Shown: one piece after another, positions 1-64,000 of the stretch
Numbering within the stretch: the stretch's first letter is position 1
Layout: each line of letters opens with the position of its first letter
NCBI RefSeq assembly: GCF_012563545.1
Contig: NZ_CP050804.1
Span: 1,674,001-1,738,000, forward strand
Source of the DNA: Arcanobacterium buesumense
Lineage (GTDB): Bacteria > Actinomycetota > Actinomycetes > Actinomycetales > Actinomycetaceae
Length of the DNA: 64,000 nucleotides
Direction: 5' to 3'
The notes under the pieces: generated by a model
Told to the model about the DNA's origin: nothing
Databases searched by the model: none
Seen by the model: the letters and a program-made list of their open reading frames with translations, nothing else
Translations under genes and position numbers: made by a program

Positions 1-2727
1 AAGTCCCAGCTTATGTGCATCTTCTACGATAAGCGTATTGGCATTAGATATATCTAAGCCAGTTTCTACAATCGTGGTACACACCAAAACATCAATTTCT
101 TTATCCCAAAAAGCTTGGATAATATCTTCAAGCTGATTTTCACTCATTTTACCGTGGGCTATTCCAACTCTTGCTTGCGGTACAAGTTCGGAGATTTGCG
201 CAGCAACCCGGTAAATTGATTGCGTTCTATTGTGAATGTAGAACACTTGGCCATCACGTAACAGTTCACGTTTGATCGCCGCAGCTATTTGCTTAGGTTC
301 ATGAGCACCCACATATGTCAGGATTGGATGGCGTTCTTCTGGCGGAGTTGCCAGAGTAGACATTTGCCGGATTCCAGTCACTGCCATTTCTAATGTTCGA
401 GGAATTGGCGTAGCTGACATGGACAAAACATCCACAGTTGGATACAGCTGTTTGAGCATTTCCTTGTGCTCAACGCCGAAGCGTTGTTCTTCGTCTATGA
501 TAACGAGGCCTAGGTTTTTAAACCGTACGTCTCCGGTAATAAGCCGGTGGGTGCCGATAATAATATCGATACTTCCATCGCGCACTCCTTGCCGAATTTC
601 ATCAGCCTCTTTTGCGGTTTGGAATCTCGATAAACTAGCGACGTTTACCGGAAATCCAGCATATCGTTGAGTAAATGTTTCAGCGTGCTGTTGAACCAAA
701 ATAGTTGTTGGAACCAACACCGCTACTTGCATATTGTCTTGTACGGCTTTAAATGCAGCACGAACCGCGATCTCTGTTTTTCCATATCCAACGTCACCAG
801 AAATCAACCGATCCATCGGTTCAGGCGATTCCATATCGCGTTTGACTTCCTCGATCGTGGTGAGCTGATCGGGAGTTTCGACGTAGGCAAAGGCGTCTTC
901 TAACTCTCGTTGCCACGGGGTGTCAGGAGAAAATGCGTGACCTTTGGTAGCTCGACGCTTAGCGTATAGCCGAATGAGTTCTTTCGCGATTTGTTTAACC
1001 GCTGCCCGGGCTTTAGCTTTGGTTTTATCCCAGTCAGCGCCACCCATTTTATTTAACGACGGAGAATCACCACCGGAGTATTTCGATACTTGATCGAGCT
1101 GATCGGTAGGAACCCATAGCTGATCACGTGCTCCGCCACGTTTACTTGGGGCATATTCCAAGACGACGTACTCGCGCTGGTTAGTGTTGTTAGCTCCTAG
1201 GGAACGCTTAGCTAACTTCACGAATTGGGCAACCCCGTGACGTTGATGAACAACGTAATCTCCCGGTTTGAGTTGCAACGGATCAACCGCATTTTTCCGC
1301 CGTTTTGGCATCGTTTGGGTTTCACTCAATCCGGCGTGTTTACGATTCATAAAATCGTTAGCTCCGTACACCGCGAAACGGGCGGACGATGCTAAGAATC
1401 CAGTGGGAAGCGGAGCAACTGTCACATATATGACGCCTGGAGTGAGTTGGTGAGGCAGTTCAAGGCTGTAGCTCGCCCCATATCCGGCAGCTTCAACCTG
1501 GTCTGCTAGACGCCGTCCTAATCCTGGGCCTTGAGCAGCAATAACGATCCGCCACTGTTGTTGTGCTAAGTCACCTAAATATTCGATAGCTTGATCGACA
1601 TTTCCACCAAAATTTTGTGGCTCACTTAGCGCTAAATCGATCGACTCGGCATGTGGTAGTCCGCCGAGTGTCCACCACGGTATCCCTGCCCGGGTAACAT
1701 CATTGCGGATATCCGCGAGGGTCATAAAAGATGCCCGTTCAACGTTAAGTGGAACGTCGCCACCGGCGGCTGCCGCACTCCACGCGGCTGCCAAAAACTC
1801 GTCAGTTGTTTCGATGAGGGATTCTGAACGGGCTAACACACGTTCAGGTTCGACGACGATGACGCGGGAATTCTGCGGTAAAAATTCGTGGACGGGAACC
1901 ATCTTTGGCACCAAAATTGGCATCAACGATTCCATGCCTTCAACCGCAATACCGGCAGCAATTTTTTCCAGCATATCAACAGCTCCCGGAAGGTCTGCCA
2001 TTGCTTTACTTGCTTGAGAACGCACCTCATCAGTAAGTACCAACTCCCGGCATGGTGGAGCATAGACATGCGCTCTTTTCGCTAATGATCGTTGATCTGC
2101 TACTGCAAAGGACCGAATATCATCTACTTCGTCACCAAATAATTCCACCCGCAAAGGATGCGGTTCAGTAGGCGGGAAAATATCGATAATTCCGCCACGA
2201 ACTGCGAACTCTCCCCGGTTTTCGATCATATCTACCCGGGTATAGGCTGCCTGGACAAGCTGTTCTTGGAGCTGATCCATATTAATGACATCACCGAGCC
2301 CGATCCGCACGGGTTCTAGCTCACCCACATAACTAGCCACCGGCTGTAGCAAGGCACGCACCGGAATAATAACAACTTCTAATGGCGCAAATTCTTCTGG
2401 GTGGGCCAAGCGCCGAAATGTTGATAGCCGCCGTGCTACAGTATCTGAACGCGGCGAGAGTCGCTCATGTGGCAATGTTTCCCATGCTGTAATAATGCTG
2501 ACTGAATCCTCCGGCAAGTAGGCTCGAAGCATCGTTGCCATATCATCGGCTTCGCGCCCTGTTGCGGTAACAATCACCTGCGTTTGGCCACTATCCCGGC
2601 CAGTTAACGCGGCCACCAGCGGGGCAAGCGCACCGCGCGGGACAGTTGCATCAACATGGTTTCCCCGCAGTTCATCCATGCGCGAGCTAGTTGAAAAAAG
2701 CTCAACTAACGCAGTTAAATCCATCAT
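1..2727 (-). CDS. mfd: Transcription-repair coupling factor Mfd (3' end outside window)
   Basis: Mfd is a dsDNA translocase that removes RNA polymerase stalled at lesions and recruits UvrA. The first 909 codons are visible, running off the left edge; the rest of the helicase and the C-terminal UvrA-masking domain lie outside. The N-terminal UvrB-like half is followed by the RNA polymerase-interaction (CarD-like) domain near residues 485-560 (GDYVVHQRHGVAQF), then the RecG-like translocase with Walker A GDVGYGKTE near 644 and motif II DEEQRFG near 743. Two adjacent ATG codons (2727 and 2724) are possible starts; I chose the first. It follows pth by 20 bases on the same strand, so the two are probably co-transcribed. 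Identification is secure. Confidence 0.96.
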   Translation of the reverse strand, partial: MMDLTALVELFSTSSRMDELRGNHVDATVPRGALAPLVAALTGRDSGQTQVIVTATGREADDMATMLRAYLPEDSVSIITAWETLPHERLSPRSDTVARRLSTFRRLAHPEEFAPLEVVIIPVRALLQPVASYVGELEPVRIGLGDVINMDQLQEQLVQAAYTRVDMIENRGEFAVRGGIIDIFPPTEPHPLRVELFGDEVDDIRSFAVADQRSLAKRAHVYAPPCRELVLTDEVRSQASKAMADLPGAVDMLEKIAAGIAVEGMESLMPILVPKMVPVHEFLPQNSRVIVVEPERVLARSESLIETTDEFLAAAWSAAAAGGDVPLNVERASFMTLADIRNDVTRAGIPWWTLGGLPHAESIDLALSEPQNFGGNVDQAIEYLGDLAQQQWRIVIAAQGPGLGRRLADQVEAAGYGASYSLELPHQLTPGVIYVTVAPLPTGFLASSARFAVYGANDFMNRKHAGLSETQTMPKRRKNAVDPLQLKPGDYVVHQRHGVAQFVKLAKRSLGANNTNQREYVVLEYAPSKRGGARDQLWVPTDQLDQVSKYSGGDSPSLNKMGGADWDKTKAKARAAVKQIAKELIRLYAKRRATKGHAFSPDTPWQRELEDAFAYVETPDQLTTIEEVKRDMESPEPMDRLISGDVGYGKTEIAVRAAFKAVQDNMQVAVLVPTTILVQQHAETFTQRYAGFPVNVASLSRFQTAKEADEIRQGVRDGSIDIIIGTHRLITGDVRFKNLGLVIIDEEQRFGVEHKEMLKQLYPTVDVLSMSATPIPRTLEMAVTGIRQMSTLATPPEERHPILTYVGAHEPKQIAAAIKRELLRDGQVFYIHNRTQSIYRVAAQISELVPQARVGIAHGKMSENQLEDIIQAFWDKEIDVLVCTTIVETGLDISNANTLIVEDAHKLGL

Positions 2728-2747
2728 GGTTTTCTTTACTTTCGGTA

Positions 2748-3335
2748 TTACGACGGCGTATGCAGCCGCATCGTGGCTTTTTCTAAACCACGTTCAATAA
2801 CATCAATCACTGCATCAGCAGCAAGCTCAATGACGAGGTCAAGCTCTTTGCGCTCTGCTGAAGAAAACTGCGACAAAACAAAATCAGCCGGATCTTGGCG
2901 CCCCGGTGGACGACCAATTCCACAGCGCAACCGAATATAGTTTTTCGATCCAGTCGATTGCGAAATCGACTTCAATCCGTTGTGTCCACCTTCACCACCG
3001 CCACGTTTAAGTTTCAGCGTGCCAAAAGGCAAATCTAATTCATCGTGAATAACAATCAGGTTATCCACCGTGCCATGATAGTACGCTATCAAAGACGAAA
3101 CCGGACCACCAGAAGTATTCATATACCCGAGCGAGACACCCAAGATCACCTGTTCGCCCGGCACACCAGGACCAACACCAACACGAGTAGATGCCGATTG
3201 AGTATTAGTTTGTTTATGCACACTCAACCGAGTATTTAGCCGATCGGCTAACGCATCAACAACCACATGGCCGATATTATGCCGAGTTGCAGCATATTTC
3301 GGCCCCGGATTACCTAATCCAACTACCGTGTACAT
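2748..3335 (-). CDS. pth: Peptidyl-tRNA hydrolase
   Basis: Cytosolic enzyme that cleaves the ester bond of prematurely released peptidyl-tRNA and recycles the tRNA. The 195-residue length is normal for bacterial Pth. The family residues are visible: GLGNPGPKY followed by TRHNIG (catalytic His and neighbouring Asn), [11 protein letters not shown] (the Asp that positions the His) and GGHNGLKSI. It lies between rplY and mfd on the same strand, the common actinobacterial order. A strong hairpin separates it from rplY, so it may start from its own promoter. Confidence 0.97.
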
Positions 3336-3431
3336 AACTTACTTCGCCTTCCGTATCCGCATTGCATCTCCATGCCACACTTCAGTTATACCCGCCAGCT
3401 CCGACATAGTTTGATGTCACCCAGCAAAAGA

Positions 3432-3468
3432 CTGTGAGGCCCGAGCCCACCAGGGCCGGGCCTCACAG
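3432..3468 (-). terminator. Factor-independent terminator after rplY
   Basis: A perfect 12-base GC-rich inverted repeat (CTGTGAGGCCCG with its complement, 13-base loop) begins 14 bases past the rplY stop. On the minus strand it is followed by TCTTTT. It should end rplY transcription before pth. Confidence 0.85.
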
Positions 3469-3482
3469 CTCAACGAGTTCAA

Positions 3483-4073
3483 TCACTCAGCGGCTTCAGC
3501 TTCGCCTTCTTCTTCGCCATCTTCAGCTGCAGTTTCCATTGCTGGAACAGCAACAACCACAACAACTGCTTCTGGATCAAGTTCAACTTCAACATCAGCT
3601 GGCAGATCGAGATCTGCAACGGTGACGTGCTGACCATCTTCCAAACCATCAACATTAACGATGATAGATTCTGGAATCGCAGTAGCCGATGCCTTAGCAA
3701 GAACCTGCAACATTTCAAGAGTTGCCATAGCATCGCCAGCTGGCTCGCCTTCAACGATGACTGGAAGTTCAACGTCAACCTTCTCGCCCTTCTTCACGCG
3801 AAGGAAATCGATGTGCTCAATGAGGCGTGAAAGTGGGTTACGCTGAACATCCTTAACAATCACCAAGTGCTCTTCGCCAGCAACATCAATCGATAGCAAT
3901 GCGTTAGCATTTCCACGAACAGCCAAGAAGGTATCGTGGTAATCAAGCTCAAGATGGATCGGATCTTCACCGTGGCCATAAACAACGCCAGGAAGCTTAT
4001 CTTCACGGCGGATACGGCGCGAAGCACCCTTACCAAACTCGGTACGAACAGAAGCCTTTAGTACTACAGGCAT
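3483..4073 (-). CDS. rplY: 50S ribosomal protein L25/general stress protein Ctc
   Basis: 5S-rRNA-binding protein of the large subunit, long (Ctc/TL5) form of 196 residues. The N-terminal L25 domain (about 1-95) starts with the expected basic segment (FGKGASRRIRREDKLPGVVYG). It is followed by a C-terminal beta domain and an acidic tail rich in Glu and Ala. It is upstream of pth and mfd, as in many Gram-positive bacteria, and is followed by a strong terminator. The 213 bases upstream hold no gene and presumably its promoter. Confidence 0.95.
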   Translation of the reverse strand: MPVVLKASVRTEFGKGASRRIRREDKLPGVVYGHGEDPIHLELDYHDTFLAVRGNANALLSIDVAGEEHLVIVKDVQRNPLSRLIEHIDFLRVKKGEKVDVELPVIVEGEPAGDAMATLEMLQVLAKASATAIPESIIVNVDGLEDGQHVTVADLDLPADVEVELDPEAVVVVVAVPAMETAAEDGEEEGEAEAAE

Positions 4074-4286
4074 ATTATTACTCCTTTACTATGTGGACGG
4101 CCTCGAATATCGGAAGCTACATTCTCAAGGAGTGTAGAGACCGCGTCGATAACGGAACTCGCCACCAAACCTGGTTACGGTTCCCTCGCCGAGGCAACTC
4201 TCCCAGTGTACTAGCTCTTAGCCCACTATCAAAAGCCAATATGCCAAGGTCACAAAAATACTCTTGCCACCCCAACAAACCACACG

Positions 4287-5066
4287 TTAACTATTAACTG
4301 GACACACCACTGGAGTACCTTCGTCGTCGATAACCCGCGCCCGAAACCCGTACACTTCAAACAAAATGTCGGGAGTCAAAACCTGCCCGGGTCCACCTTG
4401 CGAATACGTTAAACCGTCCTTGAGAACAAGCACATTGTCACAATACCTCGCAGCTAAGTTCAGATCGTGAATCGCTACCAGAGCCAAACTATTGTTCTTC
4501 TTCACTTCGCTACGAACCAACTGCAATAACTCAACTTGATGGCGTAAATCCAAGGCCGACGTCGGCTCGTCGAGCAATAAAACCTCTGGTTCTCGCACCA
4601 ACATTTGAGCAACTGCTACAAGCTGTCGTTGGCCACCCGACAACTCCGAAATATAGCGTTGCGCCAAATGTGCAATACCCAAACGTTCCATCACAATACC
4701 GGCCTGCAACAACGAATCATCTTGACCAATTCGGGCAAACCGCCGCCCCCGCACCCTGCGCGAGGAGACCACAATCGACTCAAATGCTGTCAATGAAGCA
4801 CTGGTCAATAAATCTTGCGGTACATATCCGATAACATCACGAAGTTCGTTGCGAGGCACAAGACGACCATCAGCGTCGATAATGTTACACGTTCCAGAAT
4901 CGGCCTTCTTAATTCCGGCAATCGTTTTAACTAACGTCGATTTGCCACACGCATTCGGGCCAAGCAAACCAGTGACGGTTCCGCGTTCTAACTCAGTAAC
5001 AATCAACCCCTTCAAAACCTGGTGACTACCATAAGAAACATGAAGGTTATCAATACTTAAACTCAT
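4287..5066 (-). CDS. Iron/siderophore ABC transporter, ATP-binding protein
   Basis: Cytoplasmic ATPase of a FecCDE/FepC-type importer. Walker A is GPNACGKST, the signature is ELSGGQRQLVAVAQ, Walker B is VLLLDEPTSALDL, and the switch His follows in AIHDLNLAA. The start is the ATG at 5066, preceded by GGGGAT at a good distance; a GTG 12 bases upstream is less likely. It overlaps the permease stop region by a few bases only, so ATPase, permease and binding protein form one operon downstream of a DtxR box. Substrate is inferred from family and regulation, not proven. Confidence 0.9.
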   Translation of the reverse strand: MSLSIDNLHVSYGSHQVLKGLIVTELERGTVTGLLGPNACGKSTLVKTIAGIKKADSGTCNIIDADGRLVPRNELRDVIGYVPQDLLTSASLTAFESIVVSSRRVRGRRFARIGQDDSLLQAGIVMERLGIAHLAQRYISELSGGQRQLVAVAQMLVREPEVLLLDEPTSALDLRHQVELLQLVRSEVKKNNSLALVAIHDLNLAARYCDNVLVLKDGLTYSQGGPGQVLTPDILFEVYGFRARVIDDEGTPVVCPVNS

Positions 5067-5068
5067 TG

Positions 5069-6169
5069 TTATCCCCACATCCTACGACGACGCATCAGGA
5101 GAAGCAGAATGAAGAACGGCACTCCGACCAAGGAAGTAATAATTCCCACCGGCACAGCCACGCCCGGAATAATCGTGATCGAAATAGCATGAGCCACGGT
5201 GAGCAAAAATGCCCCTGCCGCCATCGACGCCGGCGCAAAGAACCGATGTTCCTCACCTACTAAAATCCTTGCCACGTGCGGGCCAACAAGCCCGACGAAG
5301 CCAATGATTCCAGCAAAAGCAACGGCGCTTGCCGCTAACACAGACGAAACGATAAGCGTAGTAACCCGCAGTCGAGTGACATTAATACCCAAGGCCGCTG
5401 CCCGCGCATCACCCAGACGTAACGCCGTCAGTTTCCACGAGTTCATCACGGTGTATGGAATAGCCACTGCTAACGTCACTGCAATAATAGCGTTTGCCGT
5501 CCAATTAGCTCGTTGAAGCGAACCCAACGTCCAAAAGACAATCTGCTGAAGTGCTTCAAGAGTTGCCTGATATTGCATGATTGACAACAGTGCTTGGAAA
5601 AGGAAAACTAGTGCGATACCAAGCAAAATCATTGACTCAGCGCCAGCTCCACGCCACACTGAGGCAGCCACTACAACAATCACTGCCAACAACGAAGACA
5701 GCCATGCAATAGCGGCCAGATTTAGCTGCGCGTTATTAATTAACGTCCATCCCAAAACGATGGATGCGGCGCCGCCGAAAGCTGCGGCAGCGGAGATACC
5801 TAACGTAAACGGTTCTGCTAACGGATTATCTAGAATCGTTTGCATATGGGCGCCAGCGAGAGCCAGCGCAGCCCCGATAAGGACCGCCATGACCGACGAC
5901 GGCAAACGCAAATCCCACAGCACGATCCGCACCGTTGAGTCCACCGAATGCGGCATAAAAATACCGTGGAAAAATTCTGTCGGGGTTAAATGGAATGGCC
6001 CCACAATAGTGGCAATGACGAAAGCGATCCCTGCTACACCAACCATAAATAGAATGATCAGTGCCTTTTTGGCCGCCCGCCGGCGGTAGTTGACTACCGC
6101 CAGCTGGGCTTGTGTCAGATCACTATCAGAACTCGTACCTTGGGCCGGTATTCTGTTAGTTTCCGCCAT
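5069..6169 (-). CDS. Iron/siderophore ABC transporter permease (FecCD family)
   Basis: Integral membrane permease of 366 residues with the usual ten or so hydrophobic segments after a hydrophilic N terminus of about 30 residues. It carries FecCD/BtuC motifs such as SSVMAVLIGAALALAGA, the segment PLAEPFTLGISAAA, and GFVGLVGPHVARILVG (the loop contacting the ATPase). There is a single permease gene, so a homodimer is expected. It lies between the binding protein and the ATPase and is probably translated from the same DtxR-controlled mRNA. Confidence 0.92.
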   Translation of the reverse strand: MAETNRIPAQGTSSDSDLTQAQLAVVNYRRRAAKKALIILFMVGVAGIAFVIATIVGPFHLTPTEFFHGIFMPHSVDSTVRIVLWDLRLPSSVMAVLIGAALALAGAHMQTILDNPLAEPFTLGISAAAAFGGAASIVLGWTLINNAQLNLAAIAWLSSLLAVIVVVAASVWRGAGAESMILLGIALVFLFQALLSIMQYQATLEALQQIVFWTLGSLQRANWTANAIIAVTLAVAIPYTVMNSWKLTALRLGDARAAALGINVTRLRVTTLIVSSVLAASAVAFAGIIGFVGLVGPHVARILVGEEHRFFAPASMAAGAFLLTVAHAISITIIPGVAVPVGIITSLVGVPFFILLLLMRRRRMWG

Positions 6170-6172
6170 GGC

Positions 6173-7354
6173 TTACACCCGGATCATCGGTGACGAAGAA
6201 CGTGCCAGTTTGTTCAAAAGGCATCCATTTTGTATGGAAATCAGCAAACGCCTTGGCAACATCAAATCAGCGAATTCGTCCGGGTGGATCCACGCAGCAA
6301 ACTGCGCCAAAGCAAACATGTTCAATGGCGAATCATAGAATTGGTGATAGACGCCGTGAAGATTGCCCTCTTTAGGTGCCTGAAGATCCTCAAATCCTGG
6401 GGTGGTTGCAATGAGGTTTTCTAACGATGCCTCGGCGTCCTCAGCGGAAGTGGAGTATCCAAGATTAACGTAGTTAACTCCACCCTTCTTTTCGGACTGC
6501 TTCGACCAGTCACCACCAGTTGCGATAATAACTTCAGGTTGTTGTTCGAGGATCTTTTCCTTAGTTAAATCTCCTGCCGGAGTTTCTAGGAACTCATCGC
6601 CAATATTGATGCCTCCAGCAACCGTGACGAGATCAGCAAGATTGGTTTCTTTCCAGGTTGCACAGCAATCTTTTAGCCCTGGTGCACGCCACAAGAAAGT
6701 TCGCGGTTTCGTATCACTCTTAGCGACACGGGCAGTGACGTCTTGAACCATATCGTCATAGAACTTATTAAACTCTGTCGCTTTTTCTTGCTTGCCCAGA
6801 AGATTACCTAATAGGGCTACCGACTTCGTGGTGTTTTCCAACGGCTTCTTCTTGAAATCTGTATAAACATATTTCAGACCGGCATCATCCATTTTCTTGA
6901 GGAAACCAGATTCTTCGGCAGCTTTTTTATCAGACAGAGATAACACAATAACATCTGCTCTATGGGAAATCAGGCTTTCAACCGTCACGTCCCCTTTACT
7001 AATATGGCCAATGACTGGAATATCGGCTAGTTTCGGATCTGCCTTGATGAGATTATCGTTGAACGTTGGATCGTTCTTTTGAAGATCAGAACCCAATGCC
7101 ACGATATGGTCTGTTGGGCTTTGTGGATTAAGGAAGGACACCGCAAACATTGCGCGCCCTTCAGCCAATAAGACACGTTCTGGAGCCTTGTCGAATTCAA
7201 CTGTACGACCCTCAACGTCGGTAACTGACAATGCCGTTGAGTCTGAAGAAGACGTCGTCTCCTCCTGCGCCGGCTTTTGTGCTGGTGTGCACGCAGTTAA
7301 TGAGAGTGCAAGTAAGCTGGCTAAGCTTACTGAGAGGATGGAGAACTTACGCAC
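6173..7354 (-). CDS. Siderophore/iron-binding lipoprotein, C terminus apparently frameshifted
   Basis: Periplasmic-binding-protein-type lipoprotein (FepB/FatB-like) that would deliver an iron chelate to the permease. The N terminus is a lipoprotein signal peptide with lipobox LTAC (Cys22). The start is a GTG preceded by AAGGGA. The protein reads well to AAWIHPDEFAD, then the annotated frame becomes implausible (LMLPRRLLISIQNG...). The -1 frame at the same place gives DVAKAFADFHTKW followed by PFEQTGTFFVT, which looks like the genuine family C terminus and would end at 6156 inside the permease start. A single-base loss near 6258-6266 explains this. It may be a real mutation or a sequencing error. 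Confidence 0.88.
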   Translation of the reverse strand: MRKFSILSVSLASLLALSLTACTPAQKPAQEETTSSSDSTALSVTDVEGRTVEFDKAPERVLLAEGRAMFAVSFLNPQSPTDHIVALGSDLQKNDPTFNDNLIKADPKLADIPVIGHISKGDVTVESLISHRADVIVLSLSDKKAAEESGFLKKMDDAGLKYVYTDFKKKPLENTTKSVALLGNLLGKQEKATEFNKFYDDMVQDVTARVAKSDTKPRTFLWRAPGLKDCCATWKETNLADLVTVAGGINIGDEFLETPAGDLTKEKILEQQPEVIIATGGDWSKQSEKKGGVNYVNLGYSTSAEDAEASLENLIATTPGFEDLQAPKEGNLHGVYHQFYDSPLNMFALAQFAAWIHPDEFADLMLPRRLLISIQNGCLLNKLARSSSPMIRV

Positions 7355-7390
7355 GGGTGTATTCCCTTCATAAAGTGAAAGTCTAGCGAC

Positions 7391-7409
7391 TTAGGTTAGG
7401 CTAACCTAT
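7391..7409. promoter_or_regulatory. DtxR/IdeR operator
   Basis: The 19-base palindrome TTAGGTTAGGCTAACCTAT matches the classical DtxR box (TTAGGTTAGGCTAACCTAA) at 18 of 19 positions. It sits about 37 bases upstream of the binding-protein start, so iron-loaded DtxR should block transcription of the uptake operon. A DtxR gene with all metal ligands is present in this window at 49742-50419. Confidence 0.92.
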
Positions 7410-7748
7410 CCACAAGCTATCAGACTTTAGACCCACGCAAAACTTTTTAGCACACCTAATTTCCAGCAACTTATTGAGCGCATAAAATCAATAATATCTT
7501 AGCGACACCGAAAAATATCTCAGCGCCAAAGTCAACCGATCCAGACTTTAGCCCCCACTTACAAGGATTAACTATCCTACTCCAGCCACCAGATAAACAC
7601 GCACATAACCACGCCACGCACCCGCAACAACATAACAACCGCACACCCTCGAGATTATCCACCCAAGAAGTGCGCGGTATGTCACGCTATAACGAAGCAA
7701 CAAACTCCGCAGATATCAACAACAAAAGTCGATAATGTGTCACCCTAA
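7410..7748. other. Intergenic region without a convincing gene
   Basis: With the DtxR box this makes 394 bases between the iron operon and the end of prs. I see no plausible protein, no tRNA and no clear riboswitch. A 63-codon minus-strand reading frame at 7471-7662 has neither a ribosome site nor protein-like composition. The region must hold the promoter of the iron operon and the 3' end of the prs transcript. Confidence 0.5.
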
Positions 7749-8729
7749 CTAGAACGCACCATCGAACATGGACGTCACCGAACCGTCGTCGAAAACTTCC
7801 CGGATAGCCCGCGCCAAAACAGGCGCAATCGACAGCACTGTTAACCCATCAAAACGCTTCTCATCAGCAATCGGAAGCGTATCAGTAACAATAACTTCAC
7901 ACGCCCCAGATTCCATCAACCGCTCACGAGCCGGACCAGACATCGGCGCATGAGTAGCAGCAACAATAACGTTCTTTGCTCCCGCTTCCAAAACAACGCG
8001 AGCAGCACCGGCAATCGTTCCAGCCGTATCAATCAAATCGTCAACAATAATAGCCGTACGCCCAGCAACATCACCCACAACGCGATTAGCCGTTGCCTGG
8101 TTAGGACGGGAAATATCACGAGTCTTGTGAACAAACGCCAACGGCACACCACCAAGGCGATTACCCCACTGCTCCGCAACCTTAATACGGCCCGCATCTG
8201 GCGAAACAATCACGGACTCTTCCGGATTAACCCGGGTACGAACATACTCAACGAGAGTCGGCATAGCCCACAAATGATCTACCGGGCCATCGAAGAACCC
8301 CTGAGTCTGAGCCGCGTGCAAATCAACCGACATGATGCGCTCCGCACCAGCAGCCATAAACAAATCAGCCATCAACCGAGCCGAAATCGGCTCACGACCC
8401 TTGTGTTTCTTATCTTGACGAGCATAAGGGAAAGACGGCAAAACTACCGAAATACGCTTAGCCGATGCACGCTTAGCCGCATCCACCATAATCAGCGCTT
8501 CCATAATCCACTTATTCACCGGAACATCGATGGACTGAATAATAAATACGTCCGATCCACGAACCGACTCATCGAAACGAACATAAATTTCTGAATTAGC
8601 AAACTCATACGACGTCGTTGGCGACAATTCGATGCCAAGTTCCTTCGCTACTGCTTGTGCTAGTTCCGGATGTGCGCGCCCGGTGGCGACAACGAGATGC
8701 TTTTCACCGCTTGTATGGATGCCTGTCAT
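7749..8729 (-). CDS. prs: Ribose-phosphate pyrophosphokinase
   Basis: Makes phosphoribosyl pyrophosphate from ribose 5-phosphate and ATP for nucleotide, His, Trp and NAD synthesis. The 326-residue protein has the class I motifs: RQDKKHKGREPISA, the metal and ATP site SVDLHAAQTQGFF, VVSPDAGRIKVAE and the PRPP loop IIVDDLIDTAGT. It lies 60 bases downstream of glmU on the same strand, the glmU-prs order of actinobacteria, and the two are probably co-transcribed. Confidence 0.97.
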   Translation of the reverse strand: MTGIHTSGEKHLVVATGRAHPELAQAVAKELGIELSPTTSYEFANSEIYVRFDESVRGSDVFIIQSIDVPVNKWIMEALIMVDAAKRASAKRISVVLPSFPYARQDKKHKGREPISARLMADLFMAAGAERIMSVDLHAAQTQGFFDGPVDHLWAMPTLVEYVRTRVNPEESVIVSPDAGRIKVAEQWGNRLGGVPLAFVHKTRDISRPNQATANRVVGDVAGRTAIIVDDLIDTAGTIAGAARVVLEAGAKNVIVAATHAPMSGPARERLMESGACEVIVTDTLPIADEKRFDGLTVLSIAPVLARAIREVFDDGSVTSMFDGAF

Positions 8730-8789
8730 GCCCGACCATTCTTTGTTTTACAGTATTAGCAATGGCCGACTGGCCACCACCCCAGCCTA

Positions 8790-9854
8790 TCAACTTTCGT
8801 CTATCACCGTGAACGGTGCTAAACGTGTATCCGGTGCGATCGACGTCGAAACCGCCACACAATGCGCAACAACTGCGCGTTCCCCAACCGAAACATCGGT
8901 CAGCTCACTATGTGGTCCTACGACGGCGAAAGGTGCTACCCGCGTATCGCCCCGAAGAATCGTGCCAGGCTCAATGATGGCATCCGGCGCAAGCGTAACG
9001 TCTACGTCAATATGCGTAGAAGCCGGATCGATAATAGAAACTCCGCTACGCATCCACTGTGCCAAGAGACGCTGATTCTTCTCTGCTCGCAACGTTGCAA
9101 GCTGAACCAAATCATTGACACCCTCAGCCTGGATAGAATCTGCTAACACATACGACGCAACGCTTTGACCTTCGTCAACCGCGCGAGCAATCACATCTGT
9201 CAGATACATTTCCCCTTGAGCGTTATCGGTTCCTAAAGTCCCTAAAACAGAGCGAAGAAAATCAGCATCAAAAATATATGTTGACGTGCCAATTTCTTTA
9301 ATTGTGCGCTGCAGATCAGAAGCGTCTTTTTCTTCTACAATCCCAATAACTGGACCAGTAGCTTGCGGTGTCTGTGCCACTTCATTCGATCCTGGAGCCG
9401 CATCGCGCAAAATACGTCCATACCCAAACGAATCTTCCAACACAGTTGACAGCACAGTAACTGCTGCTCCCGATTCGCAATGAACCCGGTTGAGTTCGGT
9501 AAGAGTCTGCGCCTCAAACATTGGTGAATCGCCAGCGATAACAAGCACCGAGCCGTGCAGATCAGCAGGAAGCACGTTCATGCCACACCAAGCAGCCCGC
9601 CCGGTTCCTTTAATATCATCTTGATCTGCAATAAGAACATCTGGAGCAATCTGGGAAATATGCTCAACAACCTGGTCACGTTCATGACGAACGACGGCGA
9701 CAATATTATCTGCCCCGGCTCCACGAACTGCAGCGATCGCATGACCGACAAGAGAACGGCCACACATTGATAACAAAACTTTTGGGGTCTGGGATTTAAT
9801 TCGGGTACCTTTACCGGCAGCAAGAATAATCGCTGCAGCGAGTTTCTGACTCAC
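8790..9854 (-). CDS. glmU: GlmU-type UDP-GlcNAc pyrophosphorylase, acetyltransferase domain missing
   Basis: The N-terminal uridyltransferase domain is complete: the nucleotide loop IILAAGKGTRIKSQTPKVL, then VIAGDSPMF and TSTYIFDADFL, finishing with NDLVQLA. GlcNAc-1-phosphate plus UTP would give UDP-GlcNAc. The start is GTG at 9854 with GAGGAGG six bases before it. At 354 residues the protein is about 100 shorter than bifunctional GlmU. The left-handed beta-helix begins (STHIDVDVTLAPDAIIEPG) but stops at APFTVIDES, before the acetyltransferase His, Tyr and Asn residues. No continuation appears in other frames before prs. Glucosamine-1-phosphate acetylation must therefore be supplied elsewhere or bypassed. 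Confidence 0.88.
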   Translation of the reverse strand: MSQKLAAAIILAAGKGTRIKSQTPKVLLSMCGRSLVGHAIAAVRGAGADNIVAVVRHERDQVVEHISQIAPDVLIADQDDIKGTGRAAWCGMNVLPADLHGSVLVIAGDSPMFEAQTLTELNRVHCESGAAVTVLSTVLEDSFGYGRILRDAAPGSNEVAQTPQATGPVIGIVEEKDASDLQRTIKEIGTSTYIFDADFLRSVLGTLGTDNAQGEMYLTDVIARAVDEGQSVASYVLADSIQAEGVNDLVQLATLRAEKNQRLLAQWMRSGVSIIDPASTHIDVDVTLAPDAIIEPGTILRGDTRVAPFAVVGPHSELTDVSVGERAVVAHCVAVSTSIAPDTRLAPFTVIDES

Positions 9855-9912
9855 AGGTGCCTCCTCGGCTAGCCAAACTCCCGAGCACAATGCACTAGAC
9901 GCATTATTTCCG

Positions 9913-9983
9913 CTCCGCCACTAGGATTCGAACCTAGACAAGCGGTTCCAAAGACCGCTGTGCTGCCATTACACCATGGCGGA
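9913..9983 (-). tRNA. tRNA-Gln (anticodon TTG)
   Basis: A 71-base cloverleaf with acceptor TCCGCCA/TGGCGGA and discriminator G. The anticodon stem GCGGT/ACCGC encloses loop CTTTGGA, giving anticodon TTG, which reads CAA. The T arm contains GGTTCGAATCC. CCA is not encoded. It lies just upstream of glmU. Confidence 0.95.
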
Positions 9984-10164
9984 TTACTTGTTTTATTGTG
10001 CCAGTTTGTGCGCCCAGTTTCCAGTTACACGGGCAATTAATCCACTATGGCGTTCCCCACCATAAATCTACTAGATAAATATAGGCATATATTTACCACA
10101 CATGATATATCTACCCGCCCAACACTCACATGCGCCTCTCCCTTCCCCTCCCCGTTTGGCATGG

Positions 10165-10176
10165 CATAATAAACCC
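10165..10176 (+). promoter_or_regulatory. -10 element six bases before the tetR start
   Basis: CATAAT at 10165-10170 is followed by exactly six bases and then the ATG at 10177. This geometry predicts a leaderless mRNA. No clear -35 is visible, and there is no ribosome site before this ATG. Confidence 0.5.
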
Positions 10177-10851
10177 ATGGCACGAACATCAAAAACTAGC
10201 TCTCCTACCACCGCGCAAGGACCTAAACGTCAGCGAATGACACGTATCGAACGGCGCACCCAACTCATCGGGATCGCTCGCCAGCTTTTCGCCGCCCGCG
10301 GTTATGATGCGGTATCTATTGAAGAAATCGCCAACGCTGCCGATGTATCAAAACCCGTCATTTATGAACATTTTGGCGGCAAAGAAGGCCTCTATCAAGT
10401 CATTGTCGATCGGGAAACCACTGCCGTGAACACGATTTTGCATGAAGCATTATCGGCCGGTAAAGGCCCCCGCGAATCGCTGGAAGCAGTAGTTCTAGGC
10501 TTGTTGGACTACATCGAAGAAAACCCCGACGGTTTCGGTTTGATGGTTCACCAAAGTCCCGGTGTTCTTGCCGGTGGCGAATTTTCCACCATCATCTCCG
10601 ATATGGGAGATCACCTGCATGAACTTTTACAAAAATATATGGAAAACCTTGATTTTCCTTCAGACGCACTTGCGCTTTACGCCCACATGCTCTCTGGCTT
10701 GATGGGCATTGTTGGTCAGTCATGGGCAATCAACCGCCAGCTAGACAAACATGTTATGGCTGCACATTTGGTCAATTTAATGTGGAATGGCCTGCATCGC
10801 CTCGAAACCGATCCGCATCTTGTTACCACCCAGCCCACAACCGCGAAATAA
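10177..10851 (+). CDS. TetR-family transcriptional regulator
   Basis: A 224-residue repressor. The N-terminal helix-turn-helix covers about residues 20-70 (VSIEEIANAADVSKPVIYEHF, written here in part) with the typical YEHFGGKEGLY. The C-terminal ligand domain is unassigned. The start at 10177 is set by the -10 hexamer six bases upstream; an upstream ATG at 10102 would add an unlikely Pro-rich extension. It sits 36 bases before an ABC exporter on the same strand and probably regulates itself and that exporter. Confidence 0.9.
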   Translation: MARTSKTSSPTTAQGPKRQRMTRIERRTQLIGIARQLFAARGYDAVSIEEIANAADVSKPVIYEHFGGKEGLYQVIVDRETTAVNTILHEALSAGKGPRESLEAVVLGLLDYIEENPDGFGLMVHQSPGVLAGGEFSTIISDMGDHLHELLQKYMENLDFPSDALALYAHMLSGLMGIVGQSWAINRQLDKHVMAAHLVNLMWNGLHRLETDPHLVTTQPTTAK

Positions 10852-10887
10852 CTTGCATCATTCTTATATTCCGCACAAGGAGAATCC

Positions 10888-11859
10888 GTGAATTTACACA
10901 TCAATAATCTTCATAAGCGTTTCGGGGACACTATCGCCCTGGACGGAATGGAGTTCACCGTACACCCGGGCGAACTTTATGGCTTTGTTGGTTCGAACGG
11001 AGCCGGAAAGACGACGACGATGCGCATTGCCCTTGGCGTACTATCGGCAGATTCGGGCACCGTTACCCTCGACGGCAAAGAACTCGATTTCGCTACTCGT
11101 AAAACATTCGGCTATATGCCCGCCGAACGTGGACTATATCCGAAGATGAAAGTTGGCGCACAGCTTATTTATCTCGCTCAGCTACAAGGCTTATCTAAGA
11201 AGGACGCCACTCGCGCCATGCTGTATTGGACAGAACGCCTCAATGTTGACAAGCGCCGTAACGATGAAGTCCAGGCACTGTCCCTCGGTAATCAACAGCG
11301 AGTCCAGCTCGCTGCTGCCCTCATTCACAATCCTGGCGTCCTTGTTCTTGACGAACCATTCTCCGGCCTTGACCCGGTGGCAGTGGATGTGATGAGCACC
11401 GTCCTGCGCGAAAAAGCAGACGCCGGGGCAACCGTCGTCTTCTCCTCCCACCAACTCGATCTGGTAGAACGCATGTGTGAACGGGTCGGAATTTGTGCCG
11501 AAGGAAAGATCGTTGCCGAAGGAAAGATCGACGACTTGCGTGCCAGCGCTGAAAGCAACATTATTGTGCGCACCGCCGGAGATGTGAATGCCCTCGCAGA
11601 TACGGTTCGTTCGCAAGGTTTTTCTGTTATTCACGTGTCACACAACATGCTAGAAATCGCGATGCATGCTGGTGATGATTCCCAGCGTATTCTCCACGCT
11701 GCGCTGGCCGCTGGTCCGCTACTTGAGTTTGCACCGCAATGCCCACACCTCCAAGACATTTTCAAAGGAGTGGTTTCTGCGCCAAGTAATGATGAAGCAG
11801 AAGAAAATGCCCCGGTTAAGAAGCGCGGCTTAGCAGCCCTATTTGGAAAGAAGAAGTGA
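10888..11859 (+). CDS. ABC transporter ATP-binding protein (NatA/YhaQ type)
   Basis: ATPase subunit of an ABC-2 exporter, 323 residues. Walker A is GSNGAGKTTT, the signature has the NatA-like form LSLGNQQRVQLAAA, Walker B is VLVLDEPFSGLDP, and the switch His is in FSSHQLDLVE. An extra C-terminal domain of about 100 residues (DUF4162-like) and a Lys-rich end follow. An AAGGAG ribosome site precedes the ATG-equivalent start (GTG). It is followed after one base by its permease. The substrate cannot be told; relatives handle sodium or drugs. Confidence 0.92.
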   Translation: MNLHINNLHKRFGDTIALDGMEFTVHPGELYGFVGSNGAGKTTTMRIALGVLSADSGTVTLDGKELDFATRKTFGYMPAERGLYPKMKVGAQLIYLAQLQGLSKKDATRAMLYWTERLNVDKRRNDEVQALSLGNQQRVQLAAALIHNPGVLVLDEPFSGLDPVAVDVMSTVLREKADAGATVVFSSHQLDLVERMCERVGICAEGKIVAEGKIDDLRASAESNIIVRTAGDVNALADTVRSQGFSVIHVSHNMLEIAMHAGDDSQRILHAALAAGPLLEFAPQCPHLQDIFKGVVSAPSNDEAEENAPVKKRGLAALFGKKK

Positions 11860-11860
11860 C

Positions 11861-13087
11861 ATGCTTGGACTGATTATTAAGCGGGAAATGACCGCGCTAC
11901 TCCAGACTCGATCAAATCAGATTTCCTTCGTCGTTATGCTTATTCTGATCATAGGTGGCGTTGTTATTGCCAATTTTATGATGAGCGCCGACGACGATTC
12001 CGCAGCTCCTGAAACATCCTATGTTGTGGGGGTCGAGCAATCTGCCGCCGATGCTGCCAAGTTTATTGAAGTTGCGTTGCCCGCTACCAGCACCGAAAGT
12101 ATTGGTGACGGCGAAGGCGAACAGTGGCTTACTGATGCGGTTCAAGCCCAATCGACTGATGAGGATAATGACATTACCTATGCTGTTGTTGGGGGAACTG
12201 CCACTAAACCAACCGTTATTTTCCCTAACTCAAGCGCTATCGGCGGTAACTTCGGCGAAGGAGTTAATCGAAGTGTCACCTTCTGGATAGCCAGCCAAAG
12301 CTCAACAATTACCCCCGATGAGGCAGCAAACGCAATTACCGTGGCAGATAGTGCATACGTGCGCGTCTTGGATTTAGCATCTGACGATAACCTCATTGTC
12401 ACTAATCCGTTTGGCTACTTCAAAGCACTTGGTGTTGTTATTCTGCTTGCCACCGTTATCTTGGGTGGTCTAGCAACAATCTCAACTGGAGTTGTGGAAG
12501 AAAAGTCCTCGCGCGTCGTCGAAATTATTTTGACGTCCGTCAAACCGCGCACGCTACTGCTCGGAAAAATCCTCGGAATTGGTACGGTGGTTATCGGCCA
12601 AGTCGCCTGCTATATTGTGGTTGCGTTTATCTCACTGAAAATTGCCGGAGTGCCGTTGCCACTACTGAATCTATCGTCACTCGCGGTTTGGACTATTCTG
12701 TGGTCGATCGTCGGCTTCTTTACTTTCTCACTGATTGCAGGTGCGCTGGCAGCAACCGTTTCTCGGCAAGAAGATCTTGCCCCGATCACCAGTACGCTCA
12801 CGATGCTCACCTTCATCCCGATCTACGGCGGATTCTTCCTTATCTCGGCAATGCCTGATGCAACCATCACGAAAGTCTTGTCATATATTCCATTCATGTC
12901 ATCCTTCATGATGCCAATCCGGCAATCCTTTGGAATCTCCTCACCAACCGAACAGATCATCGCATTCGCGCTGGGGGTTGCAGCTATTCCACTGTTGGCA
13001 GCATTCGCCGGCAAGCTTTACCGCAATTCAGTTTTGCATTCCGGTAAGCGCATGTCTATCAGGCAGGCGTGGAAGCAAAGTAAGTAG
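11861..13087 (+). CDS. ABC-2 type permease (NatB/YhaP type)
   Basis: Membrane partner of the preceding ATPase, 408 residues. A first transmembrane helix near 20-40 is followed by a large outside domain of about 140 residues. A cluster of five or six helices comes next, with the family motif GVVEEKSSRVVEIILTSV. The ATG at 11861 begins one base after the ATPase stop, so translation is probably coupled. A reading frame starting 18 bases upstream would overlap the ATPase and is less likely. Confidence 0.92.
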   Translation: MLGLIIKREMTALLQTRSNQISFVVMLILIIGGVVIANFMMSADDDSAAPETSYVVGVEQSAADAAKFIEVALPATSTESIGDGEGEQWLTDAVQAQSTDEDNDITYAVVGGTATKPTVIFPNSSAIGGNFGEGVNRSVTFWIASQSSTITPDEAANAITVADSAYVRVLDLASDDNLIVTNPFGYFKALGVVILLATVILGGLATISTGVVEEKSSRVVEIILTSVKPRTLLLGKILGIGTVVIGQVACYIVVAFISLKIAGVPLPLLNLSSLAVWTILWSIVGFFTFSLIAGALAATVSRQEDLAPITSTLTMLTFIPIYGGFFLISAMPDATITKVLSYIPFMSSFMMPIRQSFGISSPTEQIIAFALGVAAIPLLAAFAGKLYRNSVLHSGKRMSIRQAWKQSK

Positions 13088-13089
13088 GA

Positions 13090-13602
13090 TTACTCGAACG
13101 AATGAAGCAGTCGCCTCATATAGGCGGCTGCTTCATCATTTTCTGCCGCACTAAACTGTTCTAAAATCTGCGCTTCAGTGTGGAGCAGATCCTTAACTGC
13201 ACCGTCGATCAGCGACAGACCCAACTCAGTAGCTTGCACATAAACAACACGCCCATCATGTTCGCCCGATTGGCGAACCAATAATTCTTTAGCTGCCATC
13301 CGATCAAGCCGATTCGTCACCGTCCCAGAAGACACCAATGTTTCTTTCATCAGTTGACCGGCGGTTAGTGTATGGTTGGCTGTTCGCCGTAATGCCGCCA
13401 ACATTTCAAACTCCCATGTTTCCAACCCGTTGCGGGCAAACACTGTTTTCCGCATCCGCTCAATATGCCGCGTCAAACGCAACAGGCGAGAAAAAATAGC
13501 AAAGGGAGCCGTATCTAACTCCGGACACTGCTTCTGCCACGCAGTAATAATCGCATCAACGTCGTCACGAATAGCGTCATCGTTGGGTTGTTGATCAGTC
13601 AT
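13090..13602 (-). CDS. MarR-family transcriptional regulator
   Basis: A 170-residue winged-helix regulator. The DNA-binding part is visible as LTAGQLMKETLVSSGTVTNRL, with the wing following (HDGRVVYVQATELG). GGAG seven bases before the ATG supports the start. The gene converges with the ABC permease, leaving a two-base gap, and a hairpin lies in its last codons. Inverted repeats upstream (13636-13688) may be its operator. The ligand is unknown. Confidence 0.9.
   Translation of the reverse strand: MTDQQPNDDAIRDDVDAIITAWQKQCPELDTAPFAIFSRLLRLTRHIERMRKTVFARNGLETWEFEMLAALRRTANHTLTAGQLMKETLVSSGTVTNRLDRMAAKELLVRQSGEHDGRVVYVQATELGLSLIDGAVKDLLHTEAQILEQFSAAENDEAAAYMRRLLHSFE
13102..13136. terminator. 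Bidirectional hairpin inside the end of the MarR gene
   Basis: A 15-base stem with one G-U pair and a five-base loop lies at the junction of two convergent genes. On the plus strand a short CATTTT follows. It overlaps the last codons of the MarR gene and probably helps stop the exporter transcript. Confidence 0.6.
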
Positions 13603-13635
13603 AGCAGGCTCCAGTGGGTACTCAGGGTAATGAGT

Positions 13636-13663
13636 GTGCGTTAAGCGCCGTTGCTTGACGCAC
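13636..13663. repeat. Inverted repeat upstream of the MarR gene
   Basis: GTGCGTTAAGC and GCTTGACGCAC form an 11-base inverted repeat with one mismatch. It is nested inside AGGGTAA (13624-13630) and TTACCCT (13669-13675). A perfect TTGACGTCAA follows at 13679-13688. It is either a MarR operator or a hairpin ending the ABC-F transcript. Confidence 0.45.
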
Positions 13664-13721
13664 GTAACTTACCCTACCTTGACGTCAAAACAATATCTAC
13701 GGACTAAAGGCACAGGATGCC

Positions 13722-15578
13722 CTATCCCCAGCGCTCAGCCTCTTCCGCAGCTAACATCCATTCTTCTTCGAGCGCATCTAACTCGTCTTGCGCCGCAGCG
13801 GCTTGCTTCCCCAAATCAACTAAGGCTTCAAAATCGCCACTGGCAGCCAGATCAGCTTGTTTTAAGCCAATCTTTTCCAACTGCTGACGCACCTTGTTCA
13901 TTTTACGTTCCGCACGCTCCATATCTTTGCGTGCTAACCGCTCTTTGGCCGCATCCTTCGTCTTGGTAGGTTGTGCCACGTGCGGACCGGCATCGCCGTC
14001 GTCGGAACGTTCCTTGCGAAGCTGAGCCGCCAACTGCACGTACTCATCCACCCCACCAGGCAAATCGCGCACGCAACCATCAAGTACCGCTACCTGGCGA
14101 TCGGTAATCCGCTCCAAAAGATATCTATCGTGCGAGACCACAACCAAGGTACCCGGCCATGAATCAAGCATGTCCTCAATCGCCGCTAAGGTATCCGTAT
14201 CCAAATCATTGGTCGGCTCGTCAAGAAGCAACACATTTGGCTCCCCCACCAGCAACCGTAAAAGTTGCAACCGACGGCACTCCCCACCGGAGAGATCACC
14301 CACCTGCGTCCATGCTCGCTCCCGGGTAAAACCAAGTTTCTCCACCAACTGCGCGGCAGTCATTTCTTTCTTGCCCACCATCACGTGAGTAGCAATATCA
14401 TGAACTGCCTCAACCACGCGCCGGGTCGCGATGTCCTCAAGTTCTTTAGTTTCTTGGGTTAGCACCGCCAAGTTCACTGTTTTGCCACGCTTAACCCGGC
14501 CCGTCGTCGGCTCCAAATCACCACTAATTAATCCGAGAAGCGAAGACTTTCCAGCGCCGTTTCCGCCCACGATGCCCAAGCGCTCACCCGGTGCTAACCG
14601 CAACGTCACATCATCAAGCACCGGTTTTTGGGCATCGGCATCACCCGCCGAATCGTAAGAAAAAGACACGTCAATCAGATCGATAACGTCCTTACCTAAC
14701 CGGCTCGTCGCCATCTTGGCAAGTTCAACCGAATCACGCGGCGGCGGCTCGTTCGCAATCAGCTCGTTCGCGGCATCGATTCGGAACTTAGGTTTCGAGG
14801 TACGTGCCGGGGCACCGCGCCGCAACCATGCCAGCTCTTTCCGCAACAAATTATTGCGCTTTTCCGTGGCTTGCTGCGCGATCCGCGAGCGCTCGGCGCG
14901 CTGTAAAATATAAGCCGCATAGCCACCCTCATAGGTTTCCACATGACCCGGCTGCGGGTTACGTCCGCCAGCGCCATCGTTGCCGGGAACAACTTCCCAC
15001 AACCGATCACATACCGCATCCAAGAACCAGCGATCGTGGGTGACGACGATAAGTGCGCCTTCTCCCCGGTCAAAACGTTCATTGAGATATTTAGCAAGGA
15101 AGGTAACGCCTTCGATATCCAGGTGGTTGGTCGGTTCGTCAAGAACAACCACGTTCGCATCCGCTGCCAACGTTGCCGCGAGCGCGACCCGGCGCCGTTG
15201 CCCACCCGAAAGCTCAGTAACTCGCCGATCGAGGGGAACATCTGGCAACAACCCCTCATGCAAATACCGAATAGCGGAATCTGAAGCCCAGACATATTCC
15301 TCAGTGTTGCCGTGGATCGCTTGAATGACTGTCACATCGGGAGCGAACGATATCGCTTGGGACAGAACCGAAAACCGGGTACCGTTCGTCATGGTAACTT
15401 GCCCGCTATCCGGTTCTAACACGCGGGTCAAAAGTTTGAGCAGAGTGGACTTCCCGCCACCATTTGGGCCAACGATACCGATTTTGGCGCCGTCTTCAAT
15501 AGAGACGTTAATGTTGCCCAAAATCGGACGCGATCCTAGCGTGATCGAAACATTCTCAACGCCTAAAATATGCGCCAT
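13722..15578 (-). CDS. ABC-F family ATPase
   Basis: Soluble protein of 618 residues with two ABC domains and no membrane segments. ABC-F proteins act on the ribosome (translation factors or antibiotic protection). Domain one has Walker A GPNGGGKSTLLKLL and signature LSGGQRRRVALAA; domain two has GGNGAGKSSLLGLI and LSGGECRRLQLLRLL. The C-terminal part is a charged coiled coil, as in Uup. AGAAAGG precedes the ATG at 15578. It follows ispE, the usual actinobacterial order, which suggests a housekeeping Uup-like member rather than a resistance determinant. Confidence 0.92.
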   Translation of the reverse strand: MAHILGVENVSITLGSRPILGNINVSIEDGAKIGIVGPNGGGKSTLLKLLTRVLEPDSGQVTMTNGTRFSVLSQAISFAPDVTVIQAIHGNTEEYVWASDSAIRYLHEGLLPDVPLDRRVTELSGGQRRRVALAATLAADANVVVLDEPTNHLDIEGVTFLAKYLNERFDRGEGALIVVTHDRWFLDAVCDRLWEVVPGNDGAGGRNPQPGHVETYEGGYAAYILQRAERSRIAQQATEKRNNLLRKELAWLRRGAPARTSKPKFRIDAANELIANEPPPRDSVELAKMATSRLGKDVIDLIDVSFSYDSAGDADAQKPVLDDVTLRLAPGERLGIVGGNGAGKSSLLGLISGDLEPTTGRVKRGKTVNLAVLTQETKELEDIATRRVVEAVHDIATHVMVGKKEMTAAQLVEKLGFTRERAWTQVGDLSGGECRRLQLLRLLVGEPNVLLLDEPTNDLDTDTLAAIEDMLDSWPGTLVVVSHDRYLLERITDRQVAVLDGCVRDLPGGVDEYVQLAAQLRKERSDDGDAGPHVAQPTKTKDAAKERLARKDMERAERKMNKVRQQLEKIGLKQADLAASGDFEALVDLGKQAAAAQDELDALEEEWMLAAEEAERWG

Positions 15579-15696
15579 AAAACGTGGCCTTTCTTTAAAA
15601 ATCACCAAGCGTGCACAAAGTTAGGGATTTTTCGCTGTTACCGCAAAAATCGAGCCGAAGTGACCTCATATGCAAACTGAATGCACGCGCTAGATT

Positions 15697-16647
15697 TTAT
15701 CTTACTAAATAAGCTCCGCGAGCTGGTCCGGTGGCAACCACGGCTGTTAAGCCTGGAAACAACTGTTCAAGACGAGCTGCCAACGAATCCAACTGGTTCG
15801 GCTCTGCCAATACGGCAATGGTAGGCCCCGAACCAGACAAAAGAACAGCATGTGCCCCAAGAACTCCGGCCGCAATATGAGCACGTATGGTGTCAATAAT
15901 ATGTGCCACGTCGGGGCGCAGTGAGCGAGCCGGCTCTTCTAAATCATTGGCTACAACACTGCCAAGAAGAACCCGGTGTTCACTATCGCGTGCTGGTCCC
16001 GCTAGCACTGAGCACACATCGCCAGTAGCATCCGGCGTCGCCTCCCCCAGACCAAGCCGATCAAATTCGCAAAAAACCGCCGGAGTAGATAATCCCTGCT
16101 GGTTAAGGAGCATCACCCAGCCATGAGTTTCCGACGATGACACTGCAGTTAATTTCTCTCCCCGGCCAATCCCGTGAGCGAGTCCACCCATCAGCGCGAA
16201 AGGCACATCAGAACCGAGTTCAGCGGCACACTCATGGAGCTGATCGCCCTCAAGCCCCAACTGCCACAATTCGTTCAGCGCAACCAAGGTAGCTGCCGCA
16301 TCTGCGGAACCACCAGCCATCCCGCCCGCAACCGGAATCCGCTTAGTTACTGCAAGATGGGCGCCTAAATCAGCTGGCGCAATATCAAGGCGAGTTTGAT
16401 GCCCATATCGATCCTTGAGTAGCTGGGCCGCGCGAATAACCAGATTAGAATCGTCAACCGACAAATCCTCACCAATTCCAGTGATGCTCATCGTTAGCTC
16501 TGGCGCGAGCTGAGCTACGACGTCGTCACGCACATCCAAAGCTTCAAACACCGTATCTAACGGATGAAAACCATCCGCCCTCGGCGCTCCTACCCGCAAG
16601 ACAATATTGACTTTCCCTGGTGCTGAAGCAACAACTACCCGATCCAT
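15697..16647 (-). CDS. ispE: 4-diphosphocytidyl-2-C-methyl-D-erythritol kinase
   Basis: GHMP kinase of the non-mevalonate isoprenoid pathway; it phosphorylates CDP-methylerythritol. The 316-residue protein has the substrate motif SAPGKVNIVLRVG, the ATP loop IPVAGGMAGGSADAA and the C-terminal LSGSGPTIAVL. The ATG at 16647 has GGAG seven bases upstream; earlier in-frame ATGs are too close to that site. It normally follows ksgA directly. Here a sugar PTS operon lies between them. Confidence 0.95.
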   Translation of the reverse strand: MDRVVVASAPGKVNIVLRVGAPRADGFHPLDTVFEALDVRDDVVAQLAPELTMSITGIGEDLSVDDSNLVIRAAQLLKDRYGHQTRLDIAPADLGAHLAVTKRIPVAGGMAGGSADAAATLVALNELWQLGLEGDQLHECAAELGSDVPFALMGGLAHGIGRGEKLTAVSSSETHGWVMLLNQQGLSTPAVFCEFDRLGLGEATPDATGDVCSVLAGPARDSEHRVLLGSVVANDLEEPARSLRPDVAHIIDTIRAHIAAGVLGAHAVLLSGSGPTIAVLAEPNQLDSLAARLEQLFPGLTAVVATGPARGAYLVR

Positions 16648-16690
16648 ATTCATGCTCCTATTATCCCCTGTAACCAACCGTAAACAACAA

Positions 16691-16725
16691 ATTGGGCGGT
16701 CCGGAATTTCTCCGAACCGCCCAAT
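16691..16725 (-). terminator. Terminator of the PTS operon
   Basis: A stem of ten perfect pairs (ATTGGGCGGT with its complement), continued past one mismatch, starts 15 bases after the EIIA stop. It is followed on the minus strand by TTGTTGTTTAC. It should insulate ispE from the PTS transcript. Confidence 0.75.
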
Positions 16726-16739
16726 AGCGTTAGATTTGT

Positions 16740-17225
16740 TTAGGCAAGTGTGACAGTTGCAGCTACATCGTTCAATGCAGCCTCCCCACCATGTACATCC
16801 ACTGATTTCACTTGAACTTTTTGCGTAAATACGACAGGGGTAATAAGGTTCTTTCCCGCTGCACGCAAAGCTTTCGCATCCAATCGCATAACAGGAGTTC
16901 CAGCCTTCACTACACTGCCCTTATCAACCAGCGCAGTAAAACCTTCGCCATGCAACTCCACGGTATCTAATCCAATGTGAACCAAAAGATCCACTCCGGA
17001 TTCAACATGCATTGTAAACGCATGCAAAGTCTTAAAGATCTTAGATACGGTACCGTCAATCGGCGCACATACGATCAGTTCGTCGGCTTGATCGTCAGGA
17101 ACAATCGCATATCCTTCACCCAGCATTCCTTGGGAGAAAACCGGATCTGGAATCTCGGTAATCGGAACAACTGTGCCGGCGAAAACCGGGTAGAATTCAA
17201 CTTTTTTCTTGCCTAAACCAAACAT
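16740..17225 (-). CDS. PTS sugar transporter EIIA (glucose family, Crr-like)
   Basis: Cytosolic phosphocarrier that takes phosphate from HPr and passes it to EIIB. The 161-residue domain contains PIDGTVSKIF, His68 in TLHAF and the phosphorylated His83 in LLVHIGLDTVELHGEGF. Its ATG overlaps the EIICB stop by one base (TAATG), a sign of translational coupling. As the only EIIA in the locus it may also serve other glucose-family permeases. Confidence 0.93.
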   Translation of the reverse strand: MFGLGKKKVEFYPVFAGTVVPITEIPDPVFSQGMLGEGYAIVPDDQADELIVCAPIDGTVSKIFKTLHAFTMHVESGVDLLVHIGLDTVELHGEGFTALVDKGSVVKAGTPVMRLDAKALRAAGKNLITPVVFTQKVQVKSVDVHGGEAALNDVAATVTLA

Positions 17226-18820
17226 TAAATCTCCTGCTCGCCGTTCAGTGCTACTTCCGAGGCCTGCAGTAGGTCTGCAACCTCGTCATATACAAACTGT
17301 ACCTGTGGTCCGACCACAACCTGAACAGAATATTGCGATGGGCGAATAACTCCAGCCACACCACCCGACTTAATAGTCTTCTCGCTTACCTTCAGGTGGT
17401 CCTTAACTACCGTACGTAGGCGGGTTGCACAGTAATCAATAGATTCAATGTTTTCGATACCGCCCAGTCCTTCAACAACTGTGGCGGCAACGCCAGAAAA
17501 TTCGGTGTCGCCAGCGAGTTGAACATTGTGCTCATCAACATCATCACCATGTCCTGGCGTCTTGAGGTTCAAAGCGCCAATCAAGAAATAGAAGACGACG
17601 AAGTAAATCGCAGCGAATACCAAGCCTTGAACCAGCAACATGTACCACTCATTCGCCAACGGGTTACGAGCCGACAGAACCATATCGACCAAACCAGCGG
17701 AGAAGCCGAAGCCGGCCGTCCAGTGGAACATTGCAGCCAAGAATACCGAAATACCGGTGAGGACTGCGTGGACAAGGTAAAGAACTGGAGCAACGAACAT
17801 GAATGCGAATTCGAGAGGTTCGGTAACACCGGTGAAGAAGGATGCAAGAGCACCAGCCATCATGAGCGAGCCAACTGCCTTCTGTGACTTGGTGTTTGCC
17901 CGCAAGTACATTGCCAATGCCGCAGCTGGCAAACCAAACATCATAACCGGGAAGAAGCCAGCCTGGTAACGGCCGATTTCACCAATAACAGTACAGGTTC
18001 CATCAGCCCATACGCCAACGCCTGGGCAGGAAGCAGCATCGGTTGCCGCCGCAGCAGCTTCGATGGTCTTACCGCCACCGAGGAAGTTACCGATATCGTT
18101 AATACCGATAACGTCAAACCAGAAGATCGAGTTCAGGGCGTGGTGTAGACCAGTTGGGATGAGCAGACGGTTAGCAAATGCATAAATACCTGCACCGAGC
18201 GCACCCATTCCTTGAATTGACTGGCCAAAGTGGAACAGAACCGAGTAAACGAATGGCCAAACAAAGTAGAGGACGCCCGCCAAAACGATAGCAAGCAACG
18301 AAGTGAGGATTGGAACCAAGCGTCGGCCAGAGAAGAAGGCCAAGAATGGTGGTAGCTTGGTCCGGGAGAACCGGTTGTATACCCATGCAGCAAGAATACC
18401 GACGACGATACCGACCAGTACGTTCTTGTCACCCATTGCGCCCCAGCCTTGGGATACCCAATCGAGCTTGGCAGCGCCGTCAAGCTTTTCTAGGTCAATT
18501 CCTTGGAAGCCAGCAACTGACTGTTCGTTCAAAAGCATCTTGATTGTTGCAAAGCCAATAAAGCCGGACAGCGCGGCAGCACCATTGCTGTCGCGGGAAA
18601 GCCCGAACGCCAAGGCGATCGCAAATAGCCAGCCGAGGTTATCAAGAACTGCTGCACCCGACTTGATCAAGACAGCAGCGATTACGCTGTTTGCGCCCCA
18701 TCCTTCTGGATCAATCCAGTAACCGATACCCATCAAGATTGCCGCTACTGGCATAACAGCAACCGCGCCCATCAGCGCTTTACCGAGCCGTTGTAGGCTC
18801 TCCATCACTTTTCCGTTCAT
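17225..18820 (-). CDS. PTS transporter EIICB, probably N-acetylglucosamine specific
   Basis: Membrane permease of 531 residues that imports and phosphorylates its sugar. The EIIC part has about ten hydrophobic segments and the loop IPTGLHHALNSIFWFDVIG with INDIGNFLGGG. That sequence resembles NagE-type GlcNAc permeases, not PtsG-type glucose permeases. The C-terminal EIIB domain has the phosphorylated Cys in IDYCATRLRT. The ATG at 18820 overlaps the regulator stop (ATGA), which favours it over longer upstream readings. Expression depends on the antiterminator and RAT leader upstream. Sugar specificity is inferred from the family. Confidence 0.88.
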   Translation of the reverse strand: MNGKVMESLQRLGKALMGAVAVMPVAAILMGIGYWIDPEGWGANSVIAAVLIKSGAAVLDNLGWLFAIALAFGLSRDSNGAAALSGFIGFATIKMLLNEQSVAGFQGIDLEKLDGAAKLDWVSQGWGAMGDKNVLVGIVVGILAAWVYNRFSRTKLPPFLAFFSGRRLVPILTSLLAIVLAGVLYFVWPFVYSVLFHFGQSIQGMGALGAGIYAFANRLLIPTGLHHALNSIFWFDVIGINDIGNFLGGGKTIEAAAAATDAASCPGVGVWADGTCTVIGEIGRYQAGFFPVMMFGLPAAALAMYLRANTKSQKAVGSLMMAGALASFFTGVTEPLEFAFMFVAPVLYLVHAVLTGISVFLAAMFHWTAGFGFSAGLVDMVLSARNPLANEWYMLLVQGLVFAAIYFVVFYFLIGALNLKTPGHGDDVDEHNVQLAGDTEFSGVAATVVEGLGGIENIESIDYCATRLRTVVKDHLKVSEKTIKSGGVAGVIRPSQYSVQVVVGPQVQFVYDEVADLLQASEVALNGEQEI

Positions 18821-19677
18821 GATGTTGTTGTGTCCTTTTGTGTATGCGCCGGACGTGTTCCTTGCCGCCACCCGTGGAGGAAGACCGCCAAGAATGCGGA
18901 TTCGTGTGCAATGGCGGCAGGGGGAACGTCGTCTTTGGCAATGTATGTAATAACGTGCCGAGCTACAGCGAACTCCGGTGCTAACATGCGCTCGATAAGC
19001 GATGTTGCCGTGTTTGTTCGCCACATCCCGGCGTGAATGCGAGTGACATACCCGTTGATCGTAAACAATAGTTCGGTCAGTTCGACGTTCTTTGGCTGAC
19101 CGAGTTCTCGCATGATCAGGTCAACGATGACCCCAAGCTCGTTCGCTTCAGACAATGGTTGTTTGACGGTCACCCCAGTGCGTGCCGCATGTAAATGCAG
19201 GGCGATAAACGCCACTTCATCAACTGGTAGCTCAACATTGAGCTTGTGATTAACGAAGTGCACCATGATTTGAGCCGCGGTAAATTCCACACCGAAGGCC
19301 ACTTTGATCTCATCAACCAGCTTGTTGTGGATTGATAGCCCACTAAGATGGCGTTGCACCGCGAATGCCATATGATCTACTAAAACCACATAGATGGATG
19401 GATCGAGGTCATTAATGAGATTGTTGGCCAGTTCGACCGCTTCAGTTACCGTTGACACAAGATGGGGATCGAGTGTATTCACTGAGGTGAGGAAGTCTAT
19501 TCTATCGGCGCTTGCTTCAATAAATTGGTGCCAAGCACCGCCGGCCGGGATCATATCTCCAGGCCGTTTGCCGAAACCAATTCCTCTCCCGGCAAGGACT
19601 GTTTTAACTCCATCGACACTCACGAGTACCGCATTGTTGTTGAAAACCCTTAGCACGCAAGCAGCAGACTGAATCAT
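18817..19677 (-). CDS. BglG/LicT-family transcriptional antiterminator
   Basis: RNA-binding regulator of 286 residues that stabilises an antiterminator hairpin when its sugar is present. The N-terminal CAT domain has VLRVFNNNAVLVS and GRGIGFGKRPGD. PRD1 retains His102 (LVDHMAF) and His161 (IALHLHA). In PRD2 the equivalent positions look like Ile207 (LFTINGY) and Phe266 (AVFLHGW), so PRD2 may not be phosphorylated. GAGGAG precedes the ATG at 19677. Its own leader contains a RAT, so it is autoregulated together with the PTS genes it overlaps. Confidence 0.92.
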   Translation of the reverse strand: MIQSAACVLRVFNNNAVLVSVDGVKTVLAGRGIGFGKRPGDMIPAGGAWHQFIEASADRIDFLTSVNTLDPHLVSTVTEAVELANNLINDLDPSIYVVLVDHMAFAVQRHLSGLSIHNKLVDEIKVAFGVEFTAAQIMVHFVNHKLNVELPVDEVAFIALHLHAARTGVTVKQPLSEANELGVIVDLIMRELGQPKNVELTELLFTINGYVTRIHAGMWRTNTATSLIERMLAPEFAVARHVITYIAKDDVPPAAIAHESAFLAVFLHGWRQGTRPAHTQKDTTTS

Positions 19678-19692
19678 AAAGCTCCTCATCGA

Positions 19693-19744
19693 GCACACCG
19701 AATAACGGTGCCGATCTGGTCATGCCTGCTTACCAGTAACACCC
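19693..19744 (-). promoter_or_regulatory. RAT antiterminator and overlapping hairpin in the PTS leader
   Basis: The minus-strand segment 19744-19718 contains GGGTGTTACTGGTAAGCAGG followed by CATGACC. This closely resembles LicT/SacT RAT sites (GGATTGTTACTG...GCAGGC..AACC). A GC-rich hairpin (GCACCG with CGGTG, 19711-19693) follows, just before the ribosome site. Binding of the antiterminator should decide readthrough into its own gene and the PTS genes. Confidence 0.8.
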
Positions 19745-19760
19745 AGGGATTATCACTACT

Positions 19761-19789
19761 AATATAGGCTACTTATGCCAATAGTGCAA
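19761..19789 (-). promoter_or_regulatory. Sigma-70-type promoter of the PTS operon
   Basis: TTGCAC (19789-19784), a 17-base spacer and TATATT (19766-19761) on the minus strand. Transcription would start about ten bases before the RAT. Confidence 0.75.
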
Positions 19790-19798
19790 TATTTTTCG

Positions 19799-20698
19799 TT
19801 ATTTACAACACGTTTTGGAATTTTGTGCAATAGCAATGAAATCTTCGATGGTGAGTTTTTCTCCGCGAAGCGACGGATCAACACCGGCCGCCCGCAAAAT
19901 CTCCTCAGCACGCGTAGGGCTTCCTGCCCAGGTGGTTAGCGCAGCACGCAGTGTTTTGCGTCGCTGAGCAAAGGCAGCATCGACGACGGCGAACACCGCC
20001 TGACGATCAACGCCTGCAGTTTCCGGGTGCCGACGCATGTGTACTAATGCTGAGTCAACATTTGGTACCGGCCAAAAGACATTGCGGGAGATTTTGGCTC
20101 CACGCCACACATCGGCATACCAATTCGCTTTAACTGACGGCACCCCATAGGTTTTAGAGCCCGGCTGAGCAGCAAGTCGATCTGCTACTTCAAGTTGGAC
20201 CATCACGGTTACTGTTTCTAATGTGGGCAAGGTACTCAACAGAGTTAGGAGCACTGGCACAGCGACGTTGTAGGGCAAGTTTGCTACTAAATGTTTTGGC
20301 ACAAAATCAGTGCTCTTGCCGAGAATTGGTGGTACTGCAAGGTCAGTTACCCCAGAAATATCCATTGCATCGCGATTGGTAACAGCGATATGCGCGGCGG
20401 ATTCTGGCTGAATTTCAGCGATTGTTGCCGGTAAAGCGGTAGCTAATGGCGGATCGATTTCGATAGCTGACACTAGCGCTCCGGTTTCGAGGATAGCTAG
20501 AGTTAATGAGCCTAATCCGGGACCTACCTCTACGACGTGGTCGCCCGATTCTACACCTGCGTCACGCACGATGCGCCGGACGGTTCCGGCGTCGTGAACA
20601 AAATTTTGACCTAATGTTTTAGTCGGTCGTATGTTGAGTTGTTCCGCAAGTTGACGGATTTTCACCGGTCCAAGGAGGGGGACTGGGCATTGACTCAT
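19799..20698 (-). CDS. ksgA: 16S rRNA (adenine1518/1519-N6)-dimethyltransferase
   Basis: Dimethylates two adjacent adenines in helix 45 of 16S rRNA, a late small-subunit assembly step. The 299-residue protein shows [10 protein letters not shown], the SAM motif [12 protein letters not shown], the substrate motif [14 protein letters not shown] and the basic C-terminal [17 protein letters not shown] precedes the ATG by five bases. It lies downstream of the rpfB-like gene in the conserved metG-tatD-rpfB-ksgA block. Confidence 0.96.
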
Positions 20699-20731
20699 TG
20701 TTTCCTCACTGTAGAGTGCAAGCTCGCGCTT

Positions 20732-21955
20732 TTAGTACCAACCCACCGAATGTGAATGGCTGAGCGCACCACACGGCGTACCATATCGACCAGAAATATA
20801 TCCTAATCCCCAAGTAATCTGGGTTGCCGGATTAGTTTGCCAATCAGCACCAGCTGAGGCCATCTTCGATCCTGGCAAAGCTTGTGGAATACCGTAAGCG
20901 CCCGACGATGGATTATTAGCCAGATGGTTCCATCCGGACTCACGTTGCCATAGTTGATCTAGACATGCGAATTCAGCTTCAGACCATCCGCGCCCGGCTA
21001 CGAGATCTGCAGCTATGGCTCGTGCGGTACCTGGGGCAACAGGTGCCGCATTGACTGGAACGTTATTAGCGGATGCCGAGGAGCTAGCACCTTCTTTAGT
21101 TCCCACTTTAATAATGATGGGTTCGGCCGGGGTTGTGATCGCATCAACTGTTGTCACGCGCTTGACTTCAGTACCGTCATGCTTGGTGACGGTAACAGTT
21201 CGGGTACCTTCTCCTGGCTTGCCGTCACTGACTTTCTTCTCTTCGCCCTTAGCTAAGGTTTCGTCATCTTCACGTTGAGTTTCTGGTTCGACGACGTAGG
21301 TTTCGGTAGCCGTTTCGGTAGTGACACGAGTGATGGTGACGTGTTCCCCGTCTGCAATTGGCTTATTGAGCTGATGAGAAACGATATCGCCGGAGTTTAC
21401 GGTGATGCCGGCAGCATTGAGCGCGTCAGCTAACGTGACTCTGGCATTGGACGCCAGGGTTCGTTCTTTTCCATCGACCGTCAGGCTAAATTTTGACGTA
21501 ACACCTTCAATAATTGGGGTTTTTCCATCGAGGGCAACAGAAGCCGTAGCAAGTTCAGATAGCGATGGTTCATTGGTTGCCATCGCAAAGTTTTGTGGAA
21601 CATTTTCAACAGCAATTCCTAAACCAATTCCGACGACGAACGCCGCAGCGGAACCAAATCCTACACTTTGCATCATAAAAGATTTCCGGGTTTTTGGTTC
21701 ATATACGTCATCTCCTAGACGGGAGACGACTAACTCATGGTTCATTTGTTCGGCAAATGGTGTTGTGGGTTGTAAACGCACGGGACGGTTGCCCCATTGT
21801 TGGTAGTTGGCCTCAACAATTGCTGGAATTTCTCCCGTGGTTGCAACACTACGTGCTGCGGCAGCGGCTGCTGCTGCGGCTCGTTCGGCGGCTCGCCGGG
21901 CGCGTCGTGACCCTGGCTTTGGCGGGGTCATAGCGAACTGGCGGGTTTCTTCCAT
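20732..21955 (-). CDS. RpfB-like secreted cell-wall lytic protein (DUF348, G5, transglycosylase-like)
   Basis: Surface peptidoglycan-active protein of 407 residues. A basic Ala/Arg-rich cytoplasmic N terminus is followed by one membrane anchor near residues 85-105 (AAAFVVGIGLGIAV). One DUF348-type unit comes next, then a G5 domain (about 200-275), a short Ser/Ala/Pro linker and a C-terminal transglycosylase-like domain with the probable catalytic Glu in LWQRESGWN and NPSSGAYGIPQALPG. It ends HSVGWY. The start at 21955 has GGAG upstream; an ATG five codons earlier has none. Position between tatD and ksgA is that of actinobacterial rpfB. Confidence 0.9.
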   Translation of the reverse strand: MEETRQFAMTPPKPGSRRARRAAERAAAAAAAAARSVATTGEIPAIVEANYQQWGNRPVRLQPTTPFAEQMNHELVVSRLGDDVYEPKTRKSFMMQSVGFGSAAAFVVGIGLGIAVENVPQNFAMATNEPSLSELATASVALDGKTPIIEGVTSKFSLTVDGKERTLASNARVTLADALNAAGITVNSGDIVSHQLNKPIADGEHVTITRVTTETATETYVVEPETQREDDETLAKGEEKKVSDGKPGEGTRTVTVTKHDGTEVKRVTTVDAITTPAEPIIIKVGTKEGASSSASANNVPVNAAPVAPGTARAIAADLVAGRGWSEAEFACLDQLWQRESGWNHLANNPSSGAYGIPQALPGSKMASAGADWQTNPATQITWGLGYISGRYGTPCGALSHSHSVGWY

Positions 21956-22069
21956 CGGTTTTCTCCACATCTAACTGAGTTTAGTTATCTGATGTATATC
22001 GATTGTAATCAAATTGTGACAATTAGTCGCGCTGGAGTGCCACGCCTAACATAGATTAACCGACAAACC

Positions 22070-23029
22070 TCATATTCCATATACATTTTGTGTGTTTTTA
22101 TCAATCTGAGCACACCAATTCTCAAGCTCAACACCACGACGTTGAGCCATATACCGGACGGTGTATCCCACACTCCATGCCGCATTAGGATGACCTCGGA
22201 ATGGTACAGGGGTCAAATAAGGCGCATCAGTTTCTACCAAAATCAATTCACTAGGTAGCTCATCGAATGCTTCTTGTAAATCAACATTCGGCCCGTACGT
22301 CAATGGGCCAGCAAACGAGGCAAACCACCCATGTTCCGCACATACGTGCGCCAGCAAGCGATCCCCGGAAAAACAGTGAAACACTGTAAGGTCTGGAGCG
22401 CCATCAGCCAGTAGTACATCAATCACATCCGCATGCGCGTCCCGATCATGAATCTGCAACGGCTTACCCAGCTCTTTTGCCAACGCAATATGGGCACGAA
22501 AAGCATCTTTTTGCGCCTGTTTACCTGCGTCACCAGTGCGGAAATAATCCAATCCAGTCTCACCAATCGCAACCACATATGGATCGGTACTTAGATGCGC
22601 AACGCGCGATACGGCGTCGTCAAGCGAAAAATCTTCATGCCAAGACTCAACATGTGGCTCCAGCCCATCGGGAGCCACCTCCCGCACCCCCGCATGTAGG
22701 GCAGCATCATTAGGATGAATAGCCAGCGCCGCCCACACCTCTGGAACATCACGAGCCAAATCCCGGGTAAACTCCAACATCGGTATTTCACACCCGGAGG
22801 AAATGGCCGCCCGCACACCAGCTTGCGCCATACCAGCACGCAAAGTCTCCAACAAAACTGGCATGCGTATATTGCCAGCCTCATCAGTATTTTGTACCGG
22901 TAGGCCACCATCTCCAACAACCGGATCCGGTAAAATATGCGTATGGTTATCAACAATAGGAACCGGCAGCCGGTCCGGGATATCCGCAACCAGCCGCCGC
23001 CGTTCCTTTTTCGCTTTCGAGCTACTCAT
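22070..23029 (-). CDS. TatD-family metal-dependent hydrolase
   Basis: TIM-barrel metallohydrolase, probably a DNase, 319 residues. Metal ligands are visible in VDNHTHI, the Glu of AIGETGLDYF, LQIHDRDAH, TVFHCFSGD and VETDAPYL. It begins 12 bases after the metG stop, so the two are co-transcribed. The N terminus adds a basic stretch before the barrel. Confidence 0.95.
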   Translation of the reverse strand: MSSSKAKKERRRLVADIPDRLPVPIVDNHTHILPDPVVGDGGLPVQNTDEAGNIRMPVLLETLRAGMAQAGVRAAISSGCEIPMLEFTRDLARDVPEVWAALAIHPNDAALHAGVREVAPDGLEPHVESWHEDFSLDDAVSRVAHLSTDPYVVAIGETGLDYFRTGDAGKQAQKDAFRAHIALAKELGKPLQIHDRDAHADVIDVLLADGAPDLTVFHCFSGDRLLAHVCAEHGWFASFAGPLTYGPNVDLQEAFDELPSELILVETDAPYLTPVPFRGHPNAAWSVGYTVRYMAQRRGVELENWCAQIDKNTQNVYGI

Positions 23030-23040
23030 TACCCTGCCAA

Positions 23041-24846
23041 TTACTCAGCAATACCAAGACGCTCAAGCTCTTCAGCAATCACTGAATCATCGAGCTTAGC
23101 AAACACTGGCTTTGGCTTAGCAATCGGGGTACCTGGCACTACCTCACGCGACTCCCACGCCCGCGCATCCGAATAATCACCAGTGATAATCGGATACGGG
23201 TAGTCAGTATCCAAATCGGTGACTTCTTCTAAGCGTGGCATAGGCGCCAAACGGCCATCGCCGCCAAGAATCTTGTCAATCTGATTTGATGAATGAGGCA
23301 AGAAGACACTCATCATCGTATTGAGATCCGATACCGCCTGAACCAAAGTGTTAAGCACAGTCGCCAACCGTGCGCGCTGCTCTGGAGCTTTCAACTTAAA
23401 CGGCTCGGTACGAGTCACATACGTATTAGCTTCCCCGACAAGACGCATAATCTCACTCAGTGCAGCACGCTGCTGGTGTGAACCGATAAGCTCACCCACC
23501 TTATCGAATCCTCCACGAATCGCATCCAGTAACGCGTTATCAATCTCTTCACGCTCACCCGGGGTTGGAATCTCACCGAAGTTCTTCGCAATCATCGCAC
23601 CGGTACGGTTGACTAAATTACCCCAGCCAGCAACCAGCTCTGAATTATTCCGGCGCACGAACTCGGCCCATGTAAAATCCGAATCCGACGTTTCTGGTCC
23701 CGCAATAGAAATGAAGTAACGCAAGGCGTCCGCCTGGTAACGCGACAAAACATCGCGCACATAAATCACCACGTTCTTCGACGAGGAGAACTTCTTACCT
23801 TCCATCGTCAAGAATTCTGAAGCCACTACTTGGGTTGGCAGGTTCAACGTTCCGAAATCACGAGCTTGACCGCCACGCGATCCGGCACCGTTGTATGCCA
23901 AAAGCTCTGCTGGCCAAATCTGGGAATGGAAAACGATGTTGTCCTTGCCCATGAAGTAGTAGGAAAGGGCTTCTGGGTTCGTCCACCACTCACGCCAATC
24001 CTCTGGACTACCCTGGCCTTGAGCAGCACGACGGCGAGCCCACTCAATTGACGCCGACAAGTAACCAACCACCGCATCAAACCAAACATAAAGCCGCTTA
24101 TTTGGCTTATCTTCCCAACCCGGAACCGGAATGCCCCAAGAAATATCCCGGCTCATCGCACGTGGGCGAACGTCGTCGAGAAGATGCTTGGAGAACGAAA
24201 TAACGTTTGGCCGCCACGACCCATCGCGTTCCACCTCATCAAGCCACTCCCCGAGTGCTCCAGCAAGCGCTGGCAGATCAAGGAAATAGTGCTCAGTGGA
24301 GGTAAAGTTTGGTGTTAAACCGGAAACCTTGGAGATCGGATCAATCAAATCCTGCGGATCAAGCTGGTTACCGCAGGTATCACATTGGTCACCGCGAGCC
24401 CCGGCAGCGCCACAAATCGGGCACGTACCTTCAATGAAGCGATCAGGTAACGTATTGCCGGTCTTGGGATCAATCGCCACCAGTTGCTCTTGCACAATCA
24501 TGTAACCGTTATCGCGGCAGCCTTCAAACAAGCGCTGGACAACATCAACATGGTTCTGCGTTGTGGTGCGCGTAAAAAGATCGTAGGACAATCCGAGATT
24601 AACAAGGTCTTCAGCAATAATGCGGTTATTCTTGTCCGCCAATTGTTGCGGAGTAACACCTTCATTATCCGCAGCAACCAGAATTGGCGTACCGTGTTCG
24701 TCAGTTCCCGACACCATGAGCACATCGTGTCCAGTCATTCGCATATACCGCGAGAACACGTCAGAAGGGACACCAAAACCGGCAACATGGCCGATATGGC
24801 GAGGACCGTTGGCGTATGGCCAAGCTACAGCAGACAAAATCTTCAT
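23041..24846 (-). CDS. metG: Methionyl-tRNA synthetase
   Basis: Charges tRNA-Met. The 601-residue class I enzyme has the HIGH motif in [10 protein letters not shown], a zinc knuckle [18 protein letters not shown] near 145-165, and the KMSKS-like loop GKKFSSSKN. The C-terminal anticodon-binding helices are present. There is no C-terminal tRNA-binding OB fold, as in the shorter actinobacterial form. It heads the tatD-rpfB-ksgA block. Confidence 0.97.
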
Positions 24847-24954
24847 ATCTATAGATTACGCGTCTAACGCTGTGAGATGAAACTCCATGTGCCTATCTCA
24901 CGTTCGCCACGTATGCTTAGAATATAGTCAATGCTGACAATTATTGGAGGGGTC

Positions 24955-25989
24955 ATGGAAGTTCAGCGCGCACTTCTTATCGTTGATGTTCAACCCACGT
25001 TCTGCGAAGGTGGTGCCCTAGCAGTCGAGGGAGGTAATGCCGTTGCTGAACGGATTGCCGATTTCGTAACTGAACGTGCTGACGATTACGAATATATTGT
25101 TACCACTCAAGACTGGCATGTAGATCCAGGTGAGCATTTTTCTCCCAATCCTGACTTTGTTAATTCTTGGCCACCGCACGGTGTTGCCGGAACTGCCGAG
25201 GCGGAACTTCATGACGCTATCGCGGCTTTACCTTTTGACGAATCGGTAAAGAAAGGTGAATACCAGGCGGCCTATTCTGGCTTCGAAGGTAAAAACCTCG
25301 AAGGCGTCCCGCTGGAAGTTCTGTTACGCGAGCATGAGATTTCCGCAGTTGACATTGTGGGTATTGCCGAATCACACTGCGTGAAGGCAACTGCCCTAGA
25401 TGCGTTGCGTGCCGGTTTTACCGCGCGAGTTTTTTCTGATCTCACAGTTCCAGTTTCCGAAGAGCTCGGTATTGTGGCACGCAAGGAGATGGATGAGGCA
25501 GGCGTTGAACAACTTTCGTCTACCGAAGCCTTTGGTTTCTATGAAGATGATGACGACGACGTTCCGCTACTCGCCGAGGAGTGGGCTCAGGTTCATGCGC
25601 GAGATGACGAGGGTTGGGCTGGTGATTCATCCTTGGAATGGGATGAAGATACCTGGAATGATACCGACGGCGATGGCATCCCTGACGATCTAGAAGATGA
25701 TGAGTATGGTGCTGCCGACTATCGCGATTTTGAGCTTCCTGATGAGAACAATGGCGGATTAATCCGTGAGGCACCCGTCTATGATGAGTTTGCTGATGAA
25801 GATGGGTCTGAGTTTAACAACACTGACCAATTCGACGCTCTCGAATCGCGGCTATCTACCGATGAAGACCTCTCCGCCCTCGGGTTAGATGATTTTGACA
25901 TCGACATTGATGATGACATCGACTTCTCGGATGAAGCTGACGAGTCTGATTTCGATTTTTCCAATATTGATTTCAAGCCCGACCTATAG
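24955..25989 (+). CDS. Nicotinamidase (PncA family) with a long acidic C-terminal extension
   Basis: Hydrolyses nicotinamide to nicotinate for NAD salvage. The first 190 residues match PncA: catalytic Asp11 (VDVQPTF), metal ligands Asp53, His55 and His61 (QDWHVDPGEHF), Lys99 or Lys100, and Cys142 (AESHCVKA). The last 150 residues are very acidic. They contain DTDGDGIPDDLEDD at 236-249, like a thrombospondin type 3 calcium-binding repeat, and then runs of Asp. PncA normally stops near residue 190-210. The ATG at 24955 follows GGAGGGG and matches the family start. An ATG at 24931 sits seven bases after a TAGAAT and cannot be excluded. Confidence 0.88.
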   Translation: MEVQRALLIVDVQPTFCEGGALAVEGGNAVAERIADFVTERADDYEYIVTTQDWHVDPGEHFSPNPDFVNSWPPHGVAGTAEAELHDAIAALPFDESVKKGEYQAAYSGFEGKNLEGVPLEVLLREHEISAVDIVGIAESHCVKATALDALRAGFTARVFSDLTVPVSEELGIVARKEMDEAGVEQLSSTEAFGFYEDDDDDVPLLAEEWAQVHARDDEGWAGDSSLEWDEDTWNDTDGDGIPDDLEDDEYGAADYRDFELPDENNGGLIREAPVYDEFADEDGSEFNNTDQFDALESRLSTDEDLSALGLDDFDIDIDDDIDFSDEADESDFDFSNIDFKPDL

Positions 25990-26006
25990 ACCGCAGAAGC
26001 GATGTA

Positions 26007-26042
26007 GTGGTGGGCACGGCGGATATCCGCCGTGCCCACCAC
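26007..26042. terminator. 36-base perfect palindrome between convergent genes
   Basis: GTGGTGGGCACGGCGGAT is followed immediately by its exact complement, giving 18 plus 18 bases with no spacer. ATGTAGT occurs as a direct repeat on both sides (26002-26008 and 26044-26050). It lies between pncA (plus) and the MMPL gene (minus) and is best read as a bidirectional terminator, though neither side has a T-run. Confidence 0.65.
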
Positions 26043-26091
26043 CATGTAGTCGCTAAAGATTCGCCATTATATTTGGCAGTAACCTGCGCTT

Positions 26092-28440
26092 TCAGTTGGC
26101 ATTATTGGGTGTCACCTGGTCAGCAGGAACTTTTCGCGAGGTCCACGGCCACCAGATTATCCGGCCAGCATCATAAACCATGCCGGGGATGAGAAGCGAG
26201 CGAACAATAAAGGTATCAATGATGATTCCTAGCGAGACGATGATGGCCAGTTGAAGCATAAACAACAGTGGTACAACACCTAGTGCAGCGAAGGTGGCTG
26301 CCAGAACAATACCGGCTGATGTGATGACCCCGCCGGTGACACCGATGGCTCGGGTGATTCCGGTATGGGTGCCATCTTTAAGTGATTCTTCCCGGGCGCG
26401 AGACATTAAGAAAATCGTGTAATCGATTCCTAATGCGATAAGGAAGACGAAAGCATACAACGGCACTGATGCATCGGCACCGGGAAACTCTAGAATTCGG
26501 TTGAAGATAATGGCACAGATACCTAGCGTTGCCCCGAACGAAATGACGTTTGCGACGACGACGAGTAGCGGTGCTACCACAGAACGAAGAAGTAGCATGA
26601 GCAAGATGGCGATAACTGCTAAAACAACTGGAACAATTTTGAGGAAGTCGCGGTGGGCAGTTTCTTGGGTGTCAAGGGCTTGTGCGGCCGGTCCGCCCAC
26701 AAGGACGTGTGCTTTTAGTGACGCAACAGCGTCGCGAATTTCCCGAACGACGTCTTGGGCAGTTTTATCATCGGCAGACATCGTGGTTGTGACGTTGAGT
26801 AACACTCTGCCGTCGATGACTAGCGGAGTCGATGGCGTTGGTGTGGTACTGCCCTGATCTGGGCCAACTCCTGATGGTGGATCTGCAGGGCGCTGACCTG
26901 CTGGTGGTTGACCTGCTGGCATGCCTTGTGATTGTCCGTCTTGCTGTGCGATAACAGCTTTAACTCCTGGCAATTCACTAATAACTTCTTGCGCCTGGGA
27001 GGCATACTGCTCGTCTACGATCACGGTGGTTGGCTGTGCGGAACCGGCAGTGAACTTTTCTTCGAGGATCTTGAATCCGGTTACCGCTTGGGATGGCTGG
27101 GTAAATTGTTCGATCGCCGAGGTTCCAGAGGCTTTGAAGGAAAAAGCAAAGCTAGAGAGCACCAAAAGCACAGCTAGAGTTGCTACCCATACGACGCGGT
27201 AACGACGAGCGACGAACTGTCCGAGACGATGCCAAAAACCGTGCGATTGAGCATCATCTAAAGTGGCATAGTGCGGAATTTTTGCTGGCCAGAACATGAT
27301 TCGCGCATGTTTTCCTGGAATTAGTAACATTCCGGGCAATAGTGTCAGGGCGGCTAACATTGCGAAAACAATACCGATTGACGCTATTGGACCAAGTGAG
27401 GATGTGGATGATAGATCGGAGATAAGTAAGGTGAGCAGGCCGGCGATCACTGTACCACCAGAGGCCACAATCGGTTCCCATGATCCTTTAATTGCTCGAA
27501 CAAGTGCCTCGGTCGGGTGCTCAACGACAGTTAGCTCTTCTCGATAGCGGGCGATGAGAAGGAGACAATAGTCGGTGGTAGCACCGATAACTAGAATTGC
27601 CAGGATACCTTGAGTTTGACCGTTGAGATCAACCCATTGGGCTTTGGCCATCTGGAAGACGGTAAGAACTGCAGCACACAGCGCCGCTAGTGAGGTCAAC
27701 AATACTGCGATTGGAATAAGTAACGAGCGGTAGACGACGATGAGAATAATGAATACCAGAACAACCGCGACAAGCAAGAGGGTGAGATCGATTCCGGCAA
27801 AAGCTCCACTCAAATCAGCAGATAATCCAGCCGGTCCAGATACATAAACCGTTAATTCCTCGGGTTCTATACCGCGATCTGCTAAGCGGGATGTGAGATT
27901 GTTGTGCAATGATTCAACCGTTAAGTTGAGTATTTTTTCACCCTCTCCGTCTCGTCCATTCGCAATATCTTGCTGAAGATTCAACGGAAGAAGCACTGCA
28001 GTCATATCTGCGTCCGGAATAACCGGTACAAACCCCGGAGCAACATCCTTTAATAAGAGTTCTTCAGTGACACGAATGTTAGGCAATTCTTGGGAAATCC
28101 GACCAAGAACACCCATCGCGGACTCAGAGATCCGCTGTCCATCTGGTGAGGCTATGACAATAAGCGCGGGAATTGTTGAATCATCACGAAACTTTTCAGC
28201 TTCTTGACCGGCTAACGTAGATTGAGCCGATTCTGGTAGAAAAAACGCCGGATCTGATTCTGCAACAGTTGATATTTTCCCTTGTGCCATTCCACCGAAG
28301 GCAAATGCAACTATCCATAGCGCAAGAAGAACTATGCGTAATGGCAAGGACTTACGTGATCGTAGAAAAATTGTTGCGGAATCTATCGTGTTACGCGGTG
28401 GCAATTGCTCGGCAGTAGATGCCTTATGTTGTTCCCTCAT
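26092..28440 (-). CDS. MMPL-family (RND superfamily) membrane transporter
   Basis: Large exporter of 782 residues with two repeats, each made of one helix, a large external domain and five helices. Typical segments are GATTDYCLLLIARYREEL in the first half and ALGIDYTIFLMSRAREES in the second, which carry the proton-relay Asp/Tyr pairs. The second external domain has a Pro/Gln-rich low-complexity insert near residue 510-540. Relatives export lipids or toxic compounds in actinobacteria; the substrate here is unknown. It is a single gene without an obvious regulator. Confidence 0.92.
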   Translation of the reverse strand: MREQHKASTAEQLPPRNTIDSATIFLRSRKSLPLRIVLLALWIVAFAFGGMAQGKISTVAESDPAFFLPESAQSTLAGQEAEKFRDDSTIPALIVIASPDGQRISESAMGVLGRISQELPNIRVTEELLLKDVAPGFVPVIPDADMTAVLLPLNLQQDIANGRDGEGEKILNLTVESLHNNLTSRLADRGIEPEELTVYVSGPAGLSADLSGAFAGIDLTLLLVAVVLVFIILIVVYRSLLIPIAVLLTSLAALCAAVLTVFQMAKAQWVDLNGQTQGILAILVIGATTDYCLLLIARYREELTVVEHPTEALVRAIKGSWEPIVASGGTVIAGLLTLLISDLSSTSSLGPIASIGIVFAMLAALTLLPGMLLIPGKHARIMFWPAKIPHYATLDDAQSHGFWHRLGQFVARRYRVVWVATLAVLLVLSSFAFSFKASGTSAIEQFTQPSQAVTGFKILEEKFTAGSAQPTTVIVDEQYASQAQEVISELPGVKAVIAQQDGQSQGMPAGQPPAGQRPADPPSGVGPDQGSTTPTPSTPLVIDGRVLLNVTTTMSADDKTAQDVVREIRDAVASLKAHVLVGGPAAQALDTQETAHRDFLKIVPVVLAVIAILLMLLLRSVVAPLLVVVANVISFGATLGICAIIFNRILEFPGADASVPLYAFVFLIALGIDYTIFLMSRAREESLKDGTHTGITRAIGVTGGVITSAGIVLAATFAALGVVPLLFMLQLAIIVSLGIIIDTFIVRSLLIPGMVYDAGRIIWWPWTSRKVPADQVTPNNAN

Positions 28441-28535
28441 GCATATCTCCTGTTAGTCGGTAACACTAACACTAGCGTATTTTTCGATACACATGCACTC
28501 GAAAACGTCTCTAACTTTAGATTTTGCCCATTTTC

Positions 28536-29375
28536 CTACTCAGCCGAGAGCGCCACCACAGCTTGATAGACTTGGTTCTTACGCAACCCTGATCGGCCAG
28601 CAACATAGCCAGCCGCATCTTTAAGACGCACCCCTAAATCCACTAATTCACGCACGTCATCAATAACGTCTTGCCCTACCGTTCCGCTCTGCGCGGACTG
28701 CGAATCCCCTTCGACAACAATCGAAATCTCACCTTTAACATCCTGTTGTGCCCACTGCGCCAATTCCCCCAAGCAACCACGCTGAACCTCCTCAAACGTC
28801 TTCGTCAACTCACGAGCCACCGCAGCTTGCCGATCTGCCCCAAATTCTGTTGCCATATCCACCAACGTCTCAGCTAATCGCCGAGGAGATTCAAAGAAAA
28901 TCAACGTCCGGCCATCATGGCGCAACTGGTGAAAAATCTGCCTGCGCTCACCCTCTTTACGTGGCACGAACCCCTCAAAAGCAAAACGATCCGAAGCCAA
29001 ACCAGAAATAGCCAACGCAGTAAGAACCGCAGACGGGCCCGGAACAACAGTCAGCTCCACACCTTCTTGCGCAGCCAACGCAGCCAACCGATATCCCGGA
29101 TCAGACACTGAAGGCATCCCTGCATCAGAAACCATAACAACCGTCTTACCCGCTTTCGCCGCCGCAATGAGATCCGGTGCCTTCTGAACCTCATTATGAT
29201 CGTGATAAGCAACGACCGGAGCATGAATCTCCACTCCTAAACGCCCCACCAAATTCAACAACCGCCGGGTATCTTCGGCAGCAATCACATCTGCCGACGC
29301 CAATACCGAACGCAACCGGGGCGAGGCATCGTCGTCATTACCCAACGGAGTTCCAGCTAAAATAATCATTTTCAC
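28536..29375 (-). CDS. rsmI: 16S rRNA (cytidine1402-2'-O)-methyltransferase
   Basis: SAM-dependent tetrapyrrole-methylase-fold enzyme that methylates C1402 in the ribosomal P site. The 279-residue protein contains LAGTPLGNDDDAS, AAEDTRRLLNL, SDAGMPSVSDPGY, VVPGPSAVLTALAISGL and ESPRRLAETL. The start is taken as the GTG at 29375 that overlaps the stop of the upstream gene (GTGA), with AGG at a good distance; an ATG at 29369 is the alternative. Confidence 0.95.
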   Translation of the reverse strand: MKMIILAGTPLGNDDDASPRLRSVLASADVIAAEDTRRLLNLVGRLGVEIHAPVVAYHDHNEVQKAPDLIAAAKAGKTVVMVSDAGMPSVSDPGYRLAALAAQEGVELTVVPGPSAVLTALAISGLASDRFAFEGFVPRKEGERRQIFHQLRHDGRTLIFFESPRRLAETLVDMATEFGADRQAAVARELTKTFEEVQRGCLGELAQWAQQDVKGEISIVVEGDSQSAQSGTVGQDVIDDVRELVDLGVRLKDAAGYVAGRSGLRKNQVYQAVVALSAE

Positions 29376-29725
29376 GCCCAACCTAACGCCATTAAATTTT
29401 CTTCTTCACTGCCAAAATGATGTGCAATTTCATGAAAAACCGTAACTTTCACTTCCGCACACACTTCTTCTACCGACGAACACATTTCCAACAACGGCTT
29501 GCGGAAAATGAAAATCCTATTCGGCTCCGCGTACGGTCCAAAATCCCCATCAGTTTGAGCGAACCCCTCATACAATCCCAGAATATCTGGCGGACCTTGC
29601 TGTGGCTCAGCTTGATCAACAACCAGAAAAACCACGTTTTCTAGCCGGTGAATAAACTGCTGCGGAAGCTCATCGAGCACATCGGCAACGATGCCCTCAA
29701 ATTCATCTTCACTCATCTCAACCAT
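29372..29725 (-). CDS. Minimal zincin metallopeptidase-family protein
   Basis: Small putative zinc protease of 117 residues (PF06262 type, acting alone). It has the active-site motif HEIAHHFG near residue 98 and the family pattern DILGLYEGF and NRIFIFRKPL. The ATG is exactly six bases after TAAGAT, so the mRNA may be leaderless. It overlaps rsmI by four bases. No substrate is known for the family. Confidence 0.9.
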   Translation of the reverse strand: MVEMSEDEFEGIVADVLDELPQQFIHRLENVVFLVVDQAEPQQGPPDILGLYEGFAQTDGDFGPYAEPNRIFIFRKPLLEMCSSVEEVCAEVKVTVFHEIAHHFGSEEENLMALGWA

Positions 29726-29737
29726 ACATTTATCTTA
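29726..29737 (-). promoter_or_regulatory. -10 element six bases before the zincin start
   Basis: TAAGAT (29737-29732 on the minus strand), six bases, then ATG. This predicts a leaderless transcript for the zincin-rsmI pair. Confidence 0.5.
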
Positions 29738-29871
29738 CCCACCCCTTCCCACACAATCACCAACCACCTGTGTCTTGGCATCGAGACAAATCATGTTAGG
29801 GGCAGTAGAGTGAGAGTAGACAGTGACACTAAACACAAACAAGTAACCGCCAAACCACTCAAGGAGTCCTC

Positions 29872-30222
29872 ATGTCGAACCTCAAACTCGTCTTCCACGT
29901 CAACGAAAACAACCGTTGGCCCTTCACCTTACGATCCGTTGACAACTTCCTCGCACACTCCGGCGTCGAAGGCGCAAACGTCACCGTCGTCGCAAACGGC
30001 GAAGCCGTCCGCTCCTTCTCCCAACTCGACGTCGAGCCCCACCGCATGGCACGAATCCACGAACTAGCCCAACAAGGCGTCCAATTCCTCGTCTGCAACA
30101 CCGGCCTAGAACAACGCCAAGTCAACAAAGACATGGTCCCTGACTTTTGCACCATCGTCCCGGCCGGCATCGTCGAAATAGCCCGCCTCCAAGCAGCCGG
30201 ATACGGGTACGTCAAAGCCTAA
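29872..30222 (+). CDS. DsrE-family protein
   Basis: Small 116-residue DsrE/DsrF-like (COG1416) protein with KLVFHVNENNRWPFTLRSV, NVTVVANGEAV and VQFLVCNTGLEQRQV. The single Cys94 or so in LVCNTG is in the position of the sulfur-carrying Cys of some relatives. A good ribosome site (AAGGAG) precedes the ATG. It stands alone between rsmI and an ABC exporter. Sulfur relay is possible, but the sequence alone does not show it. Confidence 0.85.
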   Translation: MSNLKLVFHVNENNRWPFTLRSVDNFLAHSGVEGANVTVVANGEAVRSFSQLDVEPHRMARIHELAQQGVQFLVCNTGLEQRQVNKDMVPDFCTIVPAGIVEIARLQAAGYGYVKA

Positions 30223-30304
30223 TAATTCGTCATGACATCTGTCATAACAGTCTCCTGACATCCATGACTTCCGCGCCACCGGCACCGCGCGGAAGAATAA
30301 AAAC

Positions 30305-31225
30305 ATGGAAAAAATCAATATAACTAACGTGCGAAAAACATTTCGTACTCCTAGTGGCAACGTTTCCGCCGTCGACAACATCACCACCACAATCCCGGCC
30401 GGGCAAATCCTCGCGATACTCGGCCCCAACGGTGCCGGCAAAACAACGCTACTCGATATCATCCTTGGACTATCCAAACCATCCTCCGGCACCATCACCA
30501 TCGACGGGCTCAGCCCCCACGATGCAATCCACGCCGGCAACACCTCCGCCCTGCTACAAACCGGCGGACTACTGGCAACCATGAGCGTAACCGAAACCCT
30601 CACCTATATTGCTGCCAGCTACCGCCCCGCGAAAAATATCACGCGCGAACGCATCGCCGACGTCGTCGCCCAAACCCAGCTCGGCCCACTTCTGAACCGA
30701 AAAATCGGCAAACTTTCCGGCGGTGAACAACAACGCGTCAAATTCGCACTCGCCCTCCTGCCCGATCCGTCCCTGCTCATTTTGGACGAGCCTACAACTG
30801 GAATGGACGTCAACGCACGGCACGAATTTTGGGACGCCATGCACGCCCAAACCCGCCACGGCAGAACAATCATCTTCGCCACCCACTACCTGCAAGAAGC
30901 CGAAGATTTCGCCGACCGCATCATTTTGATGAACCGCGGACGCATCATCGCCGATGGCCCGACCAACCACATCCGTGCCATCGCCGGAATCCGCCATGTC
31001 ACCGCCACCACTGGGGATGTTTCCCCGGCGCAGGTGGCACGCATCCAAACCACATACAACGCCACCGTGGAAGATACCACCCTCACCTGCGCAACATCCC
31101 ACTCCGATGATCTCGCCCGCGAGCTCCTTAAAGCCGGCGCCTCGAACCTGGAAATCGTCCCCTCCTCCCTAGATGACGCCTTCGCAACCCTCATCGCCGC
31201 CGATACGCTACCGAAAGAAGACTGA
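30305..31225 (+). CDS. ABC transporter ATP-binding protein (drug-export type)
   Basis: ATPase of an ABC-2 exporter, 306 residues. Walker A is GPNGAGKTTLLDII, signature LSGGEQQRVKFALA, Walker B LLILDEPTTGMDV, switch His in FATHYLQEAEDF. The permease follows one base later and a histidine kinase and response regulator come after that, on the same strand. That arrangement is typical of exporters induced by cell-envelope stress or antibiotics. Confidence 0.92.
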   Translation: MEKINITNVRKTFRTPSGNVSAVDNITTTIPAGQILAILGPNGAGKTTLLDIILGLSKPSSGTITIDGLSPHDAIHAGNTSALLQTGGLLATMSVTETLTYIAASYRPAKNITRERIADVVAQTQLGPLLNRKIGKLSGGEQQRVKFALALLPDPSLLILDEPTTGMDVNARHEFWDAMHAQTRHGRTIIFATHYLQEAEDFADRIILMNRGRIIADGPTNHIRAIAGIRHVTATTGDVSPAQVARIQTTYNATVEDTTLTCATSHSDDLARELLKAGASNLEIVPSSLDDAFATLIAADTLPKED

Positions 31226-31226
31226 C

Positions 31227-31982
31227 ATGAACGCAACACTCATTCGCTCCGACGTCCGCCGTTTTCTACGGGCACCCGAAGCCCTGTTCTTCACAATCGG
31301 ACTGCCAATCCTCATGTACATCATCTTTGGTGGCACAGCCGAATACGGCGAGATGCCCATTGGACACGGCAATATCAACATGGCCGTCCTTATTAATATG
31401 AGTATTTATGCCGTTGCCCAAGCGGCGGTTGGCTACACCGGCACGGCCGCAGTTGACCGGCTCCAAGGCTGGGGGCGCCAACTTGCGCTCACTCCGCTTA
31501 CCCCGTGGAAGATTATGATCAATCGCGTACTCTCGGCATTCTTGATTTGCACGATTACTCTGGCTTCGCTGTACATCGTCGGGATTGCGATGGGCGCCCA
31601 GCTCCCAGTGCTTCGCCTCCTGGCTGTCTGGGGTATCAGCTACCTGAGCGTCATCCTCTTTGCATGTTACGGTCTTGCCGTTGCGTACTCGTTTAAAGCC
31701 GAAACAGCCGTCAGCATTTCATCTGGGCTACTGGTGCTCTTTTCGTTTGCCGGCAATCTCTTCGCACCGCTGTCTGGCACACTGCTGTCGGTTGCCCGGT
31801 TCACCCCCATGTGGGGAGTCGGCGAACTAGCACGCTATCCCTTGACCGAAGGGCAAATGTATGACGCCAACGGCGCGCTCTACAGCACCCCGATCTGGTA
31901 TGCCGTGGCAAATGTTGTTGCCTGGCTGGCTATTTTTGCCACTTTTGCCGTTGTGGCATCCCGGCGAAACCAGGAACACTAG
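31227..31982 (+). CDS. ABC-2 type permease
   Basis: Six-helix membrane subunit of 251 residues for the preceding ATPase. Hydrophobic segments and the ABC-2 pattern GWGRQLALTPLTPWKIMINR are visible. The ATG begins one base after the ATPase stop. It is followed by a 20-base perfect inverted repeat and then a two-component system. Confidence 0.9.
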   Translation: MNATLIRSDVRRFLRAPEALFFTIGLPILMYIIFGGTAEYGEMPIGHGNINMAVLINMSIYAVAQAAVGYTGTAAVDRLQGWGRQLALTPLTPWKIMINRVLSAFLICTITLASLYIVGIAMGAQLPVLRLLAVWGISYLSVILFACYGLAVAYSFKAETAVSISSGLLVLFSFAGNLFAPLSGTLLSVARFTPMWGVGELARYPLTEGQMYDANGALYSTPIWYAVANVVAWLAIFATFAVVASRRNQEH

Positions 31983-32012
31983 ACCTGTAGTAAGCCGAGT
32001 GTGCCCAAAACC

Positions 32013-32063
32013 GGGCAATAGCGCAAACCTAGGCGTATATGAGCTAGGTTTGCGCTATTGCCC
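32013..32063. repeat. 20-base perfect inverted repeat between exporter and two-component system
   Basis: GGGCAATAGCGCAAACCTAG and its exact complement flank an 11-base loop (GCGTATATGAG). No T-run follows on either strand. It lies 30 bases after the permease stop and 36 before the kinase start. It could be an attenuator or terminator for the exporter, or a binding site for the response regulator. Confidence 0.7.
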
Positions 32064-32087
32064 CGATTCCCTTACACCCTACAACGA

Positions 32088-32099
32088 TAGAATACACAT
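32088..32099 (+). promoter_or_regulatory. -10 element six bases before the DesK-type kinase
   Basis: TAGAAT at 32088-32093, six bases, then ATG at 32100. No ribosome site is visible, so the kinase mRNA is probably leaderless and transcribed separately from the exporter. Confidence 0.55.
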
Positions 32100-33182
32100 A
32101 TGACTTCTCGCCGCGAATACGCCATGGGCCTGTTTATGGCTCTTATTTGGCTAGCTTTCCTTGTTTTCCCGCTCCATTTCATCACCATCGGCCCATATTC
32201 CCCCACGGTTCGCGTCATCGGCTACACACTCACTGCGATATTCGCTATCCTCAATTCCACCACCTGGTTTCTGGCGTACAATCCGCAGCTAAAAGACCAT
32301 ACTCTTCAGCTCTACGCCATATCATTCAGCATCCTTTTTGCCATCACAATAACGATGCTGGTTCTTTTCTCGTTCGCCGGTTTCTCGTTTTTCCCGTATC
32401 TTGCGTCCTTAACGGGGATGCTCATCCCGTTAGTTCCCGGCACAATTATTATTGTTTTACTCGGTATTGTCATGGAGGTTGCCGGCTGGTTACTCGATAC
32501 CCCCAGTGACGCCCATGCTCTCTTGGTGGTGTCGATTGGTGTGTTCGCCATGACTGCTGGTTCGAGGTTTTTCGATAGGGCCTCCCAGGAAAAACAAATC
32601 GCAGTGGCACATGAAGCAATATCAGCTGAACGTAGCCGGGTTGCCCGCGATGTCCATGATGTGGTGGGACATTCACTGACGATCATTTCGCTTAAGTCGC
32701 AGTTGGCCTTGCGGCTGCTTGATTCTGATCCGGAGCGGGCGCGCGCAGAGCTTATCGAGATCTCAGATTTGACCCGCGCAGCGATTACCGAGGTGCGGGC
32801 AACGGTGTCTGGTCTGCGAATGCAATTGTTATCGGACGAACTGCGCAACGCTATCAAGGTGCTCGAAGATGCCCATATTGCGGTTTCGGTTGTGGGTTCA
32901 GTTGAGGATGCCGATCCGCGGTTCCGTTTTGTTTTTTCATGGGTTGTGCGGGAAGCGGTGACGAACATTTTGCGTCACGCTCACGCCAAGCACGTAACAT
33001 GTGAAATTAGTTCAACACGTATGTCGATTATCGACGACGGCGTGGGCATCACTCAACCAGCCGGAAACGGTTTGACGGGGTTGCGTGAGAGAATTGTCGA
33101 GGCTGGTGGCCGACTCGATGTACTGCCCGCCGATCCGGGTACGCGGGTAACAGCGGTGATGGATGTGAGGACGAAACAATGA
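32100..33182 (+). CDS. Sensor histidine kinase (DesK/NarL type)
   Basis: Membrane sensor of 360 residues. About five hydrophobic helices occupy residues 8-160 with almost no external domain, suggesting membrane sensing. The HisKA_3 domain has the phosphorylated His in ARDVHDVVGHSL. The ATPase domain has REAVTNILRHAHAKH and DDGVGITQPAGNGLTGLRER (shown in part). It overlaps the response regulator by four bases (ATGA). It probably controls the adjacent exporter. Confidence 0.92.
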   Translation: MTSRREYAMGLFMALIWLAFLVFPLHFITIGPYSPTVRVIGYTLTAIFAILNSTTWFLAYNPQLKDHTLQLYAISFSILFAITITMLVLFSFAGFSFFPYLASLTGMLIPLVPGTIIIVLLGIVMEVAGWLLDTPSDAHALLVVSIGVFAMTAGSRFFDRASQEKQIAVAHEAISAERSRVARDVHDVVGHSLTIISLKSQLALRLLDSDPERARAELIEISDLTRAAITEVRATVSGLRMQLLSDELRNAIKVLEDAHIAVSVVGSVEDADPRFRFVFSWVVREAVTNILRHAHAKHVTCEISSTRMSIIDDGVGITQPAGNGLTGLRERIVEAGGRLDVLPADPGTRVTAVMDVRTKQ

Positions 33183-33784
33183 TTCGGGTGTTGATTGCTG
33201 ACGATCAGGCGTTGGTCCGTGGTGCACTCAGCGCACTGCTTAATCTGGAAGATGATATCGAGGTGGTGTGCGAGGTTGGCCGTGGTGATAACGTTATGAC
33301 GGCGGTGCTTACTCACCGTCCGGATGTGGCGTTGATTGATATTGAGATGCCAGGTCAGGATGGGATTGCAGTTACCCAGGAACTTACTGATTCTCGGTTG
33401 CCTACCCGGGCGCTGATTGTGACGACGTTCGGCCGGCCAGGTTATGTTCATCGGGCGCTAACAGCCGGCGCTTATGGGTTTGTGGTCAAAGATATGCCAG
33501 CGCAAGAGTTGGCCCAGGTTATTCGCCAAGTACATGCTGGATCTCGGGTGATTGATCCGGTGTTGGCTACTCAGTCACTATTCGAAGGAGTCAATCCGCT
33601 TTCTGAGCGGGAGCGGGAAATTTTGCGCATTGCTGCAGATGGTTCCACTATTGCGGAGATTGCCCGACGGGTTTATCTCTCTGAAGGTACGGTCCGTAAC
33701 CATCTTTCTTCGGCGATCGGGAAGACTGGGGCGGAAACTCGCGCCCAGGCAGTGGTTTTTGCTCGCGAGCGCGGCTGGCTATAG
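33179..33784 (+). CDS. LuxR/NarL-family response regulator
   Basis: DNA-binding partner of the preceding kinase, 201 residues. The receiver has the acidic pair ADDQA, the phosphorylated Asp in ALIDIEMPGQDG and the Lys in VVKDMPA. The HTH is LSEREREILRIAADGSTIAE followed by IARRVYLSEGTVRNHLS. It resembles DesR/LiaR-type regulators. Its last codons overlap the end of the convergent methyltransferase gene by six bases. Confidence 0.94.
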   Translation: MIRVLIADDQALVRGALSALLNLEDDIEVVCEVGRGDNVMTAVLTHRPDVALIDIEMPGQDGIAVTQELTDSRLPTRALIVTTFGRPGYVHRALTAGAYGFVVKDMPAQELAQVIRQVHAGSRVIDPVLATQSLFEGVNPLSEREREILRIAADGSTIAEIARRVYLSEGTVRNHLSSAIGKTGAETRAQAVVFARERGWL

Positions 33785-34876
33785 TTTGGCTCCACGGACG
33801 ACGGTGAAACGGCTGTCTCGCGCCAGCTGGACGACGTCGGTAAACAGCTGTGCGATTCGTGGCCGGTATCGTAGGTGGGAATTGTAAACAACATATATTT
33901 TTCCGCCGGGTTTAAGTACGCGCCGGGCTGCGCTCAGCAGTTCGTCAACAAGGGTGTCATCTATGGTAAATCCGTCATGGAATGGCGGGTTAAGTAGGAC
34001 GACGTCGATTGAGTTTGTAGCCACGTTTTGGGCGGAGGTGTCCCAGGTGATGGTTGTGCGGTCGCAGTAGGATTCGAGGGTGAGCTGGGTTGAGGTGACG
34101 GCATCGGCTGAGATATCAGTAGCCGTAATAGCAGTGTTTGGACAGGTTTGCGCAATTAGTGCGCTGACGGCTCCGTTTCCACTCCCGAAATCAAGCACTG
34201 TGCCCGGGTCAGATTCCCAGTCCGCTCTCGCAGTGGTAGCTAAAAGCTGGCCGCCACGATCAGCCTGGACACCGGCAAAGGTTGCTCCGATCGCATATAT
34301 ATGCTCGTTTTTTTGAGGCGCTGGAGCTAGAAGATTAGCTCGGGGATGAGAAGCAATAAGAGCCCGGAATTTTCCGGATCCGCGGCTGGCGACGACGGTG
34401 CGGTAGGCGCTGGCAAGTACGTCATTTTGCGACCGGGTCATGTGTTTGGTGTTGTTGGCACCGATCAACGTTGGGATGTTAACTCGGGCGGCACAGTGCG
34501 CCACATATTGGAGTTCGCTAAGCGATTTGGGCAGTGCTGTGACGATGAGACTTTGTTCGGCATATCCCGGTTTCATTGTGTGTAAGAAGTGGTCGAGTTG
34601 CAGTGGCCCGTCAATTCCACGTACCCATAATTTCTCACGTTGTCCCGTGCTCATCGCATAAGCGATGGATCTACTATTTTGAGCATGCGAATCACTGAGT
34701 ACTGTTACCTTTTTAGCTATTGGGAGGAAATATGTCAGGAGCTGACCGGTGGGGTCATCATAAATACATATTGGTCTCCCGGCCTGCCAACCGGCTTCTT
34801 GCGCCTGGTCAATCATGAGATTGTTTAATCGACTAAGGTGCTGGGGCATGAGCGGTTGAGTGGGGTATGCGATCAT
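33779..34876 (-). CDS. Class I SAM-dependent methyltransferase (RsmC/RlmG type)
   Basis: Probable rRNA guanine-N2 methyltransferase, 365 residues, with the two-domain layout of RsmC/RlmG. The N-terminal half is a non-catalytic copy of the fold. The C-terminal half has the SAM motif VLDFGSGNGAVSALIA and the catalytic VLLNPPFHDGF, ending with KPGGKIYVVYNSHLRYR. The exact target base cannot be assigned. The ATG is six bases after AATAAT on the minus strand, so the mRNA may be leaderless. Confidence 0.88.
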   Translation of the reverse strand: MIAYPTQPLMPQHLSRLNNLMIDQAQEAGWQAGRPICIYDDPTGQLLTYFLPIAKKVTVLSDSHAQNSRSIAYAMSTGQREKLWVRGIDGPLQLDHFLHTMKPGYAEQSLIVTALPKSLSELQYVAHCAARVNIPTLIGANNTKHMTRSQNDVLASAYRTVVASRGSGKFRALIASHPRANLLAPAPQKNEHIYAIGATFAGVQADRGGQLLATTARADWESDPGTVLDFGSGNGAVSALIAQTCPNTAITATDISADAVTSTQLTLESYCDRTTITWDTSAQNVATNSIDVVLLNPPFHDGFTIDDTLVDELLSAARRVLKPGGKIYVVYNSHLRYRPRIAQLFTDVVQLARDSRFTVVRGAKL

Positions 34877-34888
34877 AACGCTATTATT
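34877..34888 (-). promoter_or_regulatory. -10 element six bases before the methyltransferase
   Basis: AATAAT (34888-34883 on the minus strand) matches the -10 consensus at five of six bases and is followed by six bases and ATG. Confidence 0.4.
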
Positions 34889-34943
34889 CCATAGCTATCA
34901 GAAGATAGATGGCGAGAATTAGGACTATACCTCTTTTGACAAA

Positions 34944-34971
34944 TTGCTATCATTTATCAAAATCCTACTGT
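34944..34971 (+). promoter_or_regulatory. Promoter of the LAKTG surface protein
   Basis: TTGCTA at 34944-34949, a 16-base spacer and TACTGT at 34966-34971. Transcription would begin only about five bases before the ATG, leaving almost no leader. A TTGACA lies further upstream at 34936-34941. Confidence 0.5.
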
Positions 34972-34982
34972 AGGCTGGCGAG

Positions 34983-36878
34983 ATGAGATATAAAAAAACA
35001 ATCACATCATCACTACTAGCTGGCACGCTGGTTTTCGGGTTTAGCGCGCCGGCCTTTGCAGCAGAAAACTTTGAGGTTGGGTTTGATACAACCCTTGCCG
35101 AGCTTAAAGCCGCCGTCAATGATCCAGCTACTCAATCAGTCACTTTTACGGCTGACAATTCTTTTAACGGCGGGCTGGTTATCGCTCATCCGATGACCTT
35201 TACCATTAACGACGGCGTGAACGTCACCTTCGATGGCTCTTACGTAGCGGATAAAACTGGACTGGATGTTAAGTCGGAGTTTACGTTTATCAATAACGGC
35301 AATGTAACGATTGAAAATTTTGCTGGTTATGGCATGAAAATCAATCAAAAAACAGCTAACCAATCAGTAATTTTACGTGGCGATGGAGAAACCGGAAGCT
35401 CCTTAAGCATCTCCACCACTGGCGGTTACGGTATTGATGGGCAATTTATTAAAGGCCCATTTACTGTCAGCGATACAACACTCAATGTCACACCTGGTCC
35501 AGACACTAAAGAAGGTCCTATCATTTTCTCCAAAAATGGTGGTAAAGATTTAGATACACCAGTAGTTTTTAATAATTCTACGGTCACTATTGATCATGCC
35601 AGCAAGACTTCAGTGTGGCCGACAGCTTTCTATTCAGAAAGACCTGTGACATTCCGTAATTCGACGCTGAACTCCAAAACGTCTCGTCGATATAACCTAT
35701 CGTTTACCAGTGGAGAACCAGTACTTTTTGATAACTCCATAGTTGATCTAGTAACTCCTGCAGATGCGAAAACTGAAGGTTCTTGGATTTTCAAAAAGCC
35801 TTTTACTTCAATTAATACTGGTAGAAATACTACTGTTACTATCGAGGATTCAAAGATCACGAGTAACATTTCGGCTACTGCAGGCGAGCACCAGGCTTTC
35901 CAATTCCAGGATGCAACCTACAACATTATTAGCAGTACAGTGATTGGTGATTCACTGGGTGTTGATCTTAAGCAAACCGAGGGTTCAAACCTTAACATTT
36001 CGGGCGATTCAAAGGTAGACATCCCTGGTACTGCTAATATGCCTGGTGGTATTTCCACTGTTATTGACGGCGGCACTGTTGTTCTTCCGCAAAATGCAAC
36101 CGCAAAAAACACCCAGGGACAAGACTTATACGAGTTCATCTCCGATGGCGCATCCAACAAAGTCCTCATTAACTGCACAAATATGGCCTACAACTACCCA
36201 GTGAGCAATATTTCAAACGATGTACTCAAGCATGTTTGGGCACCAGCGGTAAACGTCGACTACTACGTCAAAGAAACTGATACTGAGCCCGATGATACTC
36301 GCAAGCTTATTGCAGGAACCAACGTCGACGAAGATCTCAACGGTGTTGACTTCTTTACCGCCCCTGAGGTTCCAAAAGGTTTTACCGGCAAGTTCGTCAT
36401 CTTCGATCCAGCTCCAGAAAGTGAATTTACTTCCGCAAGTAAGGTCTGCAAAAACACCAAGGTGACTTTCCGAATCAACCAAACCCCACTCGTTCCGATT
36501 CCAGACGTTGAGACCACTGACCTGGAAGTCTTCGTTGGCGACACAGTCAAACCAACCGACGGCCTTGTTGACCTCCCAGAAGGCGCAACCATCGAGATCA
36601 TCACCCCAGCCGACACAACCACCGCCGGCAAGACCACTCAAACAGTGAAGATCACCTTCGAAAACGGGTCATCCATCACCAAAGTCATCAACATCAAAGT
36701 CGTCGAACACCTCACCCCACTGGTTCCGGCTGAGCCTAAAGTTCAGCCACCAATGCCTGAGAAACCAGGCCTAGCAAAGACCGGTGTTTCTGGTGGAATC
36801 GCTGGCTTGTTCGCTGGCCTGCTTCTGATCGCGGGCACCGGCGTAACCTTCTTCGCCAACCGGCGCAAGAATACCTAA
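34983..36878 (+). CDS. LPXTG-like (LAKTG) cell-wall-anchored surface protein with Rib-like domain
   Basis: Sortase-anchored exported protein of 631 residues. A signal peptide ends near APAFAAENF. Residues about 30-400 are rich in Asn, Thr, Ser and Val with repeated short beta-type segments (NNSTVTID, FNNGNVTIENF-like), suggesting a parallel beta-helix. A Rib/alpha-like domain follows near 505-570 (EVFVGDTVKPTDGLVDLPEG, with PADTTTAGKTTQTVKITF). The C terminus has LAKTG at 597-601, a hydrophobic helix and RRK. Codon use looks AT-richer than its neighbours. An adhesin role is inferred. No sortase gene is adjacent. Confidence 0.88.
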   Translation: MRYKKTITSSLLAGTLVFGFSAPAFAAENFEVGFDTTLAELKAAVNDPATQSVTFTADNSFNGGLVIAHPMTFTINDGVNVTFDGSYVADKTGLDVKSEFTFINNGNVTIENFAGYGMKINQKTANQSVILRGDGETGSSLSISTTGGYGIDGQFIKGPFTVSDTTLNVTPGPDTKEGPIIFSKNGGKDLDTPVVFNNSTVTIDHASKTSVWPTAFYSERPVTFRNSTLNSKTSRRYNLSFTSGEPVLFDNSIVDLVTPADAKTEGSWIFKKPFTSINTGRNTTVTIEDSKITSNISATAGEHQAFQFQDATYNIISSTVIGDSLGVDLKQTEGSNLNISGDSKVDIPGTANMPGGISTVIDGGTVVLPQNATAKNTQGQDLYEFISDGASNKVLINCTNMAYNYPVSNISNDVLKHVWAPAVNVDYYVKETDTEPDDTRKLIAGTNVDEDLNGVDFFTAPEVPKGFTGKFVIFDPAPESEFTSASKVCKNTKVTFRINQTPLVPIPDVETTDLEVFVGDTVKPTDGLVDLPEGATIEIITPADTTTAGKTTQTVKITFENGSSITKVINIKVVEHLTPLVPAEPKVQPPMPEKPGLAKTGVSGGIAGLFAGLLLIAGTGVTFFANRRKNT

Positions 36879-36917
36879 GAAACCACGTGCTATATCCCAA
36901 TAGCACAATCTAAGTAC

Positions 36918-36952
36918 GTGTGCGTCCAGCGGATTTTCCGTTGGACGCACAC
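36918..36952 (+). terminator. Terminator after the surface protein gene
   Basis: GTGTGCGTCCAGCGGA pairs with TCCGTTGGACGCACAC over 16 bases with one G-U pair and a three-base loop. It lies 40 bases past the stop. Confidence 0.75.
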
Positions 36953-37001
36953 TATTTCACCAGCCACTCGATACTGACAAGACATCGTAGACTTATCCAC
37001 G

Positions 37002-37023
37002 GTAGGGTTATTCAATAACCTAC
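37002..37023. repeat. Inverted repeat upstream of the DUF2314-like gene
   Basis: GTAGG(G)TTATT and AATAACCTAC flank a single C, an imperfect palindrome of 22 bases 28 bases before the start. It is a candidate operator. Confidence 0.4.
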
Positions 37024-37051
37024 GTGTGCTACACAAACTTAAGGAGCAATC

Positions 37052-37432
37052 GTGACTGTCACTGGAACAACTCAGGAATGGGAATTGTGGGACGCTCAAG
37101 AACTTGCATCGTTGCTTGAAGGATTGACCATCCCTTCGCCTGCAGAGCGTGCCGAGATCCAACCCGGCGACATCGTCAAACTAGTATTCGGTCTAGTCAA
37201 TCCAGAAGGTGAAGTTACTGCCGAACGTATGTGGGTTATTGTTGATACCGTTGACACTGCAGGTTTTGTCGGCACATTAGATACTGATCCAGAATATATT
37301 GCTTCGCTAGAAGCCGGCGATGAGATCCGCTTTACTGCCAATCATATTATCGAAATTTTCGATGAAGAAGCCTACCAAGCTGGTAATGGTGGTTGCGGCG
37401 GAAATTGCAACTGCAGTTGCGGGAAAGAATAA
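37052..37432 (+). CDS. DUF2314-like protein with cysteine-rich tail
   Basis: Conserved-looking cytoplasmic protein of 126 residues with no signal or membrane segment. The middle (GDIVKLVFGL, ERMWVIVDTV, FVGTLDTDPEYIASLEAGDE, IRFTANHIIEIF) resembles DUF2314/Imm33-type beta folds, a tentative match. The C terminus GGCGGNCNCSCGKE packs four Cys into about ten residues and could bind a metal or cofactor. AAGGAG precedes the GTG start. Function is unknown. Confidence 0.7.
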   Translation: MTVTGTTQEWELWDAQELASLLEGLTIPSPAERAEIQPGDIVKLVFGLVNPEGEVTAERMWVIVDTVDTAGFVGTLDTDPEYIASLEAGDEIRFTANHIIEIFDEEAYQAGNGGCGGNCNCSCGKE

Positions 37433-37450
37433 CAAAAGAATAACAAACGA

Positions 37451-37900
37451 TTACTTCATCATTACCCGGTACACAGCCGCAGCGGTTTGTGCCGGGTATT
37501 GTGTATCTTCTGGTTTAATCTGCACAACACTCGATTCGTCATCACTGCGATGATTCGATTTAGCCAGGGTTGCGATGTATGGCGTTTTACGAAGTGACAA
37601 CCGTTGCGCTAACGGAAGAGTATAACGCGGTTGAATAGCAATGATACGTTGGACTCGCTCAGCGAATCGCTGCCGATACTCTTGCGCGGCAATCACACTA
37701 AGCCCCTCAGTGACAAGCACAATCGGCTCATCGGAGACTTCACGGGCATCATGTTCAATACGCTGACAGACCATCGTTATGTCCGTACAGTCATTTAATT
37801 GAGGTGCCGCAACAGCCCACGCTGGCGGTAAGTGATCAGCGATATCTTGCCAGCCAAAGGGAGATTTCCCTGGCGCATGCAGAAAAACTACAGTTGTCAC
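37451..37900 (-). CDS. Small alpha/beta-hydrolase-like protein
   Basis: 149-residue protein starting with FLHAPGKSPFGWQDIADHL, like the first strand and loop of alpha/beta hydrolases. The expected nucleophile elbow reads VTEGLSVIAA, with a Ser but without the second Gly of GxSxG, and no clear Asp/His pair. It may be inactive or have changed function. It begins with GTG two bases after the glpR stop and is probably the last gene of the glp operon. A hairpin overlaps its last codons (37463-37498). Confidence 0.6.
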   Translation of the reverse strand: MTTVVFLHAPGKSPFGWQDIADHLPPAWAVAAPQLNDCTDITMVCQRIEHDAREVSDEPIVLVTEGLSVIAAQEYRQRFAERVQRIIAIQPRYTLPLAQRLSLRKTPYIATLAKSNHRSDDESSVVQIKPEDTQYPAQTAAAVYRVMMK

Positions 37901-37902
37901 GT

Positions 37903-38832
37903 TCAGGCTCGCCGGCGGGAAAGCAACGCATCCAATGTGGAACCGCCACCCAAAACGTCTTGCCGTAGTTCTTCTTGGCCAGTCATTTCTGGGGCTGGGT
38001 TAGCTTGCGGCATCGTTTCATCACCCAGACGCTCGTAGAGCTTTGTGGGACGGAACGGTACCTCGCCTTCAGCATGTTCAGTTGGCACAAGTGGGGCAAC
38101 CGACTTGAGCGTGTAGCTAGGTGCTGGCGAAACAGCAAAGGCAGCGGCACGCGCATCAAGCTCTTGACGAGTCATCTTCCGGACCACTGGAGTTGCCGGC
38201 TGAGCAGGCTCAGCAAGGACCTTCTCTTCAGTTTTTTCTACTGAAATATCAGGGATACGGGTCTCAATAACTGGTTCGCTATTTACTACAAGTGCCCGTG
38301 CTCGTGGCGCAACTTTTCCGTGCAAAATCTTATTCGCATTAGCGATACGTTTGGTATCGACGTCGTCAGCTTTCACCATTTCGTTGACAACATAGCCAAA
38401 TGTCGCAATGTATGCTCCAGTCAGCACGGTAGTACCAATGGCGATTGCCGACGACATACTTGCGAACGCCACAACACCCCATGCAATAAAAGTCAAAAGA
38501 GCTAATACTGCACCGATCATAATACCGCGCTTTTGGTTCGCTCGGCGAGTAGCCATTCGAGCTCGCGCGCGGGACCGTTCGCGAGCTGCATTACGCATAT
38601 TGTCGCTCGTTATCATTGGTGTCATGGTTCGCTCCGTTAAAAAAATTTTTCCGTGGGTTCTGACTGTTTTGGCTGGGGTGTGGGTACAGTCAGTGATAAG
38701 CCGTAAATCTTCTGCAAATCGTTCATCTATTGGCGTGTCTCCAAGCACTTGCCGGTTACGCAACGCTTGAGGCACAAGATAGATGAGCAGAAAGATTACG
38801 GCAATCGCTACACCAAAGCCTCCGAAACCCAT
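37903..38832 (-). CDS. glpR: GlpR/SepX-like membrane protein of the division apparatus
   Basis: Actinobacterial membrane protein of 309 residues. One N-terminal helix (about 3-22, ending YLVPQALRNRQ) is followed by a cytoplasmic stretch with a basic Arg/Ala-rich segment. Two adjacent helices lie near 104-125 and 129-149, then a disordered Pro/Glu-rich C-terminal half. Topology and its place directly after a MoeA/gephyrin-like gene match the Glp receptor GlpR of corynebacteria and SepX of Streptomyces, which act in septum formation. I chose the ATG at 38832 so that the first helix is N-terminal; an ATG at 38913 would add 27 residues. Confidence 0.75.
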   Translation of the reverse strand: MGFGGFGVAIAVIFLLIYLVPQALRNRQVLGDTPIDERFAEDLRLITDCTHTPAKTVRTHGKIFLTERTMTPMITSDNMRNAARERSRARARMATRRANQKRGIMIGAVLALLTFIAWGVVAFASMSSAIAIGTTVLTGAYIATFGYVVNEMVKADDVDTKRIANANKILHGKVAPRARALVVNSEPVIETRIPDISVEKTEEKVLAEPAQPATPVVRKMTRQELDARAAAFAVSPAPSYTLKSVAPLVPTEHAEGEVPFRPTKLYERLGDETMPQANPAPEMTGQEELRQDVLGGGSTLDALLSRRRA

Positions 38833-38936
38833 GTCTCCACGGTAGTAAAACCCCAGTATAAAGCGGATATTTACCGATGGTGTGTTGCCTAAAAGTGCCG
38901 GAAAATCCGGCATCAGTCACACGAGTATCAGGTTTG

Positions 38937-40148
38937 TTAGCGATCCAACACTTCACACACGAGTTCGTCCCCCACCGACACCTGTGTTTTGTCTTCTGAC
39001 ACAATCGCCAAACAGTTAGCAGCTGATAGCGCAGTGAGTAACGGACGACGAGGATCACCAGTCGGTTCAAGCTGATAACCATCACGAGGATTACCCAAAA
39101 CACGCGCACGCACAAATTCACGCTGTCCGGCCGGCGATTCCCATCCACGAATAACTCGAGCTTTAATAGTTTGCCGATGAATATGCGAATGACCTGCCAT
39201 TTTACGTAATGATGGACGAATAAATACCTCAAAGTTAGTTAATGCAGAAACTGGGTTACCTGGCAAACAGTAGACCACCGTCGTCCCAATTCGCCCAACT
39301 CCTAGTTGACGCCCGGGTGACATCGCTACGTTATCGAAACGCACATCACCTAACTGATGCATAACATCTTTAACCGTATCGCCACCACCATAGGATAATC
39401 CGCCCGTTGTAATAATAATATCCGCGCGTACCAACTGGTCTTCAATCATGTCACGCAGTTCGCGCGCATCATCAGATACTGCCCCCACCCGAAAAACATC
39501 ACCACCGGCATCTGTCACTGCGGAAGCTAAAGCATGTGAATTAGCATCAAAAACGCGTCCATGCCGAGCATTCGTTCCAGGTTCTTGCAACTCATCGCCA
39601 ACCGACATAATAACTACACGCGGACGAGGATGTACCATAACGCGCGAATGACCTGCAGAAGCTAACATGGCGACTTGACGTGAACCGATACGTACACCAG
39701 CTTTTAAGATGATGGATCCAGCACTGAGATCTTCCGCACGGGAACGAATATTGGCACCAGCTTGCACGCTTGCCCGGATTGTTACTTCCGCTCGGCCTTG
39801 ATCGGTTAGTTCAATTGGGACAACCGCATCTGCACCATAAGGCATTGGTGCCCCCGAGGAAATCCGAATACAAGCACCATCAACAATGCTTTGCGCATCT
39901 GTTGTGTCTGCGCGAATTTCACTAATCACTGGAAGAGTGACTGGATCTGTTGTACTGGCGCCAAAAACGTCAACTGCACGTACCGCATAGCCGTCGCGTC
40001 CTGCTAAATCTGCAGCTGGTAAATCAACGAGAGAGCGAACATTATCAGCTAAAATTGTTCCTACAGAATCGTGAAGCGTCACGGTAAACGCCGGTAGTGG
40101 CGCAGCAATCGCTAAGCAATCTGCAAGATGATCTGCAACAGACTTCAT
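38937..40148 (-). CDS. glp: Gephyrin-like molybdotransferase Glp (MoeA fold)
   Basis: MoeA-type protein of 403 residues. Motifs are DLAGRDGYAVRAVD (MoeA DGYA), RISSGAPMPYGADAVVPIE, IITTGGLSYGGGDTVKDV and VYCLPGNPVSALTNFEVF. In corynebacteria the protein in this operon position (Glp) couples FtsZ to the membrane receptor GlpR in cell division, apart from any molybdenum cofactor role. GlpR follows immediately. No other molybdenum genes are visible in this window. GGAAAG precedes the ATG. Confidence 0.88.
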   Translation of the reverse strand: MKSVADHLADCLAIAAPLPAFTVTLHDSVGTILADNVRSLVDLPAADLAGRDGYAVRAVDVFGASTTDPVTLPVISEIRADTTDAQSIVDGACIRISSGAPMPYGADAVVPIELTDQGRAEVTIRASVQAGANIRSRAEDLSAGSIILKAGVRIGSRQVAMLASAGHSRVMVHPRPRVVIMSVGDELQEPGTNARHGRVFDANSHALASAVTDAGGDVFRVGAVSDDARELRDMIEDQLVRADIIITTGGLSYGGGDTVKDVMHQLGDVRFDNVAMSPGRQLGVGRIGTTVVYCLPGNPVSALTNFEVFIRPSLRKMAGHSHIHRQTIKARVIRGWESPAGQREFVRARVLGNPRDGYQLEPTGDPRRPLLTALSAANCLAIVSEDKTQVSVGDELVCEVLDR

Positions 40149-40239
40149 TTTCTTTCCTTCGCGCTAGGGTTGCATCTAGTTTATCCGCTTCTCGCTGAAG
40201 GATGCGCACAAACGCGATGTTTCGTGAAAGAATGGAGAT

Positions 40240-40857
40240 ATGAACTCAGAGTTGAGACTCCCTGATACATCCGGCATGGAAATTGAAGAAGCTAAGCAGG
40301 CTATCCGTGCCGCTATTCGAGATAGGCGCAAAGCTAAGGCTCATGTTTTTTCTGATGAATGGGTGGAGCCGGCATTGGAATTTACGTATGGTCTAAAAAC
40401 TGTAGCCTGCTATGTGTCATTAGATTCCGAACCGCCCACTAGTCTCTTACTCGACGCTTTGGCTGATAGTGGAAAAACCGTTTTCTTACCAAAGTTAGGT
40501 CCGGGTTTAACCCGTGCTTGGGGTGAGTATCGGGGACGTGAGGACCTCGCTCAACTTGCACCAGGACGGCCGCCCGAGCCATCGGGAGGTGCGTTGACGA
40601 ATGATATTCTGCGCAGTGTGGATGCGATGATTATTCCTGGTTTAGCGTTATCTTATGCCGGTCAACGAATGGGACAAGGTGGCGGTTGGTACGATCGCGC
40701 GTTGAAAACTTCAGGGGTTACACATCGTGTTGCCCAAATGATTTTTCCGTGGGAGTTCGTCAATGTCGATCTGCCGCAAGATGAGATGGACATGTTGGTT
40801 CCGTATGCGTTGCTTCCAGATGGTTTAGTTGCCACTAGAGCAGCTGAGAATTTGTGA
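40240..40857 (+). CDS. 5-formyltetrahydrofolate cyclo-ligase
   Basis: Converts 5-formyl-THF to 5,10-methenyl-THF with ATP. The 205-residue protein has the N-terminal basic helix AIRDRRKA, the family motifs VACYVSLDSEPPTSLLLDAL and FLPKLG, and the nucleotide loop GQRMGQGGGWYDRAL. It is divergent from glp, the order known in other actinobacteria. The start is the first ATG, with GGAG very close; an ATG 36 bases later (MEIEEAKQ) is possible. Confidence 0.93.
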   Translation: MNSELRLPDTSGMEIEEAKQAIRAAIRDRRKAKAHVFSDEWVEPALEFTYGLKTVACYVSLDSEPPTSLLLDALADSGKTVFLPKLGPGLTRAWGEYRGREDLAQLAPGRPPEPSGGALTNDILRSVDAMIIPGLALSYAGQRMGQGGGWYDRALKTSGVTHRVAQMIFPWEFVNVDLPQDEMDMLVPYALLPDGLVATRAAENL

Positions 40858-40951
40858 GCAACATTTTTCCACAATAGCGAAATAGTTTATCGTTATCCAC
40901 CACTTTTTCTTACGACGACGATACCCGCGATATTCTTGAGAAACTTAACGT

Positions 40952-41605
40952 ATGTCTCCATCTATTTATCGCACTCGACGTATCCGTGCCGCATTATGGC
41001 GGTGGCGATGGGTTGGATTTTTCGTCTTCATCTGCGTCATCGTTCAACAATGTTTAGCTGTTATTCAAGCTGGACAATCCGCTCCTAATCTCATTGTCAC
41101 AGCCAGCCATGATTTACCTGCCGGGTATCAGATACGTGCCGAAGATCTGGCTTTGGCGACAAGTCATGATCTGTTGCCGGGAATGACTACTGATATGGAT
41201 GATATCGTTGATCACCATTTACTCACGCCAGTTAGCGCAGGCGAACCTCTTGGGCCAAATCGTCTACTGTCACCTTCAACAATTGAACAGGCCATCCCTG
41301 GCTATGTCATTGCCCCAGTCTCACTTGCCGATACTGGCGGACTGGAGATGATACATGCCGGTAGCTATATCGATCTATTTGCCCCAGGTCAAGGTTCTAT
41401 GGATGGCTCTCGCGCCCCAGCCGAATTAGTTGCCCAGCACGTACGCGTTGCCGGAGTTGCGCAAAGCACTGGCGAAAAGAGTTTTTTACGTGATGTTCCT
41501 GACATACGAAATTTCTTCGTGGAAATTCCAGATTCAACTATTAGGGTTGTGCTTGGCCACGAAGTCCAAAATCCACTTATCGCGGTTTTATCTGGGGCTT
41601 CATAA
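40952..41605 (+). CDS. SAF-domain protein (CpaB/FlgA-like)
   Basis: Membrane-anchored exported protein of 217 residues. A single helix near residues 15-40 follows a basic N terminus. A SAF domain follows (ASHDLPAGYQIRAEDLALA and VSAGEPLGPNRLL). Relatives include CpaB/RcpC of pilus systems, but no pilus genes are visible here. Many actinobacteria have a SAF-domain gene just before mscL, as here. Confidence 0.83.
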   Translation: MSPSIYRTRRIRAALWRWRWVGFFVFICVIVQQCLAVIQAGQSAPNLIVTASHDLPAGYQIRAEDLALATSHDLLPGMTTDMDDIVDHHLLTPVSAGEPLGPNRLLSPSTIEQAIPGYVIAPVSLADTGGLEMIHAGSYIDLFAPGQGSMDGSRAPAELVAQHVRVAGVAQSTGEKSFLRDVPDIRNFFVEIPDSTIRVVLGHEVQNPLIAVLSGAS

Positions 41606-41657
41606 AATTGTCGCACTTAGGTCATCATCGCGACGCTCACATATAGAAAGATGATTC

Positions 41658-42035
41658 ATGCTTAAAGGTTTTAAAGATTTTATCAACAAAGGAAACGTCA
41701 TCGATCTTGCCGTTGCCGTTGTTATTGGCGCAGCTTTTGCCCCAGTCATTTCATCGTTGACCGAAAAAATTCTCATGCCGCTTATCTCTGCGATCTTCGG
41801 CGAACCAAAATTCGATAATTTGGGTGAATTCCACATCGGTTCTACTGCAATTCAGCCAGGATTCTTCATCACGGCAGTAGTAAACTTCCTCATTGTCTCT
41901 GCTGTTTTATACTTTTTCGTCGTCGTTCCAATGAACGCATTTGCTAAGCGAAAGAAGGAAGAAGAGGCTCCTAAGCCGGTACCTGCCGATGTTGAACTTC
42001 TCACCGAAATCCGCGATCTTTTAGCTCAGCGTTAA
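41658..42035 (+). CDS. mscL: Large-conductance mechanosensitive channel
   Basis: Emergency osmotic release channel, homopentameric in the inner membrane. The 125-residue protein has the N-terminal amphipathic segment MLKGFKDFINKGNVIDLAV, first helix AVVIGAAFAPVISSL, second helix TAVVNFLIVSAVLYFFVVV and a basic cytoplasmic tail with a C-terminal helix. It is followed by a strong terminator. Confidence 0.96.
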   Translation: MLKGFKDFINKGNVIDLAVAVVIGAAFAPVISSLTEKILMPLISAIFGEPKFDNLGEFHIGSTAIQPGFFITAVVNFLIVSAVLYFFVVVPMNAFAKRKKEEEAPKPVPADVELLTEIRDLLAQR

Positions 42036-42048
42036 GAATTCTCATCGC

Positions 42049-42088
42049 AATAGTGCGGGGTGAAGCCACTGCTTCACCCCGCACTATT
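42049..42088 (+). terminator. Terminator after mscL
   Basis: An 18-base perfect stem (AATAGTGCGGGGTGAAGC with its complement) and a four-base loop CACT, followed by TTTATATC. It lies 14 bases past the mscL stop. Confidence 0.9.
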
Positions 42089-42106
42089 TTATATCTTTGC
42101 ACTATT

Positions 42107-42331
42107 TTATAGCTTGCCAAAATGCGGTGGCAGATTATCCAATAATTCACGCTCATGCGGATCTAACGCAGGCGGTTTCTTCGCCGTCGGCATCACCGGA
42201 CGCGACAAAACAGGACCCGCATCCCAAGCGTGCAGCGCTTGCTCAGGTTCCGTAAACTCACCAGCAGCCAACCGCTGGGCATCAACCCGCGACAGCCGCA
42301 CAACACGGCGTCCTCGCTTATTGTTCGTCAC
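42107..42331 (-). CDS. Small basic protein coupled to the helicase-like gene
   Basis: 74-residue protein beginning VTNNKRGRRVVRLSRV and ending PHERELLDNLPPHFGKL. The GTG at 42331 has GGGAG six bases upstream and overlaps the end of the large upstream gene by 14 bases, so translation is probably coupled. I do not recognise a family. The basic N terminus and the coupling suggest a partner or accessory of the large protein. Confidence 0.7.
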   Translation of the reverse strand: MTNNKRGRRVVRLSRVDAQRLAAGEFTEPEQALHAWDAGPVLSRPVMPTAKKPPALDPHERELLDNLPPHFGKL

Positions 42332-45300
42332 GAGCAACTCCCATGCGCCGCACAATATTCGCTAACACTCGTTCAATCTGGCTCCCGCGGCGTAATGCTA
42401 ATTCTTGACGCAACAAGGTCACATAATCATCAGTGGTCCGGTCAACACCGTCTGAGGCAATCCATAACAACAACTCTTCTAACTCGTTATCCGTATAACC
42501 AGCTAGTTGAAGACCCGGAATCACTGCTGGACGTGGCCGTGTGCGTCTTGGCTGAGCCGCCAGGGCATCAGCAGTCTCAACTGGGTGCTGTTCTTGCGGT
42601 TCACCCCACTCATCTACCGTTGGCACAACCACGTCATTATTGTTTCCACTGTTCTCCAGTACCGCGCGTACCCGTTCAATAACCCGCTGTGCCTGTCCTT
42701 GCGGATCAACGAATAGCGACGTCGAGAATGTTTGATATACCTGCCAGCCGTGGTACTCCAAAGTAGCTACCCGATAGCGGTCTCGACGGCGAAGCGAGGC
42801 CTGTTGTGCATATCCAAGATCGTCATAAACAACTGCAACCGCCCACTGGCCCGGAATATCCCGATGTCCAACAATCAACGGAATACGCCACTGTCCTTCA
42901 CCAACATTTGCCCGCGTCACGTAACCAGCTGCCTCGATACGACGTGCCAGATCCGCAAGCAATGGCGCAATTTCGCCTGAGCTTTCCGCAATCTCAACAT
43001 CCTTGCTGTAGCCACCTGCTTGCCCCAAAAGTTCGGCAAGCAACCGTGGGCCAGGAGTAGAAACGCGATTGAGGGAAATCTCGCCCGGCGCAATCGAAGA
43101 AATAATAGTCATTGATCCGCGCGCTGCTTCAATCGCATCAATCATCCCGGTTAAACCCACAGGCGTTGACAATGCTCCGAAAGAGTGCAAGACCCTCCCA
43201 TGAACAGTTTTGCCATACCCAACCGACAAAATCACGTGATCGCGCCGAATACTTGCAGCATTAAAAATATCGACGACGAGGAAGGGTTCACCCTGATCCC
43301 CGGCATACAACGCGGATAATTCTTTCGATTCAGTGCCAACATGCCGCAATGCTTCACGCACCCGATGAGCGTGCGCCGGCGAAACTGTAATCACTGCCAA
43401 CGACTGGTCAGGACGGCTCATTGCGTGGGCAAGAACTGCCTCAACCACCGCATCAACTTCGGCCTTTGGCGCTTCAACCGCGCCATCAGCAGACGGGCTA
43501 GGCACTCCACGGCCATCTACTACAATAAGCTGCGATTGCGTTACTGCCGCTACTGATGGGACTTGCGAAAGAACGTCGTCGTAACCATGTGCTCGTAAAG
43601 CCTGTAAAGAAAGATCATCGAGTCGGGCACGATTCGTTGGCAACTGACGCACCGGCAAGGTGCTCGCCAAGCTTCGCAGTGCACCATTTTCTCGTTCAAC
43701 AACGCCCGCCCGGCGCACATCTCCAAAAACTACCTGTTGGCGCCCGCGTGTTAAAGCACCAGCAACCGAAGCAACACTCGCATTATCTGACACATCCATC
43801 ATGACCAGATCAACCCACGGCATCGGCGGAATAAATTCAGCAGCAATTGTTGCTGGCACGATCCATACCGGCCGGGCAACCTGCACTAGCCGTTGATACG
43901 TGGCAATAACGTCTCGCAGTACTGAAACACCATGCCGAGCCAACAGACTATCGAGTTTAAGAGTATCTTGACGCCGATCAATCATGAGTGAACGTGCATT
44001 ATTCACTACTGCTAATTTAACTGGGCCAGCAAGCGAAGCACAGTGTGCCTCGTCCAAAGTACGGAAATCTGTAACGAGCTCGTCAAGATCTTGTGGACCC
44101 AAATGAGCTAGTGCAGAAGATTTAACAATCAATTGCTCGAAAACTGACGAGGCATACGCCAAATCAAATTCCGCATCAACGAGTTGGGCTGGCACTTCAC
44201 GCCGCAACATATCGTCAACAAAACGCTCTAAACCACGCTCACGTAACGCGTTCAACGCCGCGTTACGATCTGGCAGAATCATCATATGTTCGCCATCTGC
44301 GGCAAGGGCATTAATTCGATGTTGTAGCTTGTCAAAGTCAAGTGTATGGAAGTCTTCATCAGCTAAATGCTCAGACAAGAAAGCCAAGTCAGCAACAAGT
44401 TCCTCACTTGTTTCTTGCATATGTGCTAATCCTTGAGGTAACTGCGGCCAGCCACCTTCTGCCGTATAACGACGCCAGGTTTCACGACGCTCCTCAACCT
44501 TGGCTAGCTCATCATGAAGATCGGCAACCACTGCCCCTGGGCGAACCAGGTCCTGAGCTTGTTTCTTAAAACGCCGACGTTCCCCACCACGCATCGAATG
44601 ACCATGCTTATCGCGCCAATCGCGTGACGCAGTAGCAATCACCATATCCATTGGTGAAGTTTCGAAAATCTGAGGAACAAAAATATCAAGCGATTGGGCA
44701 ATACCGTCTAGAACGTTGATCTGTTCTAGCCATTGTGCCAAGGTTCGTGCTTGTTGTAAACCAGTTTCACCGGCGGCGCGAGAAGATTGATTAACGACTC
44801 CAGCAATAGATTTCTGTAGCCGCTGAACTGCCGCCAAAGCAGTTTCTCCGGTTTGTGGATCGGCAATATCGGTATTGATCCATGCCGAGTGAGTAATGTG
44901 TGAATCGAATGCGTGAGATTGACCAGCTTGAGCAATTAAATCATGTATTTTGCTCAGTTCCTCACCAGTCATGTTGTTAAGAGTATGGCTGTCAAAACGC
45001 ACCTTCGTTAATGGTGCTTGCTTACCTTCAGTAGCGGCAGCAAGTTTTTCGAGCAAATCATATACCGATACTCCCCACTGCGGATCAACATCATGAAGTT
45101 CACGCATAAATGTTTCGATGACGTTGCGAACTTCCATGAGACGAGCACGCCGAGCTAAGGTTTCATCCATTGCAAGTTCCGGACGCTCCACACGCATTCC
45201 GGTACGTAACCGCATAGGAATAGCTTCGACGTCGGAAAAGTCAGCAACCAGATCCGCTAAACCATGCTTTTCTAGTTCACTCACCAGGTCTGCGGCACTG

Positions 45301-46580
45301 GCGGCACGGGAGGGAACAATCATCAGTGACCGACCAGAGGCCACCGCATCGGCAGCCACGGCAGCCATTGTCGGGATTCTACGTGACCCCGGCGGGCAGT
45401 CCACCACAAGGGAACGCCCGGCAGCTACTGCCTCTACGACGTCAAGCTCACTAGGATCGAGATCACCAACGCCGCGCTCACTTTCTGGGTTACGATCCGC
45501 GCTATTCCCAGGAGGTAGTAGCAATGCACACCGCTCACGCGATTGTGGATCACCAGCGAGCGCTAACATCAGTGTAGAAGTACGGATATACGGTTCCATC
45601 GCTTCTAGATCAGCGAGCATCATGCGTTCCGGCTGGAAGAAAGACCCCAAAATCACTTTCGGTTCATAGGAGAAACCAGGAAGATAGATTCGGCCTAGCT
45701 CATTCATTCGAGTAATCAAGACATCAACTGAACTACCTTCGGTAGCCAATTGACGTAGTGCAGCCAATTCTTCTGCGGCGGCACCATGGTTGCGTAAAGC
45801 ACGAATAACAACAGGATTAATTTCAGCGGCGTCCACAAGCTGGACTAGCGCATCTTTTTGCGATGGGAAGAAAAGACGAACTGGACGGAAAATACCTGGT
45901 TCTGTGATAGTCCTTGCCTCGCGAACCTCATCAGCAGATTTCTTGTTCGCTTCTACGCCCTCATCAGTGACATCGGTATGGGTGTCAAGCTCCAAGAACT
46001 CACCTTCTGATAGGTGTAACTCCCCAGTAACGTCATAGTTGGGCTGTGGCATCTCAGTGGATGTTTGTTCTGGTAATTCAGTCCACGTCATTGCTCCTAC
46101 GGACAAACTTGCCGGAGCATGACCGTAGGTTTGCGCTGTTTGATCAAGATCCTCACGCAATCGTGCCAGCTGGATTTTTGCTTGCGCTAAAGAACGCTCT
46201 TCGCGAATCAATGATGAAAGCCGAGTAGCTTGGTAGCCATAAAATTGTACTGATCCAGTGGGGTGAATCTGAGTTAAGTCGATACGCCCAGGAGTGCGCT
46301 GGGCCTCGCGTTGATCGGCAATTTGTGCTTGTGCATTAAGCTCAGCATGCCACTGAGTATAGGCAAGGTCCATCAGCTGATCTCGGGAAATAATCATTTC
46401 CGGTTTACGATCCGGGGCACTGTGGGGTGGTTCCTCCGCTGATATCTGAGCCGTGGCTGCCTCATCAGTATCACTCTTTTGTTCCGCAGGTGTCACCGGC
46501 GGCGCGACAGCAGGATCGATCGTCAGCTCATCGTCGTTCATTTCTGGAACGGCGTTCTTCTTACGTTTAAAAAAACTCAC
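42318..46580 (-). CDS. Very large SF1 helicase/endonuclease-like protein with eroded catalytic motifs
   Basis: 1420-residue cytoplasmic protein with the layout of DUF4011/AAA-type SF1 helicases fused to a Vsr-like (MTES_1575) nuclease. The N-terminal part has IDLTQIHPTGSVQFYG and ATRLSSLIRE. The Walker A position reads DCPPGSRRIPT near 395 instead of PPGTGKT. Motif II is DLVMMDVSDN near 927 instead of DLVIFDEAS. Motif III is FGDVRRAG. The GYG segment is kept (ILSVGYGKTVHG) but motif VI is GMIDAIEAARG. The nuclease-like segment near 1215-1290 keeps RRRDRYRVATLEYHGW but has IPLIV where IDLAV is usual. The GTG at 46580 follows AGGTGAG. Length is intact, so it is a conserved pseudoenzyme candidate and not a broken gene. 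Confidence 0.8.
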   Translation of the reverse strand: MSFFKRKKNAVPEMNDDELTIDPAVAPPVTPAEQKSDTDEAATAQISAEEPPHSAPDRKPEMIISRDQLMDLAYTQWHAELNAQAQIADQREAQRTPGRIDLTQIHPTGSVQFYGYQATRLSSLIREERSLAQAKIQLARLREDLDQTAQTYGHAPASLSVGAMTWTELPEQTSTEMPQPNYDVTGELHLSEGEFLELDTHTDVTDEGVEANKKSADEVREARTITEPGIFRPVRLFFPSQKDALVQLVDAAEINPVVIRALRNHGAAAEELAALRQLATEGSSVDVLITRMNELGRIYLPGFSYEPKVILGSFFQPERMMLADLEAMEPYIRTSTLMLALAGDPQSRERCALLLPPGNSADRNPESERGVGDLDPSELDVVEAVAAGRSLVVDCPPGSRRIPTMAAVAADAVASGRSLMIVPSRAASAADLVSELEKHGLADLVADFSDVEAIPMRLRTGMRVERPELAMDETLARRARLMEVRNVIETFMRELHDVDPQWGVSVYDLLEKLAAATEGKQAPLTKVRFDSHTLNNMTGEELSKIHDLIAQAGQSHAFDSHITHSAWINTDIADPQTGETALAAVQRLQKSIAGVVNQSSRAAGETGLQQARTLAQWLEQINVLDGIAQSLDIFVPQIFETSPMDMVIATASRDWRDKHGHSMRGGERRRFKKQAQDLVRPGAVVADLHDELAKVEERRETWRRYTAEGGWPQLPQGLAHMQETSEELVADLAFLSEHLADEDFHTLDFDKLQHRINALAADGEHMMILPDRNAALNALRERGLERFVDDMLRREVPAQLVDAEFDLAYASSVFEQLIVKSSALAHLGPQDLDELVTDFRTLDEAHCASLAGPVKLAVVNNARSLMIDRRQDTLKLDSLLARHGVSVLRDVIATYQRLVQVARPVWIVPATIAAEFIPPMPWVDLVMMDVSDNASVASVAGALTRGRQQVVFGDVRRAGVVERENGALRSLASTLPVRQLPTNRARLDDLSLQALRAHGYDDVLSQVPSVAAVTQSQLIVVDGRGVPSPSADGAVEAPKAEVDAVVEAVLAHAMSRPDQSLAVITVSPAHAHRVREALRHVGTESKELSALYAGDQGEPFLVVDIFNAASIRRDHVILSVGYGKTVHGRVLHSFGALSTPVGLTGMIDAIEAARGSMTIISSIAPGEISLNRVSTPGPRLLAELLGQAGGYSKDVEIAESSGEIAPLLADLARRIEAAGYVTRANVGEGQWRIPLIVGHRDIPGQWAVAVVYDDLGYAQQASLRRRDRYRVATLEYHGWQVYQTFSTSLFVDPQGQAQRVIERVRAVLENSGNNNDVVVPTVDEWGEPQEQHPVETADALAAQPRRTRPRPAVIPGLQLAGYTDNELEELLLWIASDGVDRTTDDYVTLLRQELALRRGSQIERVLANIVRRMGVARDEQ

Positions 46581-46623
46581 GTTTCTCACCTATCGCTGTC
46601 GTAACTCATCGTCGCAATACACG

Positions 46624-47532
46624 TTATCGTGCTACTGCTTCCTTGTGGGTTTCGCAATACACTGGCTTTTGAGCGCAGTTGTCACACGTCACGAGACGCA
46701 TCCGGCATGACGGCTCGTCACAATTGTGCAACTTACCTGTGGGAGTGCCACAACCGTGGCATGTCCCAATGACGTCGACGTCTCCGCCGTCGAATTCCAT
46801 CACTTCACGATTGTCAAAAACTGTCAGTGAACCCTTCCACCGTCCAGTGTTGCCAAACATTTCTCCATATCGCACGATACCGCCGTCGAGCTGCATGACT
46901 TTGTCAAACCCGCGTTTCTTCATCAACGCAGTCAACACTTCACAGCGGATACCGCCAGTACAATATGCCAAAATCGGCTTGTCTTTAAGATCATCGTATT
47001 CGCCGGATTCAAGAATTGAAATGAAGTCGTGGGTAGTCATCGTTGGTGGAACAACCGCTCCATCAAAACGTCCCACTTCGGCTTCAATAGCGTTACGTCC
47101 GTCAAAGAACACCAGATCCGGATTATCCGCAATCACTTGTTCAACGTCTGCTGGCTTGACCCGTTTTCCGCCACCAACGATACCGTTTTCGTCTACTTCG
47201 AGTTCTTCCGGAGCCCCAAACGCCACGATCTCTTTGCGCACTTTCACAGAAAGCCGCGGGAAATCAGACGCATAGCCTTCGGCGTCTGTGCCTAAACCTT
47301 GAGATATCTTCCATTCGATATCTGCGAAACCCGGATATTGCTTCATGCGTTTGACATAGGCTTTACACGCATCAATCGTGCCACCAACGGTGGCGTTAAT
47401 GCCGTGTTCGGAAATCAGAATCCGGCCACGGAGCTTCAGGCGCTCACATAAATCCCACTGCCACAGTTTCATAGCAACCGGATCGGCAATCGGTGTGAAT
47501 TTATAGAAGAGTAAAACTCGAGAAAGCGCCAC
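46624..47532 (-). CDS. trhO: tRNA uridine(34) hydroxylase TrhO (rhodanese family)
   Basis: Oxygen-dependent enzyme that hydroxylates U34 of certain tRNAs. The 302-residue protein has the acylphosphatase-like N-terminal domain (ISEHGINATVGG), the rhodanese domain with the active Cys in AYCTGGIRCE, and a C-terminal Cys-rich zinc segment (CHGCGTPTGKLHNC and CDNCAQKPVYCE). AGGGG precedes the GTG start. It is next to tRNA-Arg. Confidence 0.93.
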   Translation of the reverse strand: MALSRVLLFYKFTPIADPVAMKLWQWDLCERLKLRGRILISEHGINATVGGTIDACKAYVKRMKQYPGFADIEWKISQGLGTDAEGYASDFPRLSVKVRKEIVAFGAPEELEVDENGIVGGGKRVKPADVEQVIADNPDLVFFDGRNAIEAEVGRFDGAVVPPTMTTHDFISILESGEYDDLKDKPILAYCTGGIRCEVLTALMKKRGFDKVMQLDGGIVRYGEMFGNTGRWKGSLTVFDNREVMEFDGGDVDVIGTCHGCGTPTGKLHNCDEPSCRMRLVTCDNCAQKPVYCETHKEAVAR

Positions 47533-47583
47533 AATAGTCCCCTTTTCGCGGTGTCCCAGATGTTGTCTGGCGTGGAAAACACG

Positions 47584-47656
47584 TGCCCCCGATAGGAATC
47601 GAACCTACGACACCGGCTTTAGGAGAGCCGTGCTCTATCCACTGAGCTACGAGGGC
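47584..47656 (-). tRNA. tRNA-Arg (anticodon CCT)
   Basis: 73-base cloverleaf with acceptor GCCCTCG/CGGGGGC and discriminator A. The D arm contains GCTCAGTGGATAGAGC. The anticodon stem CGGCT/AGCCG encloses loop CTCCTAA, anticodon CCT, reading AGG. The T arm contains GGTTCGATTCC. CCA is not encoded. Confidence 0.95.
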
Positions 47657-47742
47657 GAGTACCCCACACGTAGTGAAGTACTCACCTAGTCTAGCGGAAA
47701 AGCAGGACAATATTGAATATGCCACCCGGCTGACGCCAGTGT

Positions 47743-48660
47743 TTATTTCGGTTCTGGGCCGTGATCGTCACCGGGGCGAACTCGACGTGGAACAACCATC
47801 GTTGGGCAAGCAGCAGTGGCTAGGACACTTTGTGAGGTAGATCCGAGGAGTAATCCAGCAAATCCGCCACGCCCGCGCGTGCCGAGAACGAGGAGATCAA
47901 CGTCTGTGGAAAGTTCGGAAAGGATTTGCGCCGGATTTCCCTCAACGGCATGAACCTCAACATCTATTGCCCGTCCCTCATCAACCTCGGCTAGTTGTTC
48001 TTTCATCGATTCCGTGACTTCCTCAAGGAAACCGCGACGGAACGTATCTGCTGGAATCCAGGTTGCTGCAACAGTATTAATCGTAGCAATGACCGAGAGT
48101 TTGGCATCCCATCGATCAGCTTCCCACACTGCGCGTTGGAGTGCAGTTTTGGCATGTTCCGACCCGTCCACTCCGACAACAATGTGTTTGATCGGTATAT
48201 CGTCCACAGTTTTTTCTGCTGGGACAACGACGGTAGGACAGTAAGAATTTGAAGGTACGGCAGAGGATACGGTACGTAGAAGCCGATCGGCGAGAGCATT
48301 CGAGCTTGCTTGACGTCCGCCAACGACGACGAGGGCAACTTTCTTCGACATTTCGACCAAGATTTCGGTCGGGTCACCAAATTCGAGCGACCAGGTAACC
48401 TCAACGCCTTGGTCACGCACTTCCGCAGCAACTTCGTGGATCATCTCTTCAGCTGCTTGATAAAGGAAACCTGAATCGCCTACCGGGATGCGCGCCGCGC
48501 TGGTAGGAACGAATTCTGGCGCATAACTCGGCAGTTCGTATGCACACACTAAATGCAGTCGCGCTTGGCGGGCTTTTGCTTGAGCATGTGCCCAAGTGAG
48601 TGCGCTCCGGGATGCCGACGAACCATCAATTCCAACGACGACGATATTTTCATGTGACAT
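47743..48660 (-). CDS. Universal stress protein, tandem Usp domains
   Basis: Cytosolic stress protein of 305 residues with two UspA domains (about 1-145 and 155-295). The second has the full ATP loop VLGTRGRGGFAGLLLGSTSQS. The first has a weaker form VVGGRQASSNALADRLL. Tandem ATP-binding Usp proteins are typical of actinobacteria and respond to starvation or hypoxia. AGGAGG precedes the ATG. Confidence 0.94.
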   Translation of the reverse strand: MSHENIVVVGIDGSSASRSALTWAHAQAKARQARLHLVCAYELPSYAPEFVPTSAARIPVGDSGFLYQAAEEMIHEVAAEVRDQGVEVTWSLEFGDPTEILVEMSKKVALVVVGGRQASSNALADRLLRTVSSAVPSNSYCPTVVVPAEKTVDDIPIKHIVVGVDGSEHAKTALQRAVWEADRWDAKLSVIATINTVAATWIPADTFRRGFLEEVTESMKEQLAEVDEGRAIDVEVHAVEGNPAQILSELSTDVDLLVLGTRGRGGFAGLLLGSTSQSVLATAACPTMVVPRRVRPGDDHGPEPK

Positions 48661-48726
48661 AACAACCTCCTGTGGTATATATCAATTATCGCACGTTTAT
48701 GAGTTTGTGGCGAGCGTCACCGAATA

Positions 48727-48763
48727 AAAGTAGAGGACATGCCGTTGGCATGTCCTCTACTTT
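48727..48763 (-). terminator. Terminator after the NlpC/P60 gene
   Basis: A 17-base perfect stem (AAAGTAGAGGACATGCC with its complement) and a three-base loop. The minus strand continues CTACTTTTATTCG, giving a short T-run. It lies 14 bases past the stop. Confidence 0.88.
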
Positions 48764-48776
48764 AAACTTGACTAAA

Positions 48777-49511
48777 TTATCGACCGATTCGTACGTATGT
48801 TGGGTTACCGTAGAGCGGCGATTCGTAAGTACCAGTTGCTGGAGTGTGGGCTGCGATGTGCATACCGTTACCAGTGTAGATACCTACGTGACCTGGCCAG
48901 TAAACAAGATCGCCTGGTTGAGCTTGGCTTGCGGAAACAATTGTTCCGGCCGAAACCTGAGCACCGGCGGTACGTGGCAATCCGACACCTGCCTGAGCAT
49001 ATACCCAAGAGGTAAATCCAGAGCAATCCCAGCCAGCTGGAGTGGAACCACCCCACACATAAGGTGTTCCAGAGTATGCCCGAGCAATCGAGACGATATC
49101 GCCTGAAGCGATAGCCTGTGCCGGAGCAGGAGCTGAAGCAACAGCCAGAGTAGCGTTGGAGCGAGACGGGGTAGCAATTTCAGCAACCGGAGCCTCACTT
49201 GCCTCAACAACGTCATTGCCGAGATCAACTTGTGCCGAAACACCTTCGATGGACCATTCGCCAGCCGCGGCATCATCTAGCGTAACGCTTTGGATATTTG
49301 CGCCCTGCTCTGTGTTAGCAGCAACATCACCAAGGGAAACAGATGCCTTAGCAACATCTTCTGGAGCTACTTCATTTTCATTTCCCGGGGCTGCCATTGC
49401 GACTGGGATACCAGCGCCAGCGATAACGCCAAGAGCACCCGCGAGCGCCAATCCGCGCACAGCGTTCGGATTCTTAACGTCTACTGGCTTTGCGATCGAG
49501 TGTCGTCCCAT
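48777..49511 (-). CDS. NlpC/P60-family peptidoglycan hydrolase
   Basis: Secreted cell-wall endopeptidase of 244 residues. The N terminus is basic, followed by a hydrophobic segment ALAGALGVIAGAGIPVAMA and Ala, which looks like a signal peptide (about residues 20-42). A spacer of about 80 residues leads to the NlpC/P60 domain with the catalytic Cys in GWDCSGFTSWVY, His in WPGHVGIYTG and His in GMHIAAHTP. It would cleave the stem peptide of peptidoglycan. The 230 bases upstream are AT-rich; I saw no c-di-AMP riboswitch there. Confidence 0.93.
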   Translation of the reverse strand: MGRHSIAKPVDVKNPNAVRGLALAGALGVIAGAGIPVAMAAPGNENEVAPEDVAKASVSLGDVAANTEQGANIQSVTLDDAAAGEWSIEGVSAQVDLGNDVVEASEAPVAEIATPSRSNATLAVASAPAPAQAIASGDIVSIARAYSGTPYVWGGSTPAGWDCSGFTSWVYAQAGVGLPRTAGAQVSAGTIVSASQAQPGDLVYWPGHVGIYTGNGMHIAAHTPATGTYESPLYGNPTYVRIGR

Positions 49512-49741
49512 TGCTTACTATCTCCATTTATGTCTAGGTTTGAGCAACTAGTTTTTAACTAGCACACTCTTAGGCACAAGAAAGACACTACAACGTTTAT
49601 AACGATTGAGCAACAATTTGACACACCACGATAACTTTTTCGCCAAAATATAATTTTTCATTTCCGATTTTCGTTGATATACCAACAAATATTACATCAA
49701 GTGATTCACATTACAAAATGTTATCTTCTGTTATTTTTTTG

Positions 49742-50419
49742 TTATTTTAACGCGACGTAAACATGGTTGGCCAGATCATCCGGCACCGCAACCCGCGTAC
49801 CACCAAGATCAATAACAGTCATATCGTCAGCACTCACAACACCTTCAGCACCTGGCACAACACCTAAATCACTTAAGTCTGCCAGACCTTCTTCATCAAC
49901 CTGAATGAGTTCCGCGATACGGGCGATAACCACTTTTTTCCCAACGACCGATTCGTGATTAAGTGGCACAAGCCCATCATCGCAACCGCAACGCATATCT
50001 TCTGGTTGCGGATCAGCACTTGGCATCGGGTTACCAAAAGGATCTGTTTCTGGCTGACCTAGCAACTCACTAATGTGCTCTGCAGCTTGCTCAGAAATTG
50101 CGTGCTCCCAGCGGCAGGCCTCATTATGAACCTGCTCCCACGGCATCTTAATAACATTGAGAAGTAATACCTCCGCCAATCGATGCCGGCGCACAACCGC
50201 TGCAGCGCGTGCATATCCTGCTGGAGTAAAGGTAATCTCACGTCTGTCATCGAGCTTAATTAAACCGTCACGCTCCAAACGTGCGACGGTTTCGGAAACA
50301 GTGGGACCCGATTGCCCCAAACGCTCAACGATGCGCGCACGAAGCGGCGGAACACCCTCTTCAACAAGCTCATAGATCGTCTTGAGATACATTTCGGTGG
50401 TATCCATTAGTTCACTCAT
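49742..50419 (-). CDS. DtxR/IdeR-family iron-dependent repressor
   Basis: Metal-activated repressor of 225 residues. The winged helix reads PPLRARIVERLGQSGPTVSE with VARLERDGL. With the start at 50419 (AGGAAGG upstream) every metal ligand falls at the same number as in C. diphtheriae DtxR: Met10, His79, Glu83, His98, Cys102, Glu105 and His106 (VHNEACRWEH). A C-terminal SH3-like domain follows. The DtxR box at 7391-7409 is its expected target. Iron rather than manganese specificity is inferred from Cys102 and that box. Confidence 0.93.
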   Translation of the reverse strand: MSELMDTTEMYLKTIYELVEEGVPPLRARIVERLGQSGPTVSETVARLERDGLIKLDDRREITFTPAGYARAAAVVRRHRLAEVLLLNVIKMPWEQVHNEACRWEHAISEQAAEHISELLGQPETDPFGNPMPSADPQPEDMRCGCDDGLVPLNHESVVGKKVVIARIAELIQVDEEGLADLSDLGVVPGAEGVVSADDMTVIDLGGTRVAVPDDLANHVYVALK

Positions 50420-50589
50420 CGCACACCCCTTCCTAACGCTCATGTTACTGATAAGGTCTGACAAAAACTTGACAACCGGGTTTAGTCAATAAAAAGCTTG
50501 CTTAATTAGTTTTATTCCCCCGCAGCACTCCACGCCGCTACCTATATATATTGTATCAACTTCCACATCTATCGCCCGGCAGTAACATA

Positions 50590-50632
50590 AAGCAGCGTTC
50601 AGCTAGCTCATGTGTCTAGCTGAACGCTGCTT
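50590..50632 (-). terminator. Terminator after the purine permease
   Basis: A 17-base perfect stem (AAGCAGCGTTCAGCTAG with its complement), nine-base loop, 30 bases past the stop. The minus strand continues TATGTTACTG. Confidence 0.8.
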
Positions 50633-50661
50633 AATTATGACGCCTAGATGAGGCTTACTAG

Positions 50662-52146
50662 TTAGCTCACTCCAAGGATACGGGTGATTGGTTCTAGTGC
50701 AAAGTAGATGACGAAAATTAACGACGTTAAGTACATGAGCAGATGAACCTTTTTAGCATTGCCCAACACCATCTCCACAATCACGTAAACGATGAAGCCA
50801 ATACCGATACCTACGGTGATCGAGTAAGTAAAAGGCATGAAGACAATAGCCATAAAGGAAGGAATAGCTACACGCAGATCCTGCCATGGAATTTCTGCTA
50901 CTTGTTGCATAATCAGGAAGCCAACAACAACCAAGGCTGGCGCGGCTGCTTCAGTTGGCACCACAGAGAATAGTGGAGCGAGGAAAGTTGCCAACAAGAA
51001 TGCCACTCCGGTAACGATTGACGCTAATCCGGTACGCGCTCCTTCAGCAACACCCGTCGAAGATTCCACGAAGGAGGTATTGGTCGATACGCCACCCATT
51101 CCACCGGCGATAACGCCCAAGGAGTCAATGAGAAGGATCTGGCGGGTGCGTGGAACTTGCCCAGTTTCGTCGACAAGATTTGCTTCAGTTCCCACCGCAA
51201 CCATCGTTCCAAGAGTGTCGAAAAAGTCGGCAAGCATGATGGAGAATGTTAAGACGACGACGGCGATGATACCGACTTTTTGGAATGGCCCAATCAATGA
51301 GAACTGGCCGAGGGTAGAAAAGTCTGGTGTTTGGATTGGGCTTCCTGGCAGTGCTGGCACTGTCAATCCCCATCCACCCGGGTTTTCTGGACCGACGTTT
51401 CCTAGGTGCGCAAATCGTTCGATAATAATCGACAGTACCGTGCCGGTAACAATACCGATTAAAAGTGCGCCTTTAATGTTTCGGATCATCAAAATAATGA
51501 TGGTTAATAGGGCAATAACGAAAACCACCAACGGCCACGTTGAAATAGAACCGTTAACTGCGAAGGATACTGGCGTACCAACTCCTGGCCGGACGATTCC
51601 AGCATTGACTAGCCCGATGAAGGCGATGAACAGACCAATACCAACCGAGATTGCCGATCGAAGGAACTTTGGTACCGCCCGGAAAATTGCTTCGCGCAAT
51701 CCGGTGAGCACCAAAAGGACGATAACGATACCTTCGATGACGACGATACCCATGCCGTCTGCCCACGTCATGCCTGGAATTTTAACGAATCCAGCAATCA
51801 TTCCATTCAAGCCAAGACCAGCAGCAAGCGCGATTGGGAAGTTAGCTACTGCACCCATGAGGATGCTCATCACGCCAGCAATTAACGAGGTTGCCGCTGC
51901 GATTGCGGGAATATTTGGCTCAGTCCCACCACCCAGATAAGCGCCAGTTGAATCTGGCCCAGAAAGAATGATGGGGTTGAGAACGAGAATATAGACCATC
52001 GAGAAGAAAGTGACGATACCGCCACGGACTTCTTGCATAAGCGAGGAACCTCGCTGGGAAATATTGAAGTAAGCATCGAGGAAGGACGACGACGCAGATT
52101 CCGCAACAGGCTGTTTTACTGGGGCAGCTCCCGTAGTGCTCTTCAC
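50662..52146 (-). CDS. NCS2-family purine permease (AzgA-like)
   Basis: Membrane symporter of 494 residues with about 12-14 helices. The family signatures are FFSMVYILVLNPIILS near the N terminus, ADFFDTLGTMVAVGTEAN and VSTNTSFVESSTGVAEGARTG. This is the AzgA/PbuG group, which imports adenine, guanine or hypoxanthine. No purine riboswitch is visible in the 80-base gap after manA. It ends with a good terminator. Confidence 0.92.
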   Translation of the reverse strand: MKSTTGAAPVKQPVAESASSSFLDAYFNISQRGSSLMQEVRGGIVTFFSMVYILVLNPIILSGPDSTGAYLGGGTEPNIPAIAAATSLIAGVMSILMGAVANFPIALAAGLGLNGMIAGFVKIPGMTWADGMGIVVIEGIVIVLLVLTGLREAIFRAVPKFLRSAISVGIGLFIAFIGLVNAGIVRPGVGTPVSFAVNGSISTWPLVVFVIALLTIIILMIRNIKGALLIGIVTGTVLSIIIERFAHLGNVGPENPGGWGLTVPALPGSPIQTPDFSTLGQFSLIGPFQKVGIIAVVVLTFSIMLADFFDTLGTMVAVGTEANLVDETGQVPRTRQILLIDSLGVIAGGMGGVSTNTSFVESSTGVAEGARTGLASIVTGVAFLLATFLAPLFSVVPTEAAAPALVVVGFLIMQQVAEIPWQDLRVAIPSFMAIVFMPFTYSITVGIGIGFIVYVIVEMVLGNAKKVHLLMYLTSLIFVIYFALEPITRILGVS

Positions 52147-52226
52147 TTACTTAACTCTCACATAGGATTTATCTGAGCAGCTACAGAAGTTCACATAGTA
52201 AGACGAAAAATATTCACACTTTGAGA

Positions 52227-53459
52227 TTATGGCGATTCGACTTGGACAAGTTCGCCAGCACCACGCACTTGCACCGCGCCGTCGTCGGCCGCAATAAACA
52301 CCGCTTGCCCAGTGTTTATAAAGAAAAACTCTTCACCAACCCACAACTCAACTGCACCACGTAAACATAAAATGATACGTGGACCACAACCCCGAATATC
52401 CACCTGCTCATCAGCATGGCGCAACGAAATAATTGACAACTCAAAATCGTCAACCGGAACATAAAACGTTGACTGAACTGCACTAATCCGCTCAGCAGCA
52501 ATACGAATCGGCGGAGCAGCAACCGTGTCGGTAATACGCAATAACTGAGCAACATCAACATGTTTACGCGTCAAACCAGCGCGCACCACATTATCTGATG
52601 CCGCCATAACCTCCACCCCAAGGCCACTAATATACGCATGAACAATGCCCGCTGGAGTAAACAACGCCTCCCCCGGCCGTAACGTCACCGGATTTAGCAA
52701 CAACGATGCCACCACACCCGGATCGCCTGGATAGATATCTTCGATGCGTACCGCGAGCGCATCCGCACGCGGTGACGGCGAATCCGTCTCCCGACGCGAA
52801 GCACACTGGGCAACTAATTCAGCTACCTCCTCCGGCGCGGGACGGGTATCAGGTGAAATTAGTTGCGAAAAAGCCTGACGAACACCATCGCTATTAGGTT
52901 GAGCGGCGATGATGGCACGAACATCGCGCGCAATTGAACAATCAAGCCCGGTCAAAACCCCTAAAATACGGCGTGGACTGCGAAAACCCACTAATGCTTC
53001 GAAAGTCGTTAAGGCATACACCATTTCTGGCTTATGGTTGCGATCTGGAAAACACCGCCGTGGATCTTGCTGGCTGATCCCGGCAGCCTCTTCATGGGAA
53101 AACCCTTCTTGGGCTTGGGCCAACGACGGATGAACCTGCAACGACAACGGCTCATTAGGTGCAATGAGCTTTAACAAAAATGGCAACTGCGGACCGTAGC
53201 GCGCAACAATTTCTGCACCCAACATTCCATGAGGATCACCCTCAATCAACTCCGCAAGCGTCATCAGCTCTGGCTGGCACTGATCGGATTGATACGCCCG
53301 CATACGTGGGTCTGACGAAACCCATGACGGCGCATTCGGATGGGCCCCAAACCACAACTCAGCCACCGGCTCTCCAGCATCTGGACAGCTGAAAAGTCGG
53401 GGGATTGCGGAACGCGATCCCCACGGGTAGTCACGGATACGACCCTGCAAAAACCTCAT
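52227..53459 (-). CDS. manA: Mannose-6-phosphate isomerase, class I
   Basis: Interconverts mannose-6-P and fructose-6-P for mannose use and mannosylation. The 410-residue zinc enzyme has metal and substrate segments SLQVHPSLAQAQEGF, DRNHKPEMVYALT, IVHAYISGLGVEVMAASDNV (shown in part) and RAGLTRKHVDVAQLL. It begins three bases after the DUF3027 gene, so it is the last gene of a csp-DUF3027-manA operon. Confidence 0.95.
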   Translation of the reverse strand: MRFLQGRIRDYPWGSRSAIPRLFSCPDAGEPVAELWFGAHPNAPSWVSSDPRMRAYQSDQCQPELMTLAELIEGDPHGMLGAEIVARYGPQLPFLLKLIAPNEPLSLQVHPSLAQAQEGFSHEEAAGISQQDPRRCFPDRNHKPEMVYALTTFEALVGFRSPRRILGVLTGLDCSIARDVRAIIAAQPNSDGVRQAFSQLISPDTRPAPEEVAELVAQCASRRETDSPSPRADALAVRIEDIYPGDPGVVASLLLNPVTLRPGEALFTPAGIVHAYISGLGVEVMAASDNVVRAGLTRKHVDVAQLLRITDTVAAPPIRIAAERISAVQSTFYVPVDDFELSIISLRHADEQVDIRGCGPRIILCLRGAVELWVGEEFFFINTGQAVFIAADDGAVQVRGAGELVQVESP

Positions 53460-53462
53460 CGA

Positions 53463-54251
53463 CTATCGCTTAACAACCTCAACATCAGACTCGTCGATGA
53501 CCGGGGACGTCTGGTGCCATAAATGACTACGGGGTGCCACATCAGTCTCCGAATGTGAACCACATCCATGATCCATTGATACTACTCGGCCATCAAAAGC
53601 AGACCATTCGTTTGCGCAAACGCCAAAAAGCTGACGTGCCGAACCGGCCATATGCATCAGATAGCCACATGTTGCACATTGCGCCTGCGCATCACGAGTG
53701 GCTTGATTACGCGGACCAGCATCAGAACGATACCACCGGCGGTAGGTTTGCATCCGGCCGTCGTCGGACATAATCCGGGCACGCCCCAAACCTAATTCCC
53801 AATTCGCAATCGTGTCTTCATCAATCCCGATTGTTTCAAACCCTTGATCAAGACCTGGATCAGTATTGGCCACTAACCGCGGATCTTGTGGATTGTAAGG
53901 CAAGCGATCTGAAGGTCCAATATCGGAAGGCTGTAACCGATCCGCCCACGGAATCCAATCTGGGGCCAACAATGCGTCGGTTCCTGGCAGAATCGACAGT
54001 TCTGCAACTGAAACTTTCTTTGATCGTGGAGCACGAACAAGAGAAACTGTCCAATACCAACCGCGATAACCTGCCATTAAACATTCAAAAGCATGGGTAA
54101 CAAAACGCTCTGCTTCTTGAACCATTCCGGCGTGCTTGCCAACCCGGTCTGGGGTGGTGATGTCATTAAGCGCATTGCGAGCAAACTCAACTGCTTGCCC
54201 AAGCGTCTTATCTTTGACCGCCCTTTCTCTTGGCGTTATCCGTTTAGGCAT
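53463..54251 (-). CDS. DUF3027-family protein
   Basis: Actinobacterial protein of 262 residues, function unknown. It shows the family pattern GWYWTVSLVRAPRSKKVSVA, then ELSILPGTDALLAPDWIPW and DRLPYNPQDPRL. The C-terminal part has CATCGYLMHMAG plus further Cys and His residues (VCANEW, DHGCGSHSE) that could bind zinc. It overlaps the cold-shock gene by eight bases if ATG 54251 is used (an ATG at 54260 is also in frame). Linkage to a cold-shock protein is typical for the family. Confidence 0.88.
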   Translation of the reverse strand: MPKRITPRERAVKDKTLGQAVEFARNALNDITTPDRVGKHAGMVQEAERFVTHAFECLMAGYRGWYWTVSLVRAPRSKKVSVAELSILPGTDALLAPDWIPWADRLQPSDIGPSDRLPYNPQDPRLVANTDPGLDQGFETIGIDEDTIANWELGLGRARIMSDDGRMQTYRRWYRSDAGPRNQATRDAQAQCATCGYLMHMAGSARQLFGVCANEWSAFDGRVVSMDHGCGSHSETDVAPRSHLWHQTSPVIDESDVEVVKR

Positions 54252-54618
54252 CGAAATCATCCGCTAGGGCACGCAAGGCTTGTGCAATACGAGGTCCACC
54301 TTCCGGGTAACGGCCACGGCGCAACTGCGTCGAAGAAACATCGAGGATCTTGATTAAGTCCTCGATAAGTGGCACCAATTCTTCTGGCGAACGACGATTG
54401 ACTTCCAACAAAGACTTTTCTTTTTTAATCACGGAAACAGACAGCGCAGCTGGCCCGCGGCGAGTCTCCCCAATTCCGTATTCCACACGCGTGCCCGGGC
54501 GTAACTTAACCCCCAATGGCACTGCACTTTGTGGAACATAAACTTGGGCACCATCGTCCCCAGTGATAAAACCAAAGCCCTTCTCAGCGTCGAAGAACTT
54601 CACTTTTCCAGTAGGCAC
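54244..54618 (-). CDS. Cold-shock domain protein
   Basis: Single-stranded nucleic-acid-binding protein of 124 residues. The N-terminal cold-shock fold has GKVKFFDAEKGFGFITGDDG (RNP1) and VYVPQSAV, where RNP2 normally reads VFVH, so one aromatic and the His are replaced. A C-terminal helical extension of about 55 residues is not found in short CspA. It overlaps the DUF3027 gene, indicating one operon. Confidence 0.93.
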   Translation of the reverse strand: MPTGKVKFFDAEKGFGFITGDDGAQVYVPQSAVPLGVKLRPGTRVEYGIGETRRGPAALSVSVIKKEKSLLEVNRRSPEELVPLIEDLIKILDVSSTQLRRGRYPEGGPRIAQALRALADDFDA

Positions 54619-54815
54619 GGTATTCTCTCTTTCATTCTTTTGCGCTAGATAATCTATCTAACATCAAGACAAGGCTATCTATCATTATGACACTTATATG
54701 ACCAACTATTCTATCAGGGTCACTAGCTAAACTTTTGCGCTAAGCTTACCTGTTCACACACTTACGGGGAGCTGCTTGGTAAGTTTGAGATATCACAGCG
54801 CGAAAGGACGAATCT

Positions 54816-56756
54816 ATGAGAACCATACGTCGGTGTGCATTGGCGTTAATAATGGGAGCTTGTGTTTTGCTCCCCCATGCTGCTTACGCTGTTGCGCCCG
54901 TTGATATCGACCACAACTACGAAGACTACGCTAACGTATCTACGGACATTTCGGCGTTATCTAATCTGTTAGTTGAGGTTGCTCATGGCAATCTTTGGGT
55001 TATTACCGTTGATGATTTCGATGGCATGTCTCCGGATAACTGGGCAATGAAAACATTTGACCGATCGGGATTAGGTAGCTCCGACGGCTTACTTGTTATC
55101 AGCGTGGGAACTTCCGAACTTTATGCCTATTCACCTGATGGACAGGTGAAAGAACTTCTTAATCGCGCTACCTCTCAAGATGTTTTAGATAAGTTCCATG
55201 ACGGCAAATGGGATGCCGGCATAACCTTATTTGCCGAACACGTCCGCTCTTTACGCGCTGGCGAGCAACCACCTGCAGTTCCACAGGGCTCAGTTGCCCC
55301 AAACGCGCTACCGATTATTGGCACAATCGGACTGGTGGGGGCCGGAGTTGTTGGTATCGCTTTTTGGAGAAAACGGAAGGCGGCACACGCTGATACCCTT
55401 CAGGCACTCCAATCTGAACAGCAGTTAGCCCAGCAGTCTTCTACAGAATTATTAGCGGCTGATGACGACGTACGCGCCGGAGCTGCCGAGCTTGAGTTTG
55501 CCCGCATGGAATTTGGTGTAGAAGCAACTGAAGAGTTTCGCCAAGTTTTGAGGCAGGCGCAAAAAGATATCCACCAGGCATTTGAGTTACGCCGGTTGCT
55601 TGACGACGATGAACCAGAAACTCCTGCTGAACAACATTCGATGAACACCCAAATTTTGACGTACGCACAGCACGCTCGCCAGGCAATGCAAGCCCAGGCC
55701 CAGCAGTTTTCCCAGTTGCGTAATCTTGTTCACCGTCTCGATGACAAACTCGATGAGTTAACCCAACGCCACCAGGAGCTTCTCGCCCAGGTGCCACTTG
55801 TATCCGATAAAGTTGCTGCGCTAACTCAATCTATTCCGCCTGAATCAGTCGTGAGTTTGGAATCCTACCCAGACCAGATCAATTCGTTACTTACGGCAGC
55901 TCAGTCACATATCGCAGCCGCCCGCCAACACCACGCAGATGGGGACAAAAACCAAGCCGTCCAGTATGCGCGCTTAGCAGAAGGAACGTTAGAGCACGTT
56001 TCCCAACTCATCACACGTGTTGATCAAGCTCCCCAACTACTGGCCAAGGCTCAAGAAGAATTGAAAACAGGCGTCCAGTCACTATCAGCTGATATCGCCG
56101 ATGCTCAACGTTTAGGCGCAAACGATTCCACTATTACATTACGGCGTAAAGAAGCTGAAGATGTTATCGCCCGGGCAACAGCAAGCTCTGGCGTAGATCT
56201 GCTTGTCATTAACGATCAGTTAGCCAAAGCCGAACATAATCTTGATATTGCCCTAGCTAGTGTACGAGCACGAGCTGAGCAAGAAGAGCGGGCACGGTTA
56301 AATATCACTCGGTATCGGGAACACACCAGTGCCAAATTGCAACGGTTAGATGAAGATATTACCCGCTACCGCGAGTTAGTTAGCGCCGATACTCGCACAC
56401 TTTTACATCGAGCCCATTCAGCTTATGAATCGGCCGATACTCAGTCACCTGCCGAACAGCTACAGGCATACACTCTAGCTATGGATTATGCGACTCGCGC
56501 TGAGCGGGCCTTAACTTCTGACGTTGCCGATTACCAACACTACAATCGTCAGCTAAACCCTGGTACCCAATTAGGTGGCGAACTAGCTGGAGCAATTATC
56601 ACTGGAATAGCACGTTCCCTCATTTATGGCGCTTTTTCTAGCGGTTCTGGGCATCATGACAGCAACTGGACAAAAAATAGTTTTGGTTCGTCGGGTAACT
56701 CCGGCTTTGGAAAGAGTTTCGGTTCTGGTGGCGGAGGTTTTGGAAAAACCTTTTAG
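54816..56756 (+). CDS. TPM-domain membrane protein with long coiled coil
   Basis: Exported, membrane-anchored protein of 646 residues. A signal peptide ends near Ala24. A TPM domain (about 27-145) contains NLWVITVDDFDGMSPDNWA and SDGLLVISVGT. One helix lies at 165-184. A long cytoplasmic Gln/Ala/Glu-rich coiled coil (about 195-575) follows, then a Gly/Ser/Phe-rich tail ending GGGFGKTF. pspA follows 85 bases downstream on the same strand, suggesting a joint role in envelope maintenance. Confidence 0.9.
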   Translation: MRTIRRCALALIMGACVLLPHAAYAVAPVDIDHNYEDYANVSTDISALSNLLVEVAHGNLWVITVDDFDGMSPDNWAMKTFDRSGLGSSDGLLVISVGTSELYAYSPDGQVKELLNRATSQDVLDKFHDGKWDAGITLFAEHVRSLRAGEQPPAVPQGSVAPNALPIIGTIGLVGAGVVGIAFWRKRKAAHADTLQALQSEQQLAQQSSTELLAADDDVRAGAAELEFARMEFGVEATEEFRQVLRQAQKDIHQAFELRRLLDDDEPETPAEQHSMNTQILTYAQHARQAMQAQAQQFSQLRNLVHRLDDKLDELTQRHQELLAQVPLVSDKVAALTQSIPPESVVSLESYPDQINSLLTAAQSHIAAARQHHADGDKNQAVQYARLAEGTLEHVSQLITRVDQAPQLLAKAQEELKTGVQSLSADIADAQRLGANDSTITLRRKEAEDVIARATASSGVDLLVINDQLAKAEHNLDIALASVRARAEQEERARLNITRYREHTSAKLQRLDEDITRYRELVSADTRTLLHRAHSAYESADTQSPAEQLQAYTLAMDYATRAERALTSDVADYQHYNRQLNPGTQLGGELAGAIITGIARSLIYGAFSSGSGHHDSNWTKNSFGSSGNSGFGKSFGSGGGGFGKTF

Positions 56757-56840
56757 ATGTTAGATTAACGATTAAGATGTTATTGTCATCTTCGACGTAT
56801 TGTGGCATTCATCGTTGTTTGCCACTAAGAAAGGTTTCAC

Positions 56841-57578
56841 ATGGCTGAAAAACAATCAATTCTTGGACGCATCACTCAACTCGCTAAGGCAAATATTAAC
56901 GCCTTGCTAGATCACGCAGAAGATCCCCAAAAAATGCTTGACCAGATGGTCCGGGACTACACCAATTCCATCGCTGAAGCTGAAGATGCAGTTGCCGTCA
57001 CGGTAGGGAATCTTCGGTTAGCCGAAGCAGATTACGATGAAGACGTTCGCGCTGCCCAAGAATGGGGAAACAAAGCCCACGCTGCCGTCGTAAAAGCACA
57101 AGAATTACGTGCTAGCGGTAACGAAGACGGCGCTCAGAAGATGGAACAACTTGCAAAAGTTGCTCTGGAACGCCAGATTACAGCGGAGAACGAAGCTCGC
57201 GATGCAGAGCCAATGATCAATTCACAACGCGATGTTGTTGCCAAGCTTAAAGAGGGCTTGAACGTCATGCGTAGCAAGCTTGAAGATCTACGTTCTAAGC
57301 GAGATCAGCTCGTGGCTCGAGCTAAGTCTGCGCAGGCGCAAAACATTGTTCAAGATGCCATTAGCTCAATCAATGTGCTCGATCCATCAACAGAAATTGG
57401 TCGTTTCGAAGATTCAGTACGTCGCCAAGAGGCGCTTGCACAAGGCAAGGCTGAAGTGGCTTCTTCTTCCCTCGATGCCCAATTCGCCCAGCTCGAATCT
57501 ACATCAAATACGGCTGAAGTCGATTCCCGTCTAGCAGCTTTGCAAGCCAAGGTTGCACCACAACAAATCGAAGGATAA
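56841..57578 (+). CDS. PspA/IM30 (Vipp1) family protein
   Basis: Peripheral membrane protein of 245 residues, almost entirely coiled coil, that protects damaged membranes (ESCRT-III relative). The N-terminal amphipathic helix ILGRITQLAKANINALLDHA and the motif EDPQKMLDQMVRDY are diagnostic. It follows the TPM gene and has a good ribosome site. No pspBC-like or ClgR gene is adjacent. Confidence 0.93.
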   Translation: MAEKQSILGRITQLAKANINALLDHAEDPQKMLDQMVRDYTNSIAEAEDAVAVTVGNLRLAEADYDEDVRAAQEWGNKAHAAVVKAQELRASGNEDGAQKMEQLAKVALERQITAENEARDAEPMINSQRDVVAKLKEGLNVMRSKLEDLRSKRDQLVARAKSAQAQNIVQDAISSINVLDPSTEIGRFEDSVRRQEALAQGKAEVASSSLDAQFAQLESTSNTAEVDSRLAALQAKVAPQQIEG

Positions 57579-57589
57579 AAACTCTATTT

Positions 57590-57631
57590 CTTTGGCGGGT
57601 ATGCTCGTATTTTCATGTATACCCGCCAAAG
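57590..57631 (+). terminator. Terminator-like hairpin after pspA
   Basis: A 13-base perfect stem (CTTTGGCGGGTAT with its complement) with a 16-base loop, starting 12 bases past the stop. No T-run follows, so termination may be partial. Confidence 0.6.
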
Positions 57632-57669
57632 ACAGTTCACTATCTTGAGATTTTAACTATCCCACGCGA

Positions 57670-57681
57670 TAGGATACATAT
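57670..57681 (+). promoter_or_regulatory. -10 element six bases before the NYN gene
   Basis: TAGGAT at 57670-57675, six bases, then ATG at 57682. TTGAGA lies about 19 bases upstream. A leaderless transcript is predicted. Confidence 0.55.
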
Positions 57682-58263
57682 ATGTATATTCTTATTGATG
57701 GTGAAAATATCGATGCCACCCTCGGGGTCAACATTTTGAAACGCTCGCCACGTGGCGAAGAACGTCCTCGCTGGGACCGTGTTCTAGAATTCCGGGCATT
57801 TGATTCCCCGGAAAAGGATATTGACGGCACAGTGATGGAACAACCTGCAAAAGGCATGTTCTTCTTAAATGTCTCACAACGTACTGCTGCCCCTTTTATC
57901 CAAGCTCTGCTAGCTATCGGATGGCAACCAATCCAGCTCACTTCGGCTGATCCGGAACGTAAAGTTGTTGATGAAGGTATCCAACGTACTCTCGATGCTA
58001 TTCTCCTAGAGCGGCCCGGAGCCGACGTCGTCATCGGAACTCACGATGTCGATTATTTGCCGCAAATTGAAGCTCTTTTAGATGCTGGCCATCGCGTCTC
58101 AATCATCTGCTTCCGCGAATTCCTCGCACTACCATTAGCAGAATTAGAAGATCGTGGTCTCGTTATCCACGATCTTGAACTTGACGTTCAAGCCTTCAAT
58201 ATTCCGTTACATCGCACCCATCCTGTGGATATCGACGATTTCGATCCATACCCATATTTATAA
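57682..58263 (+). CDS. NYN-domain protein (putative PIN-like nuclease)
   Basis: 193-residue protein of the NYN (Nedd4-BP1/YacP-like) class. Acidic residues expected at a metal site are visible: LIDGENIDA at the N terminus, then DVVIGTHDVDYLPQIEALLDA (in part) and GHRVSIICF. Members are putative RNases. It lies between pspA and a two-component system. The target is unknown. Confidence 0.85.
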   Translation: MYILIDGENIDATLGVNILKRSPRGEERPRWDRVLEFRAFDSPEKDIDGTVMEQPAKGMFFLNVSQRTAAPFIQALLAIGWQPIQLTSADPERKVVDEGIQRTLDAILLERPGADVVIGTHDVDYLPQIEALLDAGHRVSIICFREFLALPLAELEDRGLVIHDLELDVQAFNIPLHRTHPVDIDDFDPYPYL

Positions 58264-58311
58264 CCTACAGTTTTCAGAATTTTTTCAGCTTGTTGATGGA
58301 GAATACTGGCT

Positions 58312-59049
58312 ATGACACAGACCAACACCTCCGCAAAGATTCTTGTTGTCGACGATGAACCATCGATACGTGAGTTACTTTCTGCTTCCCTGCATTTTGC
58401 GGGTTTCACAGTAGAAACTGCAGAAGATGGCTACAGTGCTATCCGGACCTACTACGAATTCAATCCGGACCTCATCGTTCTAGATATCATGTTGCCTGAT
58501 TTTGACGGCCTAGAAGTCTTGCGGCGTATCCGGGAACAAAATAGCGGTGTTCCAGTTCTCTTCCTCACCGCAAAAGACGATCTACAAGATAAACTCCACG
58601 GGCTCAACGCCGGTGCTGACGACTACGTCACCAAACCTTTTTCTTTAGAAGAAGTAGTAACCCGCATCCAAGTTATTTTACGGCGCACCAATCCTGCGCC
58701 GGAAGAATCTTCGATTATCACCTATCACGATCTTGAACTCAACGAAGATACTTACGAAGTACGCCGTGCTGGCCACTTAGTTGAATTATCTCCCACCGAA
58801 TACAAGCTTTTACGTTACCTCATGGTTAACGCCGAACGCGTTGTATCCAAGGTGCAAATCCTTGACCATGTATGGGATTATGACTGGATCGGCGAAGCCT
58901 CAATCGTCGAATCCTACATATCCTATCTGCGTCGCAAAATTGATTCTCCTGAATCTCTAGGAATAACTGACCCCGATCAAGCGCAAGCTTTGATTCCGCT
59001 CATCCACACAAAACGCGGGATCGGATACGTGATGCGAACCGGTAAGTAG
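58312..59049 (+). CDS. OmpR/PhoB-family response regulator
   Basis: Two-domain regulator of 245 residues. The receiver has VDDEPS, the phosphorylated Asp in LIVLDIMLPDFDG, Thr in FLTAKDD and Lys in TKPFSLEE. The winged helix has VELSPTEYKLLRYLMVNAER and GEASIVESYISYLRRKID. The kinase follows one base after the stop. It resembles MprA/TcrA-type regulators that respond to envelope stress, consistent with pspA nearby. Confidence 0.94.
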   Translation: MTQTNTSAKILVVDDEPSIRELLSASLHFAGFTVETAEDGYSAIRTYYEFNPDLIVLDIMLPDFDGLEVLRRIREQNSGVPVLFLTAKDDLQDKLHGLNAGADDYVTKPFSLEEVVTRIQVILRRTNPAPEESSIITYHDLELNEDTYEVRRAGHLVELSPTEYKLLRYLMVNAERVVSKVQILDHVWDYDWIGEASIVESYISYLRRKIDSPESLGITDPDQAQALIPLIHTKRGIGYVMRTGK

Positions 59050-59050
59050 C

Positions 59051-60580
59051 ATGAGGCGAAAACAGCAACAGCCCAACATCACTGGCAGACTATCGTGGCA
59101 ACTCCTCGTCGTCTTTCTTCTCCTGCTTGGATCTGCCTTACTTCTTGTGTCTGCGTTTGCAACCATCTCCTTACGCACCTTTTTAACAGCTGAAACGGAT
59201 AAAAACCTCTCTTCTTCCGGTCAGATAGTTGCTTCGCAGACTGTTGATGCGCTTATCCAAGGAACTTCTGATTCTGTCCTACCATCTGACTTTTATCTAT
59301 ATATCAGAGATGATTTTGGAACCTCAGTTGAAAAAGTACATCCGTCAATCGTACGCCGGTACGGCAAACCAGCTAATGCACTCGAGATCGCCTCAACATA
59401 TACCGACCAGCCTCACACAGTGGCCGGCACTCTTAAAGGCAGCGAATGGCGCATTATCTCCCTACCGTTAACATCGACTGGGCCGCATCCACGCACAGTA
59501 GGAAACGTCGTCATCGGACTACCCTTAGCCCAGGTTGAACGGACAATAGCAAACCTCAAACAAGTCCTCATTTTGTTCGTTATCGCTATTATATCCATTG
59601 GAGCCCTACTATCCATCGTCCTCGTACGCCGCTCTTTGCGAGCCTTACGCACTATCAACCACGTCACCGCAGACGTCCGGCAGGGTGACTTCTCAGCTCG
59701 TGTGCCTCCGATGAAACCGGGTACTGAAGTAAATATCCTTGGTGAATCAGTCAATGCCATGCTTGACGAAATTGAGCACCTCTTCGCCTCCCAGGCAGCT
59801 TCGGAACAACGCATGCGCCGCTTTGTTTCGGACGCCTCCCACGAATTACGCACTCCGCTAGCAACTATCCGCGGATATGCTGAGCTTTACCGGATGGGCG
59901 GAGTTCCCAAAGATCAAGTCGCTCAAGCATTTGGCCGAATAGAATCCGAATCTGGCCGAATGGCCAATCTTGTTGAAGATCTCCTTAAACTAGCGCGCCT
60001 AGATGAACAAGGCGAGATCAAGCCCAAACCCGTCGACCTCGCTGCCGTGGCTCTCAATACGGTCTCGGATTTCCTTGCCCGTTCTCCACAACGTCAGGCA
60101 ACCGTGACCAATTTAGCGGGAGACGACGTCGAATCCCTCGTGATCTTTGGGGATCAAAACGGTGTTACCCAACTGCTCACAAATCTTCTTGGTAATGTCA
60201 ACACCCACACTAGTGTTGATGCCCCCGTCGAAGTAGCTGTAGGTATAGATCCAAACGATCCACGCCAAGCAATCGTCGAAGTACGTGACCACGGACCTGG
60301 AATCCCGGAAAAAGACCGGGAACATATTTTTGAGCGATTCTACAAAATCAACTCTTCACGATCACGAGGTAGCGGAGAAGGTTCTGGGCTAGGGTTAGCC
60401 ATCGTTTCCGCGATCATCGTTGCCCATCACGGGAGCGTTAGCGTAACTGAAACCCCCGGAGGGGGGCTGACCGTACGGTTGTCCTTCCCAATGCCCTATC
60501 GAACTAATCGAGACTTAGATCCGGATTCGCCGTCTTCTGCTCTAACATCATCTCAATCTGATGACGAACACGACCAATAA
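59051..60580 (+). CDS. Sensor histidine kinase (HAMP, HisKA)
   Basis: Partner of the preceding regulator, 509 residues. A first helix (about 15-37), an external domain of about 120 residues and a second helix near 173-193 are followed by HAMP. The phosphorylated His is in DASHELRTPLATIRGYAE. The ATPase domain has LTNLLGNVNTHT, VRDHGPGIPEKDREHIFERF (shown in part) and GSGLGLAIV. It resembles MprB/TcrY. Its last 77 bases overlap the convergent acyltransferase gene. Confidence 0.94.
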   Translation: MRRKQQQPNITGRLSWQLLVVFLLLLGSALLLVSAFATISLRTFLTAETDKNLSSSGQIVASQTVDALIQGTSDSVLPSDFYLYIRDDFGTSVEKVHPSIVRRYGKPANALEIASTYTDQPHTVAGTLKGSEWRIISLPLTSTGPHPRTVGNVVIGLPLAQVERTIANLKQVLILFVIAIISIGALLSIVLVRRSLRALRTINHVTADVRQGDFSARVPPMKPGTEVNILGESVNAMLDEIEHLFASQAASEQRMRRFVSDASHELRTPLATIRGYAELYRMGGVPKDQVAQAFGRIESESGRMANLVEDLLKLARLDEQGEIKPKPVDLAAVALNTVSDFLARSPQRQATVTNLAGDDVESLVIFGDQNGVTQLLTNLLGNVNTHTSVDAPVEVAVGIDPNDPRQAIVEVRDHGPGIPEKDREHIFERFYKINSSRSRGSGEGSGLGLAIVSAIIVAHHGSVSVTETPGGGLTVRLSFPMPYRTNRDLDPDSPSSALTSSQSDDEHDQ

Positions 60581-61214
60581 AATCTTCTGCTGTCTCATTA
60601 GGCTTGCCGAACATCGGCTCGCCGATATACATCTCAACCTCAGGATGATTTAACGCCGGAATCACTTTACCCACTGGCATCGCTTCATGCCCACCAGACA
60701 TTGCTAATGGAACAATTGGAACCCCGATTTTTAACGCAATCGCTGCGGCACCAGGCTTAAAAACACCTATCTTGCCATCGCGGGAACGCGTGCCTTCCGG
60801 GAAAATTAAAATTGGTATGCCATCACGTAAAAGTCGGCTAGTCATACCAGCTGCTCGGCCAGCATGAGCCCCCACACTTTTCCCTTTACGCTCAATAGGA
60901 TAGGTGTTAAAAAACACTGACGTCAGCTTAGCAATACCCTTCTTGCGATAGAAATAGTCAGCGGCAGCACCTGTGGCGAGATTGTCGGTCATGTGATCTG
61001 GAAGTAGGGAAAAAACCATCGGCGCATCTAGGTGCGATGAGTGGTTACCGACTACGATATAGGCTCCGGTTAAATCTTCGACGTTTTCCTCGCCCCAAAC
61101 AGTTGCGTTCAAGAGTGTCTTTAGCACTGGACGGGTCAACACTTTGCGCACGGCTTTACGTATTTTGCGTTTCCCGTCCGAATGATAGTCATCTAGCGGA
61201 TGTAGCTCACTCAT
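60504..61214 (-). CDS. 1-acyl-sn-glycerol-3-phosphate acyltransferase (PlsC family)
   Basis: Membrane-associated enzyme that makes phosphatidic acid, 236 residues. The catalytic motif NHSSHLDAP (HxxxxD type) and FPEGTRSRDGKIG are present, with the later VPLAMSG. It overlaps the upstream SDR gene by four bases (ATGA). Its 3' end runs antiparallel through 77 bases of the histidine kinase gene. Confidence 0.92.
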   Translation of the reverse strand: MSELHPLDDYHSDGKRKIRKAVRKVLTRPVLKTLLNATVWGEENVEDLTGAYIVVGNHSSHLDAPMVFSLLPDHMTDNLATGAAADYFYRKKGIAKLTSVFFNTYPIERKGKSVGAHAGRAAGMTSRLLRDGIPILIFPEGTRSRDGKIGVFKPGAAAIALKIGVPIVPLAMSGGHEAMPVGKVIPALNHPEVEMYIGEPMFGKPNETAEDFIGRVRHQIEMMLEQKTANPDLSLD

Positions 61215-62008
61215 CGCCGGCCCTTATTTAGTTTCCTGACTGCTTTATGTACCACGGATTGTGGGGCGTGCCGAGCAAAGAACGCCATCGTTTTGAAACG
61301 TTTCGATGGAATGGTTGTTGTTTTGCCTCGTTCAACGTCACGCAGGGCTTCATCAATAACTCTTTCCGCGTCCAGCCAGAGCCATGATGGGATCGACGAC
61401 GTCGATACTCCGGAACGCTCATGGAACTCGGTGCGCACCCATCCTGGCAAGAATGCCACAACTTGCACGCCGTATTGTTCAACTTCGATCGCTAGAGACT
61501 CTGACCACATCCGAACGAATGCCTTCACCGCAGCATAAGCTCCCATAGGTGCTAACGATGCAACCGAAGCGGTGGTGATAATAACTCCGCTATGGCGTTG
61601 TTTCATTGCAAAGGCTGCCGCGCCGCCAAGTTCCATTGGTACGAGAGCCATTAATTCGGCTCCGGCTCGTAACTGGCTAGCGTCGTCGGTTGCCATCGGG
61701 GAATACATTCCTGATCCCGCATTGTTAACAAAAATTGAAATTGGCTCAGCTTGCGAAAGTAGCTGTTCTTTAACTGCGTCAATACCACTGCGGTCACTTA
61801 AATCTGCCGATAGGGTGCGAACATCAACCCCATACTCTTGCATTATCTCGTTGGCTTTTTGCGCGAGACGCTCTGCATTTCGAGCAACGAGTACGAGATC
61901 ACAACCACGGGCTGCTAATGCTTGGGCAAATGCTGCCCCCATGCCTGATGTGCCACCGGTAATAAGGGCACGGCCGGTAAGAATACTGTCTGAACCTTTT
62001 TTCTTCAC
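61211..62008 (-). CDS. Short-chain dehydrogenase/reductase
   Basis: NAD(P)-dependent oxidoreductase of 265 residues. Cofactor loop TGGTSGMGAAFAQAL, NNAGSGM, Ser in ITTASVASLAP and the YAAVK catalytic pair are all present. The GTG start lies seven bases after TAACGT on the minus strand, so the mRNA may be leaderless. It overlaps the acyltransferase gene; the pair may act in lipid metabolism, but the substrate is unknown. Confidence 0.92.
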   Translation of the reverse strand: MKKKGSDSILTGRALITGGTSGMGAAFAQALAARGCDLVLVARNAERLAQKANEIMQEYGVDVRTLSADLSDRSGIDAVKEQLLSQAEPISIFVNNAGSGMYSPMATDDASQLRAGAELMALVPMELGGAAAFAMKQRHSGVIITTASVASLAPMGAYAAVKAFVRMWSESLAIEVEQYGVQVVAFLPGWVRTEFHERSGVSTSSIPSWLWLDAERVIDEALRDVERGKTTTIPSKRFKTMAFFARHAPQSVVHKAVRKLNKGRR

Positions 62009-62148
62009 AATCTCTACGTTAGATTACTTTGCCGTGCGGAGCACTCTTATTCAGCATTTTTGTTACTTTTGGTTAGTTAGAATCCTCGCATCTTTTGGGT
62101 AGTTGCGACTAGAGGTATAGAATCATGGGCGCTGAACTTGGAGGATAT

Positions 62149-63258
62149 ATGCCAGAAATGAACACACCCGGATGGGTTGTACAAGCGTTTGTGCGGAGCG
62201 CATACGATGCTGGAGCAACTGCATCCCGAGAGGATATCGAGCATACTGCTTACCAGCTTTTGGAGATATGGTCTGCCCCGGAGCGTACATTCCATAACAC
62301 TCGTCATTTGACTGACATGCTCACTCGGGTTGATACTCTTGCGTCCGAGACCCAAAATCCGTGTCTTGTGCGGTTAGCTACCTGGGGACATGGTTTAGTT
62401 TTTGATGTTTCGGCTCAAGCTGTTCACGCACGAAATGGCGGGGAAGACGAACGGGCATCTGCCCTGTTAGCTGGCGAGTTTTTCGCTAATATCGGTATTC
62501 CGGAAAAGAACGTGGAGCGGATTTCGTCACTTATTGCGCATTTACATAAGCGTCACGATATTCCTGGAGCAGTTAAACGTGCTGACGAAACTGCTCGGTT
62601 TGATTCAATCGACGTCGATCGGCTTGCTCTTTACGATGCTCACTTTGGCACTCTTGCAACCGCTCCACAGCACTACAAAACCTATGTTTGCCAGGTGCGC
62701 CAAGAGTATGCGCACGTTTCAGATCGAGATTGGTTAATCGCTCGACGAAGCATTGTTGAGCATTTGCTTGCTCGTAAACGTATTTTTTTGACTCCGTTAG
62801 CTAGTGAGTGGGAGCATGTTGCTCGCCAAAATTTAACTGCCGAATTTGAGCGTATCGAGGCGAGTTTTCAGTCTATCGGCGTGCAAGATTCGGTAGAACA
62901 AAACCCTGCCCCTGCCGGTGCGCGGGATGTTCCTAGCGATGATATGGATCCTGCCGCACAGCTTTTCCAGACGGCAGAGCAGGAGCGGATATTGGGTGAG
63001 CCGGGCGAGGTTGCGGAGGAAAACACCAGCCTACTTGCGGACGACGACGTCGCCGATCTTATCCAACCACATATTCCGGTGGTCAAGCGTTCGTCGCTAG
63101 AAGAACTGGATGAGGCGTTTGCTCCAGGTGCACCCCCTCGGATTCTTGATCATTCGCAAACCGAAGCTGCGCGCCGCGAACAGATAGCACAAGAAACTTT
63201 AGAAAATATTGAGCGTAAGCAAAATGAGGCACGCCAGGAACGTGAAGGGCGCGAGTAA
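62149..63258 (+). CDS. HD-like (COG4339-type) protein lacking the HD aspartate, with charged tail
   Basis: 369-residue cytosolic protein. The first 215 residues resemble predicted HD phosphohydrolases (COG4339): PERTFHNTRHLTDML, LYDAHFGTLA, YKTYVCQVRQEYAHV and LARKRIFLTPLASEWEHVA. Where relatives have the metal-binding WFHD, this reads TWGHGLVFD, so the Asp of the HD pair is Gly. Residues about 225-369 are disordered, acidic and then a charged helix (RREQIAQETLENIERKQNEA). GGAGG sits five bases before the ATG at 62149. Phosphohydrolase activity is doubtful. Confidence 0.75.
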   Translation: MPEMNTPGWVVQAFVRSAYDAGATASREDIEHTAYQLLEIWSAPERTFHNTRHLTDMLTRVDTLASETQNPCLVRLATWGHGLVFDVSAQAVHARNGGEDERASALLAGEFFANIGIPEKNVERISSLIAHLHKRHDIPGAVKRADETARFDSIDVDRLALYDAHFGTLATAPQHYKTYVCQVRQEYAHVSDRDWLIARRSIVEHLLARKRIFLTPLASEWEHVARQNLTAEFERIEASFQSIGVQDSVEQNPAPAGARDVPSDDMDPAAQLFQTAEQERILGEPGEVAEENTSLLADDDVADLIQPHIPVVKRSSLEELDEAFAPGAPPRILDHSQTEAARREQIAQETLENIERKQNEARQEREGRE

Positions 63259-63262
63259 ATAA

Positions 63263-64000
63263 TCACCTGTGGTGACGAGGTAATGAAAACAGCATCACGA
63301 AAGCCGGAAGAACTGTTGCGCTGATGGCACTCAAATATACTGCCACGCCATGGCCAGGTATAAGAAGCCCGGCAAAAAATGTTGAAAGTGCCGAGGCACC
63401 ATAAAAAGACAAAGTTTCTACTGAATCGACCCGAGCTAAATGCCGATCATCTGTCACATACTGGCTCAGTGTTCCACTATAAATAAACAGGCCAACCCAG
63501 CAAAAATCGAGCGCGAATAGCCCGAAACTGAGGAAAAATAGGTTGTGTACAAAAGCAAAGGCCGCCAAGATAATACCGACACCTACAAGGGACAGCGACA
63601 TCACCACTTTGTAACGCCCGATAGGGACGAAGATCTCTAAGGTCAAAGATGCAATGATTCCACCCACGCCTGACGAGGCGAGTATGAACCCTACTAGCCA
63701 CACCGGCAGATCGAGATCAGATTTCAGATGAACAACCACACCATAGATGTAGCCTGCAGTGGTGGCACCTAAAGCAAACTGGACTAACTGCGCTGCGATA
63801 AGGGTTCGACTGTGGGCAATATATGCCATACCTTCGTAAATATCGGGCAAGATCCGGCGAAATATTTCGCTTTTAGTCGAGCTGGTATCAGATAATGTCA
63901 CTGTAGGGCGCGGTGGCAATGCCCGATAAATAATGGCATTCATACCGGACATAACGGCTGGGACAAAAAGCGCTAACGGACCACCGAGTAGCCCCACTAT
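63263..64000 (-). CDS. MFS transporter, partial (N terminus outside window)
   Basis: The last 245 codons or so of a major facilitator permease that continues past the right edge. About seven hydrophobic helices are visible, with segments such as GATTAGYIYGVVVHLKSD, LVGFILASSGVGGIIASLTL and SQYVTDDRHLARVDSVETLS. This resembles the MFS_3/enterobactin-exporter group. The start is not in the window and the substrate is unknown. Confidence 0.85.
   Translation of the reverse strand: MVGLLGGPLALFVPAVMSGMNAIIYRALPPRPTVTLSDTSSTKSEIFRRILPDIYEGMAYIAHSRTLIAAQLVQFALGATTAGYIYGVVVHLKSDLDLPVWLVGFILASSGVGGIIASLTLEIFVPIGRYKVVMSLSLVGVGIILAAFAFVHNLFFLSFGLFALDFCWVGLFIYSGTLSQYVTDDRHLARVDSVETLSFYGASALSTFFAGLLIPGHGVAVYLSAISATVLPAFVMLFSLPRHHR

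Follow-up and report, generated by a model that had tools for sequence, protein, structure and literature searches.

A core helicase-nuclease homologue of the Actinomycetales that has lost its catalytic motifs

What is a large helicase-nuclease gene kept for when its catalytic motifs have gone? The question is raised by a gene in a window of 64,000 nucleotides from Arcanobacterium buesumense (the whole stretch of DNA that was analysed), which an earlier note, made from the sequence alone, had described as an intact gene of 1420 codons. The minus-strand frame (42318-46589) has no interruption anywhere, and its longest reading, from GTG 46589, gives 1,423 amino acids. GTG 46580 is more likely to be the start, since a Shine-Dalgarno-like stretch (AGGTGAG) lies directly 5' of it and conservation among family members begins at its residue (VSFFKRKK), so that the original description of the gene is borne out. 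In the Arcanobacterium-containing subclade, the protein opens with a conserved basic-aromatic peptide, VS(P)FF[KR]RK (window 46550-46580; N-termini L002-L037), which precedes a variable acidic linker and is possibly an interaction motif. A TrhO/UPF0176 rhodanese gene (46624-47532) lies on the same strand, 43 bases upstream of the pseudo-helicase-nuclease gene, an arrangement seen only in the closest species, and the two may be co-transcribed. The features of the gene and its locus are collected in Table 1.

Table 1. Features of the pseudo-helicase-nuclease gene and its convergent neighbour (window coordinates; residues are counted from GTG 46589, and 3 is subtracted for the preferred start GTG 46580).
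Feature	Residues	Coordinates	Strand	Sequence or remark
Pseudo-helicase-nuclease gene		42318..46580	(-)	1420 codons from GTG 46580; stop 42318-42320
N-terminal region equivalent to DUF4011 of intact orthologues	101-170	46080..46289	(-)	RIDLTQIHPTG...TRLSSLIREE
Degenerate Walker A / motif I	397-407	45369..45401	(-)	DCPPGSRRIPT; GPPGTGKSQT in active forms
Degenerate motif II	932-936	43782..43796	(-)	DVSDN; DEASQ in active forms
Motif III position	956-962	43704..43724	(-)	GDVRRAG replaces GDERQLP; D957 retained
Motif V region	1115-1139	43173..43247	(-)	RRDHVILSVGYGKTVHGRVLHSFGA; conservation highest of family; signature common to intact orthologues
Degenerate motif VI	1148-1158	43116..43148	(-)	GMIDAIEAARG; first Arg gone (A1155), second retained (R1157)
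MTES_1575 (Vsr-like) nuclease domain	1213-1306	42672..42953	(-)	Predicted dead: D to P1237, E to V1254
Conserved C-terminal segment	1351-1415	42345..42539	(-)	RPRPAVIPGLQLAGYTDNEL...RRGSQIERVLANIVRR
mscL		41658..42035	(+)	Convergent neighbour and order-wide marker of the conserved locus; given for context, not as a functional part

The encoded protein is by homology a full-length SF1 helicase joined to a Vsr-like nuclease, as had been proposed, because BLASTP aligns it with a catalytically intact orthologue (L057) across ~1,270 residues (6e-115), hhalign aligns the Arcanobacterium sequences, all of them dead, colinearly with active ProA-type proteins along 1,078 columns (100% probability, E 2.9e-46), and a profile of 17 orthologues matches SMUBP-2 (3e-13), UPF1 and DNA2 in the PDB. 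The colinear homology spans both RecA-like lobes of the UPF1/DNA2-like SF1 proteins, and the Walker A GK[ST], Walker B DE and arginine finger of that group are missing. Pfam recognises only MTES_1575 (PF18741) in the window protein (5e-13, 49.4 bits against a gathering cut-off of 38.2), in a domain that lacks the catalytic D and E. The proposed relationship to DUF4011 and AAA-type proteins holds at one remove: the intact orthologue L057 scores on DUF4011, AAA_11, AAA_12 and MTES_1575, whereas the window protein has no Pfam score on DUF4011 or AAA_11/12. AlphaFold models of residues 205-1323 and 1010-1320 (from a shallow six-sequence alignment) reached a pLDDT of 42.9 and 42.6, too poor to use or to reveal whether surfaces for DNA binding survive.

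The motif strings quoted in the earlier note are all present, together with LSVGYG and RRRDRYR. Aligned to intact orthologues, the motif strings fall at the positions of motifs I, II, III and VI; hhalign also pairs DCPPGSRRIPT with the GPPGTGKSQT of active ProA-type proteins. In Walker A the G-K pair is replaced by RR, the Walker B glutamate by V and the first arginine of motif VI by A; D932, D957, R1157 and D1256 are retained. The loss of the nuclease pair, with IDLAV changed to IPLIV at the D and AVETDG to AVVYDD at the E, is an addition to the earlier note, which did not mention it. Within the nuclease domain D1256, R1267, R1269, G1281 and W1282 are kept, and H109, P110 and R129 are conserved in the region equivalent to DUF4011. 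A scan of the whole window protein for GK[ST] found a single occurrence, in GYGKT at 1124-1128 (GK[ST] at 1126-1128) within motif V/Va. This was rejected as a relocated P-loop, since GYGKT is also found in intact orthologues that have a true Walker A, and the sole DEAH-like string (about 845-848) was rejected as motif II since it lies outside that motif. A true Walker A elsewhere or a fold unrelated to SF1 helicases would have spoken against the original reading; the protein has no other Walker A, and by sequence it is colinear with SF1 helicases.

Whether the loss was clade-wide had been left as a check, and none of the 56 family members read, a sample in which a few species pairs are almost identical, has the Walker A G-K-[ST], the first arginine of motif VI or the nuclease D or E; the motif II DE survives in six. 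As read from these sequences, the loss is family-wide and not a local oddity. The three Walker positions rank between the 10th and 27th percentiles of conservation, among the least conserved in the protein, and the position of the Walker A lysine is occupied by R, V, K, D, A, G and others. At the top of the ranking stand P1237 (98%), D1256 (100%) and the 1115-1139 stretch; the RRDHVILSVGYGKTVHGRVLHSFG stretch and the nuclease-like RRRDRY/GW region likewise rank with the best conserved parts of the protein. The replacement residues might themselves sustain nucleotide binding or DNA cleavage, and the conservation of residues next to the active sites (D932 in 43/56, with D or E there in 53/56; D957 in 50/56; R1157 in 48/56; D1256 in 56/56) would suit an unconventional enzyme of this kind. 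However, the Walker A positions vary freely, the protein has no alternative P-loop, and across the family the nuclease D has become a nearly fixed Pro and the E a Leu or Val, and we consider such an enzyme distinctly unlikely.

The gene is found in 9/9 genomes of the genus, in 121/121 genomes of the family (36 genera) and in 146/149 genomes of the order, where representatives were read, so that some matches could be related helicases at the E-value used; only 12/60 genomes drawn from the whole class carry it. The relatives that bear a name all belong to Arcanobacterium. The gene is part of the core genome of the order Actinomycetales and is inherited vertically. A check of dN/dS had also been suggested, and the ratio, which is pairwise and partly saturated, is 0.03-0.13 in unsaturated pairs and up to 0.18 in more distant ones, indicating purifying selection. 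Slow decay of the gene once its function had gone would account for the missing catalytic residues and for the one or more in-frame TGA codons seen in the gene in a few draft genomes. Against decay stand the dN/dS of 0.03-0.18, long frames that are intact in nearly all genomes, retention order-wide, even in a 0.8 Mb genome (G172, L045), and an identity to relatives about equal to that of several neighbouring housekeeping genes. Slow decay is refuted at the scale of the order and we give it next to no credence; an open reading frame artefact or pseudogene is likewise ruled out by dN/dS and universality. As a conserved protein without its catalytic motifs and under purifying selection, it is a candidate pseudohelicase of the RecC, AddB and Deinococcus radiodurans PriA kind, in which DNA binding and/or interaction with a partner would persist without ATPase activity.

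Most copies occupy one conserved locus, convergent to mscL and followed beyond it by SAF, FmdB, 5-formyltetrahydrofolate cyclo-ligase (5-FCL) and MoeA genes, an arrangement common to many families. Dead copies at this locus were found in f1, f2, f3, f6, f8, f13, f15, f19 and o38. In f4, the L046 locus holds an intact positional orthologue, with an FmdB-like gene and, at 425 bases, a convergent mscL. Downstream of the intact f17 copies L057 and L096 there are likewise matches resembling mscL and FmdB. Synteny scoring relied on tblastn searches with window proteins and exemplars, so that an absence is weak evidence and a single short match could be due to chance. The intact core orthologues (f4 and f17; L046, L057, L104, L106, L107 and L108) mostly share the signature GYGKTPHGRVLHRFG with the window protein, but differ from it in retaining every helicase and nuclease catalytic residue. 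Complete motifs survive in two other families of the order, in one of them beside the same mscL, so that on sequence grounds the dead forms are descendants of an active enzyme. Confusion with paralogues was rejected by positional orthology and by a tree from which the motif columns had been left out. Clade-wide loss, near-universal presence, purifying selection and intact ancestry together support the earlier proposal that the gene has been kept, and not as an ATPase.

In that tree (a quick LG+G4 search without bootstrap), families form clades except f7, which takes in a single f2 row (support 87). Intact forms lie in f4, most of f17 and o45; all the members sampled from the large sister clade have lost Walker A, as have o38, o25 and two f17 members. 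The Walker A state needs at least three changes on the tree, and the predicted ATPase has been lost at least three times. The loss of the ATPase seems to have preceded that of the nuclease, because 12 core orthologues lack Walker A and motif II yet keep the nuclease and motif VI residues, and none of the core orthologues keeps Walker A with the nuclease pair lost; the only rows that retain Walker A but not the nuclease pair, five in number, all belong to the canonical ProA-type outgroup. At f5, f15 and some f6 loci (e.g. L047, L056, L113), the Walker A lysine is gone while the motif VI arginines and nuclease D/E are retained, and these proteins may be ATP-independent nucleases. A single family, f17 (L057, L096, L101, L103-L107), spans fully intact to Walker-A-dead forms.

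The closest named families are anti-phage proteins, namely PDC-S37 of PADLOC (7e-89), ProA (1.5e-82) and Hhe (2e-32). Like PDC-S37 and ProA (NF058533), the window protein has a DUF4011-like N-terminus, an SF1 helicase with a long insertion and an MTES_1575 nuclease, in that order. Active ProA-type proteins, however, retain GPPGTGKS, DEAS and ITRAR, which the window protein has lost, and they are rare and patchy, whereas the window protein is shorter and encoded by a core gene. One genome of the same genus (G007) encodes, at L083:2429-8914, a genuine ProA, which exceeds the curated cut-off with 1574.9 bits and coexists with the dead core protein. These relatives, and the presence of both genes in one congener, could point to a sensor or regulator in anti-phage defence, which might for instance inhibit or guard helicase-nucleases of the ProA/Hhe type or act as a decoy for them. 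Defence genes, however, are mobile and of patchy occurrence, and the dead gene is universal and lies in a conserved locus among housekeeping genes. Active ProA-type paralogues occur in only 6/61 family genomes, leaving mostly no ProA to regulate. The window protein also falls far below the NCBIfam cut-offs, with 277.9 bits in three partial stretches against 1500 for ProA, whose intact SF1 motifs I, II and VI it lacks, and 111.6 bits against 2000 for Hhe (NF042953). A defence role is on this evidence rather unlikely. The earlier note had offered a scaffold, sensor or inhibitor; retention in a role other than ATPase stands, and a trans-inhibitor of ProA-type defence is disfavoured by the scarcity of its target. 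In Pseudomonas aeruginosa, too, a large DUF4011 gene belongs to the core of all isolates, where it flanks the cDHS1 defence hotspot (PMC10250203); its likeness to the gene described here lies in its size and core status.

We think it probable that the order-wide core pseudoenzyme serves as a scaffold or sensor that binds DNA: that catalysis was lost and the gene kept is read from the sequence, and DNA binding and a partner are suggested by analogy. Catalytically dead, and descended from a protein with DUF4011, SF1 helicase and MTES_1575-nuclease parts, it would keep its two RecA-like lobes, long inserted region and nuclease-like fold as a DNA-binding platform, which would hold or recognise a DNA structure without using ATP and then hand the DNA to an active partner. 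Comparable fates have been described elsewhere. The nuclease-like domain of RecC has lost catalysis and is now a hoop for single-stranded DNA (PMC1185551), and AddAB has a helicase-like domain (PMC4824097); in RecC and AddB, helicase and/or nuclease folds that are dead live on in subunits that handle DNA. The resemblance to RecC and AddB is one of mechanism; these belong to another SF1 subgroup and carry another nuclease type, and the window protein, unlike them, has no linked active partner gene. Two adjacent large frames of 1,058 and 1,186 amino acids with PDDEXK_1 domains (G000:C1:1386831-1391044) are probably an AddAB/AdnAB-type DNA-end resection pair, and because this separate pair is present in the same genome, the pseudo-helicase is disfavoured as simply a missing RecC-like subunit. 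Deinococcus radiodurans PriA, in which helicase motifs have been lost clade-wide, has given up ATPase and unwinding activity and kept DNA binding and its interaction with DnaB (PMC4504706); it is from another protein family and has lost the helicase only, whereas the window protein has also lost the nuclease.

That across almost the whole order a large helicase-nuclease became a conserved, non-catalytic core DNA-handling platform through repeated and ordered loss, of the ATPase and then of the nuclease, we put at about an even chance. Literature searches found no description of the dead helicase-nuclease family, and a gene of 1,400 residues that is core in nearly all of a large order and has no described function in the searched literature represents a gap in knowledge. 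To annotate the protein as an AAA ATPase or a helicase of anti-phage defence would be misleading for most members. The order, and indeed the single family f17, contains both intact and dead orthologues, so that the question why motor and nuclease can be discarded while the protein is retained can be tested directly among close relatives, for which f17 offers a natural series for studying catalytic loss.
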